The notes: generated by a model not told the origin, from the sequence alone. Positions 1-64,000 are shown, counted from the stretch's first letter. The stretch is DNA of 64,000 bases from Acidobacteriaceae bacterium (GCA_025356095.1 JANXUR010000077.1:1-64000), one strand, 5' to 3'. Numbers and translations: made by a program.

Positions 1-235
1 ACTTCGAACAAGGGTAGTGCGACCGCGTTGCCGTTTGTGTCCATGATGGTGACGAACGGGGCGTTCATCATGTTGCTGGTGTTGGGGTTAGATATGACAA
101 TGCCCGTACTCTGCGCCAGCGCAGTGCTCGGCACCAAGCTATAGACGAACAAAGCTACCGCCGCAAGAGCAAGTGACGTTCCGCGTGTATGGGGGGGGGT
201 ACGCGTTGCAGTTGCCCATCGGACTTTCTCCTCAT
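1..235 (-). CDS. Secreted protein, 5' part, frame broken at a C9 tract (partial)
   Basis: Function not recognised. From position 191 down to the window edge one open frame reads as a classic signal peptide (hydrophobic core, then PSTALA with predicted cleavage before QSTG), followed by a Gly/Asn/Thr-rich mature start. That frame has no ATG or GTG of its own upstream. The two candidate starts, ATG at 235 (MRRKSDGQLQ, a good basic n-region) and ATG at 219 preceded by AGGAGA, both enter the run of nine C (199-191 on the minus strand) in the wrong frame and then stop. Ten C would join the first start to the signal peptide, and eight C the second. This could be a phase-variable tract, a disabled gene or a homopolymer sequencing error. 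The gene continues beyond the window, so mature domains cannot be seen. Confidence 0.5.
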
Positions 236-301
236 ACTCCTAACAAATTTGTGGAGATACCACACCCTAGGGTCGGTTGGCAGACGCTCTTGCTTGCAGC
301 T

Positions 302-350
302 ACGCAGCGCGTTCACGCAGTGCGTTCACGCAGTGCGTTTACGCAGCGCA
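302..350. repeat. 13-bp tandem repeat, about 3.7 units
   Basis: Units of the form ACGCAGYGCGTTY run head to tail at 302-314, 315-327 and 328-340, with a partial unit from 341. They lie in the 264-bp gap between the broken secreted gene and the small Cys protein, upstream of the former. Nothing else is recognisable in positions 236-499. Confidence 0.8.
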
Positions 351-499
351 CCAACAACTTTATGCAGTGTGCGCCAGCAGCGAACTTATGTCAAGCGAAA
401 AGTTGCGACTACCGCAAGTGTAACTGGCTCTACCTCTTACACGTCGCAAGAGGGGAGCCACACGGCGTACGGTGCGGAGATAACCCTTGGGTGGGCGGA

Positions 500-763
500 C
501 TAGTTCGGCTTCCGCGGTATCACCTGGCTGTCCTTCAGGAAGAACTGGGCGGAACAGTAATCTGAACCGCAAATGACGGGGATCAAGCCAGAGACCTGCT
601 TGCGGGTGATGAGTCCGAGGGTGCAACAACGGGGGCAGGAGAGGACTGCCCAGAAGGGGTCTTCCGGCTCGCCGGTCTGGCCGGCATTTTCCAGAACGAA
701 GACTGCGCCCGGGCCCATTTGCTCGGGAATCCACTCGCTGATGACGTCAATGACTGCGACCAT
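500..763 (-). CDS. Small hypothetical protein with paired cysteines
   Basis: 87 residues. A good ribosome binding site (GGAGG, six bases before the ATG) supports this frame over the overlapping ones. The sequence has an acidic N-terminal third, then a core with C-P-R-C-C followed about 20 residues later by C-x4-C (VICGSDYC) and a hydrophobic AQFFL segment. This could be a small zinc ribbon, although the spacing is irregular and no family is named. There is no signal peptide, so it is probably cytoplasmic. It sits alone between thiS and the secreted-protein gene on the same strand. Confidence 0.6.
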   Translation of the reverse strand: MVAVIDVISEWIPEQMGPGAVFVLENAGQTGEPEDPFWAVLSCPRCCTLGLITRKQVSGLIPVICGSDYCSAQFFLKDSQVIPRKPN

Positions 764-966
764 CGCTGCCTCCGGCTGGTGCTGAATTGAACAGGCGGGC
801 TGGGACAGGCCGCCTGAACAGTTGCATCAATACTTAGGCAGTTTAGATTGTACAGTCGAGCAATAGCCTGTGAATAACTGTTAACTCTGTTGACAATGCT
901 GGTGCGGGCTGCGGGCGAGGGCGGGTTGAGGGCGCCCATCCCCACAAAAGAGAAGGGTTCGACCGG

Positions 967-1173
967 CTACTGTGAGCCGCCGCCGACGAAGTGGACAAGT
1001 TCGAGCTGGTCGCCGGGCTGAAGGGTAACTTCGGCCCAAGTGGTGCGAGGGGCGAGCTTGCGATTGCGCTCGATGGCGACCCGGTCAGGCTTCATGCCAA
1101 GAGAGTCCACCAGGTTGGCGAGGGTGAGGGTTTGCGGAATTTCGCGCGATTCGCCGTTTAGGGTGATGGTCAT
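967..1173 (-). CDS. thiS: ThiS sulfur carrier protein
   Basis: 68 residues with the beta-grasp ThiS fold pattern: MTITLNGE start, a central AIERN segment, then LQPGDQLELVHFVGGG. ThiS is adenylated and thiocarboxylated on its C-terminal glycine and gives sulfur to the thiazole of thiamin. The ATG at 1173 is preceded by GGAAG seven bases upstream, and a longer upstream extension of the frame looks non-coding. Oddly, the usual terminal Gly-Gly is followed by Ser-Gln, which would have to be removed, or function differently, before thiocarboxylation. No thiG or other thiamin gene is adjacent, and no TPP riboswitch motif was seen upstream. Confidence 0.85.
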   Translation of the reverse strand: MTITLNGESREIPQTLTLANLVDSLGMKPDRVAIERNRKLAPRTTWAEVTLQPGDQLELVHFVGGGSQ

Positions 1174-1336
1174 TGCAGTCTTCCTTCTGTTGCCATGAGA
1201 TGATTTTCGCCTGCGGGCCGCGACGAGGGCAAATCTGGCTAGACTAATTTCCGGTAAATTTAGCGTGACTTTTTCCTCCGAATGCCCAAAAGCGCACTCC
1301 GCTGAAGAAAACCCACAGGTGAATGGCCCCATGCGC

Positions 1337-1365
1337 TTGACACTAGGGGAGGCACCACCTAATCT
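1337..1365 (+). promoter_or_regulatory. Sigma-70-type promoter for the nuo operon
   Basis: Perfect -35 TTGACA (1337-1342), 17-bp spacer, -10 TAATCT (1360-1365). It lies 63 bp before the nuoA start, giving a predicted transcript start near 1372. It is the best promoter match in the window and fits constitutive expression of the long operon. Confidence 0.75.
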
Positions 1366-1427
1366 AAAACGTTCCCACAGAAGAGTGTTTTGACACACGC
1401 TAAGGGTGCAGGGTCTTCGTCTCAACT

Positions 1428-1826
1428 ATGCCTGAGAACTATTACATCCGCTACCTCCCGCTGGTGCTGCATCTAGTGGCCGCTCTGCTGATTGCGTTGC
1501 CGGTGTTGGTGCTGACGACGCTGATTGGCAGGCGCAAAAAGTTCGCCCAGAAGATGCAGGCCTACGAATGCGGCATTACGCCCACGGGTGACACGCGCGG
1601 GCGCTTTTCAGTGAAGTTTTATCTAGTTGGCATGCTGTTCATCCTGTTCGACGTGGAAGCCGTGTTCCTGTACCCGTGGGCCATCATTTTGAAGGAACTG
1701 AAGATGTTCGGGTTCTGGGAGATGCTGGTGTATATCGGGGTGGTGCTGGTGGGCTTCTTCTACATTGTGAAAAAAGGTGCGATTGACTGGGGCGAGACCG
1801 CCCGGGTCAGCGTGGAGAACGTATAG
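1428..1826 (+). CDS. nuoA: NADH-quinone oxidoreductase subunit A
   Basis: 132 residues with three membrane helices (about 8-32, 64-85 and 95-115) and the family hallmarks YECGITP in the TM1-2 loop and FILFDVEAVFLYPWA in TM2. NuoA sits at the joint between the membrane arm and the quinone site of complex I. It is the first gene of the operon, and a weak ribosome site precedes the ATG. The gene normally next, nuoB, is missing: nuoC follows after two bases. Confidence 0.97.
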   Translation: MPENYYIRYLPLVLHLVAALLIALPVLVLTTLIGRRKKFAQKMQAYECGITPTGDTRGRFSVKFYLVGMLFILFDVEAVFLYPWAIILKELKMFGFWEMLVYIGVVLVGFFYIVKKGAIDWGETARVSVENV

Positions 1827-1828
1827 CG

Positions 1829-2326
1829 ATGGGGCTGGAACCGGCAATCACTGATATGGAAGAGTTGAAGAGCGACCCAGCGCTGGCGTGTCTGCTGAGC
1901 TGGAACGCTGCGGCCGTGGAAGGTGCGAAGCAAGATCGCGGGCAACTTACGATTTATGTGCAGCGCGAGCAGATTCGCGAAGCCTGCGCGATTTTGCGGG
2001 ACAATCCGGCGTGCCGGTTTGAAGGATTGATGGACGTAACCTGCGTGGACTGGTATCCGCAGGAACCGCGGTTCGAAGTGGTGTACCAACTGCTTTCGTA
2101 CACCAAGAAAGCACGCATCCGCTTGAAGGTAAAGCTGAATGGCGATGATGCGGCGCTGGAATCGGTGACCTCGGTGTGGCTGGCGGCGAACTTTTACGAG
2201 CGCGAAGTGGCGGATTTGTTTGGGATTCACTTCGCGGGGCACCCGAATCCGCTGCGAATTTTGATGCCGGAAGATTGGGAAGGCCATCCGTTGCGCAAGG
2301 ACTATCCAGTAGAGGGGTACCGCTAG
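1829..2326 (+). CDS. nuoC: NADH-quinone oxidoreductase subunit C
   Basis: 165 residues, the usual size for a separate 30-kDa subunit. It has the diagnostic C-terminal block: ANFYEREVADLFGIHF, then HPNPLRILMPEDWEGHPLRKDYP. It is a soluble peripheral-arm subunit that packs against NuoD near the quinone cavity. It starts two bases after the nuoA stop, and nuoD begins two bases after its own stop, so translation is probably coupled. Confidence 0.97.
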   Translation: MGLEPAITDMEELKSDPALACLLSWNAAAVEGAKQDRGQLTIYVQREQIREACAILRDNPACRFEGLMDVTCVDWYPQEPRFEVVYQLLSYTKKARIRLKVKLNGDDAALESVTSVWLAANFYEREVADLFGIHFAGHPNPLRILMPEDWEGHPLRKDYPVEGYR

Positions 2327-2328
2327 AG

Positions 2329-3534
2329 ATGGCTCACATGTCGCCGACGCCCGTACTTGAACCCGGCCAGAATCACACGATGATTCTGAACATGGGGCCG
2401 CAGCACCCTTCCACACACGGGGTTTTGCGCCTGTTGCTGGAGATTGATGGCGAGACTGTGGTGCGTATTTTGCCGGATATCGGTTATTTGCACACGGGCA
2501 TTGAGAAAACCTGCGAAGCAAAGTTCTACCAGCAGGTAGTTCCGATGACGGATCGCATTGACTACTTGTGCCCGCTGGTGAACAACCTTGCTTATGCACT
2601 GCCCGTAGAAAAGCTGCTCGGGTTGGAGATTCCACCGAAGGCACAATGGGTACGGGTTCTGCTGGCTGAACTGACGCGCATCAATTCGCATCTGGTTTGG
2701 CTGGGGACACATGCCCTTGATCTGGGCGCGATGTCGGTCTTTCTGTATTGCTTCCGTGAACGCGAAGACGTGCTGCGGCTGTTCGAAATGGTGGCGGGAC
2801 AGCGCATGATGACCAGCTACTTCCGCATTGGCGGACTAGCGTTGGAGCCTCCGATTGGCTGGTTCGACCGGGTGCGCGAGTTTGCCAACCGCTTTGACGG
2901 CAACGTTGATGAGTACGAAAACTTACTGACTGAGAATCCTATTTTCAAGATGCGAACCAAGGGCGTGGCATACATTAGCCCGGAGGATGCAGTGGCCATT
3001 GGCGGTACCGGGCCGACGCTACGCGCTTCTGGAGTGGATTTTGACAATCGCCGCGACTTCCCTTACTCAGGCTACGAAAACTTCCATTTTGAAGTGCCAA
3101 TTTCTACGGAAGGTGATGTGTACGCGCGATATCAGGTACGGGTGAAGGAACTGCGCGAATCGAACCGAATTGTGAAGCAGGCGCTGGATGGAATGCCCGA
3201 AGGGCCGATCAAAGCGGCGGCGCCGAAAGTGGTTCTGCCCGACCGCGAAAACATGAAGACGCAGATGGAGTCGCTCATCTACCACTTCAAGATCATCACG
3301 GAGGGCTTCACGGTTCCGGCGGGCGAGGTCTATGTGCCGGTGGAGTCGCCCCGCGGCGAGATGGGCTACTACGTGGTGAGTGATGGCACGGCCAAGCCTT
3401 ACCGTGTGCACATGCGGACACCTTCTTTCGCGAATCTGCAATTGTTGGAGAAGATGACCGTAGGTCGGCTGATTGCCGACGTGGTTGCGGCCATTGGCAG
3501 CATTGACATTGTGCTAGGAGAAATTGACCGGTGA
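2329..3534 (+). CDS. nuoD: NADH-quinone oxidoreductase subunit D
   Basis: 401 residues. The N-terminal NMGPQHPSTHGVLR loop forms part of the quinone pocket, YLHTGIEK follows, and the C-terminal block ends DIVLGEIDR as is typical of the 49-kDa subunit. The start chosen is the ATG two bases past nuoC. The frame extends further upstream inside nuoC, but that portion is an out-of-frame reading of NuoC. It ends by overlapping the GTG start of nuoE. Confidence 0.97.
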   Translation: MAHMSPTPVLEPGQNHTMILNMGPQHPSTHGVLRLLLEIDGETVVRILPDIGYLHTGIEKTCEAKFYQQVVPMTDRIDYLCPLVNNLAYALPVEKLLGLEIPPKAQWVRVLLAELTRINSHLVWLGTHALDLGAMSVFLYCFREREDVLRLFEMVAGQRMMTSYFRIGGLALEPPIGWFDRVREFANRFDGNVDEYENLLTENPIFKMRTKGVAYISPEDAVAIGGTGPTLRASGVDFDNRRDFPYSGYENFHFEVPISTEGDVYARYQVRVKELRESNRIVKQALDGMPEGPIKAAAPKVVLPDRENMKTQMESLIYHFKIITEGFTVPAGEVYVPVESPRGEMGYYVVSDGTAKPYRVHMRTPSFANLQLLEKMTVGRLIADVVAAIGSIDIVLGEIDR

Positions 3535-4004
3535 GATTTTCTGACGCGTTTGAAGCGCGCTTTACCGAGATGCTGACGCACTATCCCACCAAACGCTCGG
3601 TGCTGGTGCCTACCCTGCTGTTTGCGCAGGATGAAGTCGGATACGTGAGTGAAGATGTGATCGCGGAGTTGGCAACGCGTTTAGAACTGACCACGCTCGA
3701 TGTGCGCAACGTGATGAGCTACTACTCGATGCTGGTAACCAAGCCGCGTGGCAAGTACAACGTGCAGGTCTGCACCAACATCGCGTGCACGCTCAAGGGT
3801 GGGGACGAGTTGCTTTCGCATTGCGCCAAGCGGTTGGGCATCGGACATAAAGGCACTACGGCCGATGGCCAATTTTCGCTGGAAGAAGTGGAATGCATTG
3901 GGGCATGTTCGTGGGCTCCGGCGATTCAGGTGAACTACGACTTCCACGAAAATCTAGATGTGCCGAAGATGGATGCGGTGCTGGATGGTTACGCGAAGAA
4001 ATAG
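3531..4004 (+). CDS. nuoE: NADH-quinone oxidoreductase subunit E
   Basis: 157 residues, a thioredoxin-like 2Fe-2S subunit (cluster N1a). The four ligands are visible as C81, C86, C122 and C126 (CTNIAC and ECIGAC). It starts at GTG, overlapping the nuoD stop (GTGA), a sign of translational coupling. It partners NuoF in the NADH dehydrogenase module. A 79-bp spacer follows, holding an element that recurs before nuoH. Confidence 0.96.
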   Translation: MRFSDAFEARFTEMLTHYPTKRSVLVPTLLFAQDEVGYVSEDVIAELATRLELTTLDVRNVMSYYSMLVTKPRGKYNVQVCTNIACTLKGGDELLSHCAKRLGIGHKGTTADGQFSLEEVECIGACSWAPAIQVNYDFHENLDVPKMDAVLDGYAKK

Positions 4005-4054
4005 ACGGCAGCGGTCAGCCGAACGTGGTTCGTAGAGCATGATGAAACAGGTGT

Positions 4055-4080
4055 AGCAACACAAGTCTTAGTAGCGGAGC
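4055..4080 (+). repeat. Spacer element, copy 1 (nuoE-nuoF gap)
   Basis: The segment beginning AGCAACACAAGTCT resembles the segment at 7836-7860 in the nuoG-nuoH gap (AGCAACACGAGTCT). About 20 of 26 bases agree by eye. Both copies end just before a ribosome binding site. Function unknown. Confidence 0.4.
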
Positions 4081-4083
4081 AGC

Positions 4084-5412
4084 ATGGCGGATTTGGTGTC
4101 CCATCCCGATGAGGTTAAGGTAGTCTCCCGGCGATTTGGTCTGGGAGCGGCGAACCTTGACCGCTACCTCGAGCTCGACGGCTACAAGGCGGTGCAGAAA
4201 GCACTGGCCATGCAGTCTGCCGACATTATCGAAGAGGTAAAGAAGTCTAATTTGCGCGGTCGCGGCGGCGCAGGCTTCCCCACAGGGTTGAAGTGGAGCT
4301 TCGTGCCGAAAGAATCGGCCAAGCCGAAGTACGTTCTGTGCAATGGCGACGAAAGCGAGCCGGGGACCTGCAAGGATCGCTTGATTTTTGAGCACGATCC
4401 GCACGCGGTGATTGAAGGTGCGGTGATTGCCGGCCTCGCGGTGGGCGCGCGCAAGGCTTACATCTATGTGCGCGGTGAATATCGCTACCTTTCCCTGATT
4501 ATGCAGAAGGCCATTGCCGATGCGTATGGGCGCGGCTTTCTGGGCAAGAACATATTTGGCTCGGGAATAGACTTCGACGTTTTCTGGCACGGCGGTGCGG
4601 GCGCGTACGAAGTGGGAGAAGAGTCGGCGCTCATGGAATCGCTGGAAGGCAAACGCGGCATTCCGCGCATCCGGCCTCCCTTCCCTGCGGTGGTGGGATT
4701 GTGGGGCGGGCCGACGGTTATTAACAACGTGGAGACTCTGGCTTCAGTGCCGCACATCATGCTCGGAGGCGGCGAGTGGTTCGCAAACCTGGGCACACCG
4801 CGTAACGGGGGCACGCGCTTGTTTTGCCTCTCTGGCCACATGAACCGTTGTGGGGTGTATGAACTGCCTTTGGGCTACAACCTGAAGAAGATGATTTATG
4901 AAGTGGGCGGCGGCATCACAGGCGGACGGAGTTTGAAGGCAGTGGTTCCGGGTGGGTCTTCCACCCCCCTCTTCCGCGCCGATGAGATTGACGTTGCGAT
5001 GGACTTCGACTCGGTTGCCAAAGCAGGTTCGATGCTGGGCTCCGGCGGTGTAACCGCCATTGATGACCAGACTTGTATGGTGAAGTTTGCGCTGCGGATC
5101 ATCAAGTTCTACCAGCATGAGAGTTGCGGATGGTGCATTCCTTGCCGCGAGGGAACCGATTGGATCAAGAAGTCGCTGACACGCTTCCATGCGGGCGGCG
5201 GGTTGCGCAAAGACATTGACGACGTGAAGTATCTGGCGCAGAACATGCTGGGACGCACGTTTTGTCCGTTGGGCGACGCGGCGGCGATGCCCATCATCTC
5301 GATTGTGGACAAGTTCCGCGACGAGTTTGAGGCGCATCTGGAAGGTCGCCCTTGTCCTCATGCTAAAGAGGGCGATGCCGCGAACGCTTTGTTACCAATG
5401 CTGGCGCATTAA
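4084..5412 (+). CDS. nuoF: NADH-quinone oxidoreductase subunit F (NADH/FMN site)
   Basis: 442 residues. The FMN/NADH-binding glycine loop GRGGAGFPTGLKW is at 59-71 and the NADH site segment CNGDESEPGTCKD near 86-98. Cluster N3 ligands are C348, C351, C354 and C394 (SCGWCIPC and FCPLGD). It oxidises NADH and passes electrons to the Fe-S chain. GGAG in the spacer provides the ribosome site. All key residues are present. Confidence 0.97.
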   Translation: MADLVSHPDEVKVVSRRFGLGAANLDRYLELDGYKAVQKALAMQSADIIEEVKKSNLRGRGGAGFPTGLKWSFVPKESAKPKYVLCNGDESEPGTCKDRLIFEHDPHAVIEGAVIAGLAVGARKAYIYVRGEYRYLSLIMQKAIADAYGRGFLGKNIFGSGIDFDVFWHGGAGAYEVGEESALMESLEGKRGIPRIRPPFPAVVGLWGGPTVINNVETLASVPHIMLGGGEWFANLGTPRNGGTRLFCLSGHMNRCGVYELPLGYNLKKMIYEVGGGITGGRSLKAVVPGGSSTPLFRADEIDVAMDFDSVAKAGSMLGSGGVTAIDDQTCMVKFALRIIKFYQHESCGWCIPCREGTDWIKKSLTRFHAGGGLRKDIDDVKYLAQNMLGRTFCPLGDAAAMPIISIVDKFRDEFEAHLEGRPCPHAKEGDAANALLPMLAH

Positions 5413-5449
5413 GAACAGTTTCAAGTTTCGGGTTTTGTAACGTAGAGCG

Positions 5450-7795
5450 ATGGGTACGAGGGGATTCGGATTCGGCATGGCTGACGCGAACATCACAGTA
5501 GACGGCAAAAAGATCACCGCTCCGGCGGGGTCGTTGCTGATTGACGCCTGCAAGAACGCGGGCATCGAGATTCCCTCTTTTTGCTATTACCCCAACTTGT
5601 CATTGCAGGGTGCCTGCCGCATGTGTGTGGTACGAGTGGACGCGCCGAAGATGCCCAAGCTGCAGACTGCGTGCACCACGACGATCAGCGATGGCATGGT
5701 GGTGACCACCGACAGCGAGGAAGTGAAGCAGTCGCGCAAGGCGGTGGTGGAGATTTTGCTGGGAAACCATCCGCTGGATTGCCCGGTCTGTGACGCGGGC
5801 GGGCAGTGCGAGTTGCAGGACATGACGTTCACGTACGGAGCGTCGGAGTCTCGTTACGTTGAGCCGAAAAATCACAAGCAAGAGCAGCAGTGGTCGCCGG
5901 TAGTGTTTTTTGACAGCCCGCGCTGCATCCTTTGTTATCGCTGCGTGCGGGTTTGCAATGAGGCGATGGACGTAGCCGCGCTGGGCGTGGAAAACCGGGG
6001 CGTGAGTTCACTGATCGTGCCCAACGGCGGCGACCATTTGGACTGCGAAGAGTGCGGCATGTGCATTGACATCTGCCCGGTAGGCGCGCTGACTTCAGGA
6101 TCCTATCGCTACAAAACGCGCCCGTGGGAGATGAATCACGTCTCCACCATTTGCACCCATTGCGGCGATGGCTGCAAGACGACGCTGGGGGTACGCTCGT
6201 CCGAAGCAGGCATGGAGATTTTGCGCGGCGACAACCGCGACAAGAGCGGCATTAATGATGACTTCCTTTGCATCAAGGGCCGGTATGCGTTTGACTTCGC
6301 GAATCGCGAAGATCGCTTGCGGCAACCGCTGGTTCGCAAGAATGGTGTACTGACTGCTGTGACTTGGGAAGAAGCGGTCACTGCGGTCGGCGATAAGTTC
6401 GCGGAGGTAAAGCAGAGTGGTGGTGTATTTGGTGTGATTGGCTCACCGCGTTCGACGAACGAAGAAGCCTACCTGTTGCAGAAGTTCGCCCGCAGCACGC
6501 TGGGTACGAACAACATTGACCATCAGCGCACGGCGGACTTCCCTGCCTTTGTGAGCGCGCTTGCAGGCAAGCCCGAGATGGCGGGCTCGATGCGTGATGC
6601 TTACATGGTTCCGGCGATTCTACTTCTTGGCGGCGACGCCACGGATGAGCATCCGCTGCTGGCGTATCAAGTGCGTAACAACGTTCGCCTGCATAGCGCC
6701 AAGCTTTATGTAGTGAATTCGCAAGAAATTAAGCTGAAGCGGCAGGCGGCAGAATTCGCGCAGATTCCCGCTGGAACGGAAAGCGGCGTTGCCGCCTTTC
6801 TTGCGGGGGATGATTCGGCGGTTGCCGCGATTGCAACGGCCATCACGTCAGCGGATGCCTGGAGGGCATTGCGGGAGACGCTGCGCTCGGCGCAGAATCT
6901 GCTGATTGCGTTCAGTTCTGATTTGCAGGGTGACGGCATCGCAAACATCGCCAAGTTTGCCGGGAGCGTCAGCGGAGCCAAGGTGATCTGTTTGGCTGAC
7001 TACGCCAATTCGCGGGGAGTGGCAGACATGGGGCTATACCCTGACCTGCTACCGGGCTATGCGTCCGCGGCCAAGGCTGGACTGGATCTTGCTGGGATGA
7101 GTGCGGCAGCGCAGCAAGGCAAGCTGGGCGCGCTCCTCGTCGTGGGAGCGAATCCAGTGTATGACCTTGGTTTTGCGGCCGACTCCTTGAACAACACTTT
7201 CGTGGTGGTGCAGGATATGTTTCTGACCGAGACGGCGGCCATTGCGGACGTGGTTCTGCCTTCGGCGAGCGCTTACGAAACCAGCGGCACTTTCACCAAC
7301 ACTTCTGGTGACTTGCAACTGGTAAAGAAGGCTGGCGACCTGCATGGGACCAAGCCGGACTTTGAGATTATTGTGCGTATCGCCAGTGCCATGGGTGTGG
7401 ATGTCTCGACGCTCGTCCCCTTGGGCGCGGGCACCACGGCGGACATGGGCCAATCACGCGGTGCACAATCGGGCGAAGCAGACCGTAGCGCGGTGTATTT
7501 GCAAAAGCAAGGTCTAGAAGCCCGCGTCAGTCCGTTTGACGCAGCGGCACTGTTCGATGAGATTCAGCGACTGGTGCCGGGGTACGACGTTTCGCGGATG
7601 AACCTGATGGCGGGGAACGACGTACGCACTACGACTGCGGGCAAAGCTGCGGCGCTGCCAGCGAGCCGTGGGGAAAGCCTGCGTCCCGCGCATGACACAC
7701 TGTTCTCCTCGGGGTCGCTTGGCCGCTACTCGAGAGTGTTGAATTCGGTGGCGGAAAACAGAGATAGCAAGCTGGTGGAAGTCGCGGCGGACTAA
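5450..7795 (+). CDS. nuoG: NADH-quinone oxidoreductase subunit G
   Basis: 781 residues. Numbered from the first ATG, the iron-sulfur ligands are complete: 2Fe-2S N1b at C45/C56/C59/C75; N5 at H107/C111/C114/C120; 4Fe-4S sets at C159/162/165/169 and C199/202/205/209; and the extra N7 site C235/C238/C242/C274, found only in some bacteria. A molybdopterin-oxidoreductase-like domain follows, with GANPVYDLG and the VLPSASAYETSGTFTNTSGD block near the C-terminus. A second ATG at 5477 (MADANITVDG) matches typical NuoG starts better and may be the true one. Confidence 0.96.
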   Translation: MGTRGFGFGMADANITVDGKKITAPAGSLLIDACKNAGIEIPSFCYYPNLSLQGACRMCVVRVDAPKMPKLQTACTTTISDGMVVTTDSEEVKQSRKAVVEILLGNHPLDCPVCDAGGQCELQDMTFTYGASESRYVEPKNHKQEQQWSPVVFFDSPRCILCYRCVRVCNEAMDVAALGVENRGVSSLIVPNGGDHLDCEECGMCIDICPVGALTSGSYRYKTRPWEMNHVSTICTHCGDGCKTTLGVRSSEAGMEILRGDNRDKSGINDDFLCIKGRYAFDFANREDRLRQPLVRKNGVLTAVTWEEAVTAVGDKFAEVKQSGGVFGVIGSPRSTNEEAYLLQKFARSTLGTNNIDHQRTADFPAFVSALAGKPEMAGSMRDAYMVPAILLLGGDATDEHPLLAYQVRNNVRLHSAKLYVVNSQEIKLKRQAAEFAQIPAGTESGVAAFLAGDDSAVAAIATAITSADAWRALRETLRSAQNLLIAFSSDLQGDGIANIAKFAGSVSGAKVICLADYANSRGVADMGLYPDLLPGYASAAKAGLDLAGMSAAAQQGKLGALLVVGANPVYDLGFAADSLNNTFVVVQDMFLTETAAIADVVLPSASAYETSGTFTNTSGDLQLVKKAGDLHGTKPDFEIIVRIASAMGVDVSTLVPLGAGTTADMGQSRGAQSGEADRSAVYLQKQGLEARVSPFDAAALFDEIQRLVPGYDVSRMNLMAGNDVRTTTAGKAAALPASRGESLRPAHDTLFSSGSLGRYSRVLNSVAENRDSKLVEVAAD

Positions 7796-7835
7796 CAACC
7801 GCCTAAGAGTTTAATTTTCAGGCAATGGCAGTGCA

Positions 7836-7860
7836 AGCAACACGAGTCTGACTACGGAAG
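7836..7860 (+). repeat. Spacer element, copy 2 (nuoG-nuoH gap)
   Basis: Similar to 4055-4080 and in the equivalent place before a ribosome site. It may be a duplicated leader or an mRNA-processing element; this is inference only. Confidence 0.4.
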
Positions 7861-7875
7861 CGACAGGAAAAGACC

Positions 7876-8913
7876 TTGAGTCTGGGACTTTACTTACTGG
7901 TGGGGTTCATCAAGAGCTTCATCATCATCAACGTGTACCTTGTGGTGTTCGCGTACACGGTGTGGGCGGAGCGCAAGGTTCTCGGCCATATCCAGAACCG
8001 CTGGGGCCCCACCAAGGTGGGTCCGTTCGGCTTGCTGCAGCCGATTGCGGATGGCGTGAAGCTATTGTTCAAAGAAGATATGACGCCACCGTTTGTGTAT
8101 CAGCCGATCTTCACCATCGCGCCAGTGCTGGCGCTCGTGATGTCTCTGATGTCGGTGGCAGTGATTCCGATTGCCCCGGCGTTGCACTTATTTGGCTACG
8201 ACATTCCGATGCAGGTGACCGATATCAACATCGGTCTGCTGTTTATCCTAGGCGTCACTTCCATCGGCGTATATGGAATCGCGCTGGCCGGATGGTCTTC
8301 CAACAGTAAGTACGCGATGCTGGGCGGGTTGCGCGCCAGTGCGCAGATGATCAGCTACGAAGCTTCGCTGGGACTTTCGCTGATCGGCGTACTCATTATG
8401 AGCGGAAGCTTCAGCTTGCAGGAAATTGTCCATCAGCAAGAAGGCTTCTTTTGGGGTTTCATTCCGAACTGGAATATTTTCCGCGGACAGTTTTTTGGTT
8501 TCTTCCTGTACATCATTGCGGCGTATGCGGAAACCAACCGGGTGCCGTTTGACTTACCGGAAGCGGAGTCGGAACTGGGTGGCGGTTACCACACCGAGTA
8601 CAGTTCGATGAAGTGGTCTATGTTTTTTATGGCCGAGTATCACAACATGATTACCGTCGCCTGTCTAGCGACGCTGTTGTTCCTCGGCGGGTGGTCCGGC
8701 CCGGTGATTGGGCCGCCGATTTTGCATACCTTGTTGCCGTTGGCCTGGTTCTGCCTGAAGGTGGCGTTTTTCCTGTTTATTTACATCTGGGTGCGGGGCA
8801 CCATGCCACGCTTCCGGTATGACCAGTTGATGGCCTTTGGCTGGAAGGTATTGCTGCCGTTAGCGATCTTGAACGTCGTGGTAACGGCGTTCTTTGTGGC
8901 TTGGTTCTCGTAG
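7876..8913 (+). CDS. nuoH: NADH-quinone oxidoreductase subunit H
   Basis: 345 residues with about eight membrane helices. It carries the strongly conserved loops AERKVLGHIQNRWGPTKVGP and AYAETNRVPFDLPEAESELG that line the quinone tunnel. The start is TTG, with AGGAAAAG upstream. No better start exists, because the conserved N-terminal helix begins immediately. In most operons nuoI follows; here the next gene is nuoJ. Confidence 0.97.
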   Translation: MSLGLYLLVGFIKSFIIINVYLVVFAYTVWAERKVLGHIQNRWGPTKVGPFGLLQPIADGVKLLFKEDMTPPFVYQPIFTIAPVLALVMSLMSVAVIPIAPALHLFGYDIPMQVTDINIGLLFILGVTSIGVYGIALAGWSSNSKYAMLGGLRASAQMISYEASLGLSLIGVLIMSGSFSLQEIVHQQEGFFWGFIPNWNIFRGQFFGFFLYIIAAYAETNRVPFDLPEAESELGGGYHTEYSSMKWSMFFMAEYHNMITVACLATLLFLGGWSGPVIGPPILHTLLPLAWFCLKVAFFLFIYIWVRGTMPRFRYDQLMAFGWKVLLPLAILNVVVTAFFVAWFS

Positions 8914-8968
8914 TCGAGATGTTGTGCTGCTAAGTAACTTGAAGCTGAGTGGGGAAAGGTAGAAGAGC

Positions 8969-9517
8969 TTGGAACTCGTACTGTTCTGGGTGTTCGCGGC
9001 AATCTGTATCGGCGGAGCGATCAATCTGCTGGCACAGAAGCATCCTATCAACAGCGCTTTGTCGCTGGTGGTGGTGATGGCGTCGCTGGCGGTGGAGTAC
9101 CTGCTGCTTGGGGCCGAGTTTGTGGCGGCGGTGCAGGTCATCATTTACGCTGGTGCCATTATGGTGCTCTTTATCTTTGTGATCATGCTGCTGAATGCTG
9201 GCGAAGAGCCGCACGGTGGCAAGACGAGTCTGGTCGCCAAGTTGGTCGGCTTGCCAGCGCTGGGCATTTTGGCAGTGATGCTTGTATGGGCACTGACGGC
9301 ACAGGCTGGCGGCTCAGTCGCGGTTGCCGGAGCCGAGCCGGGACCTCCGCAAGTGATTGCGCGCTTGCTGTTCAACGACTTTCTGCTGCCCTTTGAAGTC
9401 ACCTCAGTTTTGGTGCTGATTGCGATTATGGGAGCCGTGGTATTGGCGGCTCCGCTCCAACCACACCACGCCGCAAAGATTCTGGCGGCACAAGCTGGCG
9501 AAGGGGGGCAAAGCTAG
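8969..9517 (+). CDS. nuoJ: NADH-quinone oxidoreductase subunit J
   Basis: 182 residues with five predicted helices. The conserved third helix [20 protein letters not shown] is clear. It is a membrane-arm subunit next to NuoA and NuoK. It starts at TTG after a purine-rich stretch, the second TTG start in this operon. nuoK begins one base after its stop. Confidence 0.96.
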
Positions 9518-9518
9518 C

Positions 9519-9821
9519 ATGGTTCCTATCTCTTATTATCTTGGGCTGAGCGCTGCTCTGTTTATTTGTGGCATTGCAGGCTTTCTGTTGAAGCGCAACA
9601 TCATTACGATATTCATGTCTATCGAGCTGATGCTGAACGCGGTGAACTTGTCGTTTGTAGCATTCGCGGCGCAGTTACACAACCTCGCAGGGCAGGTGTT
9701 CGTGTTTTTTGTGATGGTGGTGGCGGCTGCGGAAGCTGCGGTTGGCTTGGCGATCATCATCGCGGTGTACCGCACGCGGAATACTCTGAACGTGGATCAG
9801 GTGGATCTGCTCAAATTATGA
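9519..9821 (+). CDS. nuoK: NADH-quinone oxidoreductase subunit K
   Basis: 100 residues and three helices, the normal size. Both membrane glutamates of the proton path are visible, E36 in [11 protein letters not shown] and E72 in [18 protein letters not shown] upstream of the ATG at 9519 is the ribosome site. Its TGA overlaps the nuoL start as ATGA. Confidence 0.96.
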
Positions 9822-11818
9822 CGGCGAATTTGCATCTTTGGCTGATTCCTCTGCTGCCGCTGCTGGGCGCTGCCATCAATGGCGCCTTCGGCAAGCGTTT
9901 TTCGCGCCAACTGGTGTCTGCGGTAGGACTCGCGGGCTCAGGTGCCGCGTTCCTTTATGCGCTGTGGATTGCATCGCAGTACAGCGCTCTGGCGACCGCG
10001 ATGCCTATCGTAGATAAGACCTTGGGAACATGGATTAAGGCAGGCACTTTTCAAGCCGACTTTGCCTTCCAACTTGACCAGCTCTCGTTTGTGATGCTGC
10101 TGATCGTGACCGGTGTCGGGTTCCTGATTCATGTCTACTCGGTCGGCTATATGTGGGAAGAAAGCGGCTACTACCGCTTCTTCTGCTACCTGAACCTGTT
10201 TTTGTTCTTTATGCTTACGCTGATTCTAGCGGCGAACTATCTGCTGATGTTCATTGGGTGGGAGGGCGTAGGTCTGGCATCGTATTTGCTGATCGGCTTC
10301 TACTTCACCAAAGATTCGGCGGCAAATGCGGGTAAGAAGGCATTCATTGTCAATCGTATCGGTGACTTCGGCTTCCTGATTGCGCTGTTTTTGCTGATCC
10401 AGCACTTCGGTACCCTGGACTTTACCTTACTGGCAGATAAGATCGTTCCCTTGGGTTCCGAGGCCGGTTGGGGATTGCTCAGCAGCATCGGCGTATTGCT
10501 AATGGTAGGTGCGGCGGGAAAATCCGCGCAAATCCCGCTGTATGTGTGGCTGCCCGACGCGATGGAAGGCCCGACGCCGGTCTCGGCGCTGATTCACGCA
10601 GCGACCATGGTGACGGCGGGCGTGTACATGGTCTCACGCTCGCACGTGATTTTTGACCGCGCGCCGCAAGCGCTGCTGGTGGTGGCGGTGATTGGCTGCG
10701 CAACGGCATTCTTCGCCGCAACCATTGGCATCTGCCAAACTGACATCAAGAAGGTGTTGGCGTACTCTACCGTTTCTCAACTGGGGTATATGTTCCTCGG
10801 CTGCGGCGCGGCGGCGTATTCGGCGGGCGTCTTCCATCTGATGACACACGCGTTCTTCAAGGGGCTGCTCTTTCTGGCTGCGGGTTCGGTGATTCATTCA
10901 CTCGGCGGCGAGCAGGATATGCGGCGCATGGGCGGGCTACGGAAAGAGATTCCGTGGACCTTCTGGACGATGACGGCTGGCACGTTCGCCATCGCCGGGT
11001 TCCCGTTTTTCGCGGGTTATTACTCGAAAGACATGATTCTGTGGAAGGTTTCGCAGCACAACCCAATTCTGTTTGGGTTCGGCCTGCTTACGGCGTTTAT
11101 CACTTCGTTCTATATGTTCCGGCTTTGGTTCATGACGTTCTTTGGCGAGCGCGCCACGGCGGAAGCCGGACATGGGCATCATGATCAGGCTCCTGCAGCC
11201 CACGGACATGATGACCATGGACATGATGGCCACGGGCATGGCCACGCTGGCGGCCACGCGCACGAAAGCGGATGGCTGATGCTTTTCCCGCTGGTGGTGC
11301 TGGCGATCCTCTCGGTAATTGGCGGCTGGATGGTGGGCGGCGGTGAAGGCTTCGCGAAGTTTCTCTCCCCGGTCTTCAGCGTGGGGCTCGCGGCGGACCC
11401 AACTGAGGTTGCAGGCGGCATGTCGGAAGGCTTTGTAAGCGCGCTGGCGACGGTGGCATTTCTGCTAGGGCTGGGGCTGGCATGGTTCCTCTACGTGCGG
11501 CGCAAGAACATCCCTGCGCAGATAGCACAGAACCTCGGCGGCATTTACAGTGCGGTGCTGAACAAGTACTGGGTGGATGAGATTTACGCGACAGTGATTG
11601 TGAACCCGATGATGGCAATTTCGCGCACCGTCCTGTGGCAAGGGATTGACCGTAAGGTGATTGACGCGACGCTGGACGATGCGGCGGCGGGAGCGAATCA
11701 GCTTTCCGGCGAAGTCCGCAAGATGCAGAGTGGCAACATTCGTTCGTACGCGGCATGGGTCGCGGCGGGTGCAGTTCTGGTTGTTGGATACATGATGTGG
11801 ATGGGAGCGGCACGATGA
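9818..11818 (+). CDS. nuoL: NADH-quinone oxidoreductase subunit L
   Basis: 666 residues, an Mrp-antiporter-like proton pump with the conserved core [38 protein letters not shown] and [13 protein letters not shown]. The start is the ATG overlapping the nuoK stop; the longer upstream frame is a shadow of nuoK. A His-rich loop at residues 451-484 holds 12 histidines in 34 positions between two helices, a likely metal-binding or low-complexity insertion absent from model NuoL proteins. Its C-terminal lateral helix region and last helix look intact. nuoM overlaps by four bases. Confidence 0.96.
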
Positions 11819-13341
11819 GCCTGAACAACTCCATTTTGACGCTCGTAACTTTCTTGCCGCTCGCCGGAGCCGTACTGCTGATGCTCTTCCCCCGGCGCGA
11901 CCGGGACATCCGCTGGTTTGCCATGGCGGTGTCGGTGGTGACGTTTATTTTGTCACTGCATTTGCCCGCGCACTTCGATGCGTCGAAGGGCTTCCAGTTC
12001 GAAACCAACATCCCGTGGATTACGACGCCGAACATTCACTATCACATTGCGATTGACGGTATTTCGTTGTGGTTGGTGGTGCTGACAACCTTTCTGACGC
12101 CGCTATGTGTACTGGTCTCATGGAAGAACATTCACGGGGAAGCCAAGGAGTTCTTCGTTCTGCTGCTGGCACTGGAGACGGCGATGATTGGCGTCTTCAT
12201 TTCGCTGGATATGTTCCTGTTCTATGTGTTCTGGGAAAGCACACTGATTCCGATGGCGCTGCTGATAGGCATCTACGGGCATGACCGCCGGGTGTATGCG
12301 GCAGTTAAGTTCTTCCTGTACACGATGGTTGCTTCGGTGTTTATGCTGGCGGCGATCCTGTGGCTGTATGGCAAGACGGGCAGTTTTGACTACACAGTGG
12401 TGCAAGCGGCAATCCACAGCGGGCAGATTGAAGGCTTGGGGTACGCGGCGGTCTGGCTGTTCCTCGGCTTTTTCATAGCCTTCGCGGTAAAAGTACCGCT
12501 GTTCCCCTTCCACACGTGGCTGCCAGATGCGCACGTGGAAGCGCCAACGGCTGGCTCGATTCTGTTGGCGGGCGTCCTGCTGAAAATGGGCACCTACGGT
12601 CTGTTGCGTTTCAACGTTGGTTTCTTTCCGGAGCAAGCGCATATTCATGCGCCCTGGATCATGGCGCTGGCGGTGATCGGCATCATTTACGGCGCGCTGG
12701 TAGCGCTGGTGCAACCCAACCTTAAGAAGCTGATTGCGTATTCGTCGGTCAGCCACTTGGGTTTTGTGGTGCTAGGCATTTTCGCGCTGAACACGGCGGG
12801 CACCGATGGCGCTGTGTACCAGATGCTGAACCACGGCGTCTCGACGGGCGCGCTGTTCGCACTGGCAGGCATCCTCTACGATCGGCGCCACACCTACGAG
12901 ATTAAGGAGTTTGGCGGATTAGCGTCGGTGATGCCCCGCTATGCGACGCTCTTCCTATTCATCACGTTATCAAGCGTGGGCCTCCCGCTGCTGAATGGAT
13001 TTGTGGGTGAGTTCCTTATTTTAAGTGGTGCCTTCAGTGCCAAAGCGCTCTACGGTGTACTCGCAGCGAGCGGTGTAATCCTAAGCGCCGGCTACCTGCT
13101 GTGGCTGTATCAGCGTGTTTTCTTTGGTAAGGTGACGCAGCCGGTGAACCTGACACTGCCAGACATCACGCCACGTGAGCAAGCGGTGATCTGGCCGCTG
13201 ATGGCCGCGGCACTGGTGATGGGCATCATGCCGTCATACTTTTTGCAGCAGATTGAACCGTCGGTGGTAGGCACGTTACAAAGCGCGGCCGCAACCGCCG
13301 CCCGCGTGCTTCCGGCCATTACATCATTCGGGGGCCGGTAG
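11815..13341 (+). CDS. nuoM: NADH-quinone oxidoreductase subunit M
   Basis: 508 residues, the second antiporter-like subunit, with FYVFWESTLIPMALLIGIYG, AFAVKVPLFPFHTWLPDAHVEAPTAGS and KKLIAYSSVSHLGFVVLGI. It has about 14 helices. The start is the ATG that overlaps the nuoL TGA (ATGA). nuoN follows after 13 bases. Confidence 0.97.
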   Translation: MSLNNSILTLVTFLPLAGAVLLMLFPRRDRDIRWFAMAVSVVTFILSLHLPAHFDASKGFQFETNIPWITTPNIHYHIAIDGISLWLVVLTTFLTPLCVLVSWKNIHGEAKEFFVLLLALETAMIGVFISLDMFLFYVFWESTLIPMALLIGIYGHDRRVYAAVKFFLYTMVASVFMLAAILWLYGKTGSFDYTVVQAAIHSGQIEGLGYAAVWLFLGFFIAFAVKVPLFPFHTWLPDAHVEAPTAGSILLAGVLLKMGTYGLLRFNVGFFPEQAHIHAPWIMALAVIGIIYGALVALVQPNLKKLIAYSSVSHLGFVVLGIFALNTAGTDGAVYQMLNHGVSTGALFALAGILYDRRHTYEIKEFGGLASVMPRYATLFLFITLSSVGLPLLNGFVGEFLILSGAFSAKALYGVLAASGVILSAGYLLWLYQRVFFGKVTQPVNLTLPDITPREQAVIWPLMAAALVMGIMPSYFLQQIEPSVVGTLQSAAATAARVLPAITSFGGR

Positions 13342-13354
13342 GACTTTCTAAGAC

Positions 13355-14824
13355 ATGACGCCAAACGAGATCAGCTACTCGCACATTTTGCCCGAAGTGG
13401 TACTCAGCGTCTTCGGCATGCTCATCATGCTGGCCGAGCCGATGCTCGGCGAGCGGGCCAGCCGCAAGCCGTTGGGATACCTCGCCTTCTTCGGCACTTT
13501 GGCCGCGGGCGCGGCCACGCTCTATCAGGCGCAATATCCGGGCTTTGCTTTCTGGCACATGGTGCACGTGGATGCATTCAGCACCTTCTTCCACCTGCTG
13601 GTGATAGGAGTTGCCGCAGTCGTCATTCTCAGTTCGCTTGACTACGTGGAAGAAGAGACTGTCCATGCAGGCGAGTATTACGGACTGGTGTTGCTGGGCG
13701 CGGTGGGTATGTGCCTGATGTCTTCTGCAGTGGAGCTGGTTCTAATCTTTGTCGCACTCGAAATTTCCTCGATCGCGACCTACGTGCTAACAGGGATTCG
13801 CCGCAAGAATGCTGCGGGTGCAGAATCCGCGCTTAAGTACTTTCTACTGGGTTCATTCGCCACTGCGTTTTTCCTCTTCGGCGTTGCCATGATGTACGGT
13901 GCTACGGGTTCCACCGACATTCCTAATATCGCGTTAACGCTTGCCAAAGGCAGCATCCCCGGGCTGGTGTATGTGGGCATGGCGCTAATGTTCGTGGGAC
14001 TTGGCTTCAAGATCGCCTCGGCTCCGTTCCATGTTTGGACTCCTGACGTGTACGAAGGTGCACCTGCGCCAATCGTCGGGTTTATGTCCACCGCACCGAA
14101 GGCTGCGGTGTTTGCGGTGATGCTGCGCATCATTCTGCAAACCGGCGCGCCCGGCTGGCTCTATTTGATCTGGGGTTCGGCAGCGCTTTCGATGACGCTG
14201 GGCAACTTGGGCGCACTGTTGCAAACGAACGTCAAGCGCATGCTGGCATATTCTTCCATCGCCCAGGCTGGCTACATATTGGTGGCATTTACGGCCGCGC
14301 CTCAAGAGGCGACCTCCGCCGTCATGTTCTATATGTTGTGCTACGCAGCGATGAATGTTGGTGCTTTTGCGGTGATTACATTTTACTCAGGCAAGGACGA
14401 GCGCCGTGTACATTTGGAGGATTTCGCTGGTCTGGGTGCTACCAATCCCCTGCTGGCCTTGACGCTAACCATTTTTCTGCTCTCGCTGATTGGCATTCCG
14501 CTAACTGGCGGTTTTCTGGCTAAGTTTTATGTCTTCCAAGTCGCACTGAAAGCGAACATGGTGTGGCTAACCATCATCGGGGTACTGAACAGCGCGGTGG
14601 CGGCATATTACTACCTGCGTCTGGTGGTAGCAATGTACATGAAGCCAGCCCCCGAGGGCGCAGTTCGTGTGGCTGCTCCGCTGCCGATGAAGATTGCCCT
14701 GCTGGCAGCAGCCGCCTTGACGCTCTATCTGGGAATCGTGCCGACCGGTGTGCTTAGCTATACAACTGAAGCAGCGGCTCAACTGCTGACGGCACCCGCA
14801 GTCAAGGTGGTTACAGGGCAATAG
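13355..14824 (+). CDS. nuoN: NADH-quinone oxidoreductase subunit N
   Basis: 489 residues, the third antiporter-like subunit, with ALEISSIATYVLTGIRR, the conserved APFHVWTPDVYEGAPAPIVGF segment and LAYSSIAQAGYIL. It is the last gene of the operon, and an intrinsic terminator lies 30 bp beyond its stop. Confidence 0.97.
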   Translation: MTPNEISYSHILPEVVLSVFGMLIMLAEPMLGERASRKPLGYLAFFGTLAAGAATLYQAQYPGFAFWHMVHVDAFSTFFHLLVIGVAAVVILSSLDYVEEETVHAGEYYGLVLLGAVGMCLMSSAVELVLIFVALEISSIATYVLTGIRRKNAAGAESALKYFLLGSFATAFFLFGVAMMYGATGSTDIPNIALTLAKGSIPGLVYVGMALMFVGLGFKIASAPFHVWTPDVYEGAPAPIVGFMSTAPKAAVFAVMLRIILQTGAPGWLYLIWGSAALSMTLGNLGALLQTNVKRMLAYSSIAQAGYILVAFTAAPQEATSAVMFYMLCYAAMNVGAFAVITFYSGKDERRVHLEDFAGLGATNPLLALTLTIFLLSLIGIPLTGGFLAKFYVFQVALKANMVWLTIIGVLNSAVAAYYYLRLVVAMYMKPAPEGAVRVAAPLPMKIALLAAAALTLYLGIVPTGVLSYTTEAAAQLLTAPAVKVVTGQ

Positions 14825-14853
14825 CTTCCAGCGAGTATTTTGGGTATGAGTGG

Positions 14854-14878
14854 GGCCCGCCAAGCGCGGGCCTTTTTT
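14854..14878 (+). terminator. Rho-independent terminator of the nuo operon
   Basis: A seven-base-pair perfect stem (GGCCCGC paired with GCGGGCC) around loop CAAGC, followed at once by six T. It lies 30 bp after nuoN and before a minus-strand gene end, so it closes the operon. Confidence 0.9.
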
Positions 14879-14922
14879 CTTGCCTTGAAGTTTTAGGCGC
14901 AGAGTTGCTAACGGTTCTGCGA

Positions 14923-15633
14923 TTAGTCGAGCGCAACGGCAATATCGCGGCTGGTGAAGATCCACGCGGCCAGCCCGCAGATGCCGGCAGCTTGAACGAG
15001 CGAGAGTGCCACTAGCGTCCAATCCGCCACCCAGTCTCCGCGAAACGCTGCCTGTAAAACCACATCCATCAAGGTATGAACCGGCAAAACATGTTGCCAG
15101 CCCGCACCGGCGAAGCGGGTGGTGCCCGCAGGCAAAGTAAGAGTGAGCGCGGTGGCGATGGTCGCTAGAAAGGGGTTGAGGAAAGTGGAATAAAGCACCG
15201 AAACGCTGGCTGCAAGCAAACAAGCCGCGAGCAGACAAGCCATCAGAAACCAAAGGTGCGAACGGCTAAATCCGATGTCGCCCAGTAACCAAGTGCCGGT
15301 AATGCCGAGGGTAAAGCAATAAAGGCCAGCAGCCAGACCAACCCCGGCCAGCAATCCCATTACATATTGGCTGCGTGAAATAGACTTGGAAAGCACCGCA
15401 AGGATGCGTCGCGAGCGGCGCTCAGTATTAATCGCGGAGCCGCCGAAAAACACGCTGAACGCAATGCCGTAGATGGAAAGTTCCTTAAACAGGAAGAGTG
15501 CATCTTCTTGTTGCTTCTGTAGATCAACAGTCAACCCCATCAGCGCCAGGGCGAGCACACCCAAGATGAGTAGCAATATGGGCCAACGCTGCTCCCGAGC
15601 GAAGTTGCTGGCAATCAATAGCACGCCCCTCAT
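14923..15633 (-). CDS. ABC-2 type transporter permease
   Basis: 236 residues with about six membrane segments. It has the pattern of ABC-2 permeases: a helix after a short cytoplasmic start, NTERRSRRILAVLSKSISRSQYVMG (cytoplasmic coupling region), and a string of helices to the end. Its ATG overlaps the stop of the ATPase gene upstream, so the two form one exporter. The substrate is unknown. Confidence 0.8.
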   Translation of the reverse strand: MRGVLLIASNFAREQRWPILLLILGVLALALMGLTVDLQKQQEDALFLFKELSIYGIAFSVFFGGSAINTERRSRRILAVLSKSISRSQYVMGLLAGVGLAAGLYCFTLGITGTWLLGDIGFSRSHLWFLMACLLAACLLAASVSVLYSTFLNPFLATIATALTLTLPAGTTRFAGAGWQHVLPVHTLMDVVLQAAFRGDWVADWTLVALSLVQAAGICGLAAWIFTSRDIAVALD

Positions 15634-16550
15634 GCGCTACTCGCTTGGTCTGCCGACTCAGCCTCGGCCGTGACTTCCAGAAATATCTCTTCCATCGTCC
15701 GCTGCATCGGGTTGACGCTCAACACCTCGTCGCCCGCACTCCAAATACGCTGCAATGCGCCGGGCAATTCCCTACGCGAAACAACCTCGTCTTGTAGCTG
15801 CATTCGGGTCGTTGCGGTTGGGGAATCACTCGCGACAATTCGACGATGGAGAATGCGCATCTGCTCAGAGCTATGCAGCAAGTCGGCGGTGCGGCCTAGG
15901 CGCATCAAACGGCCTTTCACTACGATGGCGACCCGGTCGCACACCAGTTCCACTTCAGAAAGCAGGTGCGAGCTTAGGAAGACGGATTTACCTTCGCCAC
16001 GCAGCTTCAGTAGCAGTTCGCGCACCACCACGCGCGCAATGGGGTCGAGTGCGGAAGTGGGCTCATCCAGCACCAGCAGTTCAGGATCATTCACCAAGGC
16101 TTGCGCCAACCCGACGCGCTGAGCCATGCCGCGGGAAAACTTGCCGACATTGCGCCGAGCCTCGCTAGTAAGCTGCACCGCATCCAGCGCGGCGGCGGCA
16201 CGGCGGTCTAACTCGGCCCCACGTAGGCCATTCAGTGCGCCGTAAAACTTGACCAGACTGGCCGCCGGACGGTGATAGAGTGCGACATTTTCCGCCAGGA
16301 AGCCTACTCGACGGCGAGAATGCGCATCACCAAAGGGACGGCCCAGCAAGATTCCAGACCCGCTGCTGGGCTGCATAAAGCCCATTACTAGATGAATGGC
16401 GGTCGTCTTGCCAGCGCCGTTGGGGCCGAGAAAGCCAAATATCTCGCCGCACTCAACTTTAAGCGAAAAATCGCGGAGCGCAGTCACCGGGCGACCAAGC
16501 CAAGGCCGGTAGACTTTGCTGACCTGTTCGAATTGCAGGACGGAACTCAT
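15630..16550 (-). CDS. ABC transporter ATP-binding protein (ABC-2 export)
   Basis: 306 residues. Walker A GPNGAGKTT is at 42-50, the signature is FSRGMAQRVGLAQAL (a variant of LSGGQ), and Walker B with the D-loop reads LLVLDEPTSALDP, followed by an SSH switch. The C-terminal extension of about 90 residues is common in the DrrA/CcmA-like exporters. It is translationally coupled to the permease that follows it. Confidence 0.9.
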   Translation of the reverse strand: MSSVLQFEQVSKVYRPWLGRPVTALRDFSLKVECGEIFGFLGPNGAGKTTAIHLVMGFMQPSSGSGILLGRPFGDAHSRRRVGFLAENVALYHRPAASLVKFYGALNGLRGAELDRRAAAALDAVQLTSEARRNVGKFSRGMAQRVGLAQALVNDPELLVLDEPTSALDPIARVVVRELLLKLRGEGKSVFLSSHLLSEVELVCDRVAIVVKGRLMRLGRTADLLHSSEQMRILHRRIVASDSPTATTRMQLQDEVVSRRELPGALQRIWSAGDEVLSVNPMQRTMEEIFLEVTAEAESADQASSA

Positions 16551-16674
16551 CGGGAGATAGCTATATTGTAGTCGCCCGCAGCGCAGGGGGAATCGGGCAA
16601 CCTGATAGTTGGAATAGCACCAAAGGTGTACTCCTTACTATGCGATGACGCTTGCGCAAACGCGATGGCAGGCC

Positions 16675-17073
16675 TTACCGAAACCTGGCGCGAATGCCCG
16701 GCAGCAGCAGGTAGATTACAGTGGCGACGTTGAGTGCGAATGGAATCATGGCGAGCAAGTGCATATGGCCGAAGACCGACCCCAGACCGAGCAAAACGTG
16801 AATGGCACTGAGCCCAATCGCCAGATTCGCAGCCCATTTCTTCAGACTCAGTAAACCGCCACCGATGGCAAAATCGAGAATGGCCAGTAGGATCAGAACT
16901 GCCGCAAACCCAATTCCGAGCGTGTGCCAAACCGTCGAAACCCAATCCGGCATAGATTCTAGGAGGCCGCCGATCACCTTGGCAAAAAGAAAAATACCCA
17001 GTCCGAAGAAAGCCCAAATCGCCCCGCGAATCCAGTACCAAATTGCTACCAAGGTAATACTTTGTGGACGCAT
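16675..17073 (-). CDS. Small integral membrane protein, unknown function
   Basis: 132 residues with four predicted helices separated by short loops, starting MRPQSITLVAIWYWIRG. GGAGGGA lies about ten bases before the ATG. No family is recognised with confidence; the shape resembles small DUF-type membrane proteins. The 124-bp gap that follows on the minus strand (16551-16674) shows no gene. Confidence 0.65.
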   Translation of the reverse strand: MRPQSITLVAIWYWIRGAIWAFFGLGIFLFAKVIGGLLESMPDWVSTVWHTLGIGFAAVLILLAILDFAIGGGLLSLKKWAANLAIGLSAIHVLLGLGSVFGHMHLLAMIPFALNVATVIYLLLPGIRARFR

Positions 17074-17182
17074 ATGTGCTTATCCCTCCGCAACTTGTTG
17101 CAATGATGGAATCAGTTTGAACTGAAAGTTAGCAGATGGCTTCGAGCAGGTCAATAACGAGGAATGCACTCCTGCCGGGTAG

Positions 17183-18415
17183 TCACAGAGCAGGGTTGCA
17201 GCCGGAAGCCAAGCGCGGAATGCGCCAGAGAAGGATTGCCAGCAGCAGCACTTGGGCAAAGAGCGGCAGCAGCAGCGCCTGCGAAGAACTGCCCGTCTTA
17301 TCCATCAGCACACCCACGCCACCGAGCATGGCAGATGCGCCAACGTTTGTGATGGCGAAGATGATGGGACCCAGCTTCTCTGTACGCGAGCCGGCCGCTT
17401 CCGAGAAAATGGCGAGCATAGTGGGGAAAACCGTGGCTAAGCCACCACCAAGCAAAGCGAACGCCAGCGCAACGGCCCAGGGTTCGCGCATGGTGACCAA
17501 CAGGGTGGAGCCGGCAACAGCAACCGCGATTCCAACTTCTGCAGCGCGGCGCGGCCGAACTACCCGAAACAAAAGCGGTGCTGCTCCGCGCACCGCAACC
17601 AAGCTGCCATAGAACACGCCCGGCATGATGGTGCTTAAAGCACGTGGGAGTCCTACCTCTTTGGCATGCGTCGCGGCCCAACCGCCAAATGTATTTTCCA
17701 CGGCCACATATAGAAAAAGGCCGACCGCGAAGGTGACGATCATGGGCCAATAGCCAGCCGGGGGTGGCGGCAATGCAGCAGACCTTATAACTCTAGAGTC
17801 GGGCATTACCCCTAAGCCTGCTGAGCGGAGTGCAACTTCACCTCGGGAGGCCAATGCCAGGCGGAAGGCCAACGCAAATAGCACTGCAGCAAAGATGGCT
17901 AGTAGCCAGCGCCAGTCGCCATAGTCTTGCCACAGCGCCAGTAGTGGCGACGTGGCGACAGCACCGAGCCCCCAGATAAAATTGAGGAAGCTGAGTGCTC
18001 CTGCGCGCTTGATTATTGGAACTCGTGCCACCAGTAAATTCCCCGCCGGCACCGCGAGCCCGTTACCAATGCCGTAGAGCGCAACCGAGGCCATGCCTGC
18101 GAGTGCCGAGCTGCGACCAAGAGTGAGAATACCGATCGCCATACAAAGCGCACCCATCGCCATTGCTCGCTTTAGGTGGCCGCGCGGAATCAGCACGACC
18201 GCCACCATGTTGCCCGCGAGCGCACCCAGAAACTGGCAAGTGAAGAATGTGCCAATCTGCGCGTGGCTCAGTGACCAATGCAGCATGAGACCAGGAACCA
18301 AGGGGCCCAAAACCGTCGTCGCTACGCCACACAAGGCGAAAACCGCGTGAACGTCCCAATCGAAGCCTGAGGCCTGATGGCGATGTTCCATGTCGAGCTG
18401 TGAGGGTGCCGTCAT
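17183..18415 (-). CDS. Major facilitator superfamily transporter
   Basis: 410 residues from the chosen ATG at 18415, with about 12 helices. The N-half has LPTMLAIF- and GNGLAVPAGNLL-type MFS sequence, and basic loops follow helices 2 and 8. An earlier in-frame start would add 30 Cys- and Arg-rich residues that look non-coding. It begins 23 bp after the stop of the secreted HELVH protein and may be the third gene of that operon. The sequence does not show the substrate. Confidence 0.8.
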   Translation of the reverse strand: MTAPSQLDMEHRHQASGFDWDVHAVFALCGVATTVLGPLVPGLMLHWSLSHAQIGTFFTCQFLGALAGNMVAVVLIPRGHLKRAMAMGALCMAIGILTLGRSSALAGMASVALYGIGNGLAVPAGNLLVARVPIIKRAGALSFLNFIWGLGAVATSPLLALWQDYGDWRWLLAIFAAVLFALAFRLALASRGEVALRSAGLGVMPDSRVIRSAALPPPPAGYWPMIVTFAVGLFLYVAVENTFGGWAATHAKEVGLPRALSTIMPGVFYGSLVAVRGAAPLLFRVVRPRRAAEVGIAVAVAGSTLLVTMREPWAVALAFALLGGGLATVFPTMLAIFSEAAGSRTEKLGPIIFAITNVGASAMLGGVGVLMDKTGSSSQALLLPLFAQVLLLAILLWRIPRLASGCNPAL

Positions 18416-18438
18416 CGTGAAATCTAATTTGCCCTGTG

Positions 18439-19215
18439 CTACTGGTGTACAGGCGTTGCAGCAGCTTGAATTTCTGCGACGCTTCGCGGTACAGTCTTCC
18501 GCCACGTTTCTAGCAGCCCAGGATTCGCCGCAAGTTCAAGCTCGATCGCGGCAATCTCCTCGGGAGAGAAATATGTACGGCGCTTGCGCGCAACTTTATC
18601 CGCTGGAATGTTGGCATAGATCCACGTGCGATAGCTCTTCAGACCATTCGCGTAGCCACGATGAATCGCCTCCAAGTCGGTGCGGCGCTCAAACCCAATG
18701 GTGTAGCTGGGGGAAAACAGGCGAATCAGCCCAAAGCGACGCAGACGGTTGCCGTGAGTTAAGTCGCGCACGTGGACAAGTTCATGTGCCAGAATCGAAC
18801 AGACACCGTCGGCAGGCGCGTTGCGGTCAAACAACAGCGGGTTCACCTCCACGTAGTAGCGCATCGGGAACAGGAGAAGAAATCGCCAGATGCTGAAGCG
18901 GGTGCGGAAGTAATCGTAGTCGCTGTGGAAGGCACGAACTTGCCAGTCACGGTGGGCAACCTCCGGGTAGGATTTGGTGGCAACCTGTGTAGCCATCGCA
19001 AAGATTCGACCCGCGCTAACGCCGTCATCTGTGACAGAAGCCACTGTGCCAATGTCACGACGAAGTGGCCCGGAAGCAACCGATGTCGAGCTAGCCTGCA
19101 TGCAGTCCACGCCGATGAACCGCGAAGGGGAATTCTGCGCAGGAACTGGCGAACCCGCACACGCCAACAGTAGGGACATACTTGCGACAAACCTTGCCGT
19201 GAAGCGCAGCCTCAT
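18439..19215 (-). CDS. Secreted zinc metalloprotease-like protein (HELVH)
   Basis: 258 residues. A signal peptide runs to about residue 27 (LLLACAGSPVPAQ, cleavage before NSP). The zincin motif is H144-E145-L-V-H148, and the likely third ligand lies in FERRTDLEAI (E176), matching the gluzincin/M48 arrangement HExxH...ExxxD. The protein would act outside the inner membrane. Its ATG overlaps the stop of the large fusion gene by four bases (ATGA), so the two are made together. The family is M48-like by motif only, and the overall length is short for known members. Confidence 0.7.
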   Translation of the reverse strand: MRLRFTARFVASMSLLLACAGSPVPAQNSPSRFIGVDCMQASSTSVASGPLRRDIGTVASVTDDGVSAGRIFAMATQVATKSYPEVAHRDWQVRAFHSDYDYFRTRFSIWRFLLLFPMRYYVEVNPLLFDRNAPADGVCSILAHELVHVRDLTHGNRLRRFGLIRLFSPSYTIGFERRTDLEAIHRGYANGLKSYRTWIYANIPADKVARKRRTYFSPEEIAAIELELAANPGLLETWRKTVPRSVAEIQAAATPVHQ

Positions 19216-21995
19216 TCCGGATAACCCCTCGCCAGCTTGCGATAGTAGGGGATCAGCCGAAGTACTTCGAGTACAGACGTGGGTTGAACCCCGCGCGCGC
19301 GATTCTGGTCACCAATCTCAAACGCAATACGCCACTGCTCAAAGAGAGTTGCGTAGGCTTGCGAAATGCTGAACTTGGGGTCATAGATATGCGTGGCTTC
19401 GGAAGTCACGCCATTGAGTTCTACCACACGAACATTTCGACCAGCTTGCAAGTCTTCGCGCGAGGGAGCGCGCACGTCGAAGCGGCCAAAGTAGAAGCCG
19501 TCGTAGTGCTTGGCGATACTATCAGTTGCGTCTGTCAGGGCTTCGCTAATGAGGTCGCTGCCATCGAGAAAGATGGCACCGCGACAGTGTGTGCCCAGTT
19601 CGACCAACTGAACCTGTTCGCCCGCTGCGGGCACCGAGTCTAAGCGCGCCTCATTCTTACCGAGATAAAACTTACCCATGCAGACCGCGCGATCATCTTC
19701 CAGAATCAGATGCTCCAGCGTGCGCTTGCCGTCTCCCGTCATCACGGGCATACGCTTGTCTGTGATGGAGAAGATCTTTCCACGCTGCTGATTGGGAAAG
19801 CGATAGTAGAAAATGCCGAACTCTTCGCCTGGCAGATATTCCTGCAAAATTGCGGGGAAATCAGCATGCGACAGGTAACCATGCAGCTCTTCGGCGGAGC
19901 GAATCACACCTACTCCCGAACCACGCTGCCCGGCATCGGGTTTGAGTACAACCGGATAGGAGAGTTGGTGTTCGCGCAGAAAGGCCTCGGCCTGCTCGAC
20001 TCGGGCGTACGGCGTTCCTACTGGAATCAGTGTAAACAGAGGCATCCACGGCTTGGCACCGGCGAGCGCGGCGAGAATCTCGTGCTTCTCTTCCCCTAGA
20101 AAACCACCAGCAGGCATCGCCGGATTCGCTGCCGTGAAAAGTGTGAAGTTGCGATAGCGCAAACCAAGATAGAGCACATAAAGCACAACCGGGGGATAGA
20201 AAACATAGGGTGACCAAAACTCCCATCGCAGCTTGCGCTTCCACCAGCCAACCAAACTGCGTCGGCCGCGATAGGTGAGGAGTTTTTCCGCCAGCTTGGC
20301 AAGGACGAAGATGGCAGCCCCGCCCACCAGTAATTTTATGGACAGCGGCTGACGACCCAGAAAATCGCTGTGTACAAATGGCAGGCCGAGACCAGCGGCC
20401 ACGCTGACGATAAGGGGCGTCCACACCGCAGCCGCGAGTAGGAAGTAACCGAGGAACTTACGGACGGGAGTTCGCAAAACTCCGGCTGTAAAGTAGGTGG
20501 GCAAGCGAGCGCCGGGAGTAAAGCGGGCGATAAAAACCATCGCAGCCCCGTTACGGGCAAGCCAATCGCCAGCGCGTTGCAAGCTGTCTTCCCCTAAAAC
20601 CCAACGCAGTGGCGGACGCCGCAACGCAGCACGGCCAAACAGCCGCCCCACTATATACAGCAGCAAGTCGCCAAAGAAAATTCCAACAAAGCACGCCAGA
20701 ATTGCGGGCAGCAGCGCCAATCTGCCTTCGGCAACCAGCACCCCCGCAGTAATGCAGGCACCATCCTCACTTAAGAAAGTCGCCAACGCCAGAATCAACA
20801 GCGTCACCGCACTCGTGATGAAGCCGGGCTTGGGCCAGTGCTCGGTATCCATAGGCGCAGCAGCGCGGGCCACGCGGTCAGCGGGCGCGGTAGCACGCGT
20901 GACGGCGGTGCCCGCTTCCACCTGCGCTGCGAAGGGGACAAATGCCGCCAGCAAGGGGCGGGGCTCCATAAACGTCATAAAATGGCTGGCTTCGAATTTG
21001 CCGCCAAACTCAGAATGCTCAGTGCTATGGAAGATGTGAACTTCACTCTGCGGCACCAGCCGCCCCGCCTCATAAGCAGCCTCGACCGGCACGAGCGGAT
21101 CATCCTGCCCCTGCAGAATGAGCATTGGCCCCTGATAGCTCTGCAAAATGCCGCGCAGCGGGCGCTGATCCGAATCATAGAAATTGCGCGCGTACGGAAT
21201 CCCCATATCGGAGTGATTGAGCGAACCAAATCGCGGTACAAAGATACGGATGCCCCACAGCAAACCGAGTTGCGCTCCATGAATCCCGTGGTTGATGTGG
21301 TAGTCGCCCAGCATCTCCATCTCTTGCACGTTGATGGCGGATTGCAGGGTGACCGACGCAACGCGCTCGGGCGCAATGCGAGCCATTTGCAGCACAACGC
21401 CCCCACCCAGACTAAAACCGACCACGTGAGCGCGCCGAATACCCAGCTTGTCCATCAGCTCCAGCACATAGTGGGCATGGGCAAGAAATGAGTAGTCAGG
21501 CAGATCTTTACTAGAGTCGCCGAAGCCCGGCAGGTCGGGGGCAATGAGCCGGCGCTCACCGGGAATGCAGGTGAACGGGGTGTCGCTGGTCTCGCCGGGC
21601 CCTGTGGGGGCTTTGTGGCTCTCCGCAATCGGGTCGTGATTCAGCCGCAGCATATAAAGATCGAAAACATCGCTGTCACCGGGGCTGCCGTGCAACAGGA
21701 TGACCGGCAGCTTGCTGTCGTCTTGGGGTGCAGCAGGAACATCGCGGAAGGCGATGGTGACGTCGCCGGGGACAACCTGATCGCCGGAAACTGCAGACAC
21801 CGTAACCGTAGACTTGCCAATGGCAATGGCCTCTGGGGCCTGCTGGCGCATCTGCCAGCGCTGGTAGTAGGAGGCACCGAGCAGGATGACGTAGGCGGCA
21901 AGCAACGCAATGCCAACCCAGCGGAATATGCTGCGCCAGCGTGACCGGGCCGGTGGTGGCGCAACAGCATTGTTAACGACAGGCGAAGTGTACAA
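19212..21995 (-). CDS. Fusion protein: alpha/beta-hydrolase + DedA/VTT membrane domain + ATP-grasp
   Basis: 927 residues. One membrane helix is at 27-44. An alpha/beta-hydrolase fold spans about 95-345 with oxyanion HGSPGD (102-107), nucleophile S195 in GFSLGG, acid D298/D299 and candidate His 327. A VTT/DedA (SNARE-associated) membrane domain spans about 390-570, with LSEDGACITAGVL and FIARFTPGARLPTYFTAG. A second helix is near 598-612. A C-terminal ATP-grasp domain spans about 655-895, with the glycine loop KPDAGQRGSGVGV, D840 and VVELNGVTSE (E859, N861) as metal/ATP ligands. The start is TTG with GAGGAG seven bases before it. The domain set suggests a lipid- or envelope-directed enzyme that couples ester cleavage, membrane transfer and amide ligation; this is inference. 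I do not know this three-part fusion. Confidence 0.85.
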   Translation of the reverse strand: MYTSPVVNNAVAPPPARSRWRSIFRWVGIALLAAYVILLGASYYQRWQMRQQAPEAIAIGKSTVTVSAVSGDQVVPGDVTIAFRDVPAAPQDDSKLPVILLHGSPGDSDVFDLYMLRLNHDPIAESHKAPTGPGETSDTPFTCIPGERRLIAPDLPGFGDSSKDLPDYSFLAHAHYVLELMDKLGIRRAHVVGFSLGGGVVLQMARIAPERVASVTLQSAINVQEMEMLGDYHINHGIHGAQLGLLWGIRIFVPRFGSLNHSDMGIPYARNFYDSDQRPLRGILQSYQGPMLILQGQDDPLVPVEAAYEAGRLVPQSEVHIFHSTEHSEFGGKFEASHFMTFMEPRPLLAAFVPFAAQVEAGTAVTRATAPADRVARAAAPMDTEHWPKPGFITSAVTLLILALATFLSEDGACITAGVLVAEGRLALLPAILACFVGIFFGDLLLYIVGRLFGRAALRRPPLRWVLGEDSLQRAGDWLARNGAAMVFIARFTPGARLPTYFTAGVLRTPVRKFLGYFLLAAAVWTPLIVSVAAGLGLPFVHSDFLGRQPLSIKLLVGGAAIFVLAKLAEKLLTYRGRRSLVGWWKRKLRWEFWSPYVFYPPVVLYVLYLGLRYRNFTLFTAANPAMPAGGFLGEEKHEILAALAGAKPWMPLFTLIPVGTPYARVEQAEAFLREHQLSYPVVLKPDAGQRGSGVGVIRSAEELHGYLSHADFPAILQEYLPGEEFGIFYYRFPNQQRGKIFSITDKRMPVMTGDGKRTLEHLILEDDRAVCMGKFYLGKNEARLDSVPAAGEQVQLVELGTHCRGAIFLDGSDLISEALTDATDSIAKHYDGFYFGRFDVRAPSREDLQAGRNVRVVELNGVTSEATHIYDPKFSISQAYATLFEQWRIAFEIGDQNRARGVQPTSVLEVLRLIPYYRKLARGYPE

Positions 21996-22149
21996 GCAAA
22001 GCTCCTCGCGGTTAGTTTACAGGAGCAGAGGCCGAGCGATTTCAGGCAGCCTCTGGTGCCCGGCTGGCCCAGGGTGTATGTTGTCGGTGTGCAGGCGTTT
22101 GGATCCGCTTGGCACTCTCATGAAGCTTTTCAGTGGGAGGAGAACCACC

Positions 22150-22341
22150 ATGTGCGGTTTTTGTGACACGCCATTTTCTTGCGGCTGCGACGGCGGCACC
22201 ACGTTCCCGGGCCGAGGCTGCCGTTGCTCGGCTGGTCACTATTGCGAAGCCTGCGGCCACAGAGCACGCTCAGGAGTAGCACCGGAGGAGCCCGGCTCTC
22301 AGCCACCCGAACCAACGGGGGAATCCGCCGAATCTACCTAG
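22150..22341 (+). CDS. 63-residue Cys-rich miniprotein with mirror-symmetric cysteine pattern
   Basis: A near-perfect ribosome site (GGAGGAG, seven bases before the ATG) marks the start, and the longer upstream frame is not coding. Eight cysteines at 2, 5, 11, 13, 24, 26, 32 and 35 follow Cx2C-x5-CxC-x10-CxC-x5-Cx2C, a pattern that reads the same in both directions. GH follows the last pair, and then comes a Pro/Glu/Ser-rich acidic tail. There is no signal peptide. It could bind two zinc ions or an Fe-S cluster; this is inference. It is divergent from the fusion gene, with a 154-bp shared upstream region. Confidence 0.7.
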   Translation: MCGFCDTPFSCGCDGGTTFPGRGCRCSAGHYCEACGHRARSGVAPEEPGSQPPEPTGESAEST

Positions 22342-22363
22342 GCGCCTACGCACTTCGGCGCCT
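22340..22363. repeat. Hairpin between two convergent genes
   Basis: AGGCGCC and GGCGCCT form a seven-base-pair inverted repeat around ten bases. It spans the stop codons of the Cys-rich miniprotein and of the GHMP-like gene. There is no T run, so it is at best a weak bidirectional terminator. Confidence 0.35.
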
Positions 22364-23134
22364 CACATGCACTTGAAACGCTCCCGGCACCGCCTCCGCA
22401 GAGACAACGAAAAGATAGCCACCACCACAGCCCGAATACATCGCGCCCGGGTACCTATCCTGATAGAAGCTGAGTAGCTCCAGCAAATCAGTCGCAATCA
22501 GTGGATGTCGCACAGTATGAGGCAAGACAGCGCTCCAGCATCGCATACATTCATTTAAGGATTCGCCTAACCTTTCCAGGCTCATTGCAGTAATCGCGCT
22601 GAAGCACGACTTGCCAGACGCACCCAGTCGCTGAATCCACTGGGGGTCTAGATTTTCGCCTCCAAGTGGACTGTATCCTATTGGCCTCTGAGCCACAGGC
22701 ACAACGTGCATGCAGTGCTCCAGCCAACTGCAAATCTCTGCATCGGCGCAGGACTCAATATATGTAGGAAATACGCCACCCTCATGCCTATAGTCATAGT
22801 CTAGCCGACTAATACCCGGTAATATCAGTCCAGCCATGTCCTGCGAACCTGACGGCTTCGTGCTGCCCGCGTTCTCAGCCCGATACAGCTCACGAATCAA
22901 TTCCAGTGGAGGTCGCTCCGGCAGCGCGCCGTTCCACAAATGATGTGCAATCTTCCGCGTACTGGTCGCCATGCCCGCCCGATCCATAAAGCGGCATCTG
23001 GGCTCCAACCCCACTACCACCATAGATCCAGGTGCCTCAGGATTCAGGCGAGACAGGAACGGCTGGTCAATCCAGCCGCCCGCTAGAGCCATTCTATAAG
23101 GTATCTGACCTACTGGCCCTATCAACTGAACCAT
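22346..23134 (-). CDS. GHMP-kinase-like protein of the fucose locus
   Basis: 262 residues. The start MVQLIGPVGQIPYRMALAGGWIDQP resembles GHMP kinase motif 1, and the end GAMYSGCGGGYLFVVS (230-245) resembles motif 3. SGSQDMAG near 96-102 recalls the substrate-side GxxDQ segment. The usual Pro-Gly-Leu-Gly-Ser-Ser phosphate loop (motif 2) is not obvious, so kinase activity is uncertain. It could be the kinase half of a split FKP-type fucokinase/GDP-fucose pyrophosphorylase. It is the last gene of the minus-strand sugar locus. Confidence 0.65.
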   Translation of the reverse strand: MVQLIGPVGQIPYRMALAGGWIDQPFLSRLNPEAPGSMVVVGLEPRCRFMDRAGMATSTRKIAHHLWNGALPERPPLELIRELYRAENAGSTKPSGSQDMAGLILPGISRLDYDYRHEGGVFPTYIESCADAEICSWLEHCMHVVPVAQRPIGYSPLGGENLDPQWIQRLGASGKSCFSAITAMSLERLGESLNECMRCWSAVLPHTVRHPLIATDLLELLSFYQDRYPGAMYSGCGGGYLFVVSAEAVPGAFQVHVRRRSA

Positions 23135-23216
23135 TCCTTAGTCCCAGACGTCTCTGAGTTCCCCACGCAGACTTCAGCCGTGTTCATGCCTTCTCCTCGG
23201 TCACCCGCTGCATCCC

Positions 23217-23606
23217 TTATGCAGATTCCAGAATCATGTTGGCGTATTGCGTGGTGTCACCAGTTCGAATCACGCCCACTGCGCCCGGAACGCGACGCTT
23301 GAAAATATCGTGTGGTTCATAAACCACTTGAATATCTCCGATGCAGGCTTTGAACATCTCCACTGTACTCGCACTGTTCACGCCCTGAAACTCTTCAGCC
23401 ATGACAATTTTGCCGATTACAAAATTCGCCTTTATCGCGGTCAAAACTTCAAGTACGCGCGGAGTGTCATCCACCAGCGAAATATCCACGGTCTCCACCT
23501 GTGGCCAACTCGGAAATCCCCTATCAGCAATCACCACAGTATTCGTGTGTCGCACCCTGCTTAACAGAGAATTCAAAGCTGGGTTAAGAATTCCACATTT
23601 CAGCAT
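23217..23606 (-). CDS. RbsD/FucU-family sugar mutarotase
   Basis: 129 residues, with MLKCGILNPALNSLLSRVRHTN (the catalytic His of the family is in RHTN), VVIADRGFPSWP and the C-terminal RTGDTTQYANMILE that closes the active site of the neighbouring subunit. The family interconverts anomers or pyranose/furanose forms of ribose, fucose and related sugars. The C-terminus is closer to RbsD, while the gene neighbourhood points to L-fucose or L-arabinose. Cytoplasmic. Confidence 0.85.
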   Translation of the reverse strand: MLKCGILNPALNSLLSRVRHTNTVVIADRGFPSWPQVETVDISLVDDTPRVLEVLTAIKANFVIGKIVMAEEFQGVNSASTVEMFKACIGDIQVVYEPHDIFKRRVPGAVGVIRTGDTTQYANMILESA

Positions 23607-23695
23607 ACTTCTCCCTTCCCCTCACCCTCGCTGCCCTGAACACCTAGAGCGCTAGAACGCGTATATAAGTCATCTACAACCCGGTGCACCAATAG

Positions 23696-25318
23696 TCACC
23701 CGGAGCTATTGGAACTATTGAGCTTCGCTCTACGCCGATAGAATTCATCTTGGTCAAGCCGCAGCGCAATTTCGGCACAGCTATAACGATCGGCTTCTAC
23801 GAAACGACGCTTCTGAGATTCCGTCGCGGCCTCAGGGTCAAGAAGCCACAACCAGTCGTAATACTCCGACTGATCTACAATTGCCGGGAACACTCGCGCG
23901 TTCCACAACGTGCGCTGACTCACCGATACGTCTTGCGGCCAGACGTCTGCCCACACAATCCCGACGGCGTCCAACCAAGCCTGCATTGGCCTGCCGCAAA
24001 ACGAACCGCCTCCCGCCAGTGACTGCTTGAACGAGTCATCAATATCACACACCCTCAGAAACAAGATGCTTTCTCCATTGCGCCCGCTACCGCTCGAGAC
24101 GTCGAGACACGCCCCGCGCCTAAGTGCAAGTGGCTTGGTCACGTCCAAACCAATTAGTGCGTTCAAGCCGCCAAGCGATACTTCTGACGAGAGCGAACAG
24201 CCTTCAATCCAGCAATCACTCGCAACCACATTAACCTTCACCGCGCTATTCAGTACTAAATCGCACGCACCCACTTCGCCTCGGTCGGCAGCGATCAGAG
24301 CGCATCCACTCGAAATCAGTTGGCGGGTAGTGCCGAAATGCAGAAACTTGCAGCGCGGCAACACTTCTACGCGGAACGGAATGCACCTGAGATCAGCAAA
24401 CAACTCAGCGAGCGCTGATGAATCAAGAGTGGATCCAGATTCCCTCACTGCTTCTAAGTATTGATCCGCGGTAACTTCGCTCCCAAGCGCACACGATATC
24501 TCGCGGTAAAGGTCGATGCCGTGATGCAACAAGTGTTGCCAAACTCCATCCTTCCAGATAAGCTCTTGACTTCCCGATCCATTAGTGCCCTCTATGAAGA
24601 AGGTACGCATCAGTTGGACAGCGGACTCGGCATCGAAGCTCATCAGACCCACATCAAGCATTGACCTCCCGCTTCCATCTATAGCCCCGGCCACCTTTTG
24701 CCTCTCTGGCGATGGCTTTTGCAGAAACCTGCGCACTACTCCATCTACATCGGCGCAAAAGACACCATGAAGGGCAGCCTCTTCTGGTGGAGCGAGACAC
24801 CCTGCAGCAGTAATGCCGCGTCGAGTCAAGTCCACTGCGGACGCCTCCATGAGAAGAAGGGCATCACCTGCCGCCACCACTACTTCACCTTTGCCCGCTG
24901 AAGGTAGAGCTAGGAAAGTGGGAAGTAACCGATCGAATAGGGTTGTCGTAGTACTATTACCGCGCGCGGAAGGCACCGGCACGAACATCTTCCCGCAGTG
25001 AGAGTATGCGGGCAGACGGCGAGAATCACCACCAGCGTGAATGATCAGGATCCGGAGGCCGCTCAGAATCGCTTCCGCCTCCGAGAAGCTCATTCCCCCT
25101 TGTTGCTGATGCTGTAGCACCATATTCAAGCAATGGAGCGTGCTACCGCCGCTGCCCATGCGCTCACCATTTAAGTCCGCGATCACAAGACAGTGGTGGA
25201 CTACCGTAAGCGCGTCAGAGCCTTTACGCCGTCGCAACTGACCTTCGTATGCCTCCGCTTGCCGCTCATTTGCAGCAGTAACTATTAAATAATCCCAAAT
25301 AATTGCGGCAGACGCCAC
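23696..25318 (-). CDS. L-fucokinase / GDP-fucose pyrophosphorylase-like protein
   Basis: 540 residues. The N-terminus matches the pyrophosphorylase half of FKP/fucokinase: GSGGSTLHCL at 55-64 (nucleotide loop) and LIIHAGGDSRRLP at 91-103. A beta-helix-like middle follows (about 330-410). The length suits the N-terminal half of the Bacteroides FKP enzyme, and the GHMP half is not attached; a short GHMP-like protein is encoded two genes downstream. The likely role is to activate salvaged fucose as a nucleotide sugar, by inference. It lies 57 bp downstream of the fucosidase gene. Confidence 0.75.
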   Translation of the reverse strand: MASAAIIWDYLIVTAANERQAEAYEGQLRRRKGSDALTVVHHCLVIADLNGERMGSGGSTLHCLNMVLQHQQQGGMSFSEAEAILSGLRILIIHAGGDSRRLPAYSHCGKMFVPVPSARGNSTTTTLFDRLLPTFLALPSAGKGEVVVAAGDALLLMEASAVDLTRRGITAAGCLAPPEEAALHGVFCADVDGVVRRFLQKPSPERQKVAGAIDGSGRSMLDVGLMSFDAESAVQLMRTFFIEGTNGSGSQELIWKDGVWQHLLHHGIDLYREISCALGSEVTADQYLEAVRESGSTLDSSALAELFADLRCIPFRVEVLPRCKFLHFGTTRQLISSGCALIAADRGEVGACDLVLNSAVKVNVVASDCWIEGCSLSSEVSLGGLNALIGLDVTKPLALRRGACLDVSSGSGRNGESILFLRVCDIDDSFKQSLAGGGSFCGRPMQAWLDAVGIVWADVWPQDVSVSQRTLWNARVFPAIVDQSEYYDWLWLLDPEAATESQKRRFVEADRYSCAEIALRLDQDEFYRRRAKLNSSNSSG

Positions 25319-25375
25319 GTGACTGGCCCCCCAATCCTCGGTCTAGCTGAATGCGTCTGTCCCAACACCGCCCGG

Positions 25376-27019
25376 TCACCGAAAGGAAATCCGAAACACA
25401 TACCCGTGCGCTCCTGGATTCTGCTGGGGCATCTGAATATGCAGCCCATCGTCACGCTGGTCGAATGCCAGTCCGTCGCTGGCAGCGCCCAGCAAGGCCA
25501 CTGAGCTGACACTCGGATGCTCCCCTAGCAGACCCTTAGCGAGTGTATGAATAACAGCTTCGCCGTTCGCTGGCCATGCCATCTCGATGGCGTAAAGTAT
25601 CTTGTTCTTAGTAGTGAACCGGAAGTCTTCAGCCGTATATGGCTTCACATCGGTATCGTGAAAAGACCCTTCCTGCACTCTCGTTGGACCTTCTCCGTAC
25701 ACTTTCCACGGACGGGTGCCGTAAATTGCCTCACCATTTACCTTAAGCCAACTGCCTACCTCTAGTAAAACTTCTTGAGCAGGCTCAGGGATCGTGCCAT
25801 CAGATCGCGGCCCAATATTCAGCAGTAGGTTCCCATTCTTACTCACGATATCTACTAACTGATGAATAACAAATCGAGGAGACTTGAAGGTATCATTTTC
25901 AATGTAGCCCCAGGACTTGTTGCTAATGGATGTGTCAGTCTGCCAATACTGAGAACGTATTCCTGCAAGTTGACCCCGTTCCAGATCCAGAACTGCAGAT
26001 TGCTCTTGCATTGCAAAATCTTTATAGTTAATCACGCCAATCGGTTCACCATTTTGTTGGGAAACATTGTAGTAGAACGATGCAAAGCGTGCCAGATTGT
26101 GCCTAACGGCGGCTTGCCCAATCCACCAGTCGAAGTACATGACCTCAGGGTGATATTTTTGCACGATCTCGACGGACCTCGCTAGCCAGTCGTCTGTCCA
26201 TGCCTTAGAGACGAAGGTAAAGTCGTTAGAAAGAGGTGTGCCAGCTCTCGCCTCAAGCCAGTGGTGGGCTGGGCCGTAAAAAGAAGCGTTCTGCGGGTCG
26301 TTAATGTCTGAAGGAAACCCACGACCGACGCCCAAGAAGAAATTGTGCTCAACCCGGTGTGAGGACGCACCAAGATGAAGACCTTCATTTCGAATCGCCT
26401 GCGCGAGATCTCCCATTAGGTCGCGCCTAGGCCCCATCTTCGCTGCTGTCCAGTCGGAAAGGTCACTATCGTACATCGCAAAGCCGTCATGATGTTCGAA
26501 GACCGGAACCACATAACGAGCCCCAGCCGCCTTGAACAGGCGGGCCCAAGCTACAGGATCGAAGTGCTGAGCCTTGAACGAAGGCACAAAATCCTTGTAC
26601 CCGAACTTGTCTTGGGTTCCATAAGTAGCGATGTGGTGCTTATACTCATCGGAACCCTCCGTATACATCATCCTTGGGTACCACTCGCTGCCAAACGCTG
26701 GCACGGAATAGACGCCCCAATGAATAAATATCCCGAACTTCGCGTCCATATACCAATCGGGAACCTTGTAATTCTGAAGTGACTCCCAGTCTGGCCGGAA
26801 CGGTCCGTTGGCGTTCACCCGGTCTACCTCAGCAAGGATGGACGCGCGCTTGCCATCATACTTGCTAACAGCTTTCTGCCATATTTCGTCAACAGCTGCA
26901 GGGTCTTGGCTCGCGGTAGGTGCTACCGCTAGTGGCCTCTGGCCAAATGCCCCACTAGACGCGAGCAATAACGCCACAGTCCCGGTCATCGCAATCTTTA
27001 GTACGCATGGTCTAATCAT
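25376..27019 (-). CDS. Secreted GH29 alpha-L-fucosidase
   Basis: 547 residues. A signal peptide runs to about residue 27 (LLLASSGAFGQ). GH29 hallmarks are FGIFIHWGVYSVPAFGSEWY (95-114), VFEHHDGFAMYDS (173-185) and the nucleophile D297 in VMYFDWWIG, then SWGY near 390. The enzyme releases L-fucose from glycans such as xyloglucan. The ATG at 27019 is chosen over a longer frame because the signal peptide starts there, and it lies 19 bp after the fucP stop. It is periplasmic or exported. Confidence 0.92.
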   Translation of the reverse strand: MIRPCVLKIAMTGTVALLLASSGAFGQRPLAVAPTASQDPAAVDEIWQKAVSKYDGKRASILAEVDRVNANGPFRPDWESLQNYKVPDWYMDAKFGIFIHWGVYSVPAFGSEWYPRMMYTEGSDEYKHHIATYGTQDKFGYKDFVPSFKAQHFDPVAWARLFKAAGARYVVPVFEHHDGFAMYDSDLSDWTAAKMGPRRDLMGDLAQAIRNEGLHLGASSHRVEHNFFLGVGRGFPSDINDPQNASFYGPAHHWLEARAGTPLSNDFTFVSKAWTDDWLARSVEIVQKYHPEVMYFDWWIGQAAVRHNLARFASFYYNVSQQNGEPIGVINYKDFAMQEQSAVLDLERGQLAGIRSQYWQTDTSISNKSWGYIENDTFKSPRFVIHQLVDIVSKNGNLLLNIGPRSDGTIPEPAQEVLLEVGSWLKVNGEAIYGTRPWKVYGEGPTRVQEGSFHDTDVKPYTAEDFRFTTKNKILYAIEMAWPANGEAVIHTLAKGLLGEHPSVSSVALLGAASDGLAFDQRDDGLHIQMPQQNPGAHGYVFRISFR

Positions 27020-27038
27020 AGTGCCACTTTCCTCCCAA

Positions 27039-28367
27039 CTACTCTCCTGAATCGTAAGCCAGCCCGGATCTCGGTGACCCGGAGTACGAATACAGCGCAA
27101 TAACAATGTACGAGCCTAGAGGAATCACGTATGCCAGCGCCACACTGTGAAAAGCCTCTGACATCAGCCCCATGAGTGGTGTGAGTACTGCACCACCAAC
27201 AATTGCCATGACAAGAAGTGAGCCTCCAATCTTCGTGTTGGGGCCAAGCCCCTTTAGCCCCATGGCGAAAATTGTTGGGAACATTAAAGACATGAAAAAA
27301 CTCGTCAGAAATATGCACCACAGACCAAGCCAGCCTGAAAACACCACACCAATGGATACCAGCACAACGTTGCCGAGACTGAACGCACCCATCAATTGAT
27401 TGGGGGCTATGGATCGCATCAGATATGCAGCAGCGAAGCGCCCAATGCCAAATGCCAGCAGGGTGCCCGTCAAAAAGTAACCAGCGACCTTTTCTGGCTG
27501 ATGAGTAGCCTCCTGCACGTATTGAATAAAGTAACTCCACGTCCCCACCTGTGCACCAACATAGAAAAACTGTGCTACCACAGCTAACCAAAAATGGGGG
27601 TAGCGCAGTAGTTCCGCGAAGCGGCCATGATCCGCACTATTGCCTTCGTGCTCATTTTGAATGACCGGAAACTTCGTACGCAGAATCAGCACTGCCCAAA
27701 TGAAGGCGAATATCCCGATTACCAGATAGGGCCGAATGACGCGTAGTGTCTCCGTGCGCAAGTACGCTTCGTATAGTCCTTGTGCTCTACTCTCCGCAAT
27801 TTGCTGCGGGGAAAGCTCGACACCAGAGAAGATGAACACGGTGCCAATGAGCGCGCCTGAAATGGCGCCTAAAGGATTGAATGCCTGGCAGAAGTTCAAT
27901 CGCTGTTCTGAGGTGCGGGCATCGCCCATCTGCGCAATAAATGGATTGGAGGCAGTCTCTAGAAAAGACAGGCCGCTCGCGATAACAAATAAAGCTACAA
28001 GGAAGAATCCATAACTGCCGGCGAGGGCCGCTGGCCAAAACAAAAAGCAACCACTGCCGAACAGCAGTAATCCGATGAGGAAGCCAGCCTTGTAGCCTGC
28101 TTTCCGCATGATCAGCGCGGCAGGCATCGCGAGTACGAAGTATCCGACGTAGAAAGCAGACTGCACCAAGCTCGCCTGAAAGCGCGTAATGGCGAAAGAC
28201 TTCATGAACTGGCGAATGAGTACGTCATTCAGGTTGTTGGGGATGGCCCAGAGGAAGAACAAGCCTGTGACCAAGACGAAAGGAAAAAGATTCCCCGGAG
28301 GGAAAAGGTTCTGGGCGCGCTCAGAAGCATGCGAATTCGTCAACTTACTAGCTATCGCATCTATCAT
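27039..28367 (-). CDS. fucP: L-fucose:H+ symporter
   Basis: 442 residues with 12 helices (MFS, FucP family). WAIPNNLNDVLIRQF carries D48 and SGLSFLETASNPF carries E137, matching the essential Asp46 and Glu135 of E. coli FucP. NFCQAFNPLGAISG is also typical. GGGAGGA lies six bases before the ATG. It imports fucose released by the neighbouring GH29 enzyme. Related permeases take galactose or glucose, so the substrate is likely but not proven. Confidence 0.9.
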   Translation of the reverse strand: MIDAIASKLTNSHASERAQNLFPPGNLFPFVLVTGLFFLWAIPNNLNDVLIRQFMKSFAITRFQASLVQSAFYVGYFVLAMPAALIMRKAGYKAGFLIGLLLFGSGCFLFWPAALAGSYGFFLVALFVIASGLSFLETASNPFIAQMGDARTSEQRLNFCQAFNPLGAISGALIGTVFIFSGVELSPQQIAESRAQGLYEAYLRTETLRVIRPYLVIGIFAFIWAVLILRTKFPVIQNEHEGNSADHGRFAELLRYPHFWLAVVAQFFYVGAQVGTWSYFIQYVQEATHQPEKVAGYFLTGTLLAFGIGRFAAAYLMRSIAPNQLMGAFSLGNVVLVSIGVVFSGWLGLWCIFLTSFFMSLMFPTIFAMGLKGLGPNTKIGGSLLVMAIVGGAVLTPLMGLMSEAFHSVALAYVIPLGSYIVIALYSYSGSPRSGLAYDSGE

Positions 28368-28484
28368 CGAGAATCCTCCCCATCATAGCTTAGGCCGGTC
28401 GCCAGCACGCCAGCTACTTGTTTCCATCGAGCGTGTACATCTATACCTCGCGGCAGCGATGCAGTGCCACCATATTCAGCCCGC

Positions 28485-29564
28485 TTAGTCCGCCAGACAA
28501 GATGTGGTACACGAACAGTCGTCTCGCACACTCTGTTTCAAGGTGTGGGCGGCACCACCCTGGCTCGAAGCGCGGGCAATTAACTGAATCCCCACAAGCA
28601 AACTTCTCGGCTGCCCCTCAGTTTTGCGCTTAATCAGGCCCATTGCAAGCTTCGCCGCATTGGCACCCAGGGCAGCGCTATCTTGGTCAATGCTAGTTAA
28701 AGGTACAACCAACAAGTCGCCGTAGTGCACGTTGCCACAACCCACAATCGCCACATCTCGCGGAATCTGCAGTCCCACTTCTAACGCCGCCCGCATGGCG
28801 CCCAGCGCAACTGGGTCATTCAAGCAAAATACGCCATCTGGCCGCGGAGAGAGTTCCAATAGCCTCTTCATACCGTTGTAGCCAGCCGTGTCGCCGGAGT
28901 CATCGCCGCGCCCGAATCTAATGCAATACTGCGGAGCTAACTCTAGTCCTCGTCGAGCGAGCGCCCTAGAATATCCCGCGTGACGGTCCACTGCTGTGCT
29001 TATCTCTAGCCCCCCAATATGCGCGATGGTCTTACAGCCAACATCAAGCAGATGGGTGGTTGCCAAATCACCAGCTGCAAGATCATCAATGCCGACAAAA
29101 TTTGCCTCGACTTCGGCGATCTTTCGATCTAAGAATACGAAAGGCACTTTTTGCTCTTGAATGCGGCGAACCGCCTCTGGGCTTGATTGCGTGGACGCCA
29201 AGATCAAGGCATCTACGCGTCGGGCTAACATTTGCTCAATCTCTCTACGCTCCAAATTTGCATCGTCTTCTGAAGAGGCAATAATTAAACTATAGTCGTG
29301 AGATCTTAACTTGGCGGAGATGCCCTTGGCGACCTCCGCGAAAAATGGATGAACAAGATCCGGCACAATAAGACCAATCAGATTTGTACGGCCGGTTACT
29401 AACGTTCTGGCAGCAGGGTTCGGCTGGTAGTTCAGATCTTTCATTCGTTGCAGCACGCGCTTACGCGTTGCGCTGCTAATATCTGAATGATTCCTGAGCA
29501 CCTTCGAAACTGTAACGACCGATACGCCCAAGTCGCGAGCGATATCTTTCATTGTGATAGCCAT
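28485..29564 (-). CDS. LacI-family transcriptional regulator
   Basis: 359 residues. The N-terminal helix-turn-helix and hinge (MKDIARDLGVSVVTVSKVL, then YQPNPAARTLVTG) are complete. The periplasmic-binding-protein-like effector domain spans about 60-335 and the C-terminal 25 residues are Cys/Ser-rich. It lies between the GH27 and fucP genes and probably controls the locus in response to a released sugar. A LacI-like palindrome precedes the first gene of the locus at 32757. Confidence 0.9.
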   Translation of the reverse strand: MAITMKDIARDLGVSVVTVSKVLRNHSDISSATRKRVLQRMKDLNYQPNPAARTLVTGRTNLIGLIVPDLVHPFFAEVAKGISAKLRSHDYSLIIASSEDDANLERREIEQMLARRVDALILASTQSSPEAVRRIQEQKVPFVFLDRKIAEVEANFVGIDDLAAGDLATTHLLDVGCKTIAHIGGLEISTAVDRHAGYSRALARRGLELAPQYCIRFGRGDDSGDTAGYNGMKRLLELSPRPDGVFCLNDPVALGAMRAALEVGLQIPRDVAIVGCGNVHYGDLLVVPLTSIDQDSAALGANAAKLAMGLIKRKTEGQPRSLLVGIQLIARASSQGGAAHTLKQSVRDDCSCTTSCLAD

Positions 29565-29641
29565 AGGTTGTCTGCAACGCAGTGATCAAAGTGCTACGGA
29601 TACAGCCGATTCGTGAAGCACGCGCGGCTCTGTCGCTTGCG

Positions 29642-31069
29642 TTAAGGGAGCGACGCGGCTGCTCTAGATAAGCGGTAAAACGCGCAACCGTGGGCGGGGA
29701 GAGTCACCGTCAGCGCAACTACTGGTCCCAACTCGGCGTGTTCCCATAGGTCCCGCAACTTGTAACTTCTGCCGGTCAAGTGTAACTTTTTCCAATCATA
29801 GCGCATCGTGGCGCTCGATTCAGTGAGATTAAATATGGCAAGATACTGATCGCTGCTTGTAGTGGACTCCGCTAACCAGACTGCTGCGTCATCGGTACTA
29901 ACTATAGGATGATTGCCTGTAGAGCTCTGGTCCACTTCGAGCACCTCGGGGTTGGTGAGCAAGGACAAAGTCCACGCATCCGTGCTAGGCAGGTCGCCGC
30001 CCACCATCAACGGTGATGGGAAGATTGCCCACAGGGTCAGCAGTGTTCTCTGTTCGTCGTGCGTAAGTCTAGTGCTCCGCGGATCGCCCCAACCTGGAGC
30101 AGGCCCTAGATGGCCCAGCGGAAGCATATCAGCATCGGGCCAATGGCCGGGTTGGGCTTTGCCCGCCCATTTGGCGACATAGGCAAACTGATCTCCGAGG
30201 CCCTTTGGATAGTCACTAGCATTGTGCCAGATATCCCAAATGTCGTCAGAAATCCGCCACATCTGTGCATACTGCCGCATCTCATCCAACTTCTCGACGG
30301 GTGCGGGGCCTGGGGAGAGGCTCAGCACAATAGGCCTTCCGGTCTTGTCTAGTGCCTTCCGGATCATGCGAATATCATCACCCTTATAAGGATGACTGCT
30401 TATGCAATCTACTTTAATTAGGTCTACACCCCAAGTGGCATATAGCTTCGCAATGGAATCGTAGTACTCCTGCCCTGCAGGACTGCTTGGTTTGGTTCCG
30501 AAATAATCAAAGTTCCACGGGCAGGTGTCAGAAGTGTCAGCTCCGTCCGCAGCAGAATAAGTTGAGTCAGCAATAGGAATGTTATTGACGACTGCCTGTT
30601 TAGGAATTCCGCGTAGGATGTGGATGCCAAACTGCAAGCCCAGCGAGTGGACATAATCGGCTAAAGGCTTAAAGCCGGCATCGTTCGCGGCAGAGGGGAA
30701 TCGGTTGACCGCAGGAGTATAGCGACCGAACTTGTCTAGACTATACTGAGAAGTTCTACTATTCCCTTCCGCCGTAGGGTTCGCAACAAACCATTCCATA
30801 TCAACCACGACATAGCGCCAGCCAAAGGATCTGAGATGCAGTGCCATCCATTCGGCGTTGGCTCTCACTTGAGCTTCACTCACCGTGGTTCCAAAGCCGT
30901 CCCAACTATTCCAGCCCATGGGCGGCGTTGTGGCCAAGGTTTGAGCCAGGCTTGCTGCGTTAGCTTGGCACACCAGGTCTTCCGTGTATAACAGCGTGAA
31001 GCAAAGGCATAGCGCAGCCTGCGCCGTCATCGCGAGGACTCGTCTGAGCTTCTTGATCTGACCTGTCAT
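29642..31069 (-). CDS. Secreted GH27 alpha-galactosidase
   Basis: 475 residues from the ATG at 31069, after AGGA eight bases upstream. The N-terminal signal covers about 1-38. Catalytic signatures are PPMGWNSWDGFG (49-60), nucleophile D221 in DLIKVDCIS and acid/base D275 or D276 in WRISDDIWD. CPWNFDYFG and GHWPDADMLPLG are also typical of the family. It cleaves terminal alpha-galactose and may instead act on related pyranosides. It starts 20 bp after the GH51 stop, so the two form an operon. The C-terminus has a beta-sandwich domain (about 385-475). Confidence 0.9.
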   Translation of the reverse strand: MTGQIKKLRRVLAMTAQAALCLCFTLLYTEDLVCQANAASLAQTLATTPPMGWNSWDGFGTTVSEAQVRANAEWMALHLRSFGWRYVVVDMEWFVANPTAEGNSRTSQYSLDKFGRYTPAVNRFPSAANDAGFKPLADYVHSLGLQFGIHILRGIPKQAVVNNIPIADSTYSAADGADTSDTCPWNFDYFGTKPSSPAGQEYYDSIAKLYATWGVDLIKVDCISSHPYKGDDIRMIRKALDKTGRPIVLSLSPGPAPVEKLDEMRQYAQMWRISDDIWDIWHNASDYPKGLGDQFAYVAKWAGKAQPGHWPDADMLPLGHLGPAPGWGDPRSTRLTHDEQRTLLTLWAIFPSPLMVGGDLPSTDAWTLSLLTNPEVLEVDQSSTGNHPIVSTDDAAVWLAESTTSSDQYLAIFNLTESSATMRYDWKKLHLTGRSYKLRDLWEHAELGPVVALTVTLPAHGCAFYRLSRAAASLP

Positions 31070-31089
31070 GCCGTCCATCCTATAAGGCG

Positions 31090-32721
31090 CTAAGTAGCCC
31101 ATTGGAATACGGAATACGAGCGGGGCGGAAGCTCCAGTGTAGTACGCGCGGTGGCGTTCGAGCCATTTGCGGCGGCCTGTGGTGCAACCCGGTTAGGCGC
31201 ATCAAAACTATTGACCGCCTTCAAATCGTCGCCAGTAAGTACCAATGCAGTAAGTAGGTGGGCGGCCGAATCTCCCTGCCAATTCATTTCGATTTGGTGA
31301 GATTTAGATAAGTCACGGTTCAACACGAATAAAGTGATCTTGCCGCTTTCCGGGTGAAACAGCCCGGTTATGTCTAGGTGGGGAACTTGCCCCATACCGG
31401 CCGCTTCGTAAGTTGAGCCACCTTCCACCAGCATATCGAGCACCGAGCCACGCGCATACTGGAGTGCCCAGTTGTAGGGGTGGAAAATAGTTTGCTGGAA
31501 CAGGCCATTGCCGTTGGTCATGATTGGGGCAATTACATTGATTAGCTGCGCCAGACAGGCGAGCTTTACGCGGTCCGCGTGGCGAATCAGGGTATTGATA
31601 ATGCCACCCACCAATAACGCATCTTCCAGGTTGTAAATCTCTTCCAGCAAGTGTGGGGCTTCGTGTCTGTGGCCATCCATCGCATCGCCACTGCGGGCGC
31701 GGTACCAGACGTTCCATTCATCAAACGAGAGCCACAGCTTTTTGGGGGAACGCTTGTGGCCTTGCACCATGTCGCAGACTGCCAGAGTCTCTTCAATCTG
31801 ACGATCCATCGTTAGATTGAGGGCCAGATACTTTCCGCTGTCATTGCCGGTTTCTTCTGGAGTGTTACCTACATAGCGATGCAGAGACAGAGCGTCCACA
31901 TAGTCGTAACACTGCTCTAGTACCTCGCGATCCCATTCCAGATAGGTTGGCATGGTAGGGCCACTGGATCCGCAGGCGATGAGCTTAAGCGTGGGATCGA
32001 CTGCCCGCATCTGGCGAGCGGCGTCGGCCGCCTTGTAGCCGTACTCTGTGGAGGTCATGTGCCCAATTTGCCAAGGGCCGTCCATTTCGTTTCCCAGGCA
32101 CCAATTCTTCACATCGTAGGGTTGGGCGATGCCGTGCTTGCGGCGCAGATCGCTCCAGCGGGTACCTTGGCCTACGTTGCAATACTCCACCAATGCAGCA
32201 GCGTCCTCTGCGGTGCCCGTGCCTAGGTTCAAGCCCATAAGGGGTTTGGTTCCCGTCTCACGGCTCCATGCCATAAATTCATTGGTACCAAACTGATTGG
32301 TGTTTAGCGTGTTCCAGGCTTTGTCCAGCACCTTGGGGCGATCCTGTTTAGGACCCACGCCGTCGAGCCAGTTGTAGCCAGAAACAAAGTTCCCGCCCGG
32401 ATAGCGAATGATGGGGACGCCCATTTGACGCACTAGACTCATCACATCCTTGCGAAAACCGTCGCCATCAGAGAGCTTTGAGCCTGGATCGTAGATTCCC
32501 TCATAGATCGCGCGGCCAAGGTGCTCTAGAAAGGAACCGAATAGATTCTGCTCCACGGGTGCGATACGACGACGTGTGTCCAAATAAACGCGCGCCGCGC
32601 CCGACGGAGAGGCCGGCGCAGACTGGCTCCAAAGTGCTGCGGGCAAAAGCGATCCTGCAGAACACGCAAGACCGACGCCGGCTGTTTGGCGCAAAAATCG
32701 TCGTCTGGATGAAGACGCCAT
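31090..32721 (-). CDS. Tat-exported GH51 alpha-L-arabinofuranosidase
   Basis: 543 residues. The start SSRRRFLRQTAGVGLA is a twin-arginine signal, so the protein is exported folded. GH51 motifs are complete: FLEHLGRAIYEGIYDP, IIRYPGGNFVSGYNW, acid/base E212 in WCLGNEMDGPWQ and nucleophile E335 in LSFDEWNVWY. It removes arabinofuranose side chains from arabinan, arabinoxylan or xyloglucan. AGGGGGA precedes the ATG. It is the first gene of the sugar locus. Confidence 0.93.
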   Translation of the reverse strand: MASSSRRRFLRQTAGVGLACSAGSLLPAALWSQSAPASPSGAARVYLDTRRRIAPVEQNLFGSFLEHLGRAIYEGIYDPGSKLSDGDGFRKDVMSLVRQMGVPIIRYPGGNFVSGYNWLDGVGPKQDRPKVLDKAWNTLNTNQFGTNEFMAWSRETGTKPLMGLNLGTGTAEDAAALVEYCNVGQGTRWSDLRRKHGIAQPYDVKNWCLGNEMDGPWQIGHMTSTEYGYKAADAARQMRAVDPTLKLIACGSSGPTMPTYLEWDREVLEQCYDYVDALSLHRYVGNTPEETGNDSGKYLALNLTMDRQIEETLAVCDMVQGHKRSPKKLWLSFDEWNVWYRARSGDAMDGHRHEAPHLLEEIYNLEDALLVGGIINTLIRHADRVKLACLAQLINVIAPIMTNGNGLFQQTIFHPYNWALQYARGSVLDMLVEGGSTYEAAGMGQVPHLDITGLFHPESGKITLFVLNRDLSKSHQIEMNWQGDSAAHLLTALVLTGDDLKAVNSFDAPNRVAPQAAANGSNATARTTLELPPRSYSVFQWAT

Positions 32722-32756
32722 GATGAGTCCCCCTGAGCGGTCAAAGCTACCATACT

Positions 32757-32766
32757 TTAACGTTTA
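32757..32766. promoter_or_regulatory. Candidate LacI-type operator
   Basis: TTAACGTTTA is a nearly perfect palindrome with the central CG typical of LacI-family sites, 36 bp upstream of the GH51 start. A related half (TTCAACGCTAA) follows immediately. The remainder of 32722-32995 shows no gene. Confidence 0.35.
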
Positions 32767-32995
32767 CTTCAACGCTAATACGCAATCGAGAGGAAGACAT
32801 TTTGCGGAGTCAAAAGCGTGGCGCTTCTTTTGGCTTCAACGGGGAATTAAGAATCTGGCCATTCCGCTCGATAAGACTGCGACGACATTGGGATAGGATG
32901 CGTTGGTGGATTTGGTAATCAGGAGAAAAAACGGCGCGATTTGAGCATGGGGCTTTTAGCCCCGCTAGTTTCGCCATTCCCCCAAACTAAAGGAA

Positions 32996-33072
32996 TGGCG
33001 GGGACGACGGGGCTCGAACCCGCGACCTCCGCCGTGACAGGGCGGCGCTCTAACCAACTGAGCTACGTCCCC
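32996..33072 (-). tRNA. tRNA-Asp (GTC)
   Basis: A 77-nt cloverleaf with 7-bp acceptor stem GGGGACG/CGTCCCC, D-arm TAGCTCAGTTGG, anticodon stem CCGCC/GGCGG around loop CTGTCAC (anticodon GTC), T-arm GGTTCGAGCC, discriminator G and encoded CCA. All identity bases for Asp fit. Confidence 0.97.
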
Positions 33073-33229
33073 AACTGTGCCGGATCAACCCCTTGCGAAA
33101 GAACCTTGTGGGACAAGGCCGTGGCAAGTTGTGCAGACCGTGCGTTTCGTTTGCCTGATTTTGTGTGGCAGCTGTCCCTGCCCGAGCGATGCGTGAAGCT
33201 GCAAACCGCCGCAAACGAATTCTTAGTTT

Positions 33230-33266
33230 AGCACAGGCGGGGCCGAGTCGGGGCACCGCCTGTGCT
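33230..33266. repeat. 11-bp perfect inverted repeat
   Basis: AGCACAGGCGG and CCGCCTGTGCT are separated by 15 bases, downstream of the minus-strand aminotransferase gene. There is no T run on either side, so it is not a canonical terminator, although it may stop or stabilise that transcript. Positions 33073-33229 hold nothing recognisable. Confidence 0.5.
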
Positions 33267-33296
33267 TCGTAAGGCAGTCGCCAGCAAGAGGCAGCG

Positions 33297-34553
33297 CTAC
33301 GCGCGGGGCACGGTCGCTTCCACCGCCTCGCAGAAGCGGTCAATCTCTGCCACCGAAGTGTAGACGTTGGGCCCGATACGATTGCCCACTACGCCCGGAA
33401 ACGCAATCGGCGTCACAAGGATATTGTGTTTGGCCAACAACGCATCCACCAATTTACCCGGCTCTATGGTTTCAAAATGAATGGTGCCAAAAGCGCCGGA
33501 GTGTTCTGGCGACAGTTGGACCAGCATCCGGGCCCCCGGCAGTTTGCTAAGGCGTTCAGCCCATCGCTGCTTCAAATAACACAGCCGCGCGAACTTTCGC
33601 TCAGCACCGATTTGCTCGTGGAACTCCAGCGCCTGCAAAGTCGCGTTATGCACGGCTGCGGGATGTGTCCCAATTTCCTCGAACTTGCGGATGTTCTTAT
33701 CCATTGCTTCCGGCGCGGCCATGAGCGCCCAGTGCTTTTCTATGCGGTCTTTGCGCACATAGAGCAGGCCGGTGCCAATCGGGGCGGAAAGCCACTTGTG
33801 CAGGCTGGCACCATAGAAGTCGCAATCGAAGTCTGTGAATTGGAAAGGCACATGGGCGAAGGCGTGCGCTCCATCCACAATGCTGGTAATTCCGTGCCGC
33901 CGAGCCAGTGCGCAGATTTCCTTGACGGGAAAGATCTGGCCGGTCATGAATACGACTTGCGAAACATGAATTACACGAGTGCGGGGCGTGATTGCCTGCT
34001 CATAGAGACGCACCAACTCGCTGAGATCGTGGACTGGCAAGGCGAAATCGAGCTGTTTGAGAACGATCTTGTCGCGGCGGGCGCGCTGCTGCCAAGTTGT
34101 GATCATGCGTGGATAGTCTTGACTGGTAGTCAGAACTTCGTCACCGGGTTGCAGGTCGAGGCCGAATTGCGCGATTTGCAGCGACTCGCTGGCGTTTCGG
34201 GTAAGGGCGATACATTCGGGGTCGGCATTCCACATGCGCGCCAGTTTGGTGCGCACCTCCTCAATCTTAGGCTCCAGATCATGCCACATGCGGTAGGCAG
34301 GGAGTTGATTACTGTAGCGAATCGCTTCGATCTCAGCGTCCAGCACCACGGTAGGCGAAGGCGCGACGCCACCGTTGTTCAAGTTGAGAATCTTCGGGTC
34401 ACGAATATAGGCGTCGCGGATCTTCTGCCAAAAGGCTTCATCTGCTGCGACCTGTGCGGGAGGCACGCCCGCATAGGCGCGATTGAGGAGTGCCACGAGC
34501 GCGAGGGCTTCTGCCCCGCGCAAAAACTCACGACGATTGACGAGGATACTCAT
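33297..34553 (-). CDS. Tat-exported class V aminotransferase-fold PLP enzyme
   Basis: 418 residues from the ATG at 34553. The start NRREFLRGAEALALVALL is a twin-arginine signal, so this PLP protein acts outside the cytoplasm, which is unusual. The fold-type I class V pattern is clear: LTRNASESLQIA, SIVDGAHAFAHVP with the PLP-binding Asp, and Schiff-base K253 in GASLHKWLSAPIG. It resembles isopenicillin-N epimerase and cysteine desulfurase-like proteins, but the reaction is unknown. It appears monocistronic. Confidence 0.85.
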   Translation of the reverse strand: MSILVNRREFLRGAEALALVALLNRAYAGVPPAQVAADEAFWQKIRDAYIRDPKILNLNNGGVAPSPTVVLDAEIEAIRYSNQLPAYRMWHDLEPKIEEVRTKLARMWNADPECIALTRNASESLQIAQFGLDLQPGDEVLTTSQDYPRMITTWQQRARRDKIVLKQLDFALPVHDLSELVRLYEQAITPRTRVIHVSQVVFMTGQIFPVKEICALARRHGITSIVDGAHAFAHVPFQFTDFDCDFYGASLHKWLSAPIGTGLLYVRKDRIEKHWALMAAPEAMDKNIRKFEEIGTHPAAVHNATLQALEFHEQIGAERKFARLCYLKQRWAERLSKLPGARMLVQLSPEHSGAFGTIHFETIEPGKLVDALLAKHNILVTPIAFPGVVGNRIGPNVYTSVAEIDRFCEAVEATVPRA

Positions 34554-34663
34554 GTGCCCCGCCCCGCTAGAATTGGATTTGACTAGCCAGCATATACCAT
34601 CCCGGTACGCGACAGCGAACGTGCAATCCAGGGAGAACTCATGGGACGGGCGTTGAAAGACCG

Positions 34664-36142
34664 CTAGCGCACGGCCTGGCCCAAAGTTGGCCGGACTTCT
34701 TGCTGCAGCGCTTGGGTGGCGTCCCAACCGCCGCCTAGCGCTTTCACCAAATAGATCGAGGTAATCATCTGCTGGCCGAGCAACTGCGAGGCAATCCGCT
34801 GATTGCTGAGCAGCGCGGTCTGCGCGGTGATCACATCAAGATAGGTGGTGAGGCCGCCCGTATAGCGATTGTTTGCGAGATCCAGAGTGCGGCGGGAATC
34901 ATCCACCGCAGCTTGTTGCGTCTTTGCCGCCTGGGTAAGCGACGCGAGTCCGGAGAGTCCGTCTTCTACCTGCTGGAATGCCACCAGCACGGACTGGCGG
35001 TAGTTGGCAACCGATTCGTCGTAGGCCGCTTGAGACGCCGCAAGATTGGCGCGATTGCGTCCGCCGTTGAAGACGGGCTGCAACAAGTCGCCACCCAGTG
35101 CCCACACGGCACTGGGCGCGCTGAGCAGGGTGGCAATGTCACGAGACTGCACTCCACCGCCTCCATTGAGCGTGATGTGCGGGTAAAAGGCCGCCGTCGC
35201 CAAACCGACTTGCGCGTTCTGGTAAGCCATTTGGCGCTCAGTATAGGCGATGTCCGGCCGACGTTCGAGCACGTCCGAGGGCACGCCAATCGGCACCAGC
35301 GGAGTTGCCGCTACCAGTGGCGAGGTGGCCAGCGTGAAGCTTGAGGCGGACTTGCCTACCAGCACGGCAATGGCATGTTCGTACTGCGCCCGCTGTTGTG
35401 CCACCAGTGCCAACTGGGTCGCCGTCGCATCGAGTAATGCCGCTTGTTGTGCCACTTCCAGTCCGGACGAGACTCCGCCGTCATGCCGGCGGTTCACCAA
35501 ATCCAGACCCTTTTGCTCGATTTCGACGGACTGCCGTACCACGTCGGCTTCGCGATCCAACTCCCGCAGGGTGAAATAATCGGCCGCCAGTTCTGCAGTA
35601 AGGATGAGGCGTACATTTTCGCGGTCGGCGGCGCTCGCTTGCAGGGATGCATTCGCGGCTTCCAAGGTGTGGCGCACCCGTCCGAATAAATCCACTTCGT
35701 AGCTGACAGAAAAAGGGATGGCGAACTGATTCTGCGTCACCGGCAGGCTGGGAACTGTGGTGGAAGAAACTGGGCGGTTGCCGGAGATGCGCTGACGCTG
35801 AAGGTTCGGGTCTGCACTCACCTGCGGAAAATACGCTGCGGAAGCCACCTGGGCCAACGAGCGCGCCTGCGACAGGCGATCCTCCGCGGCAGCCAGCGAC
35901 TGGTTAGCCTGCAGCAAATCCTGTTCCAATTGATCCAGTTCAGCGTCGTGAAACAACTGCCACCACGCACCCTTGGGAATGGCATCCTTCGGGGCTGCCG
36001 CCTGCCAAGGGCCCTGCCCCTTCCACGCGGGTGGCGTGGGGGCGGCAGCTCGCTGATAGCGCGGCCCCACTGAGCACCCGGTTAGCAGCGCAGCGGCAAG
36101 CACCGGGATAAGCAAGGGGATGGCCCGTGAACGCGTCGTCAC
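34664..36142 (-). CDS. Outer-membrane efflux lipoprotein (NodT/OprM type)
   Basis: 492 residues. A lipoprotein signal has lipobox LLTGC, with Cys 23 acylated. VGPRYQRA after the Cys is the family start. Two repeated outer-membrane-factor halves follow with long alpha-helical segments (LEQDLLQANQSLAAAEDRL), and RPDIAYTERQ marks the midpoint. It forms the outer channel of the tripartite pump. It overlaps the adaptor gene by four bases and is the last gene of the efflux operon. Confidence 0.93.
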   Translation of the reverse strand: MTTRSRAIPLLIPVLAAALLTGCSVGPRYQRAAAPTPPAWKGQGPWQAAAPKDAIPKGAWWQLFHDAELDQLEQDLLQANQSLAAAEDRLSQARSLAQVASAAYFPQVSADPNLQRQRISGNRPVSSTTVPSLPVTQNQFAIPFSVSYEVDLFGRVRHTLEAANASLQASAADRENVRLILTAELAADYFTLRELDREADVVRQSVEIEQKGLDLVNRRHDGGVSSGLEVAQQAALLDATATQLALVAQQRAQYEHAIAVLVGKSASSFTLATSPLVAATPLVPIGVPSDVLERRPDIAYTERQMAYQNAQVGLATAAFYPHITLNGGGGVQSRDIATLLSAPSAVWALGGDLLQPVFNGGRNRANLAASQAAYDESVANYRQSVLVAFQQVEDGLSGLASLTQAAKTQQAAVDDSRRTLDLANNRYTGGLTTYLDVITAQTALLSNQRIASQLLGQQMITSIYLVKALGGGWDATQALQQEVRPTLGQAVR

Positions 36143-37479
36143 CGCTGCTTGCCTCCGCTGCCTACTGGAGCAGGCTGCGTGGCACCCGGACTTGCCCCAG
36201 AGGGCACCGCAGGTTGGGCGACGGGTTGCACCGCAGGTTGCCCCGCAGGTTGCCCGGCGGGTTGCGCCACATGTACCTGCTGACCTTGTTCCAACCCATC
36301 CGAGGGATTGATGATGATCGGGTCGCTTGCTTCAACTCCGCCCAATACTTCAACCGTGGCGCCGAAATCGCGGCCAATGGTGATGGGGTGGAAGCTGACC
36401 TTGGAGTCTTGATTGACGAGGGCTACCTGAGAACCTTCGGCGCGAAATATTATCGTGTTCACCGGGACGGTGAGACGTTGAACCTTGCTGCCAGCGGAAA
36501 AATGCACTTGCCCAAACGAGCCGGGTAGCAACTTGTTGCCGGAATTCGGGACGTCCACCTCTGTGCGCAGGGTGCGGGTCGCGGGGTCAATTGCTTGTGC
36601 GGTGCGCGCTACGGTGCCGAAGAACTTCTGCCCCGGAAGCTCCTGCACCGTGAGAACGGATTTGGTTCCGACCTTGATTGCCGCCCGGTAGGCCTGCGGT
36701 ACGCTCACGTAAACCCGCAATACATCCACCCGGGCAACTACAAATAGCTCCTTTCCCGCCGAGCCTGCGTTGATGAGTGCGCCGGGATCCACGTTGCGGC
36801 GGATGAGCACGCCGGAGAACGGCGCATAGACACTCTTGAACGACTCCAACTCCTCCAACCGGCGGACGTTGGCAGCCACCGCAGCAAGGTTAGCCAGCGC
36901 CTGCTGATACCCACTGGCTTGCTGGTCAGCTTCCTGCTGCGAAACCGAATCCGTCTTGCGCAAACCCGCCCAACGATCCGCAGAGAGCTTCGCCAAGTCG
37001 AGCTGCGCTTTGGCTTGCTCGCGGCTGGCACGCGCCTGCAAAAGCTCCTGATCCACTTCCGGGGTGTCAATCGAGGCCAGCAGGTCGCCCTTTTTCACCG
37101 GACTGCCAATGTCTTTGTACCAGCGCAGCAAGTATCCGTTGGTGCGGGCAAAAATGGAAGACTCCTCAAACGCCTCCGTGCTGCCCGGCAGAACCAGTTC
37201 GTCACTGCCCAACTCGCTCGTCGGCAGAACTACGGCCACGGTGGGGACTGCGGCGGCTTCAGTATCCCGCGCTAGCGCATGGGCCTCGGTGCGACGGCTA
37301 AGGAAGGTCACCAGACCCGCCGTCAGCAGAACCAGCAATATTGCCCCGAAAAGAACCAACAATCGGCTGGCAGGGGCGGGAGGCATGGTTGGTGGCCGTT
37401 CGATCTCAGGATGTACAGGATGAACGGCGTGAGCGGGAGAGGGCTGCTGTGGCCCCGGGTTGCGCGGTTCTACCGACAT
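36139..37479 (-). CDS. RND efflux periplasmic adaptor (membrane fusion protein)
   Basis: 446 residues. A Pro/His-rich cytoplasmic start precedes one membrane helix (about 40-60), then the biotinyl-lipoyl half GYLLRWYKDIGSPVKKGDLL, an alpha-hairpin (about 145-210), the second lipoyl half FKSVYAPFSGVLIRR and a beta-barrel. The C-terminal 45 residues are low-complexity X-Gln-Pro-Ala repeats encoded by 12-bp units. It bridges the permease and the outer channel. It lies 70 bp after the permease stop. Confidence 0.93.
   Translation of the reverse strand: MSVEPRNPGPQQPSPAHAVHPVHPEIERPPTMPPAPASRLLVLFGAILLVLLTAGLVTFLSRRTEAHALARDTEAAAVPTVAVVLPTSELGSDELVLPGSTEAFEESSIFARTNGYLLRWYKDIGSPVKKGDLLASIDTPEVDQELLQARASREQAKAQLDLAKLSADRWAGLRKTDSVSQQEADQQASGYQQALANLAAVAANVRRLEELESFKSVYAPFSGVLIRRNVDPGALINAGSAGKELFVVARVDVLRVYVSVPQAYRAAIKVGTKSVLTVQELPGQKFFGTVARTAQAIDPATRTLRTEVDVPNSGNKLLPGSFGQVHFSAGSKVQRLTVPVNTIIFRAEGSQVALVNQDSKVSFHPITIGRDFGATVEVLGGVEASDPIIINPSDGLEQGQQVHVAQPAGQPAGQPAVQPVAQPAVPSGASPGATQPAPVGSGGKQR
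36213..36266. repeat. 12-bp tandem repeat inside the adaptor gene
   Basis: About four and a half units of a GTTGCNCCGCAG-like 12-mer start at 36213, 36225, 36237, 36249 and 36261. On the minus strand they encode the Gln-Pro-Ala-rich tail. The unit length keeps the frame, so copy number could vary without harm. Confidence 0.75.
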
Positions 37480-37549
37480 AACGATTCTCCATCTGCTGTT
37501 GCCATCGCGCTACTTGGACGCATCGCACTGACCAATCGATCCATTTGTC

Positions 37550-40500
37550 TCATTGTGACTCCGCTCCGGCAGCAACCTGTTTCCGCGCAAATCGCGGGCC
37601 ATGAATGATGGCGAACACGCTGGGTACAAAGAACAAAGTCGCCACCGTGGCAAATAGCAGACCGCCAATCACCGCACGGCCCAGCGGAGCATTCTGCTCG
37701 CCACCTTCCCCGAACCCAAGCGCCATTGGCACCATTCCAATGATCATTGCCAACGCCGTCATTAGCACCGGGCGAATGCGGGTATAGCCCGCCTCCAGCA
37801 TCGCCAGCACCGGCGCAATCCCATTATCCATCCGATCGCGCGCAAAAGAGACCATCAGGATGGAGTTCGCTGTGGCCACTCCCATACACATCACGGCGCC
37901 CGTCAGCGACGGTACGTTCAGTGTGGTTCGGGTCAGCAGCAGAGTCCAGCAGATACCGGCCAGTGCGCCCGGCAGTGCAGTAATGATGATGAGCGGGTCG
38001 AGCCAAGACTGGAAGTTCACCACGATCAACAAATAGACCAGCAAGATCGCACCCAGCAATCCGATGCCGAGGCCAATGAACGAGGTGCGCATGGTCTCGA
38101 TCTGTCCGCGAACCACAATGCGGGTGCCGCGCGGCAGGGCGTCTTGAAAGGGCTTAAGTGCCGCGCCGATGTCGGTGGCGACACCACCCAAGTCCCTGCC
38201 CTGCGTACTGACGTACACGTCAACCACCGGTTGCACGTTGTAGTGGTTCACCACCAGGGGACGGGCTGCCGGGCTCAACTGTGCCAGATTGCCCAAGACT
38301 TGCGGGGATTGCGCCGTCGCACTCGTTACCGGTGTGTTCATCAAGTCCTGCACAGACGTCATGCGATACTGCGGGCTCTGAATCGCCACCGGGTAGGTGA
38401 CGCCATTTTTGGGATTGAGCCAGTAGGTGGGCGCGGTTTGAAAACTGCCGCTCAACGAAATCAGTACACTCTGCGCCACGTCCCGAGCATTCAACCCCAC
38501 TTGATTAATCCGCGTTCGATCCATATCCAGATGCAGGGTCGGCAAACCATTCATCTGTTGCACATGCACGTCTGCGGTGCCAGGAATCTGGCGAATGCGA
38601 TTAGAAATTTTCTGCGCCAGACTGTAGTTCGTCCGCACATCTGCGCCGAGGATTTGTATATCTACCGGCGCGGGCAAGCCAAAGTTAAGAATTTGAGAAA
38701 CGATATCTGCTGGCTGAAAGAAGAACTCCACCCCGGGAAAGCGTGCAGGTAGCTCCTGCCGCAAATGGCGGATGTAATCCTCCGTTGGATGATGATGCTT
38801 GGGATCGAGGGCAATCAGGATTTCCGCGTCGTTACTACCGACCACACCCGAGTTGGAATAGGAGAGATTAACGCCCGAGTAGGGTAGCCCGATGTTGTCC
38901 AGTACGGTCTGCAACTCGTCCTTGGGAATCTCGCTGCGCAGCACCTGTTCCACTTGATCGGTAAGGTGAGCTGTCTCTTCAATGCGCAAGCCGGGGCGGG
39001 CGCGCAGATGCAGCCGTAGCAGCCCTGCATCCACCTGAGGGAAAAAATCCTGGCCCAAAACGAGAACCAACGCGAGTGACAACAGGCAGAAGGCGAGGAA
39101 CCCGGTTGCGAACAGCTTACGATGCTCGATTGTGGCTTCTAACAATTGAAAGTAGCCACCACGGAAGCGCTCAAACTGACGCTCAAATCCTCGCTGAAAG
39201 CGGCCCAGAACACTCTTCGGCTTTTCGGGGCGATGTTCGTGTCCACGCATGATGAACAGGACGAGCGTCGGAATCAGCGTCCGCGAAAGCAGGTACGAGG
39301 CCAGCATGGCAAAGCTGACCGCTTCGGCCAGCGGCACGAATAAAAACTTCGCCACGCCACTCAGAAAAAACATCGGGATAAACACGATGCAAATGCTGAG
39401 GGTGGAGACTAGCGCCGGTACCGCGATTTGCTGTGCACCATCTAGAATCGCCTGCTGCATCTCCTTGCCCATCGCCAGATTCCGCTCGATGTTCTCAATC
39501 TCAACGGTCGCGTCATCCACCAAAATGCCTACCGCCAGCGCCAGTCCTCCCAGCGTCATGATGTTGATGGTCTGCCCCATGGCGCTAAGGGCAAGAATGG
39601 AAGCGAAGATCGAAAGCGGAATCGAGAGGGCAATAATGACCGTGGGGCGCCAATCCCCCAGAAACAACAGAATCATCGCTGCCGTAAGGCAGGCAGCGAT
39701 TAAGCCTTCGCGGATGACGCCATCAATCGAGGCGCGCACAAAGAGAGACTGATCGAAGAGGGCGCGAATGGTGAGTTCCGGCGGCAAAGCCTGTGCGGCG
39801 CGGGGCACCATGTCTTTCACTGCATTCACCACCGTGATGGTGGAAGACCCGCCGACCTTGAAGATGGACATCAGCACGCCGCGCACGCCGTCCTGCCGCA
39901 CAATGTTGGTCTGGGGGCCGAAGCCATCGCGCACGTGCGCCACATCGCGCAGGTACAGGGTTGCGCCGTTCGCTGTCCGCACTGGCAGGTCATTCAGTTC
40001 GGCAATGCTTTGCGGATTGCCGTTCATCTCAACGTTGAACTCCGTGGCTCCAATCTTGGTGGTGCCAGAGGGCAAAATAAGGTTTTGTGCGGCAACGGCA
40101 TTCACAATGTCCAGCGGGGCCAGCCCGAACTGCTGCAATTTGGGTGCATCCAGGTCCACTTGAATCTGGCGTGGCTCCCCGCCAAACGGATACGGCGTGG
40201 CCGCCCCTTGCACAGTCGCCAACTGGGTGCGCAAAAAATTCTGCCCCAGATCGAATAGTTGCGGCTCCGGCAAAGTCTTGCTGCTCAACCCTAACTGCAC
40301 AATCGGGGTAGTGGAAGCGCTGTAGTTGATCACCAGCGGCGGCACCGTGCCTACCGGCAGGCCCCGCAACACCGTTTGGCTCATCGCCGTCACCTGCGAA
40401 ACGGCGGTGGAGATATTCACATTTGGCCGGAAGAATATCTTGATGACCGCAATGCCCCCCAGCGATTGCGATTCAATGTGCTCAACGTCGTTCACCGTCA

Positions 40501-40717
40501 CCGTGTAACCGCGCTCGGCGTTGCTGACGATGCGCTCTGCCATTTCCTGCGGCGCCAGCCCGGTATAGGTCCATACCACGCTCACCACGGGTATGTTGAT
40601 ATTAGGAAAGATGTCCACCGGAGTACGCGCAATGGTGATGGGGGTCAGAATAATGATCAGCAGCGCCATCACCACAAAGGTGTAGGGACGTCTGAGCGCT
40701 AAGGCAACAATCCACAT
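37550..40717 (-). CDS. RND-family efflux permease (AcrB/MdtBC-like)
   Basis: 1055 residues with 12 helices and two large periplasmic loops. TM4 has the proton-relay pair D401-D402 in VGILVDDATVEIENIERN, and RTPVDIFPNINIPVVSVVW and SLGGIAVIKIFF are standard. It is HAE-type rather than heavy-metal type by these features. It exports drugs or envelope compounds using the proton gradient, and the substrate is unknown. It is the first gene of the operon with the adaptor and outer channel. No local regulator gene is adjacent. Confidence 0.94.
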   Translation of the reverse strand: MWIVALALRRPYTFVVMALLIIILTPITIARTPVDIFPNINIPVVSVVWTYTGLAPQEMAERIVSNAERGYTVTVNDVEHIESQSLGGIAVIKIFFRPNVNISTAVSQVTAMSQTVLRGLPVGTVPPLVINYSASTTPIVQLGLSSKTLPEPQLFDLGQNFLRTQLATVQGAATPYPFGGEPRQIQVDLDAPKLQQFGLAPLDIVNAVAAQNLILPSGTTKIGATEFNVEMNGNPQSIAELNDLPVRTANGATLYLRDVAHVRDGFGPQTNIVRQDGVRGVLMSIFKVGGSSTITVVNAVKDMVPRAAQALPPELTIRALFDQSLFVRASIDGVIREGLIAACLTAAMILLFLGDWRPTVIIALSIPLSIFASILALSAMGQTINIMTLGGLALAVGILVDDATVEIENIERNLAMGKEMQQAILDGAQQIAVPALVSTLSICIVFIPMFFLSGVAKFLFVPLAEAVSFAMLASYLLSRTLIPTLVLFIMRGHEHRPEKPKSVLGRFQRGFERQFERFRGGYFQLLEATIEHRKLFATGFLAFCLLSLALVLVLGQDFFPQVDAGLLRLHLRARPGLRIEETAHLTDQVEQVLRSEIPKDELQTVLDNIGLPYSGVNLSYSNSGVVGSNDAEILIALDPKHHHPTEDYIRHLRQELPARFPGVEFFFQPADIVSQILNFGLPAPVDIQILGADVRTNYSLAQKISNRIRQIPGTADVHVQQMNGLPTLHLDMDRTRINQVGLNARDVAQSVLISLSGSFQTAPTYWLNPKNGVTYPVAIQSPQYRMTSVQDLMNTPVTSATAQSPQVLGNLAQLSPAARPLVVNHYNVQPVVDVYVSTQGRDLGGVATDIGAALKPFQDALPRGTRIVVRGQIETMRTSFIGLGIGLLGAILLVYLLIVVNFQSWLDPLIIITALPGALAGICWTLLLTRTTLNVPSLTGAVMCMGVATANSILMVSFARDRMDNGIAPVLAMLEAGYTRIRPVLMTALAMIIGMVPMALGFGEGGEQNAPLGRAVIGGLLFATVATLFFVPSVFAIIHGPRFARKQVAAGAESQ

Positions 40718-40776
40718 AAATGATTAGACGTAATTCTGCGAACTTTTCTGCATTTTTTTTTGCGGAAAGCTGAGGC

Positions 40777-40786
40777 TCAACGTTGA
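40777..40786. promoter_or_regulatory. Palindromic operator candidate before the RND operon
   Basis: TCAACGTTGA is a perfect 10-bp palindrome, extended imperfectly by GAG/CTC on the flanks. It lies between a TATAAT box (40805-40810, minus strand) and the permease start, the place where a repressor would act. A run of about nine A follows on the transcribed strand. The -35 region is weak. Confidence 0.4.
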
Positions 40787-40913
40787 ATCTCAACAATGAG
40801 AAGTATTATACGGCACACTCGCGAGCTACGAGGGCAAGTGAATGAATGGGGTCGGGCCGCAGCGACTGGTTCCCTCACCCATGCCAACGGGCCAGAGGTG
40901 CCGCCAGAGTGGT

Positions 40914-40990
40914 TGGTGGGCGATTAGGGATTCGAACCCCAGACCCCTTCCGTGTAAAGGAAGTGCTCTAACCAGCTGAGCTAATCGCCC
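40914..40990 (-). tRNA. tRNA-Val (TAC)
   Basis: 77 nt. Acceptor GGGCGAT/ATCGCCC, D-arm TAGCTCAGCTGG, anticodon stem CTTCC/GGAAG around TTTACAC (anticodon TAC), T-arm GGTTCGAATCC, discriminator A and encoded CCA. Confidence 0.97.
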
Positions 40991-41290
40991 TTATGTTCAG
41001 GAGGCTGTGGGCAGCCTGCGGGTACCGTGACTCGCTGTCCTTTTGCAGTACTCCTTCAGTATAGGGAAGTGGCAGTCTCGGGGTCAAAGAACATTAAGGA
41101 ATCGCGCGGTCGTGGGTTCCAAATGGGAACGCAACAAGCGATAAATGCGTTCAACCTTCTTGGCTTAAGCGCGTGGGCTGCTTACAATTGAGGGAGGGGG
41201 TGAGGATTTTGCCGCAAAACCGGCGGAAACTCACTTTTTTGCTAATTTTTTCGCGGCAATTTTTCGCAGCCACCTCGCAGACCCATCTAC
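40991..41290. other. 300-bp interval without a recognised gene
   Basis: It contains homopolymer-rich stretches (TTTTTT twice and TTTTT between 41230 and 41270) and a purine run near 41190-41210 next to the SDR stop. A 40-codon minus-strand frame beginning GTG at about 41272 is open but has no convincing ribosome site. I assign no function. Confidence 0.4.
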
Positions 41291-42181
41291 CTACGAACCC
41301 GAACCAGCGCCCGCGCGCCTTGCGTTGAGTGAGGGCGGGTTGTACAAGTCCACGCCAAACACCTGCCGGGCTTTTGCTGCAAACACTTGGTCGTCCGGCT
41401 CAGCAAACAGCGCGACCCACTCTTCCGCCGACATCCTGTCGCGCGCCTCGGCCAGCACTTCAGCATCCGCACCAACCGGATATCGCACTTTTTTGCCACC
41501 CTCCTGCACTGCGTCATAGATGGCGCGCGCCACCGCATCCGGCAGAGTGCCACCTTCCATTTGCGCGCCAAACATGCGATAGAGCCGCCCCATCGCACGT
41601 TGATAAGAGTGCCCCTCAGGCATGGTGCTTTCGCCTTTGCTCCAAATTGGCGTAAGAATCACGCCCGGCTCGATGATCGCCACGCCGATGCCAAACTCGC
41701 GGACTTCCATGGCCAGGGCCTCGCTCACCGCCCCCAGCGCAAACTTGGTGGCGGTGTAATAGGCGTGGCAGCCGAGCGTCATGTGGCCGAGCATCGAAGT
41801 GACGTTAACCACGGTGCCGCTGCGCCGCTCGCGCATCCCGGGTAGCACCGCCTGCATCATCCGCACCGCGCCGAAAAAATTGGTCTCAAACATCGCCCGG
41901 ATGTGCGACATGGGCATCAGTTCGACTGCGCCGCCCTGCCCGATGCCTGCATTGTTTACCAGAACGTCAATCGTGCCTGCCTGTTGCAAAACGCTGGCCA
42001 CGCAGGCTTGTACGCTGCCGTCGCTGTTCACGTCGAGAGCCACGGGCAAAAGGTTGGCGTGAACCGGAACCACTTCGGGTTTGCGGGCTCCGGCAAACAC
42101 CGTATAACCCTGCTGCGCGAAGTAAAGCGCGGTTGCAAGGCCGATACCGGTGCTGGTTCCAGTGATGAGTGCATTAGGCAT
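41291..42181 (-). CDS. Short-chain dehydrogenase/reductase
   Basis: 296 residues from the ATG at 42181. The cofactor loop TGTSTGIG is at 8-15, NNAG at 76-79, and the catalytic set is S129, Y142 and K146 (YxxxK). The C-terminal region of about 110 residues, after PGVILTPIW, is the variable substrate-binding part. It is an NAD(P)-dependent oxidoreductase with unknown substrate. The longer frame upstream adds Cys-rich residues that look non-coding. Confidence 0.88.
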   Translation of the reverse strand: MPNALITGTSTGIGLATALYFAQQGYTVFAGARKPEVVPVHANLLPVALDVNSDGSVQACVASVLQQAGTIDVLVNNAGIGQGGAVELMPMSHIRAMFETNFFGAVRMMQAVLPGMRERRSGTVVNVTSMLGHMTLGCHAYYTATKFALGAVSEALAMEVREFGIGVAIIEPGVILTPIWSKGESTMPEGHSYQRAMGRLYRMFGAQMEGGTLPDAVARAIYDAVQEGGKKVRYPVGADAEVLAEARDRMSAEEWVALFAEPDDQVFAAKARQVFGVDLYNPPSLNARRAGAGSGS

Positions 42182-42236
42182 GGCGGCACCATAGCACACT
42201 TGCCAGCCGGTTTGCCCCCCCATCTTCGTACACATC

Positions 42237-42273
42237 GCTAGCACTGGCTAGCACTGGCTAGCACATGGCTAGC
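42237..42273. repeat. 10-bp tandem repeat with GCTAGC cores
   Basis: GCTAGCACTG is repeated twice, then a third, slightly altered copy ends in another GCTAGC. It lies in the divergent gap between the SDR and the deacetylase gene, where regulatory sites for both would be expected. Confidence 0.6.
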
Positions 42274-42315
42274 TTATCGCAGGCACTTTTGCCGAGGGTG
42301 CATTATGCTTGACGG

Positions 42316-43188
42316 GTGCGCCGACTGATCATCAACGCCGACGACTATGGCATGACGCCGGGAATCAACCGTTCGATTCGCGAGTGCCATGCGGCAGGCA
42401 CGGTGACCTCTGCAACACTGATGGCGAACGGTCCGGCGTTTGGCGATGCCGTCACCGGCGCGGCGCAGGTGCCCCGGCTGGGAGTAGGCTGCCATGTGGT
42501 GCTGGTGGATGGCGTGCCTGTATGCGATCCCCACAGTGTGCCTTCCTTGCTGGACTCTGACGACCGAAGCCGCTTTCCCAATGGACTGGACACGGTAGCG
42601 CCGCGCGCGTGGCTGGGCAAATTGAACGCAGAAGAGATCGAAGCCGAAGCTGCGGCGCAGATTCGCAAGCTGCAAGCCGCAGGCATCGCCGTGGATCATG
42701 TGGATACACACAAGCACACGCATATGTTTCCGCAAGTGCTGCGGCCCCTGTTGCGCGCAGCCAAAGCTTGCGGAGTGCGTGCGGTGCGCAATCCCTTTGT
42801 GCCGCCATTGTCACTGGCCACGGTGCGGCGGGTGGCAGGGCATCCCGCATTGTGGAAGCGCTTTGTGCAAACGCGGTTATTGCGCACCATGGCCAAAGCT
42901 TTTCAGCAGGAAGTAGCAGCGCAGGGCTTTGCCACCACCCAAGGCAGCCTTGGTGTGGTTGCCACTGGCGCAGTGAACCAGCCGCTGTTTCTGGCCATCC
43001 TGCGCAGCCTGCCAGAAGGCACGTGGGAGTTCGTCTGCCATCCCGGGTATGACGACGCTGATCTGGCACAAGTGCGCACCCGACTGCGAGCATCGCGCGA
43101 AAGAGAGATGGAAGCACTGACTTCGCCGGAGGCCCGTGTGGCGCTGCACGAGAGCGGCGTGGAACTGACTACCTTCGGCGATTTGTAA
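42316..43188 (+). CDS. ChbG/HpnK (YdjC) family polysaccharide deacetylase-like protein
   Basis: 290 residues starting at GTG. Family motifs are INADDYGMTPG (metal Asp 9-10), GCHVVLVDG with H60, VDTHKHTHMFP with H132, H134 and H136, and EFVCHPGYDD near the end. Members remove acetyl groups from chitin oligosaccharides (ChbG) or act in hopanoid side-chain synthesis (HpnK). The DGVPV segment after H60 resembles HpnK, but no other hopanoid gene is present. It lies 210 bp before bshA. Confidence 0.8.
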   Translation: MRRLIINADDYGMTPGINRSIRECHAAGTVTSATLMANGPAFGDAVTGAAQVPRLGVGCHVVLVDGVPVCDPHSVPSLLDSDDRSRFPNGLDTVAPRAWLGKLNAEEIEAEAAAQIRKLQAAGIAVDHVDTHKHTHMFPQVLRPLLRAAKACGVRAVRNPFVPPLSLATVRRVAGHPALWKRFVQTRLLRTMAKAFQQEVAAQGFATTQGSLGVVATGAVNQPLFLAILRSLPEGTWEFVCHPGYDDADLAQVRTRLRASREREMEALTSPEARVALHESGVELTTFGDL

Positions 43189-43271
43189 GTCTGGTTTGAG
43201 TCGCAATGCTTTGTGCGCTGTCGGTAGAGAACCGCGAACTTGGATGGGGCGTACGATGAACGATGTACGAC

Positions 43272-43299
43272 GAACGAGGCACTATGAACGAGGCACGAT
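43272..43299. repeat. 14-bp direct repeat upstream of bshA
   Basis: GAACGAGGCACTAT is followed directly by GAACGAGGCACGAT (one difference), within a longer ATGAAYGA-like repetitive stretch between the deacetylase gene and bshA. No function is assigned. Confidence 0.6.
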
Positions 43300-43398
43300 G
43301 AATAAGGAAAGACGAATGCCTCCCCGCTGAATCCTTGCCTGCATTCGGCCATCCAATACACGGTGCAACATTCCCCGAAAGGGCTGGTCTGGCTGAAG

Positions 43399-44535
43399 AT
43401 GCGTATTGGAATCACCTGTTACCCAACTTACGGCGGCAGCGGCGTGGTGGCCACAGAGCTTGGCATTGAGCTAGCCCAGCGCGGCCACGAGATCCACTTC
43501 ATCACCTATTCGCAGCCCTTTCGCCTAGGCGGCAACCAGCCAAACATTAGCTTTCATGAGGTGGAAGTCTCGCGCTACGCGCTGTTCGAACACGCACCGT
43601 ATGACCTGGCCCTAGCCACGCGCATGGCAGAAGTCACCGAGCTTTACGATCTCGATATACTGCACGTCCACTATGCGATTCCGCATTCGGTGAGTGCGTT
43701 GCTAGCGCAGCAGATGTTGGCCGAACGTGGCCGCAAGCTGCCCTTCGTTACCACGCTGCACGGCACTGACATCACGCTGGTGGGCAGCGATCCTTCGTAT
43801 AAGCCAATCACCCGCTTTGGCATTGAGCGGAGTGACGGCGTAACTGCCATATCGGACTATCTGAAAGAAGTCACAATTTCAGAGATCGGCGTCAAGAACC
43901 ACATTGAAGTCATCTCCAACTTCGTGAATTGCGACATCTACAAGCGCACCGAGAAAGATGTGGCCGAGCGCAGCAACTTCGCCGCCCCGGGCGAGCGCAT
44001 TCTAGTGCATCTTTCAAACTTCCGTCCCGTCAAGCGCATTATGGATGTAATCGAAGTCTTCGACCGGGTACGCAAAGAGGTGCCCGCACGCCTGCTGCTG
44101 ATTGGGGATGGCCCTGACCGCTCCAAGGCGGAATGGCTGACGGTGCAGAAGGGCATCCACGACAAAGTGAATTTTCTGGGTAAGCTGGATCGCGTGATTG
44201 GCAAACTGGCCATTTCAGACGTGATGCTGTTGCCCAGCGAGATGGAGTCTTTCGGCTTAGCCGCGCTAGAAGCCATGGCGTGCGAAGTGGTGCCGATTGC
44301 CAGTAACGTCGGAGGTTTGCCGGAAGTGATTGAGCACGGCGTCAGCGGCTTTTTGGAACCGGTGGGCGACGTGGATGCCATGGCTGCAGATGCCATTGCA
44401 CTCCTGAAGAATGAAGAGGCGCTCCGCACCATGGGTGCCGCCGCACGTAAGCGCGCGCACTCGCGATTCTGCGCTAATGATGTCGTGAAGAAGTACGAAG
44501 AGTTTTATCGCCGAACGCTCGCAGCTTCGTCATAG
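43399..44535 (+). CDS. bshA: N-acetyl-alpha-D-glucosaminyl L-malate synthase BshA
   Basis: 378 residues from the ATG at 43399; an earlier in-frame ATG would add 12 residues unlike the family. MRIGITCYPTYGGSGVVATELG is the BshA signature start. HYAIPHSVSALLA, TLHGTDITLVG and the GT4 C-terminal ESFGLAALEAMAC and NVGGLPEVI follow. It joins N-acetylglucosamine from UDP-GlcNAc to malate in the first step of bacillithiol synthesis. No BshB or BshC is nearby. Its last 31 bases overlap the end of the convergent histidine-kinase gene. Confidence 0.93.
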   Translation: MRIGITCYPTYGGSGVVATELGIELAQRGHEIHFITYSQPFRLGGNQPNISFHEVEVSRYALFEHAPYDLALATRMAEVTELYDLDILHVHYAIPHSVSALLAQQMLAERGRKLPFVTTLHGTDITLVGSDPSYKPITRFGIERSDGVTAISDYLKEVTISEIGVKNHIEVISNFVNCDIYKRTEKDVAERSNFAAPGERILVHLSNFRPVKRIMDVIEVFDRVRKEVPARLLLIGDGPDRSKAEWLTVQKGIHDKVNFLGKLDRVIGKLAISDVMLLPSEMESFGLAALEAMACEVVPIASNVGGLPEVIEHGVSGFLEPVGDVDAMAADAIALLKNEEALRTMGAAARKRAHSRFCANDVVKKYEEFYRRTLAASS

Positions 44536-45866
44536 CTCAGTGCCTGCATGTCTTCTGCCGAAAGGATGGGCAGCCGCAAGCGAATCAGGGTACCTTGGCC
44601 GGGGCGGCTTTCCACTTGTAAAATTGCCGACCCACTGTAGAGTACCTTGAGCCGCTCGGCCACATTGGCCATGCCAATGCCGGAACTGGTGGGCAGGCTC
44701 TCCGGGTCAGAGGTATGGTTCACCGGATTCGCCGCCTGAAAACCCGCGCCATCGTCTTCCACCTCTAACACGATAAAATGCTCGGCCAGTCGGCTACGCA
44801 AACAGATATTGCCAACTTCCACGCGGTTGGCGAGGCCGTGCTTGATGGAGTTTTCTACGAACGGCTGCAGCAACATGCTAGGCACCATCACATCGAGCGA
44901 TGCAGCTTCCAGCTCTTTGCTCACGCGCAGCTTGTCAGGACCAAAGCGCACCACCTCGATATCAAGGTAGTCATCTATAAACTCAATCTCATCTCGCAGC
45001 GCAACGAACGACTCAGTGCTGTACAGCAGGCGGCGCAAAATGCTGGCGAGCTTTAGAATCATCTCGCGCGCGCGGTCGGGGTCGAAGCGTACCAACGACG
45101 ACACAGAATTCAGGGTGTTAAACAGAAAGTGTGGATTGATCTGGCTCTTCAGGCCGTCCATGCGGGCCTGCAATAGCAGTTTTTCTTGCTCCTCCAGCTT
45201 CAACTGAATGCGCACGCTATTCCATATCTTCAGCGCGGTGCCAATCACTGCCGGCGCTGTTAAATAGACCAGGAACTCAATCCAACGATTCGGAGCCTCG
45301 ATGTGAAACAGCCGTCCCGGGAAGGCATCCGCAATTTGATTTTGCACAAACTGCAACAGCAGCACAATCAGAAAAAAAATGACCTGCCAGTCAGCTGTGG
45401 GGTGCGGAATATTGCGTCGCACCCAGCGATAGATGCTGAGGTCAATGAACGGAGAGAACGACCAGATGTTATTGCGGTCGCGGGTTAAATGGCGAAGTTC
45501 TCCAGCCACAGCTCCGCACAAAATATTAAAGGGCAACGCAAGAAATTCACCGTGCAGCAGTGCTGGCAGCGCCAGCAACGCACCGCCCAAGACACCGGAA
45601 GCCCGGCCCACCATTACGCCAATCAGAATGGACGTTTCAAAGGCGAGGTCAGCCGCCAGAAAGTTCTTTACGCTGAAGCGAATCCACACCCCAAGCACAA
45701 GGGGAAACGCGATCCACAAAGTGAGGTAGAACTTCTGGCGTGGGGTGCGGTCTTCCAGAAAAAGTAGATTCTTAAAGATGACCGAACGCACCAACGCGCT
45801 CGACACGGCCGCAGCCACGCCCAGCTTCACCAGCAACGTAATCAGAATCAGGCGCTGTTCCATCAT
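44505..45866 (-). CDS. LytS-type sensor histidine kinase
   Basis: 453 residues. About six helices in the N-terminal 210 residues include the 5TM-LYT-like stretch SILIGVMVGRASGVLGGALLAL. A coiled segment and the His_kinase box follow with H246 in SQINPHFLFNTLNSVSSLVR. The HATPase domain has N-box PFVENSIKHGL, DDGAGF and SGIGMANVAERL. It probably senses membrane or cell-wall state and signals to a LytTR regulator, but no response regulator is adjacent. Confidence 0.9.
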   Translation of the reverse strand: MMEQRLILITLLVKLGVAAAVSSALVRSVIFKNLLFLEDRTPRQKFYLTLWIAFPLVLGVWIRFSVKNFLAADLAFETSILIGVMVGRASGVLGGALLALPALLHGEFLALPFNILCGAVAGELRHLTRDRNNIWSFSPFIDLSIYRWVRRNIPHPTADWQVIFFLIVLLLQFVQNQIADAFPGRLFHIEAPNRWIEFLVYLTAPAVIGTALKIWNSVRIQLKLEEQEKLLLQARMDGLKSQINPHFLFNTLNSVSSLVRFDPDRAREMILKLASILRRLLYSTESFVALRDEIEFIDDYLDIEVVRFGPDKLRVSKELEAASLDVMVPSMLLQPFVENSIKHGLANRVEVGNICLRSRLAEHFIVLEVEDDGAGFQAANPVNHTSDPESLPTSSGIGMANVAERLKVLYSGSAILQVESRPGQGTLIRLRLPILSAEDMQALSYDEAASVRR

Positions 45867-45928
45867 GGCCGAAAGCTAAATTCTATGCGCCCAGGCGGCA
45901 CCGTGCATCGCTCGCACCACTGACCCAC

Positions 45929-47170
45929 CTAGCCCTGCAGGCCTGCTGCCGCATCCGCCAACATACCGGGGATACTTGATGCGTCCGGTACTCCGCCTTG
46001 TGACAAATCCTGAGTGCCGCCGCCGCGGCCACCGTGTGCGGTCACCAGCGCCTTCAACATTGCTCCCATGTCGTGCGGCAAACCGGAGGTCTGCGCGAAT
46101 ACCAGAGTCGGCGGAGCGAGTGTGGAAGCGAGTAGCGCCACCGCCGCCACTGCTTGCTGGTTTCGCATGAGTCGCTGGGCCAGTAGTTTGAGATACGCTG
46201 CATCGCGGTTCGCATACTGTTTGACGATGATGCGAACACCATGAGGCGCGATGGCATCCGCCAGGAGGTGTTCGGCTTCCAGCGCAGCCAACTCCTCCAG
46301 CAATTTCTCCATGGACTTGCGTTGAGCCCGTGCTTCGTCCTGCGACTTTTGCAACACTTGCGGCAAGTCCCACATGGGCGCAGAAAAAAGTCCGGCCGAG
46401 TCAGTCAGGGCGGCGTAGTCACAACGCGCCGTGGTCACCGCGCGAGAGCCGCACACAAAACTCACGCGCATACCCTGCTTCACTTTTTCAACCTTGCGTA
46501 GCAGAATACAGCCCACCTCGCCGGTGCGGCGCACGTGTGTGCCGCCACAAGCGGTCAGGTCGAAGTCGGGAATTTCAATCAGACGCAGCTCATCGCGGCC
46601 CACATCTGGCACCTTGCGCAGGCCGAGCGTGCGAGCTTCTTCCAGCGGTGCAAATCGCATCGCCAGCGCACGATCATCCATCACCACCTCATTGGCCAAG
46701 CGCTCCGCCGCAGTGAGTTGCTCGGCGCTCAACGAATTTGCGTCCACGTCAATTGAGCAGAAATCTGCACCCAAATGAAATGATAACGTCGGCAGATTGA
46801 ACGCACGGATGAAAGCAGCGGAAAGAATATGCTGCCCGGTATGCTGCTGCATGTGATCGCGACGCCGCCCCCGGTCAATGCTTCCGTGCACCAGCGTGGG
46901 CAGTTCGAGCTCGGGGACGTCACCCTCCACGTAATGCAAAATTCGCCCATGCTGATCTTCTGCCACCTCTGTCACGCGCATGGCGGGCGACCCGCCCTCG
47001 GGCAGCAGCACACCGGTGTCAAAGGGCTGGCCACCGCTGGTTGGATAAAAAAAGGTGCGATTCAGCACCGCCGCCACACGCGGCTCCCTGGCGTCAGGCA
47101 ACACCCACTCCACCAGGTCAGCCTCGAACTCGCGGGTGTAGGAGTCGTGATAATAAGAATGTTCGGTCAT
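45929..47170 (-). CDS. AlaX-like alanyl-tRNA editing protein
   Basis: 413 residues. RTFFYPTSGGQPFDTG is the AlaRS editing-domain start. The zinc site is H110 and H114 (QQHTGQHILS) with C208 and H212 (ACGGTHV). A coiled helix and a DHHA1-like C-terminus with GGRGGGTQDLSQGG follow. This is the long AlaX form that clears Ser or Gly mischarged on tRNA-Ala. It has no aminoacylation domain. It lies 36 bp downstream of threonine synthase on the same strand. Confidence 0.9.
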   Translation of the reverse strand: MTEHSYYHDSYTREFEADLVEWVLPDAREPRVAAVLNRTFFYPTSGGQPFDTGVLLPEGGSPAMRVTEVAEDQHGRILHYVEGDVPELELPTLVHGSIDRGRRRDHMQQHTGQHILSAAFIRAFNLPTLSFHLGADFCSIDVDANSLSAEQLTAAERLANEVVMDDRALAMRFAPLEEARTLGLRKVPDVGRDELRLIEIPDFDLTACGGTHVRRTGEVGCILLRKVEKVKQGMRVSFVCGSRAVTTARCDYAALTDSAGLFSAPMWDLPQVLQKSQDEARAQRKSMEKLLEELAALEAEHLLADAIAPHGVRIIVKQYANRDAAYLKLLAQRLMRNQQAVAAVALLASTLAPPTLVFAQTSGLPHDMGAMLKALVTAHGGRGGGTQDLSQGGVPDASSIPGMLADAAAGLQG

Positions 47171-47206
47171 AGCCCTCTGTCGAATCGTACCGAAACGGCC
47201 AGCGCT

Positions 47207-48412
47207 CTAGTAGGGCTGAATAATCCCACCCACATTTCGCGACTTCGGTTTGGTGCGATGCTGCCGCGCTATCTCTTCCATCACGTCAATGTACTTGAGT
47301 CCGGTGCCCGTGTTGAATAGCACCACGCGATCACTCGGCTTCAAGAAGCCCGATGCAATCAGCCTCTGATAGGCAACCAGCGCCGCTGCTCCCTCTGGTG
47401 CAGCAAAAATGCCCTCTTCCCTCGCCCATTGCAGGGTGGCACTGTGAATCTCCGCGTCGGTCGCGGTCACCACCGAACCGAAGCTGTCACGCACAATTTG
47501 CAGGATAAGGTAGTCGGCGTAGGGCTTGGGCACGCGCAAACCAGAAGCCGACGTTGTCGCATTCTGCCACATCTCGCTCGCGGCTTTGCCCTCTTGCCAC
47601 GCCCTAAAAATGGGTGCACATCCGCTCGATTGCACACAAATCATCTTGGGCCGCTCGCTACCGATCCAGCCCAACTGCTCCATTTCTTCAAACGCCTTCC
47701 ACATTCCAATCAGGCCAACGCCGCCGCCCGTGGGATAAATGATTGCATCCGGCAGCTTCCAATCAAGCTGCTCGGCTACCTCGTAGCCCATGGTCTTCTT
47801 GCCTTCGACGCGGAAAGGCTCCTTCATGGTGGAAACGTCAAACCAACCTTCAGTCGCCTTGCGTTCGCCGACCATGCGGGCGCAATCGCTAATCAATCCA
47901 TCTACCAGCGTCACGTGTGCGCCATAGGCCTCGCACTCCACCCGGTTGGCCACCGGAACATCTCTCGGCATAAAGATGTGCGCCTCAATGCCTGCTGCCG
48001 CAGCATAGGCGGCCAGCGCTCCAGCGGCGTTGCCGGCGGAAGGAATCGCCACCCTTGTGATGCCATAGTGCCGGCACATGGTCACCGCTGCTGAAAGCCC
48101 GCGCGCCTTGAACGACCCCGTGGGATTAAGTCCTTCATCCTTCACAAAAACGTTCGGGGTGACCCGGCTGGCCAACATGGGGGTAAATCCTTCGCCGAGC
48201 GTGACCGGAGCGCCTCCGGGCATCACCTCGCGATAACGCCACATGGTGGACTCACGCTGAGCCAACGACTCTGGGGTAAAGCTGCCACGGATCGCCATCA
48301 AGTCGTAGCGGGCATAGAGCGATCCGCCGTCTTTCGGACACAGCGTCTGCGGGGTATCTGCGGTCCATTGCGCGCCACAGCGGGTGCATTCGAGGTAAAG
48401 AATCTTTGCCAT
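47207..48412 (-). CDS. thrC: Threonine synthase
   Basis: 401 residues from the ATG at 48412. An N-terminal zinc-ribbon-like segment (C9, C12, C25) precedes the PLP domain. Schiff-base K102 is in NPTGSFKARG, the phosphate loop is PTGGGVGLIG, and SAGNAAGALAAYAAAAGI is also present. It makes threonine from O-phosphohomoserine. The leader is a 13-bp repeat array ending two bases before the ATG, with no normal ribosome site. A TTG at 48427 inside the last repeat is an alternative start. Confidence 0.9.
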   Translation of the reverse strand: MAKILYLECTRCGAQWTADTPQTLCPKDGGSLYARYDLMAIRGSFTPESLAQRESTMWRYREVMPGGAPVTLGEGFTPMLASRVTPNVFVKDEGLNPTGSFKARGLSAAVTMCRHYGITRVAIPSAGNAAGALAAYAAAAGIEAHIFMPRDVPVANRVECEAYGAHVTLVDGLISDCARMVGERKATEGWFDVSTMKEPFRVEGKKTMGYEVAEQLDWKLPDAIIYPTGGGVGLIGMWKAFEEMEQLGWIGSERPKMICVQSSGCAPIFRAWQEGKAASEMWQNATTSASGLRVPKPYADYLILQIVRDSFGSVVTATDAEIHSATLQWAREEGIFAAPEGAAALVAYQRLIASGFLKPSDRVVLFNTGTGLKYIDVMEEIARQHRTKPKSRNVGGIIQPY

Positions 48413-48414
48413 TG

Positions 48415-48479
48415 CGTTCACAAACAACTTTCACGAACCACTTTTACAAACAACTTTTACAAACAACTTTTACAAACAA
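48415..48479. repeat. Five-unit 13-bp tandem array abutting the thrC start
   Basis: On the thrC strand the array reads three copies of TTGTTTGTAAAAG, then TGGTTCGTGAAAG, then TTGTTTGTGAACG, then CA and the ATG. It fills the entire leader where a Shine-Dalgarno sequence should be. The three promoter-distal units are identical, so recent expansion is likely. Confidence 0.85.
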
Positions 48480-48592
48480 CGACGGTGCAGTGTAACAGAG
48501 AGCAAAACCCGCGAGCGCTGTCCAGGGCAACTTCGTCGCCCGCCCTCAGCTCGGCGCTATTCCAAGGGGTCGCCCGCTGTTAAACTTTATAG

Positions 48593-49477
48593 ATGAGTGA
48601 TGCGCCGATCCGGCTGTTGGCCCTAGATATTGACGGCACGCTACTGAACTCCCAATTCAAGATTGCTGATGCAGATATGGACGCAATCCACCGCGCCCGC
48701 AAAGCAGGTGTGGAAGTAGTGATTGCCACGGGCCGCCGCCACACTTTTGCCCATTCCGTGAGCGAGCAACTCGGCTTTCCCCACTGGATTCTCTCTTCCA
48801 ACGGTGCCGTAACCCGTTCCTCTAACGGGGAGACCTTTTATCGCGACTTGCTACCCAGTGAAGTCTGCCGCGAGCTTTGTTTGGGTATGACGGAGTTTCG
48901 TGGACGCACCGTGATTACCTTCGACCGGGAAGCCAAGGGCTCGTTGGTGCTGGAGCATATGGCTGACCTTGAGGCCAGCATTCAACGCTGGCTGGAAAAG
49001 AATCTGCACTATATTGACTTCGTGATTCCGATTGAGAGTTCTCTCACCGAGGACCCCGTGCAGATGATGTTCTGCGGCCCTATTGCGGAGATGCAGCGCG
49101 CACTTGAACGGCTGAGCCGCCTTGGCGTGAGTAGCAAGACAACCATTTTGCGCACGGAGTACCCAGTGCGCGACCTGAGCATGTTGGATGTGCTGAATGC
49201 CGACTGCTCCAAGGGGCATGCGCTGGAACGCTGGGCGCGCCACCGTGGTTACCCTCGTGACCGGGTGATGGCTATCGGTGATAACTACAACGACGTAGAA
49301 ATGCTTGAATGGGCAGGAATTCCCGTTATCATGGGAAATGCCGAGGACGAACTGCGGCAGCGTGGCTGGCATGTGACCGGCTCGAATGATGCAGCGGGCG
49401 TGGCAGCAGCTATTGACCGATTCGTTTTTGGCAAGGGCGTTGTTGCGGCTGAAGTTGTAGGAGCTGTAATCCCGTAA
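48593..49477 (+). CDS. Cof-type HAD-superfamily phosphatase
   Basis: 294 residues. Motif I is ALDIDGTLLNS with D12 and D14, motif II ATGRR, motif III K in SKGHAL, and motif IV GDNYNDVEML. The inserted C2B cap lies at about 85-190. Members hydrolyse sugar phosphates or nucleotide cofactors, and the substrate is unknown. The gap to the divergent thrC (113 bp beyond the repeat) must hold both promoters. Confidence 0.9.
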   Translation: MSDAPIRLLALDIDGTLLNSQFKIADADMDAIHRARKAGVEVVIATGRRHTFAHSVSEQLGFPHWILSSNGAVTRSSNGETFYRDLLPSEVCRELCLGMTEFRGRTVITFDREAKGSLVLEHMADLEASIQRWLEKNLHYIDFVIPIESSLTEDPVQMMFCGPIAEMQRALERLSRLGVSSKTTILRTEYPVRDLSMLDVLNADCSKGHALERWARHRGYPRDRVMAIGDNYNDVEMLEWAGIPVIMGNAEDELRQRGWHVTGSNDAAGVAAAIDRFVFGKGVVAAEVVGAVIP

Positions 49478-49532
49478 TGGGTTGGCTGGGTGCGGTAGAC
49501 CAATCTTCGCGACACGCATCCAATGGGTAGGC

Positions 49533-50300
49533 ATGGCGAAAAGAATTACAAAGCGCGTTCGGCCTTGGCACCTGATCACGGGGATCATCTCGCTTTTGCC
49601 CGCGCATCTGTTTGCGGCGGAACGGGCGCAGCTTACCAATGGCTTTTCTCTGCACTGCGAGCACCGCGAACAGATTGGTGCACAGACGCGGCTTTATCTG
49701 GATTCCGGCGATACCAGCTTTGTGGATGTGCCCACCGAGCAGATTGAACGCTACGAGGCCGAGCCGAGTTCTGCAGCGGCACCCCACACAGCCGCAGTCA
49801 GCCAGCCCATTGAAATTCCGCAGGTAGTGCAGTCCGCCAGCCACCACCATGCGCTCGATGCCGACTTTATCAACAGCGTGATTCGCGCGGAAAGCGGCTT
49901 TCATGCGCAAGCCGTTTCGCGCAAAGGCGCGCAAGGCCTGATGCAGTTGATGCCCGGAACAGCACAGAAGCTCGGTGTGCAAAATAGCTTCGACCCGGGG
50001 CAGAATGTGGATGGCGGCACTGGCTATCTCAGCCAGCTTCTCGATCGCTATCACGGCGATGTCGCCAAGACGCTTGCCGCTTACAATGCAGGCCCCAAGG
50101 CGGTGGACAAGTATCACGGTGTGCCTCCTTATAAGGAAACGCAGCAGTACGTGGCTCGCATCATCCGCGACTACAACCGCAAGAAGCTAGCCGAGCAGAA
50201 GCACTCGCAACAACATCCGACCAAGAACACCACCACGACCACGACCAAGACCAAGACCAAGACCAAGAACACCACCGCGACCACAATCGCCAGCCGCTAG
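49533..50300 (+). CDS. Secreted lytic transglycosylase (SLT family)
   Basis: 255 residues from the ATG at 49533. A signal peptide ends near AHLFA (about residue 28). The SLT domain spans about 105-220 with catalytic E120 in RAESGFHAQAVSRKGAQGLMQ, GYLSQLLDRY and LAAYNAGPKAV. It cleaves peptidoglycan glycan strands. The tail (about 232-255) is Thr/Lys-only low complexity encoded by ACCAAG-like 6-bp repeats at about 50224-50282. A longer upstream frame is non-coding in style. Confidence 0.88.
   Translation: MAKRITKRVRPWHLITGIISLLPAHLFAAERAQLTNGFSLHCEHREQIGAQTRLYLDSGDTSFVDVPTEQIERYEAEPSSAAAPHTAAVSQPIEIPQVVQSASHHHALDADFINSVIRAESGFHAQAVSRKGAQGLMQLMPGTAQKLGVQNSFDPGQNVDGGTGYLSQLLDRYHGDVAKTLAAYNAGPKAVDKYHGVPPYKETQQYVARIIRDYNRKKLAEQKHSQQHPTKNTTTTTTKTKTKTKNTTATTIASR
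50224..50282. repeat. 6-bp repeat encoding a Thr/Lys tail
   Basis: Short ACCACG and ACCAAG units repeat in frame at the 3' end of the lytic transglycosylase gene, giving alternating Thr-Lys residues. They could form a basic wall-binding tail and may vary in length. Confidence 0.7.
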
Positions 50301-50360
50301 CCTTCAGCCCTGCCACAGCGCAGCCCGGCACAGCCCCTACGGTGTAAACTGAAGATTCCC

Positions 50361-51884
50361 ATGGCAAACACCCTCGATTTATTAGAAGCAGTGGAAACTC
50401 GACCCGCCGCACAGTCAGGCAGCACCATGGCAACAGAACCAGCACGCCTGAAAATAGGGTTTGTAAGCCTTGGCTGCCCCAAAAATCTGGTGGATAGCGA
50501 AGTCATGATGGGCATGGTGGCCAGCGCCGGAGCACAACTGATTCAGAGCGCCGAAGATGCTGACGTAATCGTGGTGAACACTTGCTCTTTTATTGAAAGT
50601 GCCCAGCAAGAATCGGTAGACACGATCTTGGAGATGGCGCAGCACAAGACCCATGGCCGCGCCCAGAAATTGATCGTCGCGGGATGCCTCGTCGAACGTT
50701 TCCGCGAGGATATTCGCAAGAACATTCCAGAAGTGGATGCAGTGGTGGGCACGGGAGAACTGGAGGGTATTCTGGCCGCCGCCGGGCTTACGCCTCGCCC
50801 GCAAGCAACGCCTACCGGCCCTTTTGTGATTCTTCCGCCCGCCGCCCGCGCCGAAGGCGATGCCCGGGCGCAGCAGGGCCGCTTCTCGCGCGAAACGTGG
50901 GACGGCGCAGTCGCCGACCTGCCCAACTACCTCTACGACGACAGCACACCTCGCGTTCTGGCCGGGCCCAAGCATTCGGCGTACATCAAGATTGCAGAAG
51001 GCTGCGATCATCCTTGCACCTTCTGCATCATTCCGCAGTTGCGGGGTAAATTCCGCTCGCGCCGCTTCGAGTCGGTGATCGCCGAAGCTGAGAATCTGGC
51101 GAAGCAAGGTGTGCGTGAGCTTACCTTGATCGGACAGGACACCACCTGCTACGGCGAAGATTTCGATTTGAAAGACGGTCTGGCGCTGCTGCTGGAGCGT
51201 CTGGCGGGCATTGATCAGTTGCGCTGGGTGCGCTTCCTGTATGCCTATCCCAACAAAGTCACCACACGCCTACTGGAAGCCATCGCCGCGCACGACAAGA
51301 TCTGCAAGTATATGGACGTGCCCCTGCAACACGCTTCGCCAACAGTGCTAAAGCGGATGAAGCGCGGTGGTGGCGCGGAGATCTTCCTCAAATCCATCGC
51401 GAAGATGCGGCGCATCGTACCCGACCTCACGCTGAGGACTTCCTTCATTGTTGGTTTCCCCGGCGAAACCGAGGCCGAATTCGCCGAGCTTTGTGACTTT
51501 GTGAAGGCTGCGCAATTCGACTGGCTGGGTGTGTTTGGCTATTCCGACCAAGATGGTGCAGCGGCGTATAAATTCGCTGACGCGGGCAAGCTGGAACCCC
51601 GGGAGATTGAAGCTCGCCGTCGCAAGTTGATGCAGATTCAGAAGTCCATCAGCAAGCGGCGTAAAAAGTTGTGGGTCGGCCGTGAAATGGATCTGCTGCT
51701 GGAAGGTGTTTCCGAAGAGACGGATTTGCTGCTGGAAGGCCGCACCATGATGCACGCCCCTGAGATTGACGCCAAGGTTCTGGTGAACGATGTACCGGAC
51801 GGGTTGGACGTACAGCCGGGTCAGTTTTACCGGTGCGAAATTACTGAGGCCCACGACTACGATGTTGTGGCGCGGATTCTCTGA
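50361..51884 (+). CDS. rimO: Ribosomal protein S12 methylthiotransferase RimO
   Basis: 507 residues. Auxiliary cluster ligands are C39 (SLGCPKNLVD), C75 and C109, and the radical-SAM cysteines are C215, C219 and C222 in EGCDHPCTFCIIPQLRGKFRSR. The pattern fits RimO rather than MiaB. It methylthiolates an Asp of ribosomal protein S12. A 45-residue Pro/Ala-rich insertion (about 145-190) separates the two halves, and the first 25 residues are variable. The TRAM region has a repeated DLLLEG. yacG follows after 19 bases. Confidence 0.95.
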   Translation: MANTLDLLEAVETRPAAQSGSTMATEPARLKIGFVSLGCPKNLVDSEVMMGMVASAGAQLIQSAEDADVIVVNTCSFIESAQQESVDTILEMAQHKTHGRAQKLIVAGCLVERFREDIRKNIPEVDAVVGTGELEGILAAAGLTPRPQATPTGPFVILPPAARAEGDARAQQGRFSRETWDGAVADLPNYLYDDSTPRVLAGPKHSAYIKIAEGCDHPCTFCIIPQLRGKFRSRRFESVIAEAENLAKQGVRELTLIGQDTTCYGEDFDLKDGLALLLERLAGIDQLRWVRFLYAYPNKVTTRLLEAIAAHDKICKYMDVPLQHASPTVLKRMKRGGGAEIFLKSIAKMRRIVPDLTLRTSFIVGFPGETEAEFAELCDFVKAAQFDWLGVFGYSDQDGAAAYKFADAGKLEPREIEARRRKLMQIQKSISKRRKKLWVGREMDLLLEGVSEETDLLLEGRTMMHAPEIDAKVLVNDVPDGLDVQPGQFYRCEITEAHDYDVVARIL

Positions 51885-51903
51885 GGCGATTGAGGACAAC
51901 TCT

Positions 51904-52128
51904 ATGGCGAAACGAGTCCGCAGCCTACGTTGCCCCATCTGCCGGCAAATCGTACTGAAGAGCGAGACAGAGTTCCCTTTCTGTAGCGACCGTTGCCGGA
52001 CGATTGACTTGGGCAAGTGGGCCAGCGGCGCGTATGTGGTGTCTTCCCCCGCCTACGATGCCGAAGATGCAGAAGAGACGCAGCGGCAGAGGTTTACCAG
52101 TGAAAGCGACGATGAACTCATCCAATAA
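51904..52128 (+). CDS. yacG: YacG, DNA gyrase inhibitor family zinc protein
   Basis: 74 residues. The zinc ligands are C10 and C13 (RCPIC) with C27 and C31 (FCSDRC), followed by RTIDLGKWASGAY, the family signature. The tail is acidic. YacG inhibits DNA gyrase in E. coli. The ATG is 19 bp after rimO, and its 3' end overlaps the pgpA start by 17 bp. Confidence 0.92.
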   Translation: MAKRVRSLRCPICRQIVLKSETEFPFCSDRCRTIDLGKWASGAYVVSSPAYDAEDAEETQRQRFTSESDDELIQ

Positions 52129-52627
52129 TCCGCTAAGCGACACCGGCCCAAAGGCTCCGGTATGGGCGTGGGTGGCGGGGACATTTTTCGGCGCTGGCTT
52201 GATGAAGCCCGGGCCGGGCACCTGGGGATCAGCTGCGACCGTCTTGATCTGGTGGCTCGCGGCACCGCACCTGGCACCCGAGTACCGCTTCGCCGGGGCG
52301 CTATTGTTCGCCCTGCTGGCAGTCGCCATCGGCATCCCCGCCGCCACTCGGCTGGCCCGTGCCACCGGACGCAAAGACCCACAGTTTGTAGTGATTGACG
52401 AAACTGCCGGTCAGATGATCGCGCTGCTGGGCGCACCGATTTCCTGGCCGGTTCTGCTGGCGGGGTTCCTGCTTTTTCGTGCCTTCGACATCGTGAAACC
52501 ACCTCCCATTCGACGCCTCGAACGTTTGCCCGAAGGCATCGGCATAGTGGTAGATGACTTGGCAGCAGGCGTTTACGCTCTAGTGATCTTGCAGCTTCTG
52601 TTGCATTTCAGGGTCATTCCCGTGTGA
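52112..52627 (+). CDS. pgpA: Phosphatidylglycerophosphatase A
   Basis: 171 residues with about four membrane helices. Family motifs are GAGLMKPGPGTWGS, VIDETAGQMIA, FDIVKPPPIRRLERLPEGIGIVVDDL (the catalytic Asp-rich block) and a final helix. It dephosphorylates phosphatidylglycerophosphate to phosphatidylglycerol in the inner membrane. Its start lies inside the 3' end of yacG. Confidence 0.93.
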   Translation: MNSSNNPLSDTGPKAPVWAWVAGTFFGAGLMKPGPGTWGSAATVLIWWLAAPHLAPEYRFAGALLFALLAVAIGIPAATRLARATGRKDPQFVVIDETAGQMIALLGAPISWPVLLAGFLLFRAFDIVKPPPIRRLERLPEGIGIVVDDLAAGVYALVILQLLLHFRVIPV

Positions 52628-52712
52628 CCGCTGGCACAACTCCCGCTGAGGCGATTCGCAACCTTGTCGCATACGGGTTAATCTGTAACTAAAATTGGAA
52701 GATACCTTTCGT

Positions 52713-53750
52713 ATGAGCATTTCATTAGCCAAAACACCGCGCACACCACATATCACCTCCCTAGATCCGCAAGCCGCACTGCCGGGCGGAGAGGTGAGGA
52801 TTCGTGGCACCCGCCTGTTGTCTGCCGAAGCCGAACGGCCTTATGTCGAATTCGGTGCGACGCCCGGCGCGGTGTTAATCAGCTCCGATGATCTGGTGGT
52901 CGCGCGTGTGCCCGACGGCGTGATCAACGGAGCCGTGGCGGTGGGCACCAATGGCAATCGCAGCAACACCATGCCTCTGGCTGTGGGCGTAACCATTGCC
53001 GAGAGTCTGCACCTGGTTACCAGTCCGGCAGTGGATCACGACGGCAATATCTACGCCACGTTTTCCGGTTCGCGCGGCAACAAAGTCCCCGTCGCCTTGT
53101 TCAAGATTGATACCAACTACTCGGTCACGCCATTTGTGGAAGATATGATGAATGCCACCGCCGTGGCATTTGATCGCGCGGGGCTGATGTACGTATCTTC
53201 GCGCTTTGACGGCGCTGTGTACCGGGTGCAGCCCAACGGAACTGTTTCCACTTTTGCCGAAAGTCTCGGCGTTGCCACCGGCTTGGCATTCGACTCAGAC
53301 GGCAATCTCTATGTGGGCGACCGCAGCGGCACCATCTTCAAGATTTCGCCTGATCGCCAGATTTTCGTCTTTGCTACGCTTGAGCCCAGCGTCTCCGCCT
53401 ATCATCTGGCCTTTGACTCACACGGCAATCTGTACGTCACCGGCCCCACCACTTCCAGCTTTGAAGTTGTGCACAGAATTGACCCACACGGCGTAGTCTC
53501 CGTCTTTTATCGTGGGTTAGGCCGCCCTCAAGGTCTGGCGTTCGACTCACAAGACAACCTCTACGTGGCCGCCTCGCTCAAGGGCCGTTCGGGTATTATC
53601 CGCATCACTCCGGGGGGCGAAGCCTCCTTGGCGGTGGCCGCTCAGGGATCTGTGGGGCTCGCCTTTGCCCCCAGCGGTGCGGCTGTCATCGCTACCACCA
53701 ATGCGGTGCACTATTTGGCATGGGACACGTCCGGCTTGCCGCTGATTTAG
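52713..53750 (+). CDS. IPT/TIG + NHL-type beta-propeller protein
   Basis: 345 residues from the ATG at 52713 (TTG at 52695 is possible). An IPT/TIG-like immunoglobulin domain spans about 10-90 (PHITSLDPQAALPGGEVRIRG). Repeated blades follow of the form G-L-A-F-D-x-x-G-N-L-Y-V, at least five, as in NHL/SMP-30 propellers. No clear signal peptide or catalytic residue is seen. It is probably a binding or structural protein; the function is unknown. Confidence 0.8.
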   Translation: MSISLAKTPRTPHITSLDPQAALPGGEVRIRGTRLLSAEAERPYVEFGATPGAVLISSDDLVVARVPDGVINGAVAVGTNGNRSNTMPLAVGVTIAESLHLVTSPAVDHDGNIYATFSGSRGNKVPVALFKIDTNYSVTPFVEDMMNATAVAFDRAGLMYVSSRFDGAVYRVQPNGTVSTFAESLGVATGLAFDSDGNLYVGDRSGTIFKISPDRQIFVFATLEPSVSAYHLAFDSHGNLYVTGPTTSSFEVVHRIDPHGVVSVFYRGLGRPQGLAFDSQDNLYVAASLKGRSGIIRITPGGEASLAVAAQGSVGLAFAPSGAAVIATTNAVHYLAWDTSGLPLI

Positions 53751-53801
53751 CTTTTCGGCCACCCGGTAGCATCACCTCGATCACTTAGTTAGACTAGTTG
53801 G

Positions 53802-55046
53802 GTGAACGCCGAAATCATCGCGGTCGGCTCAGAACTGCTGACGCCCTTCCGCCAAGACACCAATTCGCTCTACCTGACTGGCAAGCTGAATGACCTCGGC
53901 GTTGAAGTCATCTTCAAGACCATCGTTGGCGATGTGCAGGAGAACCTTACCGCAGCGGCGCGGTTGGCCTTGGCGCGCGCCGACCTCGTCCTCTTCAGCG
54001 GGGGCCTCGGCCCTACCGAGGACGACCTGACCCGCGAAGCCGTCGCAGAAGTGCTTGAACTGGATTTGCAACGCGACCCGGAGATCGTCGCGCGGATCGC
54101 CACCATGTTCGCCTCGCGACGCATAAAGATGACAGACAACAATATGCGGCAAGCGGATGTCATCGTGGGGGCCACCATCCTGCCAAATCCGCTGGGTACC
54201 GCGCCCGGCCAGTGGCTCAGCCCGAGCTTTGAGGGCCGCGACAAAATTGTCATACTGTTACCCGGTCCGCCTCATGAACTGCACAGAATGTTCGACGAAC
54301 AGTGCTTGGAGCGGCTGCGCGCTGCAGTTCCACCCCTGCACATCGCCACCCGCCTGCGCAAAGTAGCGATGATCGGCGAGTCCCTGCTTGATTCCCGCAT
54401 TGCGCCGATCTATAAGCGCTATCCAGAAGTACAGACCACAATTCTTGCTGCTGCTGGTGAGATTCAGATTCATCTGCGCGCCCGGGCATCCTCGCAAGAC
54501 GAGGCAGAAGATCGCGTGGAGCGGTTGGTTGGAGAAATTGAAGATGAACTCGACGACGCGATCTTCTCTCGGGGTGAAGAAACGCTCGAGCAAATTGCTG
54601 GCTACTATCTGCAGATGCGTGAGGCTACCGTCGCCGTGGCCGAGTCGTGTACTGGTGGCCTGTTAGGCCAGCGGATTTCCAGTATCAGTGGCAGCTCGCG
54701 CTATTTTAGGGGCGGGGCCATCGTTTACTCGAATGACTTGAAGACGACATTCACCGGCATCCACCCCAAGTTGATCGAGGAACACGGTGCGGTAAGTCGC
54801 GAAGTCGCCACAGCACTTGCGCAAGGCATTCGCCAACGCTGCGATGCGACCTTCGGCATCGGCATTACAGGGGTCGCTGGCCCCTCTGGCGGCACCGAGC
54901 AAAAGCCCGTCGGCACCGTATACGTCGCGCTCGCCGACCGCGATTCCACCCAAGTCATCGAGAAGATTTACCCCGGAGACCGCAATCGCATTCGCTGGTT
55001 TGCCACGCAGCAGGCGCTGGATATGCTGCGCCGCAAATTACTCTAG
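53802..55046 (+). CDS. cinA: CinA family protein (nicotinamide-nucleotide amidohydrolase / ADP-ribose pyrophosphatase)
   Basis: 414 residues, with a GTG start. The N-terminal MoCF-like domain has IIAVGSELL, the conserved GGLGPTEDDLTREAVAE and LPGPPHELH. The C-terminal amidohydrolase domain has AVAESCTGGLLGQRIS and GITGVAGPSGGTEQKPVGTV. It recycles pyridine nucleotide by-products. It is the first gene of a tight run with thpR, plsY and gpsA. Confidence 0.94.
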   Translation: MNAEIIAVGSELLTPFRQDTNSLYLTGKLNDLGVEVIFKTIVGDVQENLTAAARLALARADLVLFSGGLGPTEDDLTREAVAEVLELDLQRDPEIVARIATMFASRRIKMTDNNMRQADVIVGATILPNPLGTAPGQWLSPSFEGRDKIVILLPGPPHELHRMFDEQCLERLRAAVPPLHIATRLRKVAMIGESLLDSRIAPIYKRYPEVQTTILAAAGEIQIHLRARASSQDEAEDRVERLVGEIEDELDDAIFSRGEETLEQIAGYYLQMREATVAVAESCTGGLLGQRISSISGSSRYFRGGAIVYSNDLKTTFTGIHPKLIEEHGAVSREVATALAQGIRQRCDATFGIGITGVAGPSGGTEQKPVGTVYVALADRDSTQVIEKIYPGDRNRIRWFATQQALDMLRRKLL

Positions 55047-55063
55047 CCGATTGCCGAAATTCT

Positions 55064-55645
55064 ATGCGCCTCTTCGTCGCCCTCGACATTGCTCCCAACG
55101 TCCGTCAGCAGTTGGCGGAGTTCCACCAGAGGGTGCAGGCTTTTGCGCCTGATGCCCGCTGGTCACGCGTCGAGGGTCTGCACGTAACGTTAAAGTTCAT
55201 CGGCGAACAGCCAGCCGAGCGACTGCCCGCGATTGCAGAGGCCCTCCGCTCGGTCCACGCCGCTCCGATCATGCTCTCCGTTTGCGGCGTCGGGTTCTTT
55301 CCAGACGCCACTAGGGCGCGTGTTTTCTGGGCCGGGGTGAATGCGGGTCAGGATCTCGCCGTGCTGGCACGCGCAGTAGATCTTGCCTTGAAGTCACTCG
55401 GCATTCCCGCAGAAGAGCATGAATATCGCCCGCACCTGACTCTGGCGCGTACCGGCTCGGGACGCCCGCAGACCTGCCGCGCCGACCGCCGGACTCCAAA
55501 CTTTGCTTCGCTGCAACAGCATTTACTCGCATCGCCAACGCTTGACTTCGGTACAATCACAGCCCGGGAGTTCTTTTTGTATCAGAGCCAACTCGGTCCC
55601 GGTGGCTCGGCCTATCTTAAGGTGAACAGCTTTCCGCTGCTATGA
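55064..55645 (+). CDS. thpR: RNA 2',3'-cyclic phosphodiesterase ThpR
   Basis: 193 residues. The two HxTx motifs of the 2H phosphoesterase fold are visible, H40-V-T-L and H124-L-T-L, and RLFVALDIAP is the usual start. It hydrolyses 2',3'-cyclic phosphate ends of RNA. Its stop overlaps the plsY start by four bases (ATGA). Confidence 0.93.
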   Translation: MRLFVALDIAPNVRQQLAEFHQRVQAFAPDARWSRVEGLHVTLKFIGEQPAERLPAIAEALRSVHAAPIMLSVCGVGFFPDATRARVFWAGVNAGQDLAVLARAVDLALKSLGIPAEEHEYRPHLTLARTGSGRPQTCRADRRTPNFASLQQHLLASPTLDFGTITAREFFLYQSQLGPGGSAYLKVNSFPLL

Positions 55646-56289
55646 ACTCATCGCTGCAAATACTCACGATGGCCGCCGTCATCGGCTACTTGCTCGGCTC
55701 GATTCCATTCGGCCTGTTGCTGGTAAAGCTATTTCTGGGCCAGGACGTCCGCCGCAGCGGCAGCGGCAACATCGGTGCCACCAACGTCGCTCGTACTTCG
55801 CCCAAATTGGGCTTGCTTACCTTGCTGCTCGATGCCGTCAAAGGCCTCGCCGCCGTTTGGATTGCTAGTCAACTCGGCGAAGGTGATCCGACTTCACCCT
55901 CCTCACTTATGCCCATGTGCGTGGCGGCGCTAGCGGCTGTGCTGGGACATAGCCTCCCCGTCTGGCTGCGATTCAAGGGTGGCAAAAGCGTAGCGACGGC
56001 GCTCGGCTCTCTCGTGTTGATCGCACCGGAAGCAGTGCTGACGATGGTCGTACTGTTCATCGTCATCGTATGGCTCACGCGCTTCGTTTCGTTGGGCTCA
56101 ATCATGAGCGCGTTAATGTTCCCAATCCTGGCCTGGCGGCTGGATCATCGCGAGTTCCCAGCCCTCTGGCTGCTCATCGCGGTTTCTGCGCTCGTTGCGC
56201 TCCGCCACCGCGCCAATTTGCAGCGGCTATTCGCCGGGAATGAGAGCCGCTTTTCACTGGGGAAGAAGCCGTCTGGTGAATCAAAGTGA
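55642..56289 (+). CDS. plsY: Acyl-phosphate glycerol-3-phosphate acyltransferase PlsY
   Basis: 215 residues with five helices. Motifs are YLLGSIPFGLLL, the Gly-rich SGSGNIGATNVART loop, and VLGHSLPVWLRFKGGKSVAT. It makes lysophosphatidic acid in the inner membrane, using the glycerol-3-phosphate produced by GpsA, whose gene follows. It ends by overlapping the gpsA GTG start. Confidence 0.95.
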   Translation: MNSSLQILTMAAVIGYLLGSIPFGLLLVKLFLGQDVRRSGSGNIGATNVARTSPKLGLLTLLLDAVKGLAAVWIASQLGEGDPTSPSSLMPMCVAALAAVLGHSLPVWLRFKGGKSVATALGSLVLIAPEAVLTMVVLFIVIVWLTRFVSLGSIMSALMFPILAWRLDHREFPALWLLIAVSALVALRHRANLQRLFAGNESRFSLGKKPSGESK

Positions 56290-57296
56290 AGACCACAATC
56301 ATCGGCGGGGGTGCATGGGGTACAGCGCTCGCCATCGTGCAAGCCCGCAAGCAACAAGGCCCAGTCTCGCTCTGGGCGCATGAAGCGGCAGTCGTCGAGG
56401 GCATCAACAATCGTCACGAGAATTCGCACTTTCTTCCGGGTATCGCTATACCCGCGCTGGTGCAAGGCACCACCTCACTCGAAGAGGCGCTGGCAGGCGC
56501 GCACATCGTCATCAGCGTGATGCCTTCGCAGCATTGCCGCAGCGTGATGGCACAAGCCGCACCCTATCTGTCACCCGAGTCTCTCATCGTCAGTGCCACC
56601 AAGGGCGTGGAAGAAGGAACCTTACTGCGCATGAGCCAAGTGATTGCAGAAGTCGTGCAGCAGGAGCGAGGCTTTGTTCCCTCTATCGGCGCACTGAGCG
56701 GACCTTCGTTCGCCAAGGAAGCCGCCAAGGGTGATCCGACTGCCCTCGCCATCGCATCTTTCGACGACGCATTCGCGCGTACCGTGCAAACCCAAATGAG
56801 CGACTCCAGCTTCCGCGTGTATACAAACCGCGATGTCGCCGGAGTCGAACTGGGTGGGGCGCTGAAGAATGTGATCGCGATCGCAGCCGGAGTCTGCCAC
56901 GGCCTCGGGTTGGGCCATAACTCAGCCGCTGCCCTCATCACTCGCGGGCTGGCGGAAATCACCCGCCTTGCCGTTGCCTGCGGTGGACATCCCGAAACGC
57001 TCGCGGGATTAGCAGGGCTGGGCGACTTGGTGCTTACCTGCACCGGCGACCTGTCGCGCAATCGCAGCGTTGGGGTCGCGCTCGGCCAAGGACGCAAGCT
57101 GGCAGAGATCGTCGCTGGCATGGAAGGCAAAGTGGCCGAGGGCGTACTCACCGTCAATGCCGCCGTCGGCCTCGCCCAACGCCACCACGTGGAAATGCCC
57201 ATCACACAGCAAATGTACGCTGTGCTGCATGACGGCAAACCGCCTCGCGAAGCGATCCACGAATTGATGACCCGCAGCGCGAAAAAGGAAGCTTGA
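56286..57296 (+). CDS. gpsA: Glycerol-3-phosphate dehydrogenase [NAD(P)+]
   Basis: 336 residues, with a GTG start overlapping the plsY stop (GTGA). The cofactor loop is GGGAWGTA (7-14). SATKGVEEGTLLRMSQ, GPSFAKEAAKGDPTA and the catalytic region VELGGALKNVIAIAAGVC follow, with GLAGLGDLVLTCTGDLSRNRSVG. It makes sn-glycerol-3-phosphate for phospholipids. It is the last gene of the lipid run. Confidence 0.96.
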   Translation: MKTTIIGGGAWGTALAIVQARKQQGPVSLWAHEAAVVEGINNRHENSHFLPGIAIPALVQGTTSLEEALAGAHIVISVMPSQHCRSVMAQAAPYLSPESLIVSATKGVEEGTLLRMSQVIAEVVQQERGFVPSIGALSGPSFAKEAAKGDPTALAIASFDDAFARTVQTQMSDSSFRVYTNRDVAGVELGGALKNVIAIAAGVCHGLGLGHNSAAALITRGLAEITRLAVACGGHPETLAGLAGLGDLVLTCTGDLSRNRSVGVALGQGRKLAEIVAGMEGKVAEGVLTVNAAVGLAQRHHVEMPITQQMYAVLHDGKPPREAIHELMTRSAKKEA

Positions 57297-57339
57297 ACCG
57301 CAGACATCACCGCAATGCTGTTGACACCTTCGGTGAAAG

Positions 57340-57684
57340 CTAACGGTTGCTGGCAGTGAAGCTTCCTACAAGACGTTGCTTCACGGTCAGGGCTGCACCC
57401 TCCGCGTCAATCGCAGCATACTCAGCGCGATGCAATTCACGAAATGCCTCATACGCTTCCCGCGACACCCACCGATCCACGGTGAGGTAGATGGGGAAAT
57501 GGATGGGGAAATCAATCGCTAAAGCGATCGCGGAGGCCGCCTCGCTGTCACTGCTGCGACTCCGCAGCAGTGACGTGCCAAGATACGCCGCATCCTGCCG
57601 AAACAGGCGCACCCACGGCCCGTCCTTCCCGTAAGCAGCCTCGAACGCAGAAGTTTGGGAGTTCGCGACCGCGAACTCCCACAT
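57340..57684 (-). CDS. ABM-domain-like small protein
   Basis: 114 residues from the ATG at 57684. WEFAVANSQTSAFEAAYGKDGPWVRLF recalls antibiotic-biosynthesis-monooxygenase ferredoxin-like domains. The C-terminal half has VDRWVSREAYEAFREL, typical of the family. A 12-bp duplication near 57480-57510 doubles a Phe-Pro-Ile motif. Function unknown; convergent with gpsA. Confidence 0.6.
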   Translation of the reverse strand: MWEFAVANSQTSAFEAAYGKDGPWVRLFRQDAAYLGTSLLRSRSSDSEAASAIALAIDFPIHFPIYLTVDRWVSREAYEAFRELHRAEYAAIDAEGAALTVKQRLVGSFTASNR

Positions 57685-57724
57685 CACTACAAAGCCTGCA
57701 TGTTGCGGAGCCACCAGCACCGCC

Positions 57725-58669
57725 CTAGACCGCTGGTGTTCCGGCACCGGGCGGCGGCGGTGTATTGCCGAACACATTCTGTTGCAGCCATCCCGCCGAG
57801 CTGCCCAAGCCGGTGAGCGCAGCTGCGCCTAGTCCCACCAACTGGAAGAACAGATGCGCCAGCGACCCGGCAATCGGCACAAACTGCATCAGAATCATCA
57901 GCAGCGCGCCCACAGCAATCGCCCCCAACGGTCCGGCGGTCTTGGCCACTAAGCGGCCCAACCACAATGCCACAGCCGTATTGCCCACCAACGCCAGCAG
58001 CAGCAGGAACAGCGCCACGGTAACAATCACGATGGCTCGTGCACTCCCCCCAAGCCCAAAGGCCGCGCCCAGAATCAGCGCCACCCCCACTGCCGCCACA
58101 CCCATTCCATAGACTGCGGCCGTCATCATCTGCTGGCCCACCATGGCCGTGGTGACTTCGATCCGTGGCCTGCCAGCGATGGCGTAGACCACCAGATACA
58201 GAACTATCCCCACAAAGCTCAGCACCACCAGAATCAGCCCAAGAATCCCCAGCGCACCTGCACCGAAGATAAATCCGCCGCCAAATTCGGTGGTCTGGCC
58301 ACCAATCGTAGCGCTCGGGTCGCGCTGAATCTTGCCGCCAAACACCGCCACATCGCCGGCAATGGAAGCGCCCGGCCCCATCTTCAATTCGCCGCCAAAC
58401 ACCGCCACATCGCCGGCCACACTTCCGTTTACCTCCGCAGTGCCGCCGAATACCGCCAAGTCGCCCGCGACGTTGCCATCCACCTTCACCGAACAGCCAA
58501 AGCAATTCACGTCGCCATCGGCCCGGTCGTTCGACTTAATGTGGATGGACTGGCTGATTTTGGTGATTTCTGACTTCCGGTCTCCATGGCGGGACGCCAT
58601 AAGAGTGCTGCACGACCCCAAGAAAATACCCAGAGCTAGACCTGCGTAGAGCAATTTCGTCATTCGCAT
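57725..58669 (-). CDS. Membrane protein with periplasmic bactofilin-like repeats
   Basis: 314 residues. An N-terminal signal (about 1-20) ends in a lipobox-like LGSC. Positions 44-125 hold a beta-helix-like repeat, with (V/I)AGDxAVFGG at about 67-76, 84-93 and 103-112, as in bactofilin and polymer-forming cytoskeletal domains. About five helices follow from 135 on, and the end is Pro-rich. It is an envelope protein, and the repeats may polymerise or cap at the membrane surface. The family is known as a domain only; the role is unknown. Confidence 0.75.
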   Translation of the reverse strand: MRMTKLLYAGLALGIFLGSCSTLMASRHGDRKSEITKISQSIHIKSNDRADGDVNCFGCSVKVDGNVAGDLAVFGGTAEVNGSVAGDVAVFGGELKMGPGASIAGDVAVFGGKIQRDPSATIGGQTTEFGGGFIFGAGALGILGLILVVLSFVGIVLYLVVYAIAGRPRIEVTTAMVGQQMMTAAVYGMGVAAVGVALILGAAFGLGGSARAIVIVTVALFLLLLALVGNTAVALWLGRLVAKTAGPLGAIAVGALLMILMQFVPIAGSLAHLFFQLVGLGAAALTGLGSSAGWLQQNVFGNTPPPPGAGTPAV

Positions 58670-58782
58670 CTTCTTCCTCCCCGGTGAAAGCGCGGCCGCG
58701 ATATGCTAGCCGCAGGCGCCTCCGGAATTGCGCAATTATAAGACCCGCCAGCCACCATGCTCAACGCACAAACCTGCGCCTA

Positions 58783-58788
58783 TATAAT
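58783..58788 (+). promoter_or_regulatory. Possible -10 box of the ftsY promoter
   Basis: TATAAT lies 57 bp before the ftsY ATG; the corresponding -35 sequence is poor. It is the only strong -10 in the 176-bp gap between the bactofilin-like gene and ftsY. Confidence 0.4.
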
Positions 58789-58845
58789 CAATACGTTAAC
58801 TGTTCGTTTCGCGCTTATGGCGAAGCGAACCCACTTTGCCTACCT

Positions 58846-59826
58846 ATGCTACGCAATCTATTCGGTAAAAGTTCCGAACCAAAACCCGCCGCCCCCGAAG
58901 CAACCGCTGCTAAACTCGGCTTTTTTGACCGGATGAAGCAGGCTGTGACCCGGACTCGCGAGAACCTGAGCGAGCGGATTGAAGCCGTGGTCTCCATTGG
59001 TAAAGAGATTGACCGCTCCACGCTCGATGAGCTGGAAGCCACCCTGATCGGCGCAGACCTCGGCACCACAACGACCCACGAGATCCTCGAAAAGCTGCGC
59101 TTACGTGCAGACCGGCGGCAGATTAAAGATGCCGATGAATTGAAGCAACTGCTGCGCGCCGAGGTTCTTGGCATTCTGCAATCCGCCAATCAAAAGCCGC
59201 CCGCCGAAACCGAGGGGCCAGAAGTGATTTTGATGGTGGGCGTGAATGGCACCGGAAAGACCACAACCGTCGGCAAACTTGCCCATCTGTTGCAAGGCCA
59301 GGGCAAGAGTGTAGTGCTGTGCGCGGCAGACACCTTTCGCGCTGCCGCGATTGATCAATTACTGGTGTGGGGCGAACGCAGCGGGGTGGAAGTGGTCAAG
59401 ACCAAACCCGGCGGCGACCCCGCAGCCGTGCTGTTTGACGCGCTAGAGTCTGCCAAGACCAAGCACACCGACTACGTTTTAGTGGATACCGCCGGCCGTT
59501 TGCACAACAAGGTGGGCCTCATGGCCGAGCTCGACAAAATTCGCCGCACCGCAGGCCGGTTGGTACCGGGCGCGCCCCACGAAGTGTTGCTGGTGATGGA
59601 CGCCACCACCGGCCAGAACGGCCTGCAGCAGGCGCGCCAGTTTACCGAGTCAGCGGGCGTTACCGGCATCGTGCTCACGAAGCTTGACGGCACGGCCAAG
59701 GGCGGCGTCATCGTTGCCATCGCACGTGAGATGGGCCTGCCGGTGCGCTTTGTCGGCGTGGGTGAAAAAATCGGCGACTTGTTGCCCTTCGATGCTCAAG
59801 CTTTTGCCGAGTCACTGTTTAGCTAG
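58846..59826 (+). CDS. ftsY: Signal recognition particle receptor FtsY
   Basis: 326 residues from the ATG at 58846. The N-domain four-helix part is followed by the G-domain: G1 [10 protein letters not shown] (131-140), [34 protein letters not shown] and [13 protein letters not shown] at the end. It docks ribosome-SRP complexes at the membrane. The usual acidic A-domain is almost absent, as in many short FtsY proteins. An upstream frame of 54 codons lacks an RBS and looks non-coding. Confidence 0.96.
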
Positions 59827-59893
59827 CGATTGACTTTTCGTGTGTTTGCTCCGGACCGGCAGTTGCGGTGCCGGAGGTTAAGGTTGACCCGAA

Positions 59894-61147
59894 TTGCCGA
59901 AATCATCATCGAAATCGAAAAGCGCCAAGTTGTCGAAGCTGGATCTCACCTACCTCGCTCGCGCGCTCGAACTAGCACGCCAAGGGGTAGGGCTAGCGTC
60001 GCCCAACCCCTGCGTCGGGGCGGTGATTGTAGCGGCCAACGGAGCAGTCGCTGGCGAAGGCACACACCTTTACGCAGATCGCAAACATGCAGAGATCGTT
60101 GCCCTGGCACAGGCCGAACACGTGGCTCCCGATGCGGCGAAGGGCGGCACGCTCTACCTGAACCTCGAACCCTGCTCTCACTTCGGACGCACCGCTCCCT
60201 GCGCAGAAGCAGTTATTAGGGCCGGCATCAGCCGGGTCGTATGTCTGATGGAAGACCCCAATCCAGAGGTGGCAGGCAAGGGCTTTGCCATGTTGCGCGC
60301 CGCAGGAATTGCCGTGGACTTGGCTAAAGCACCGAACGCGGTGCCTACAAATGCTGCTCTAACAAGCCCGTTGCCAGCCGGCCTTGTGCAGCAATCCCGC
60401 CTCTTAAATGAGGCCTTCGCCGCGTGGATTCGCCGCCGCACCCCGCTGGTCACACTCAAGGCTGGCATGACGCTCGATGGCCGCATTGCCGCGCCTCCGA
60501 GCCCTCTGGCCGGAAGTGCTCCGCTCGCCTTGCCCGAAGCCGAGAGCGGCTGGATCACTGGTGCTAAGTCGCGAGCTCACGTCCACCAACTCCGCCACCA
60601 GAGCGATGCGATTCTGGTGGGCGTCGGCACAGTTCTGGCTGATAATCCCCTGCTCAACGATCGCAGTGGCCGCCCCCGTCGTCGCCCCCTGTTGCGCGTC
60701 ATTATGGACTCCAAGCTGCGGCTTCCCCTGCATTCGCGCATCGTCAAAACAGCCGAAGAGGACGTGATTGTTTTTTGTTCTTTCGCCGAAGAAAAGCGCC
60801 GCGCGCAACTGGAAGATGCCGGCATTCGGGTCGAGCAAGTGCCGCTCGCCAAAGACGGCCACCCTGACCTGCATGCCGTGTTGCATCGCCTAGGTGCAAT
60901 GGAGATGACCTCCCTGCTGATTGAAGGCGGCTCCCGCGTCAACGCTGCAGCACTGGCATTCGGAATCGTGGACAAGCTCTTTCTTTTCTACGCGCCCATC
61001 ATTCTGGGTGGTGACGCCGTGCCTATCGCCAGCAGCACCGGCTTTCACTCCATTAATCAGTCCGCGCGACTGCGCTCCTACGTCACCCACCGCTTTGGTG
61101 ACGATTTCGCGGTAGAAGGTTACTTGAAAGATCCGTATCGCGACTAG
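59894..61147 (+). CDS. ribD: Bifunctional riboflavin biosynthesis protein RibD
   Basis: 417 residues starting at TTG. The deaminase domain has the zinc site H65-A-E67 (KHAEIVAL) with C94 and C103 in LEPCSHFGRTAPC. The reductase domain starts near 170 and ends with SLLIEGGSRVNAAAL. It performs deamination and side-chain reduction of the pyrimidine precursor. The Ser/Lys-rich first 12 residues are variable, so a later start (TTG, SKLDLTYLARAL) is possible. No FMN riboswitch is seen upstream. Confidence 0.94.
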   Translation: MPKSSSKSKSAKLSKLDLTYLARALELARQGVGLASPNPCVGAVIVAANGAVAGEGTHLYADRKHAEIVALAQAEHVAPDAAKGGTLYLNLEPCSHFGRTAPCAEAVIRAGISRVVCLMEDPNPEVAGKGFAMLRAAGIAVDLAKAPNAVPTNAALTSPLPAGLVQQSRLLNEAFAAWIRRRTPLVTLKAGMTLDGRIAAPPSPLAGSAPLALPEAESGWITGAKSRAHVHQLRHQSDAILVGVGTVLADNPLLNDRSGRPRRRPLLRVIMDSKLRLPLHSRIVKTAEEDVIVFCSFAEEKRRAQLEDAGIRVEQVPLAKDGHPDLHAVLHRLGAMEMTSLLIEGGSRVNAAALAFGIVDKLFLFYAPIILGGDAVPIASSTGFHSINQSARLRSYVTHRFGDDFAVEGYLKDPYRD

Positions 61148-61186
61148 GACGCGTGGCAATGGAGCCAGAGCACGGGATGCAACGCA

Positions 61187-61235
61187 GTGCAATGCAATGC
61201 AATGGATGCATGGAAATGAAATGCAACGGGCACCG
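61187..61235. repeat. GCAAT-type short repeats
   Basis: The 105-bp gap between ribD and ribE contains GCAAT three times in a row, then related GATGCATGG and GAAATGAAATGC stretches. It is low-complexity sequence, with no riboswitch fold visible. Confidence 0.5.
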
Positions 61236-61252
61236 CAAATTACAATAGCCTT

Positions 61253-61855
61253 ATGTTCACCGGAATCATTGAAGAAGTCGGCCAGATTACCCGCATTGAC
61301 GTGCAAGGGGAAAACCGGCGCATCACCGTCGCGGCCCAACTGGTCACCCCCGGCCTGCATACAGGCGATAGCGTCTGCGTAAGCGGATGCTGCCTGACCG
61401 CGCTCGACATCACACCGACCTCGTTCGATGCTGACCTAGCCCCAGAGACTTGGACGCGAACCTCTTTTTCGCGCTTGCAGCCGGGGGGCCAAGTAAACCT
61501 GGAACGTTCGATGCCCGCCGATGGCCGTTTTGGCGGACACATCGTCCAAGGCCATGTGGATGGCGTGGGCACACTGCGCCGCTTCACACAACTCGCCGAG
61601 TCCGGGAATTGGTGGCTCGAGATTGAATTCCCGGCAGAAATCGAACGTTATCTCGTCTTCAAAGGCTCCATCACCATCGAAGGAATCAGCTTAACCATTG
61701 CCCGGCTGGAAGGTCGTGTCTGCTCGGTCGCCATCATTCCCCACACTTATGAAGCGACCAACCTGCGCACGCTCATTGCAGGCGACCCCGTGAATCTGGA
61801 AGCTGACGTGATCGCCAAGTATGTGGAGCGGCTGATGGTTGCACGTCAGCCATAG
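61253..61855 (+). CDS. ribE: Riboflavin synthase alpha chain RibE
   Basis: 200 residues with the internal duplication of the lumazine-binding barrel: MFTGIIEEVGQI starts the first half and GGHIVQGHVDGVG the second. The C-terminal helix is present. It dismutates two lumazines to riboflavin, and it follows ribD on the same strand. Fusions or longer forms are not seen. Confidence 0.95.
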   Translation: MFTGIIEEVGQITRIDVQGENRRITVAAQLVTPGLHTGDSVCVSGCCLTALDITPTSFDADLAPETWTRTSFSRLQPGGQVNLERSMPADGRFGGHIVQGHVDGVGTLRRFTQLAESGNWWLEIEFPAEIERYLVFKGSITIEGISLTIARLEGRVCSVAIIPHTYEATNLRTLIAGDPVNLEADVIAKYVERLMVARQP

Positions 61856-61925
61856 AAGTTGCAGGGTCCAGATTCAGCACACGATTTAGTGCGCGCGGGC
61901 TTCTAAGGCTGAAGCCGGCAGGCCA

Positions 61926-62735
61926 CTACCCGTCAATCTTCAACTCATCCAGCTCGAGAAATTCGCGGATGATGGGCAACTCGCTCTGCTCCATCTCATG
62001 AGGTGTGCCGAAGAAGATCGCCTTGCCTTGATGCAGAAACACGATACGGTCGGCCAGCTTACGCGCCAGCCGCATGTCATGTGTCACCACAATGCTGGTA
62101 AGGTGTAATTGCATCTTGAGCTTGAGAATCAAATCGCCGAGCAGGATCGCCATCATGGGATCCACCATGGTGGTCGGCTCGTCATACAAAATGCACTCTG
62201 GCTGCGCCGCCATCGCTCGTGCAATCGCCACCGAGCGCTTCATCCCGGTGGAAAGCTCTGAGGGCAACATGTCGCGCATCTCTCCAACCCCCACCAACTG
62301 CAGCAGCCCATCCGCTACCTGCAATAATTGATCTTCGGTCAGTTCGCCGCGCTCGCGCAGTGGAAACGCCACATTCTCACCTACACTCAGCGAATCGAAG
62401 AGCGCACCGTTCTGAAAGACCATCGTCACGCGCTTGCGCAGTCGCTCCAGGCAGGACTCGCTAAGGCCCGAAATATCTTCGCCGCCCACGGTGATTTGGC
62501 CTGAGTCCGCCTTCAGAAATCCCATAATCAGAGCCAATGAAACCGACTTGCCGACGCCACTGCGACCCAGTATGCACAGCGTTTCCGCAGGCATAGCAAA
62601 GAAGCTGACTTCATCGAGCACAACCTTCGTCCCAAAGGCTTTGCTGACCTTCTGAAACTCGATGTATGGCCCTGCCGCAGGGGAGGCGGTTGTCATCACC
62701 GTGGCGATCTCGGGCATGGCGCCGGTTGTGCTCAT
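61926..62735 (-). CDS. MlaF-like ABC transporter ATP-binding protein
   Basis: 269 residues. Walker A GRSGVGKS is at 57-64, and the signature ELSTGMKRSVAIARAMA is the MlaF-type Thr-Gly-Met variant. Walker B and the switch are YDEPTTMVDPMMAIL and VVTHDM. Such ATPases power lipid transport between the inner and outer membranes with MlaE and MlaD, but no MlaE/MlaD gene is adjacent on this side. The start overlaps the mobA stop by four bases. Confidence 0.88.
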   Translation of the reverse strand: MSTTGAMPEIATVMTTASPAAGPYIEFQKVSKAFGTKVVLDEVSFFAMPAETLCILGRSGVGKSVSLALIMGFLKADSGQITVGGEDISGLSESCLERLRKRVTMVFQNGALFDSLSVGENVAFPLRERGELTEDQLLQVADGLLQLVGVGEMRDMLPSELSTGMKRSVAIARAMAAQPECILYDEPTTMVDPMMAILLGDLILKLKMQLHLTSIVVTHDMRLARKLADRIVFLHQGKAIFFGTPHEMEQSELPIIREFLELDELKIDG

Positions 62736-63373
62736 AGTGGTTGTGACACTGGAACTGCGGTTCTAGCTGCGAATTCTACCTGCGCGTCTTGCCATTCCTC
62801 CGGCGTGTTCAAGTTACGAAACAAGTTCGACGAAAAGCAATTCTCGCGCAGATCCTCTTCTGACAGCTCCTGCACTTGGACTTCTGAGTATAGCGAGTCA
62901 ATGCGGTTGCGTCCCTCCCGCAGGGCCCGCTCGGCGCAGGGCAAGAATTCCGCCGCATACACCGCGCACAACGGCTGCCAGCCATCTGCCAACCGCGGCA
63001 CGGTAACCACCGCGTCGCTCGCCTGTGCTGCCGCCATCAGGAACTTCAGAAACTCCGAAGTCACTAGAGGCATGTCCACTGCCAGAACTAGTGTCCGCGC
63101 AGCACCAGAAGCACACAACGCTGCATGAATCCCAGCCAACGGCCCCTGCCCCGGAAAGAAATCTTCTACCACGCGACGGCGTTGCGCCCGCAGGGCCTTC
63201 GGTCCCACGATGCCCACTTCGACTCCACGGAGCGCAGGCACGGCCTCGGCGATATCCGCCATGTGCTCCACCAGCGGGTGCCCGGCAAACGGCACCAGTG
63301 CTTTATCTTGCCCCATGCGGGTACTGCGACCCCCGGCAAGCACGAAAGCTGCCCAATTTGGCCTCGAGTGCAT
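62732..63373 (-). CDS. mobA: Molybdenum cofactor guanylyltransferase MobA
   Basis: 213 residues. The nucleotidyltransferase start FVLAGGRSTRMGQDKAL is at 10-26, followed by DFFPGQGPLAGIHAAL and the Mg-binding LVLAVDMPLVT. It attaches GMP to molybdopterin. It is coupled to the MlaF-like gene by a four-base overlap, although the two functions are unrelated. Confidence 0.92.
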   Translation of the reverse strand: MHSRPNWAAFVLAGGRSTRMGQDKALVPFAGHPLVEHMADIAEAVPALRGVEVGIVGPKALRAQRRRVVEDFFPGQGPLAGIHAALCASGAARTLVLAVDMPLVTSEFLKFLMAAAQASDAVVTVPRLADGWQPLCAVYAAEFLPCAERALREGRNRIDSLYSEVQVQELSEEDLRENCFSSNLFRNLNTPEEWQDAQVEFAARTAVPVSQPL

Positions 63374-63506
63374 AGCTTCGATGATAACGGCTGAGGCCCC
63401 GCCCGTCTAAAACTCGGTGCGCCAGCCAGCACCGCGCGGAGTTTACGCATCCAACTGGAGGAGTAATATTTTGGTGGGTGCCACTTTGTGGCTCAGGAGA
63501 GATTTC

Positions 63507-64000
63507 GTGAACCTTACTCTACGTTCCAAAGTGTGGATGTTCGTGCTGGCTAGCGCGCTGGCGCTGGGTGCAACCACGGCTTGCAACAAGACGGCGACCC
63601 CTAGCGATGCGCAAATTACGCAGGATGCGCAAAACAAGTTGACCGCCGAAGCAGCTTTGCAAGGCAAAGCACTTAGCGTCGCCGCGAATCAGGGAGCGAT
63701 CATCCTTTATGGCACCGTTCAGAATGAGGCGGAGCGCGACTTGGCAGGCACTCTCGTCGGCAGCGTCCCAGGCGTCAAAACGGTGATTAATAACATCAGC
63801 GTCCAGCCAGTACAGGCGCAGGTGGTTCCGGCGCCTCCCATGCCAGAGCCGGCCGTTCCCGCAAAAATGGCGGTTCCCAAGCCCAGCGCGGGCGGAGGCC
63901 ACAAGGATCACGATCATGACGCGATGCGCCACGACGGCGACAACGTGCAGCATGACGCGGACAATATGCACCACGACAGCAATGGGATGGGCAACGCGAC
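63507..64000 (+). CDS. BON-domain lipoprotein (partial)
   Basis: The 5' part of the gene. GTG start with AGGAGAG before it. The signal peptide ends in a lipobox-like GATTAC, so the mature protein would be lipid-anchored. One BON domain follows (about 38-94) with QNEAERDLAG, VPGVKTVINNI. From about residue 120 the tail is rich in His and Asp. BON proteins hold the outer membrane or periplasm together under stress. The gene runs off the window. Confidence 0.75.
   Translation, partial: MNLTLRSKVWMFVLASALALGATTACNKTATPSDAQITQDAQNKLTAEAALQGKALSVAANQGAIILYGTVQNEAERDLAGTLVGSVPGVKTVINNISVQPVQAQVVPAPPMPEPAVPAKMAVPKPSAGGGHKDHDHDAMRHDGDNVQHDADNMHHDSNGMGNA

Follow-up and report, generated by a model that had tools for sequence, protein, structure and literature searches.

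Ornithine-type aminolipids are found widely among bacteria and are linked to stress; to our knowledge, both the elaboration of their head groups and their passage across the membrane are poorly understood. Cyanophycin synthetase, GshAB, LysX/ArgX, RimK, and Ddl are amino-acid or peptide ligases that work through an acyl-phosphate. Aminolipids with two-residue heads (Gly-Ser and Orn-Tau) are known (PMC12493201), and in published accounts of the ornithine-lipid pathways (OlsBA, OlsF, and OlsH-OlsG-OlsI operons), no partner of the VTT, ATP-grasp, NRDE, or DinB type is included (PMC12493201, PMC11631085). One review of ornithine lipids and other aminolipids does mention ATP-grasp, solely in connection with acyl-histidine (PMC11631085). 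Among DedA proteins, a residue network in UptA (E32/Q64/R112/R118/W146) matters for binding of undecaprenyl phosphate (C55-P) (PMC11474028).

Here, we describe a gene that carries an alpha/beta hydrolase, a VTT/DedA membrane domain, and an ATP-grasp ligase on one chain, behind an N-terminal transmembrane helix. It lies in a 64,000-nucleotide stretch of DNA from an Acidobacteriaceae bacterium (GCA_025356095.1 JANXUR010000077.1:1-64000; hereafter, the window), on the minus strand at 19212..21995, as an ORF of 927 aa with a TTG start. A Shine-Dalgarno-like GAGGAG (22002..22007, minus strand) is located 6 nt upstream of the TTG, and the earliest internal Met codon is residue 48, downstream from the transmembrane helix. 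The original prediction had proposed a triple fusion at this position, giving no strand; the ORF is indeed there, and the residues that it named (S195 in GFSLGG, FIARFTPGARLP, E859, and N861) are correct. It had also raised the possibility of a cloning or assembly join of two genes. The same module order is repeated in independently sequenced genomes of several phyla (in frames of roughly 850-1085 aa), so the fusion is not an assembly join, and it is genuine. A chance ORF is ruled out by three conserved modules with catalytic residues.

The N-terminal transmembrane helix (aa 23-41; 21873..21929, minus strand) is predicted from hydropathy, is preceded by basic residues (N-in), and appears in the model as a helix spanning residues 19-52. 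The alpha/beta hydrolase follows at aa 95-350 (20946..21713, minus strand), with Pfam matches to Abhydrolase_1 (PF00561; aa 97-220, 97.9 bits vs. a cut-off of 25.8) and Abhydrolase_6 (PF12697; aa 98-322, 52.5 bits vs. 26.3). The profile matches, combined with a Ser-Asp-His triad (S195-D299-H338) that is invariant in all 18 aligned triple-module members, place it in the alpha/beta hydrolase superfamily. Folding drew only on sequences of the window and of related loci. In the full-length model (built from five sequences; mean pLDDT 58), the hydrolase part has a pLDDT of about 25-55, which is too low to use, and we therefore make no claim regarding its fold. Based on hydropathy and the positive-inside rule, the hydrolase is predicted to reside outside and the ATP-grasp domain inside.

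The VTT/DedA module occupies aa 391-573 (20277..20825, minus strand). Its VTT_dom match (PF09335; aa 416-532, 64.8 bits vs. a cut-off of 33.9) is sufficient to assign it to the DedA/VTT family, and the paired re-entrant-loop arginines and acidic partner of UptA and YqjA are present (R491 in 32 of 33 aligned members, R497 in all 33, and E410 and D411 each in 32). Moreover, the conserved residues D411, D443, R491, R497, and W525 are spaced like the five network residues of Bacillus subtilis UptA, the profile of which spans aa 417-541 of the fusion. However, the module is distinct from the UptA-type C55-P flippases in several respects: it scores 59 bits against the UptA equivalog cut-off of 250, a conserved Asp (D443) takes the position of Q64, and it is joined to two enzymes and located in aminolipid operons. 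The last VTT helix is followed by a strongly basic stretch.

Beyond this stretch, an invariant WEFW segment leads through a membrane-proximal helix to the ATP-grasp domain (together aa 585-900; 19296..20243, minus strand), in which the ATP/metal residues K685, D840, E859, and N861 are invariant across 33 aligned members. In the domain-database search suggested with the prediction, the hydrolase and VTT modules exceed their Pfam cut-offs but the ATP-grasp domain exceeds none (best match ATP-grasp_3, 17.6 vs. 23.2), and it matches cyanophycin synthetase and other ATP-grasp profile models weakly. The ATP-grasp module is nonetheless evident from its motifs, and structure prediction, also suggested, supports the fold. 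The domain model (pLDDT 85, pTM 0.83) identifies the C-terminal module as a member of the ATP-grasp superfamily, the closest solved structure being cyanophycin synthetase (7wae; Z 16.8, rmsd 4.1, 269 residues), followed by GshAB, LysX/ArgX, RimK, and Ddl (Z from 16.8 down to 12.5 for the set, with rmsd about 4 over 200-275 residues). The metal-binding E/N pair is shared with these enzymes. In contrast to known ATP-grasp ligases, the fusion has its own conserved N-terminal part (WEFWP...NPAxPxGGxxGESK) and a membrane-proximal helix, and its sequence falls below the Pfam ATP-grasp cut-offs. It should be noted that a fold match between a model and solved structures does not assign a substrate.

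The order N-terminal helix, hydrolase, VTT/DedA, and ATP-grasp occurs in the window's phylum, Gemmatimonadota, and Planctomycetota, including full-length relatives at 44-46% identity in one Longimicrobiales and one Gemmatimonadetes genome. Of 297 genomes sampled from the window's phylum, 39 have a strong match to the ATP-grasp module, many of them in frames of about 850-1000 aa, and frames of triple size were found in Gemmatimonadota and Planctomycetota as well. Relatives are labeled by NCBI as “VTT domain-containing protein,” “D-alanine--D-alanine ligase,” or “hypothetical protein.” The claim that no protein with this order has been described agrees with our literature search (which fell short of most subscription journals), in which we found no published description of the architecture or its operon, nothing linking DedA, ATP-grasp, and alpha/beta hydrolase, or ornithine lipid and DedA, and nothing joining any three of NRDE, DinB, ATP-grasp, and VTT; the architecture itself, however, is common in genomes. 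The parts belong to known superfamilies, with the ATP-grasp domain outside the named Pfam families, and an aminolipid-associated membrane ligase is undescribed in the literature searched. A distant relative of the ATP-grasp module was also seen in a Woesearchaeota bin (L010:2965-3618).

The modules also occur in other arrangements. One planctomycete and one desulfobulbacean have a two-module VTT-ATP-grasp version that lacks the hydrolase, and the hydrolase step is therefore probably optional. In Vibrionaceae, VTT and ATP-grasp are neighboring separate genes. In Paracoccus denitrificans, the ATP-grasp (PDEN_RS24485), hydrolase (RS25810), and VTT (RS24475) are three adjacent genes; unlike the fusion, the modules are unfused, the VTT gene is on the opposite strand, and the annotated hydrolase has no clear N-terminal transmembrane helix. 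In four members (L067, L163, L164, and L165), the hydrolase and ATP-grasp domains are linked by a membrane region in which the VTT domain is degenerate or replaced by other helices, its motifs having been lost or never present, and all four lack nearby ols genes, which suggests that the VTT module is tied to the ols link. We regard VTT plus ligase as the likely core in ols-linked members, with the hydrolase as an add-on. In a quick tree, the triple label requires five changes, of which supported branches force only one (L067 was labeled as triple although its VTT domain is degenerate), and by this sequence comparison a single origin of the triple fusion with later losses is neither shown nor excluded.

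In relatives, the fusion ends a same-strand operon of OlsB, OlsA, DinB-like, NRDE/TANGO2, and fusion genes. We mapped neighbors at 64 loci from four phyla by calling, clustering, and naming them. The recurrent families are OlsB-like Acetyltransf_5, OlsA-like acyltransferase, DinB-like, NRDE/TANGO2, ferric-reductase/Rieske, c8, and DoxX/MauE-like proteins. The fuller run (FerricReductase-Rieske / c8 / OlsB / OlsA / DinB / NRDE / HYD-VTT-ATPG / DoxX, on one strand and mostly in this order) is seen in the window's phylum, Gemmatimonadota, and Planctomycetota, although its completeness varies among loci. Of 41 triple loci, 36 have OlsB nearby, as do 10 of the 19 VTT-ATP-grasp loci, and 29 of the 39 carrier genomes of the window's phylum have it within 4 kb of the gene. 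Within that phylum, OlsB co-occurs with the gene in 33/39 genomes, compared to 19/258 noncarriers (Fisher p 2e-24, a value that ignores relatedness); we give more weight to the recurrence across phyla and alongside a different kind of synthase. A single run in Vibrio and Photobacterium comprises VTT, ATP-grasp, DinB, NRDE, DoxX, and OlsF, and in Variovorax, OlsB starts about 10 nt after the ATP-grasp gene. The best NCBIfam matches of the neighbors score well under the ornithine equivalog cut-offs (OlsB 139.7 bits vs. 320; OlsA 141.9 bits vs. 300), and we therefore leave the head-group amino acid unassigned. Upstream of OlsB, many loci (among them L167, L168, and L074) encode a ferric-reductase-like/Rieske fusion together with the c8 protein (~270 aa), which may serve to oxidize the same lipid.

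The linkage does not extend to every copy. No ols genes were found within 7 kb on either side of the P. denitrificans, Azospirillum, and Komagataeibacter copies, and our genome searches found neither OlsB nor OlsF in four carriers (G104, G253, G291, and G293). There are likewise no ols genes beside the window's own copy, the neighbors of which are an HExxH protein, a transporter, and sugar-degradation genes. The HExxH gene (258 aa, metallopeptidase-like; 18439..19215, minus strand) has a 4-nt overlap with the fusion stop and no Pfam match, and has a homolog adjacent to the fusion at two other loci (L060 and L062). OlsB was not found in the window's genome, in which the sole ols-type gene found encodes an OlsF-like protein of 612 aa on another contig (C54; L100:2693-4531) that scores 420 bits against a cut-off of 620. 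An OlsF-like protein is likewise encoded by the genomes G176, G027, and that of L009.

Overall, the sharing of conserved operons with OlsB/OlsA or OlsF suggests that the substrate is an aminolipid of the ornithine-lipid type, and the fusion is most likely a membrane-anchored enzyme that modifies such a lipid; we infer both the substrate and the reaction. That it acts on aminolipids of the OlsB/OlsF type is probable, and that it extends their head group through an amide bond is possible, if tentative. In the mechanism we envisage, OlsB/OlsA or OlsF would produce an N-acyl, O-acyl amino acid lipid carrying a free carboxylate, and the cytoplasmic ATP-grasp domain would turn that carboxylate into an acyl-phosphate and couple the activated lipid to an amino acid or amine, thereby extending the head group. 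The VTT/DedA module would bind the lipid and flip the product; on the far side, a serine hydrolase (or transacylase) in the periplasm might edit the ester chain or the head group. Head-group extension at the inner face is suggested because ATP-grasp enzymes of this kind phosphorylate a carboxylate and join an amine to it, and flipping of the product because some VTT proteins bind and move lipids. As OlsB, OlsA, and OlsF already supply the N- and O-acylations, the ligase needs another step, and a modifier acting after the synthase would also fit the genomes (19 in our sample) that have OlsB without the fusion. The prediction had envisaged an enzyme that cleaves, flips, and ligates a lipid-linked or peptidoglycan substrate. 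The part that holds is a hydrolase, a lipid-membrane domain, and a ligase directed at one lipid substrate, narrowed to an aminolipid by the ols operons; we found no pointer to peptidoglycan, and strict coupling of the three steps is doubtful in view of the two-module version and the four members with a degenerate or replaced VTT domain. A broader reading, which we regard as rather doubtful, is that the family represents a new transmembrane class, present in several phyla, whose single chain would attach a second amino acid or amine to an acyloxyacyl aminolipid inside the cell, flip the product by means of the DedA domain, and edit it outside, and that this class is the missing enzyme type for two-residue heads (e.g., Orn-Tau and Gly-Ser).

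Could the ligase instead perform the N-acylation itself? It would then provide a route other than OlsB, activating a (hydroxy) fatty acid as the acyl-phosphate and joining this to an amino acid, with the hydrolase as an O-acyltransferase like OlsI of Singulisphaera. There are precedents for both steps, because the acyl-histidine of Legionella is reportedly N-acylated by an ATP-grasp enzyme (PMC11631085) and an alpha/beta hydrolase performs the O-acyl step in planctomycetes (PMC12493201), and some members are without any OlsB or OlsF. However, most members adjoin OlsB plus OlsA, or OlsF, which cover both acylations, and the closest folds are amino-acid and peptide ligases. The hydrolase shares with OlsI its fold class and its setting in an aminolipid gene cluster (a likeness by description, not by sequence), but its predicted topology is periplasmic, apart from acyl-ACP, and OlsA is present in most loci. 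We thus consider this scheme unlikely.

Two further explanations dispense with aminolipids altogether. Given that the best-characterized DedA proteins flip C55-P (PMC11474028, PMC12893004), Ddl is among the fold neighbors, and NCBI calls some relatives D-alanine--D-alanine ligase, the protein could handle undecaprenyl phosphate or a peptidoglycan precursor, combining DedA/UptA-type recycling with esterase and Ddl-like ligase activities. The conserved neighborhood makes this quite improbable, as it contains acyl-amino-acid lipid genes and includes no peptidoglycan-synthesis gene among the identified recurrent families. The recurrent DinB-like and DoxX/MauE-like neighbors, and the presence of glutathione synthase among the nearest folds, would instead fit a small-molecule or stress conjugation system, in which a thiol or metabolite ligase works with DinB, DoxX, and NRDE and travels with ols genes only because both are stress-induced. 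A membrane ligase joined to a VTT domain, in tight order with OlsB/OlsA/OlsF over distant phyla, favors a lipid substrate over this very unlikely option.

Modification of an ornithine-lipid-type aminolipid is thus the reading that we prefer, and an ols operon with a membrane ligase, a DedA flippase-like domain, and a hydrolase provides candidate genes for head-group elaboration and membrane crossing. Such genes are available in culturable P. denitrificans, environmental Vibrio, and Azospirillum. If the proposal is correct, the function of DedA proteins would broaden past undecaprenyl phosphate.

With regard to the rest of the window's genome, there is no second copy of the fusion, and searches returned distant VTT and hydrolase matches only. 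Separate alpha/beta hydrolase and DedA genes adjoin on another contig (C72; L101:2192-5186), downstream from an acetylornithine-aminotransferase-like gene, a second such pairing in this genome. Within the window, a plant-glycan style cluster (23696-32721, minus strand) comprises genes for a fucose pyrophosphorylase domain protein, an alpha-L-fucosidase, an MFS transporter, a LacI regulator, an alpha-galactosidase, and an alpha-L-arabinofuranosidase.
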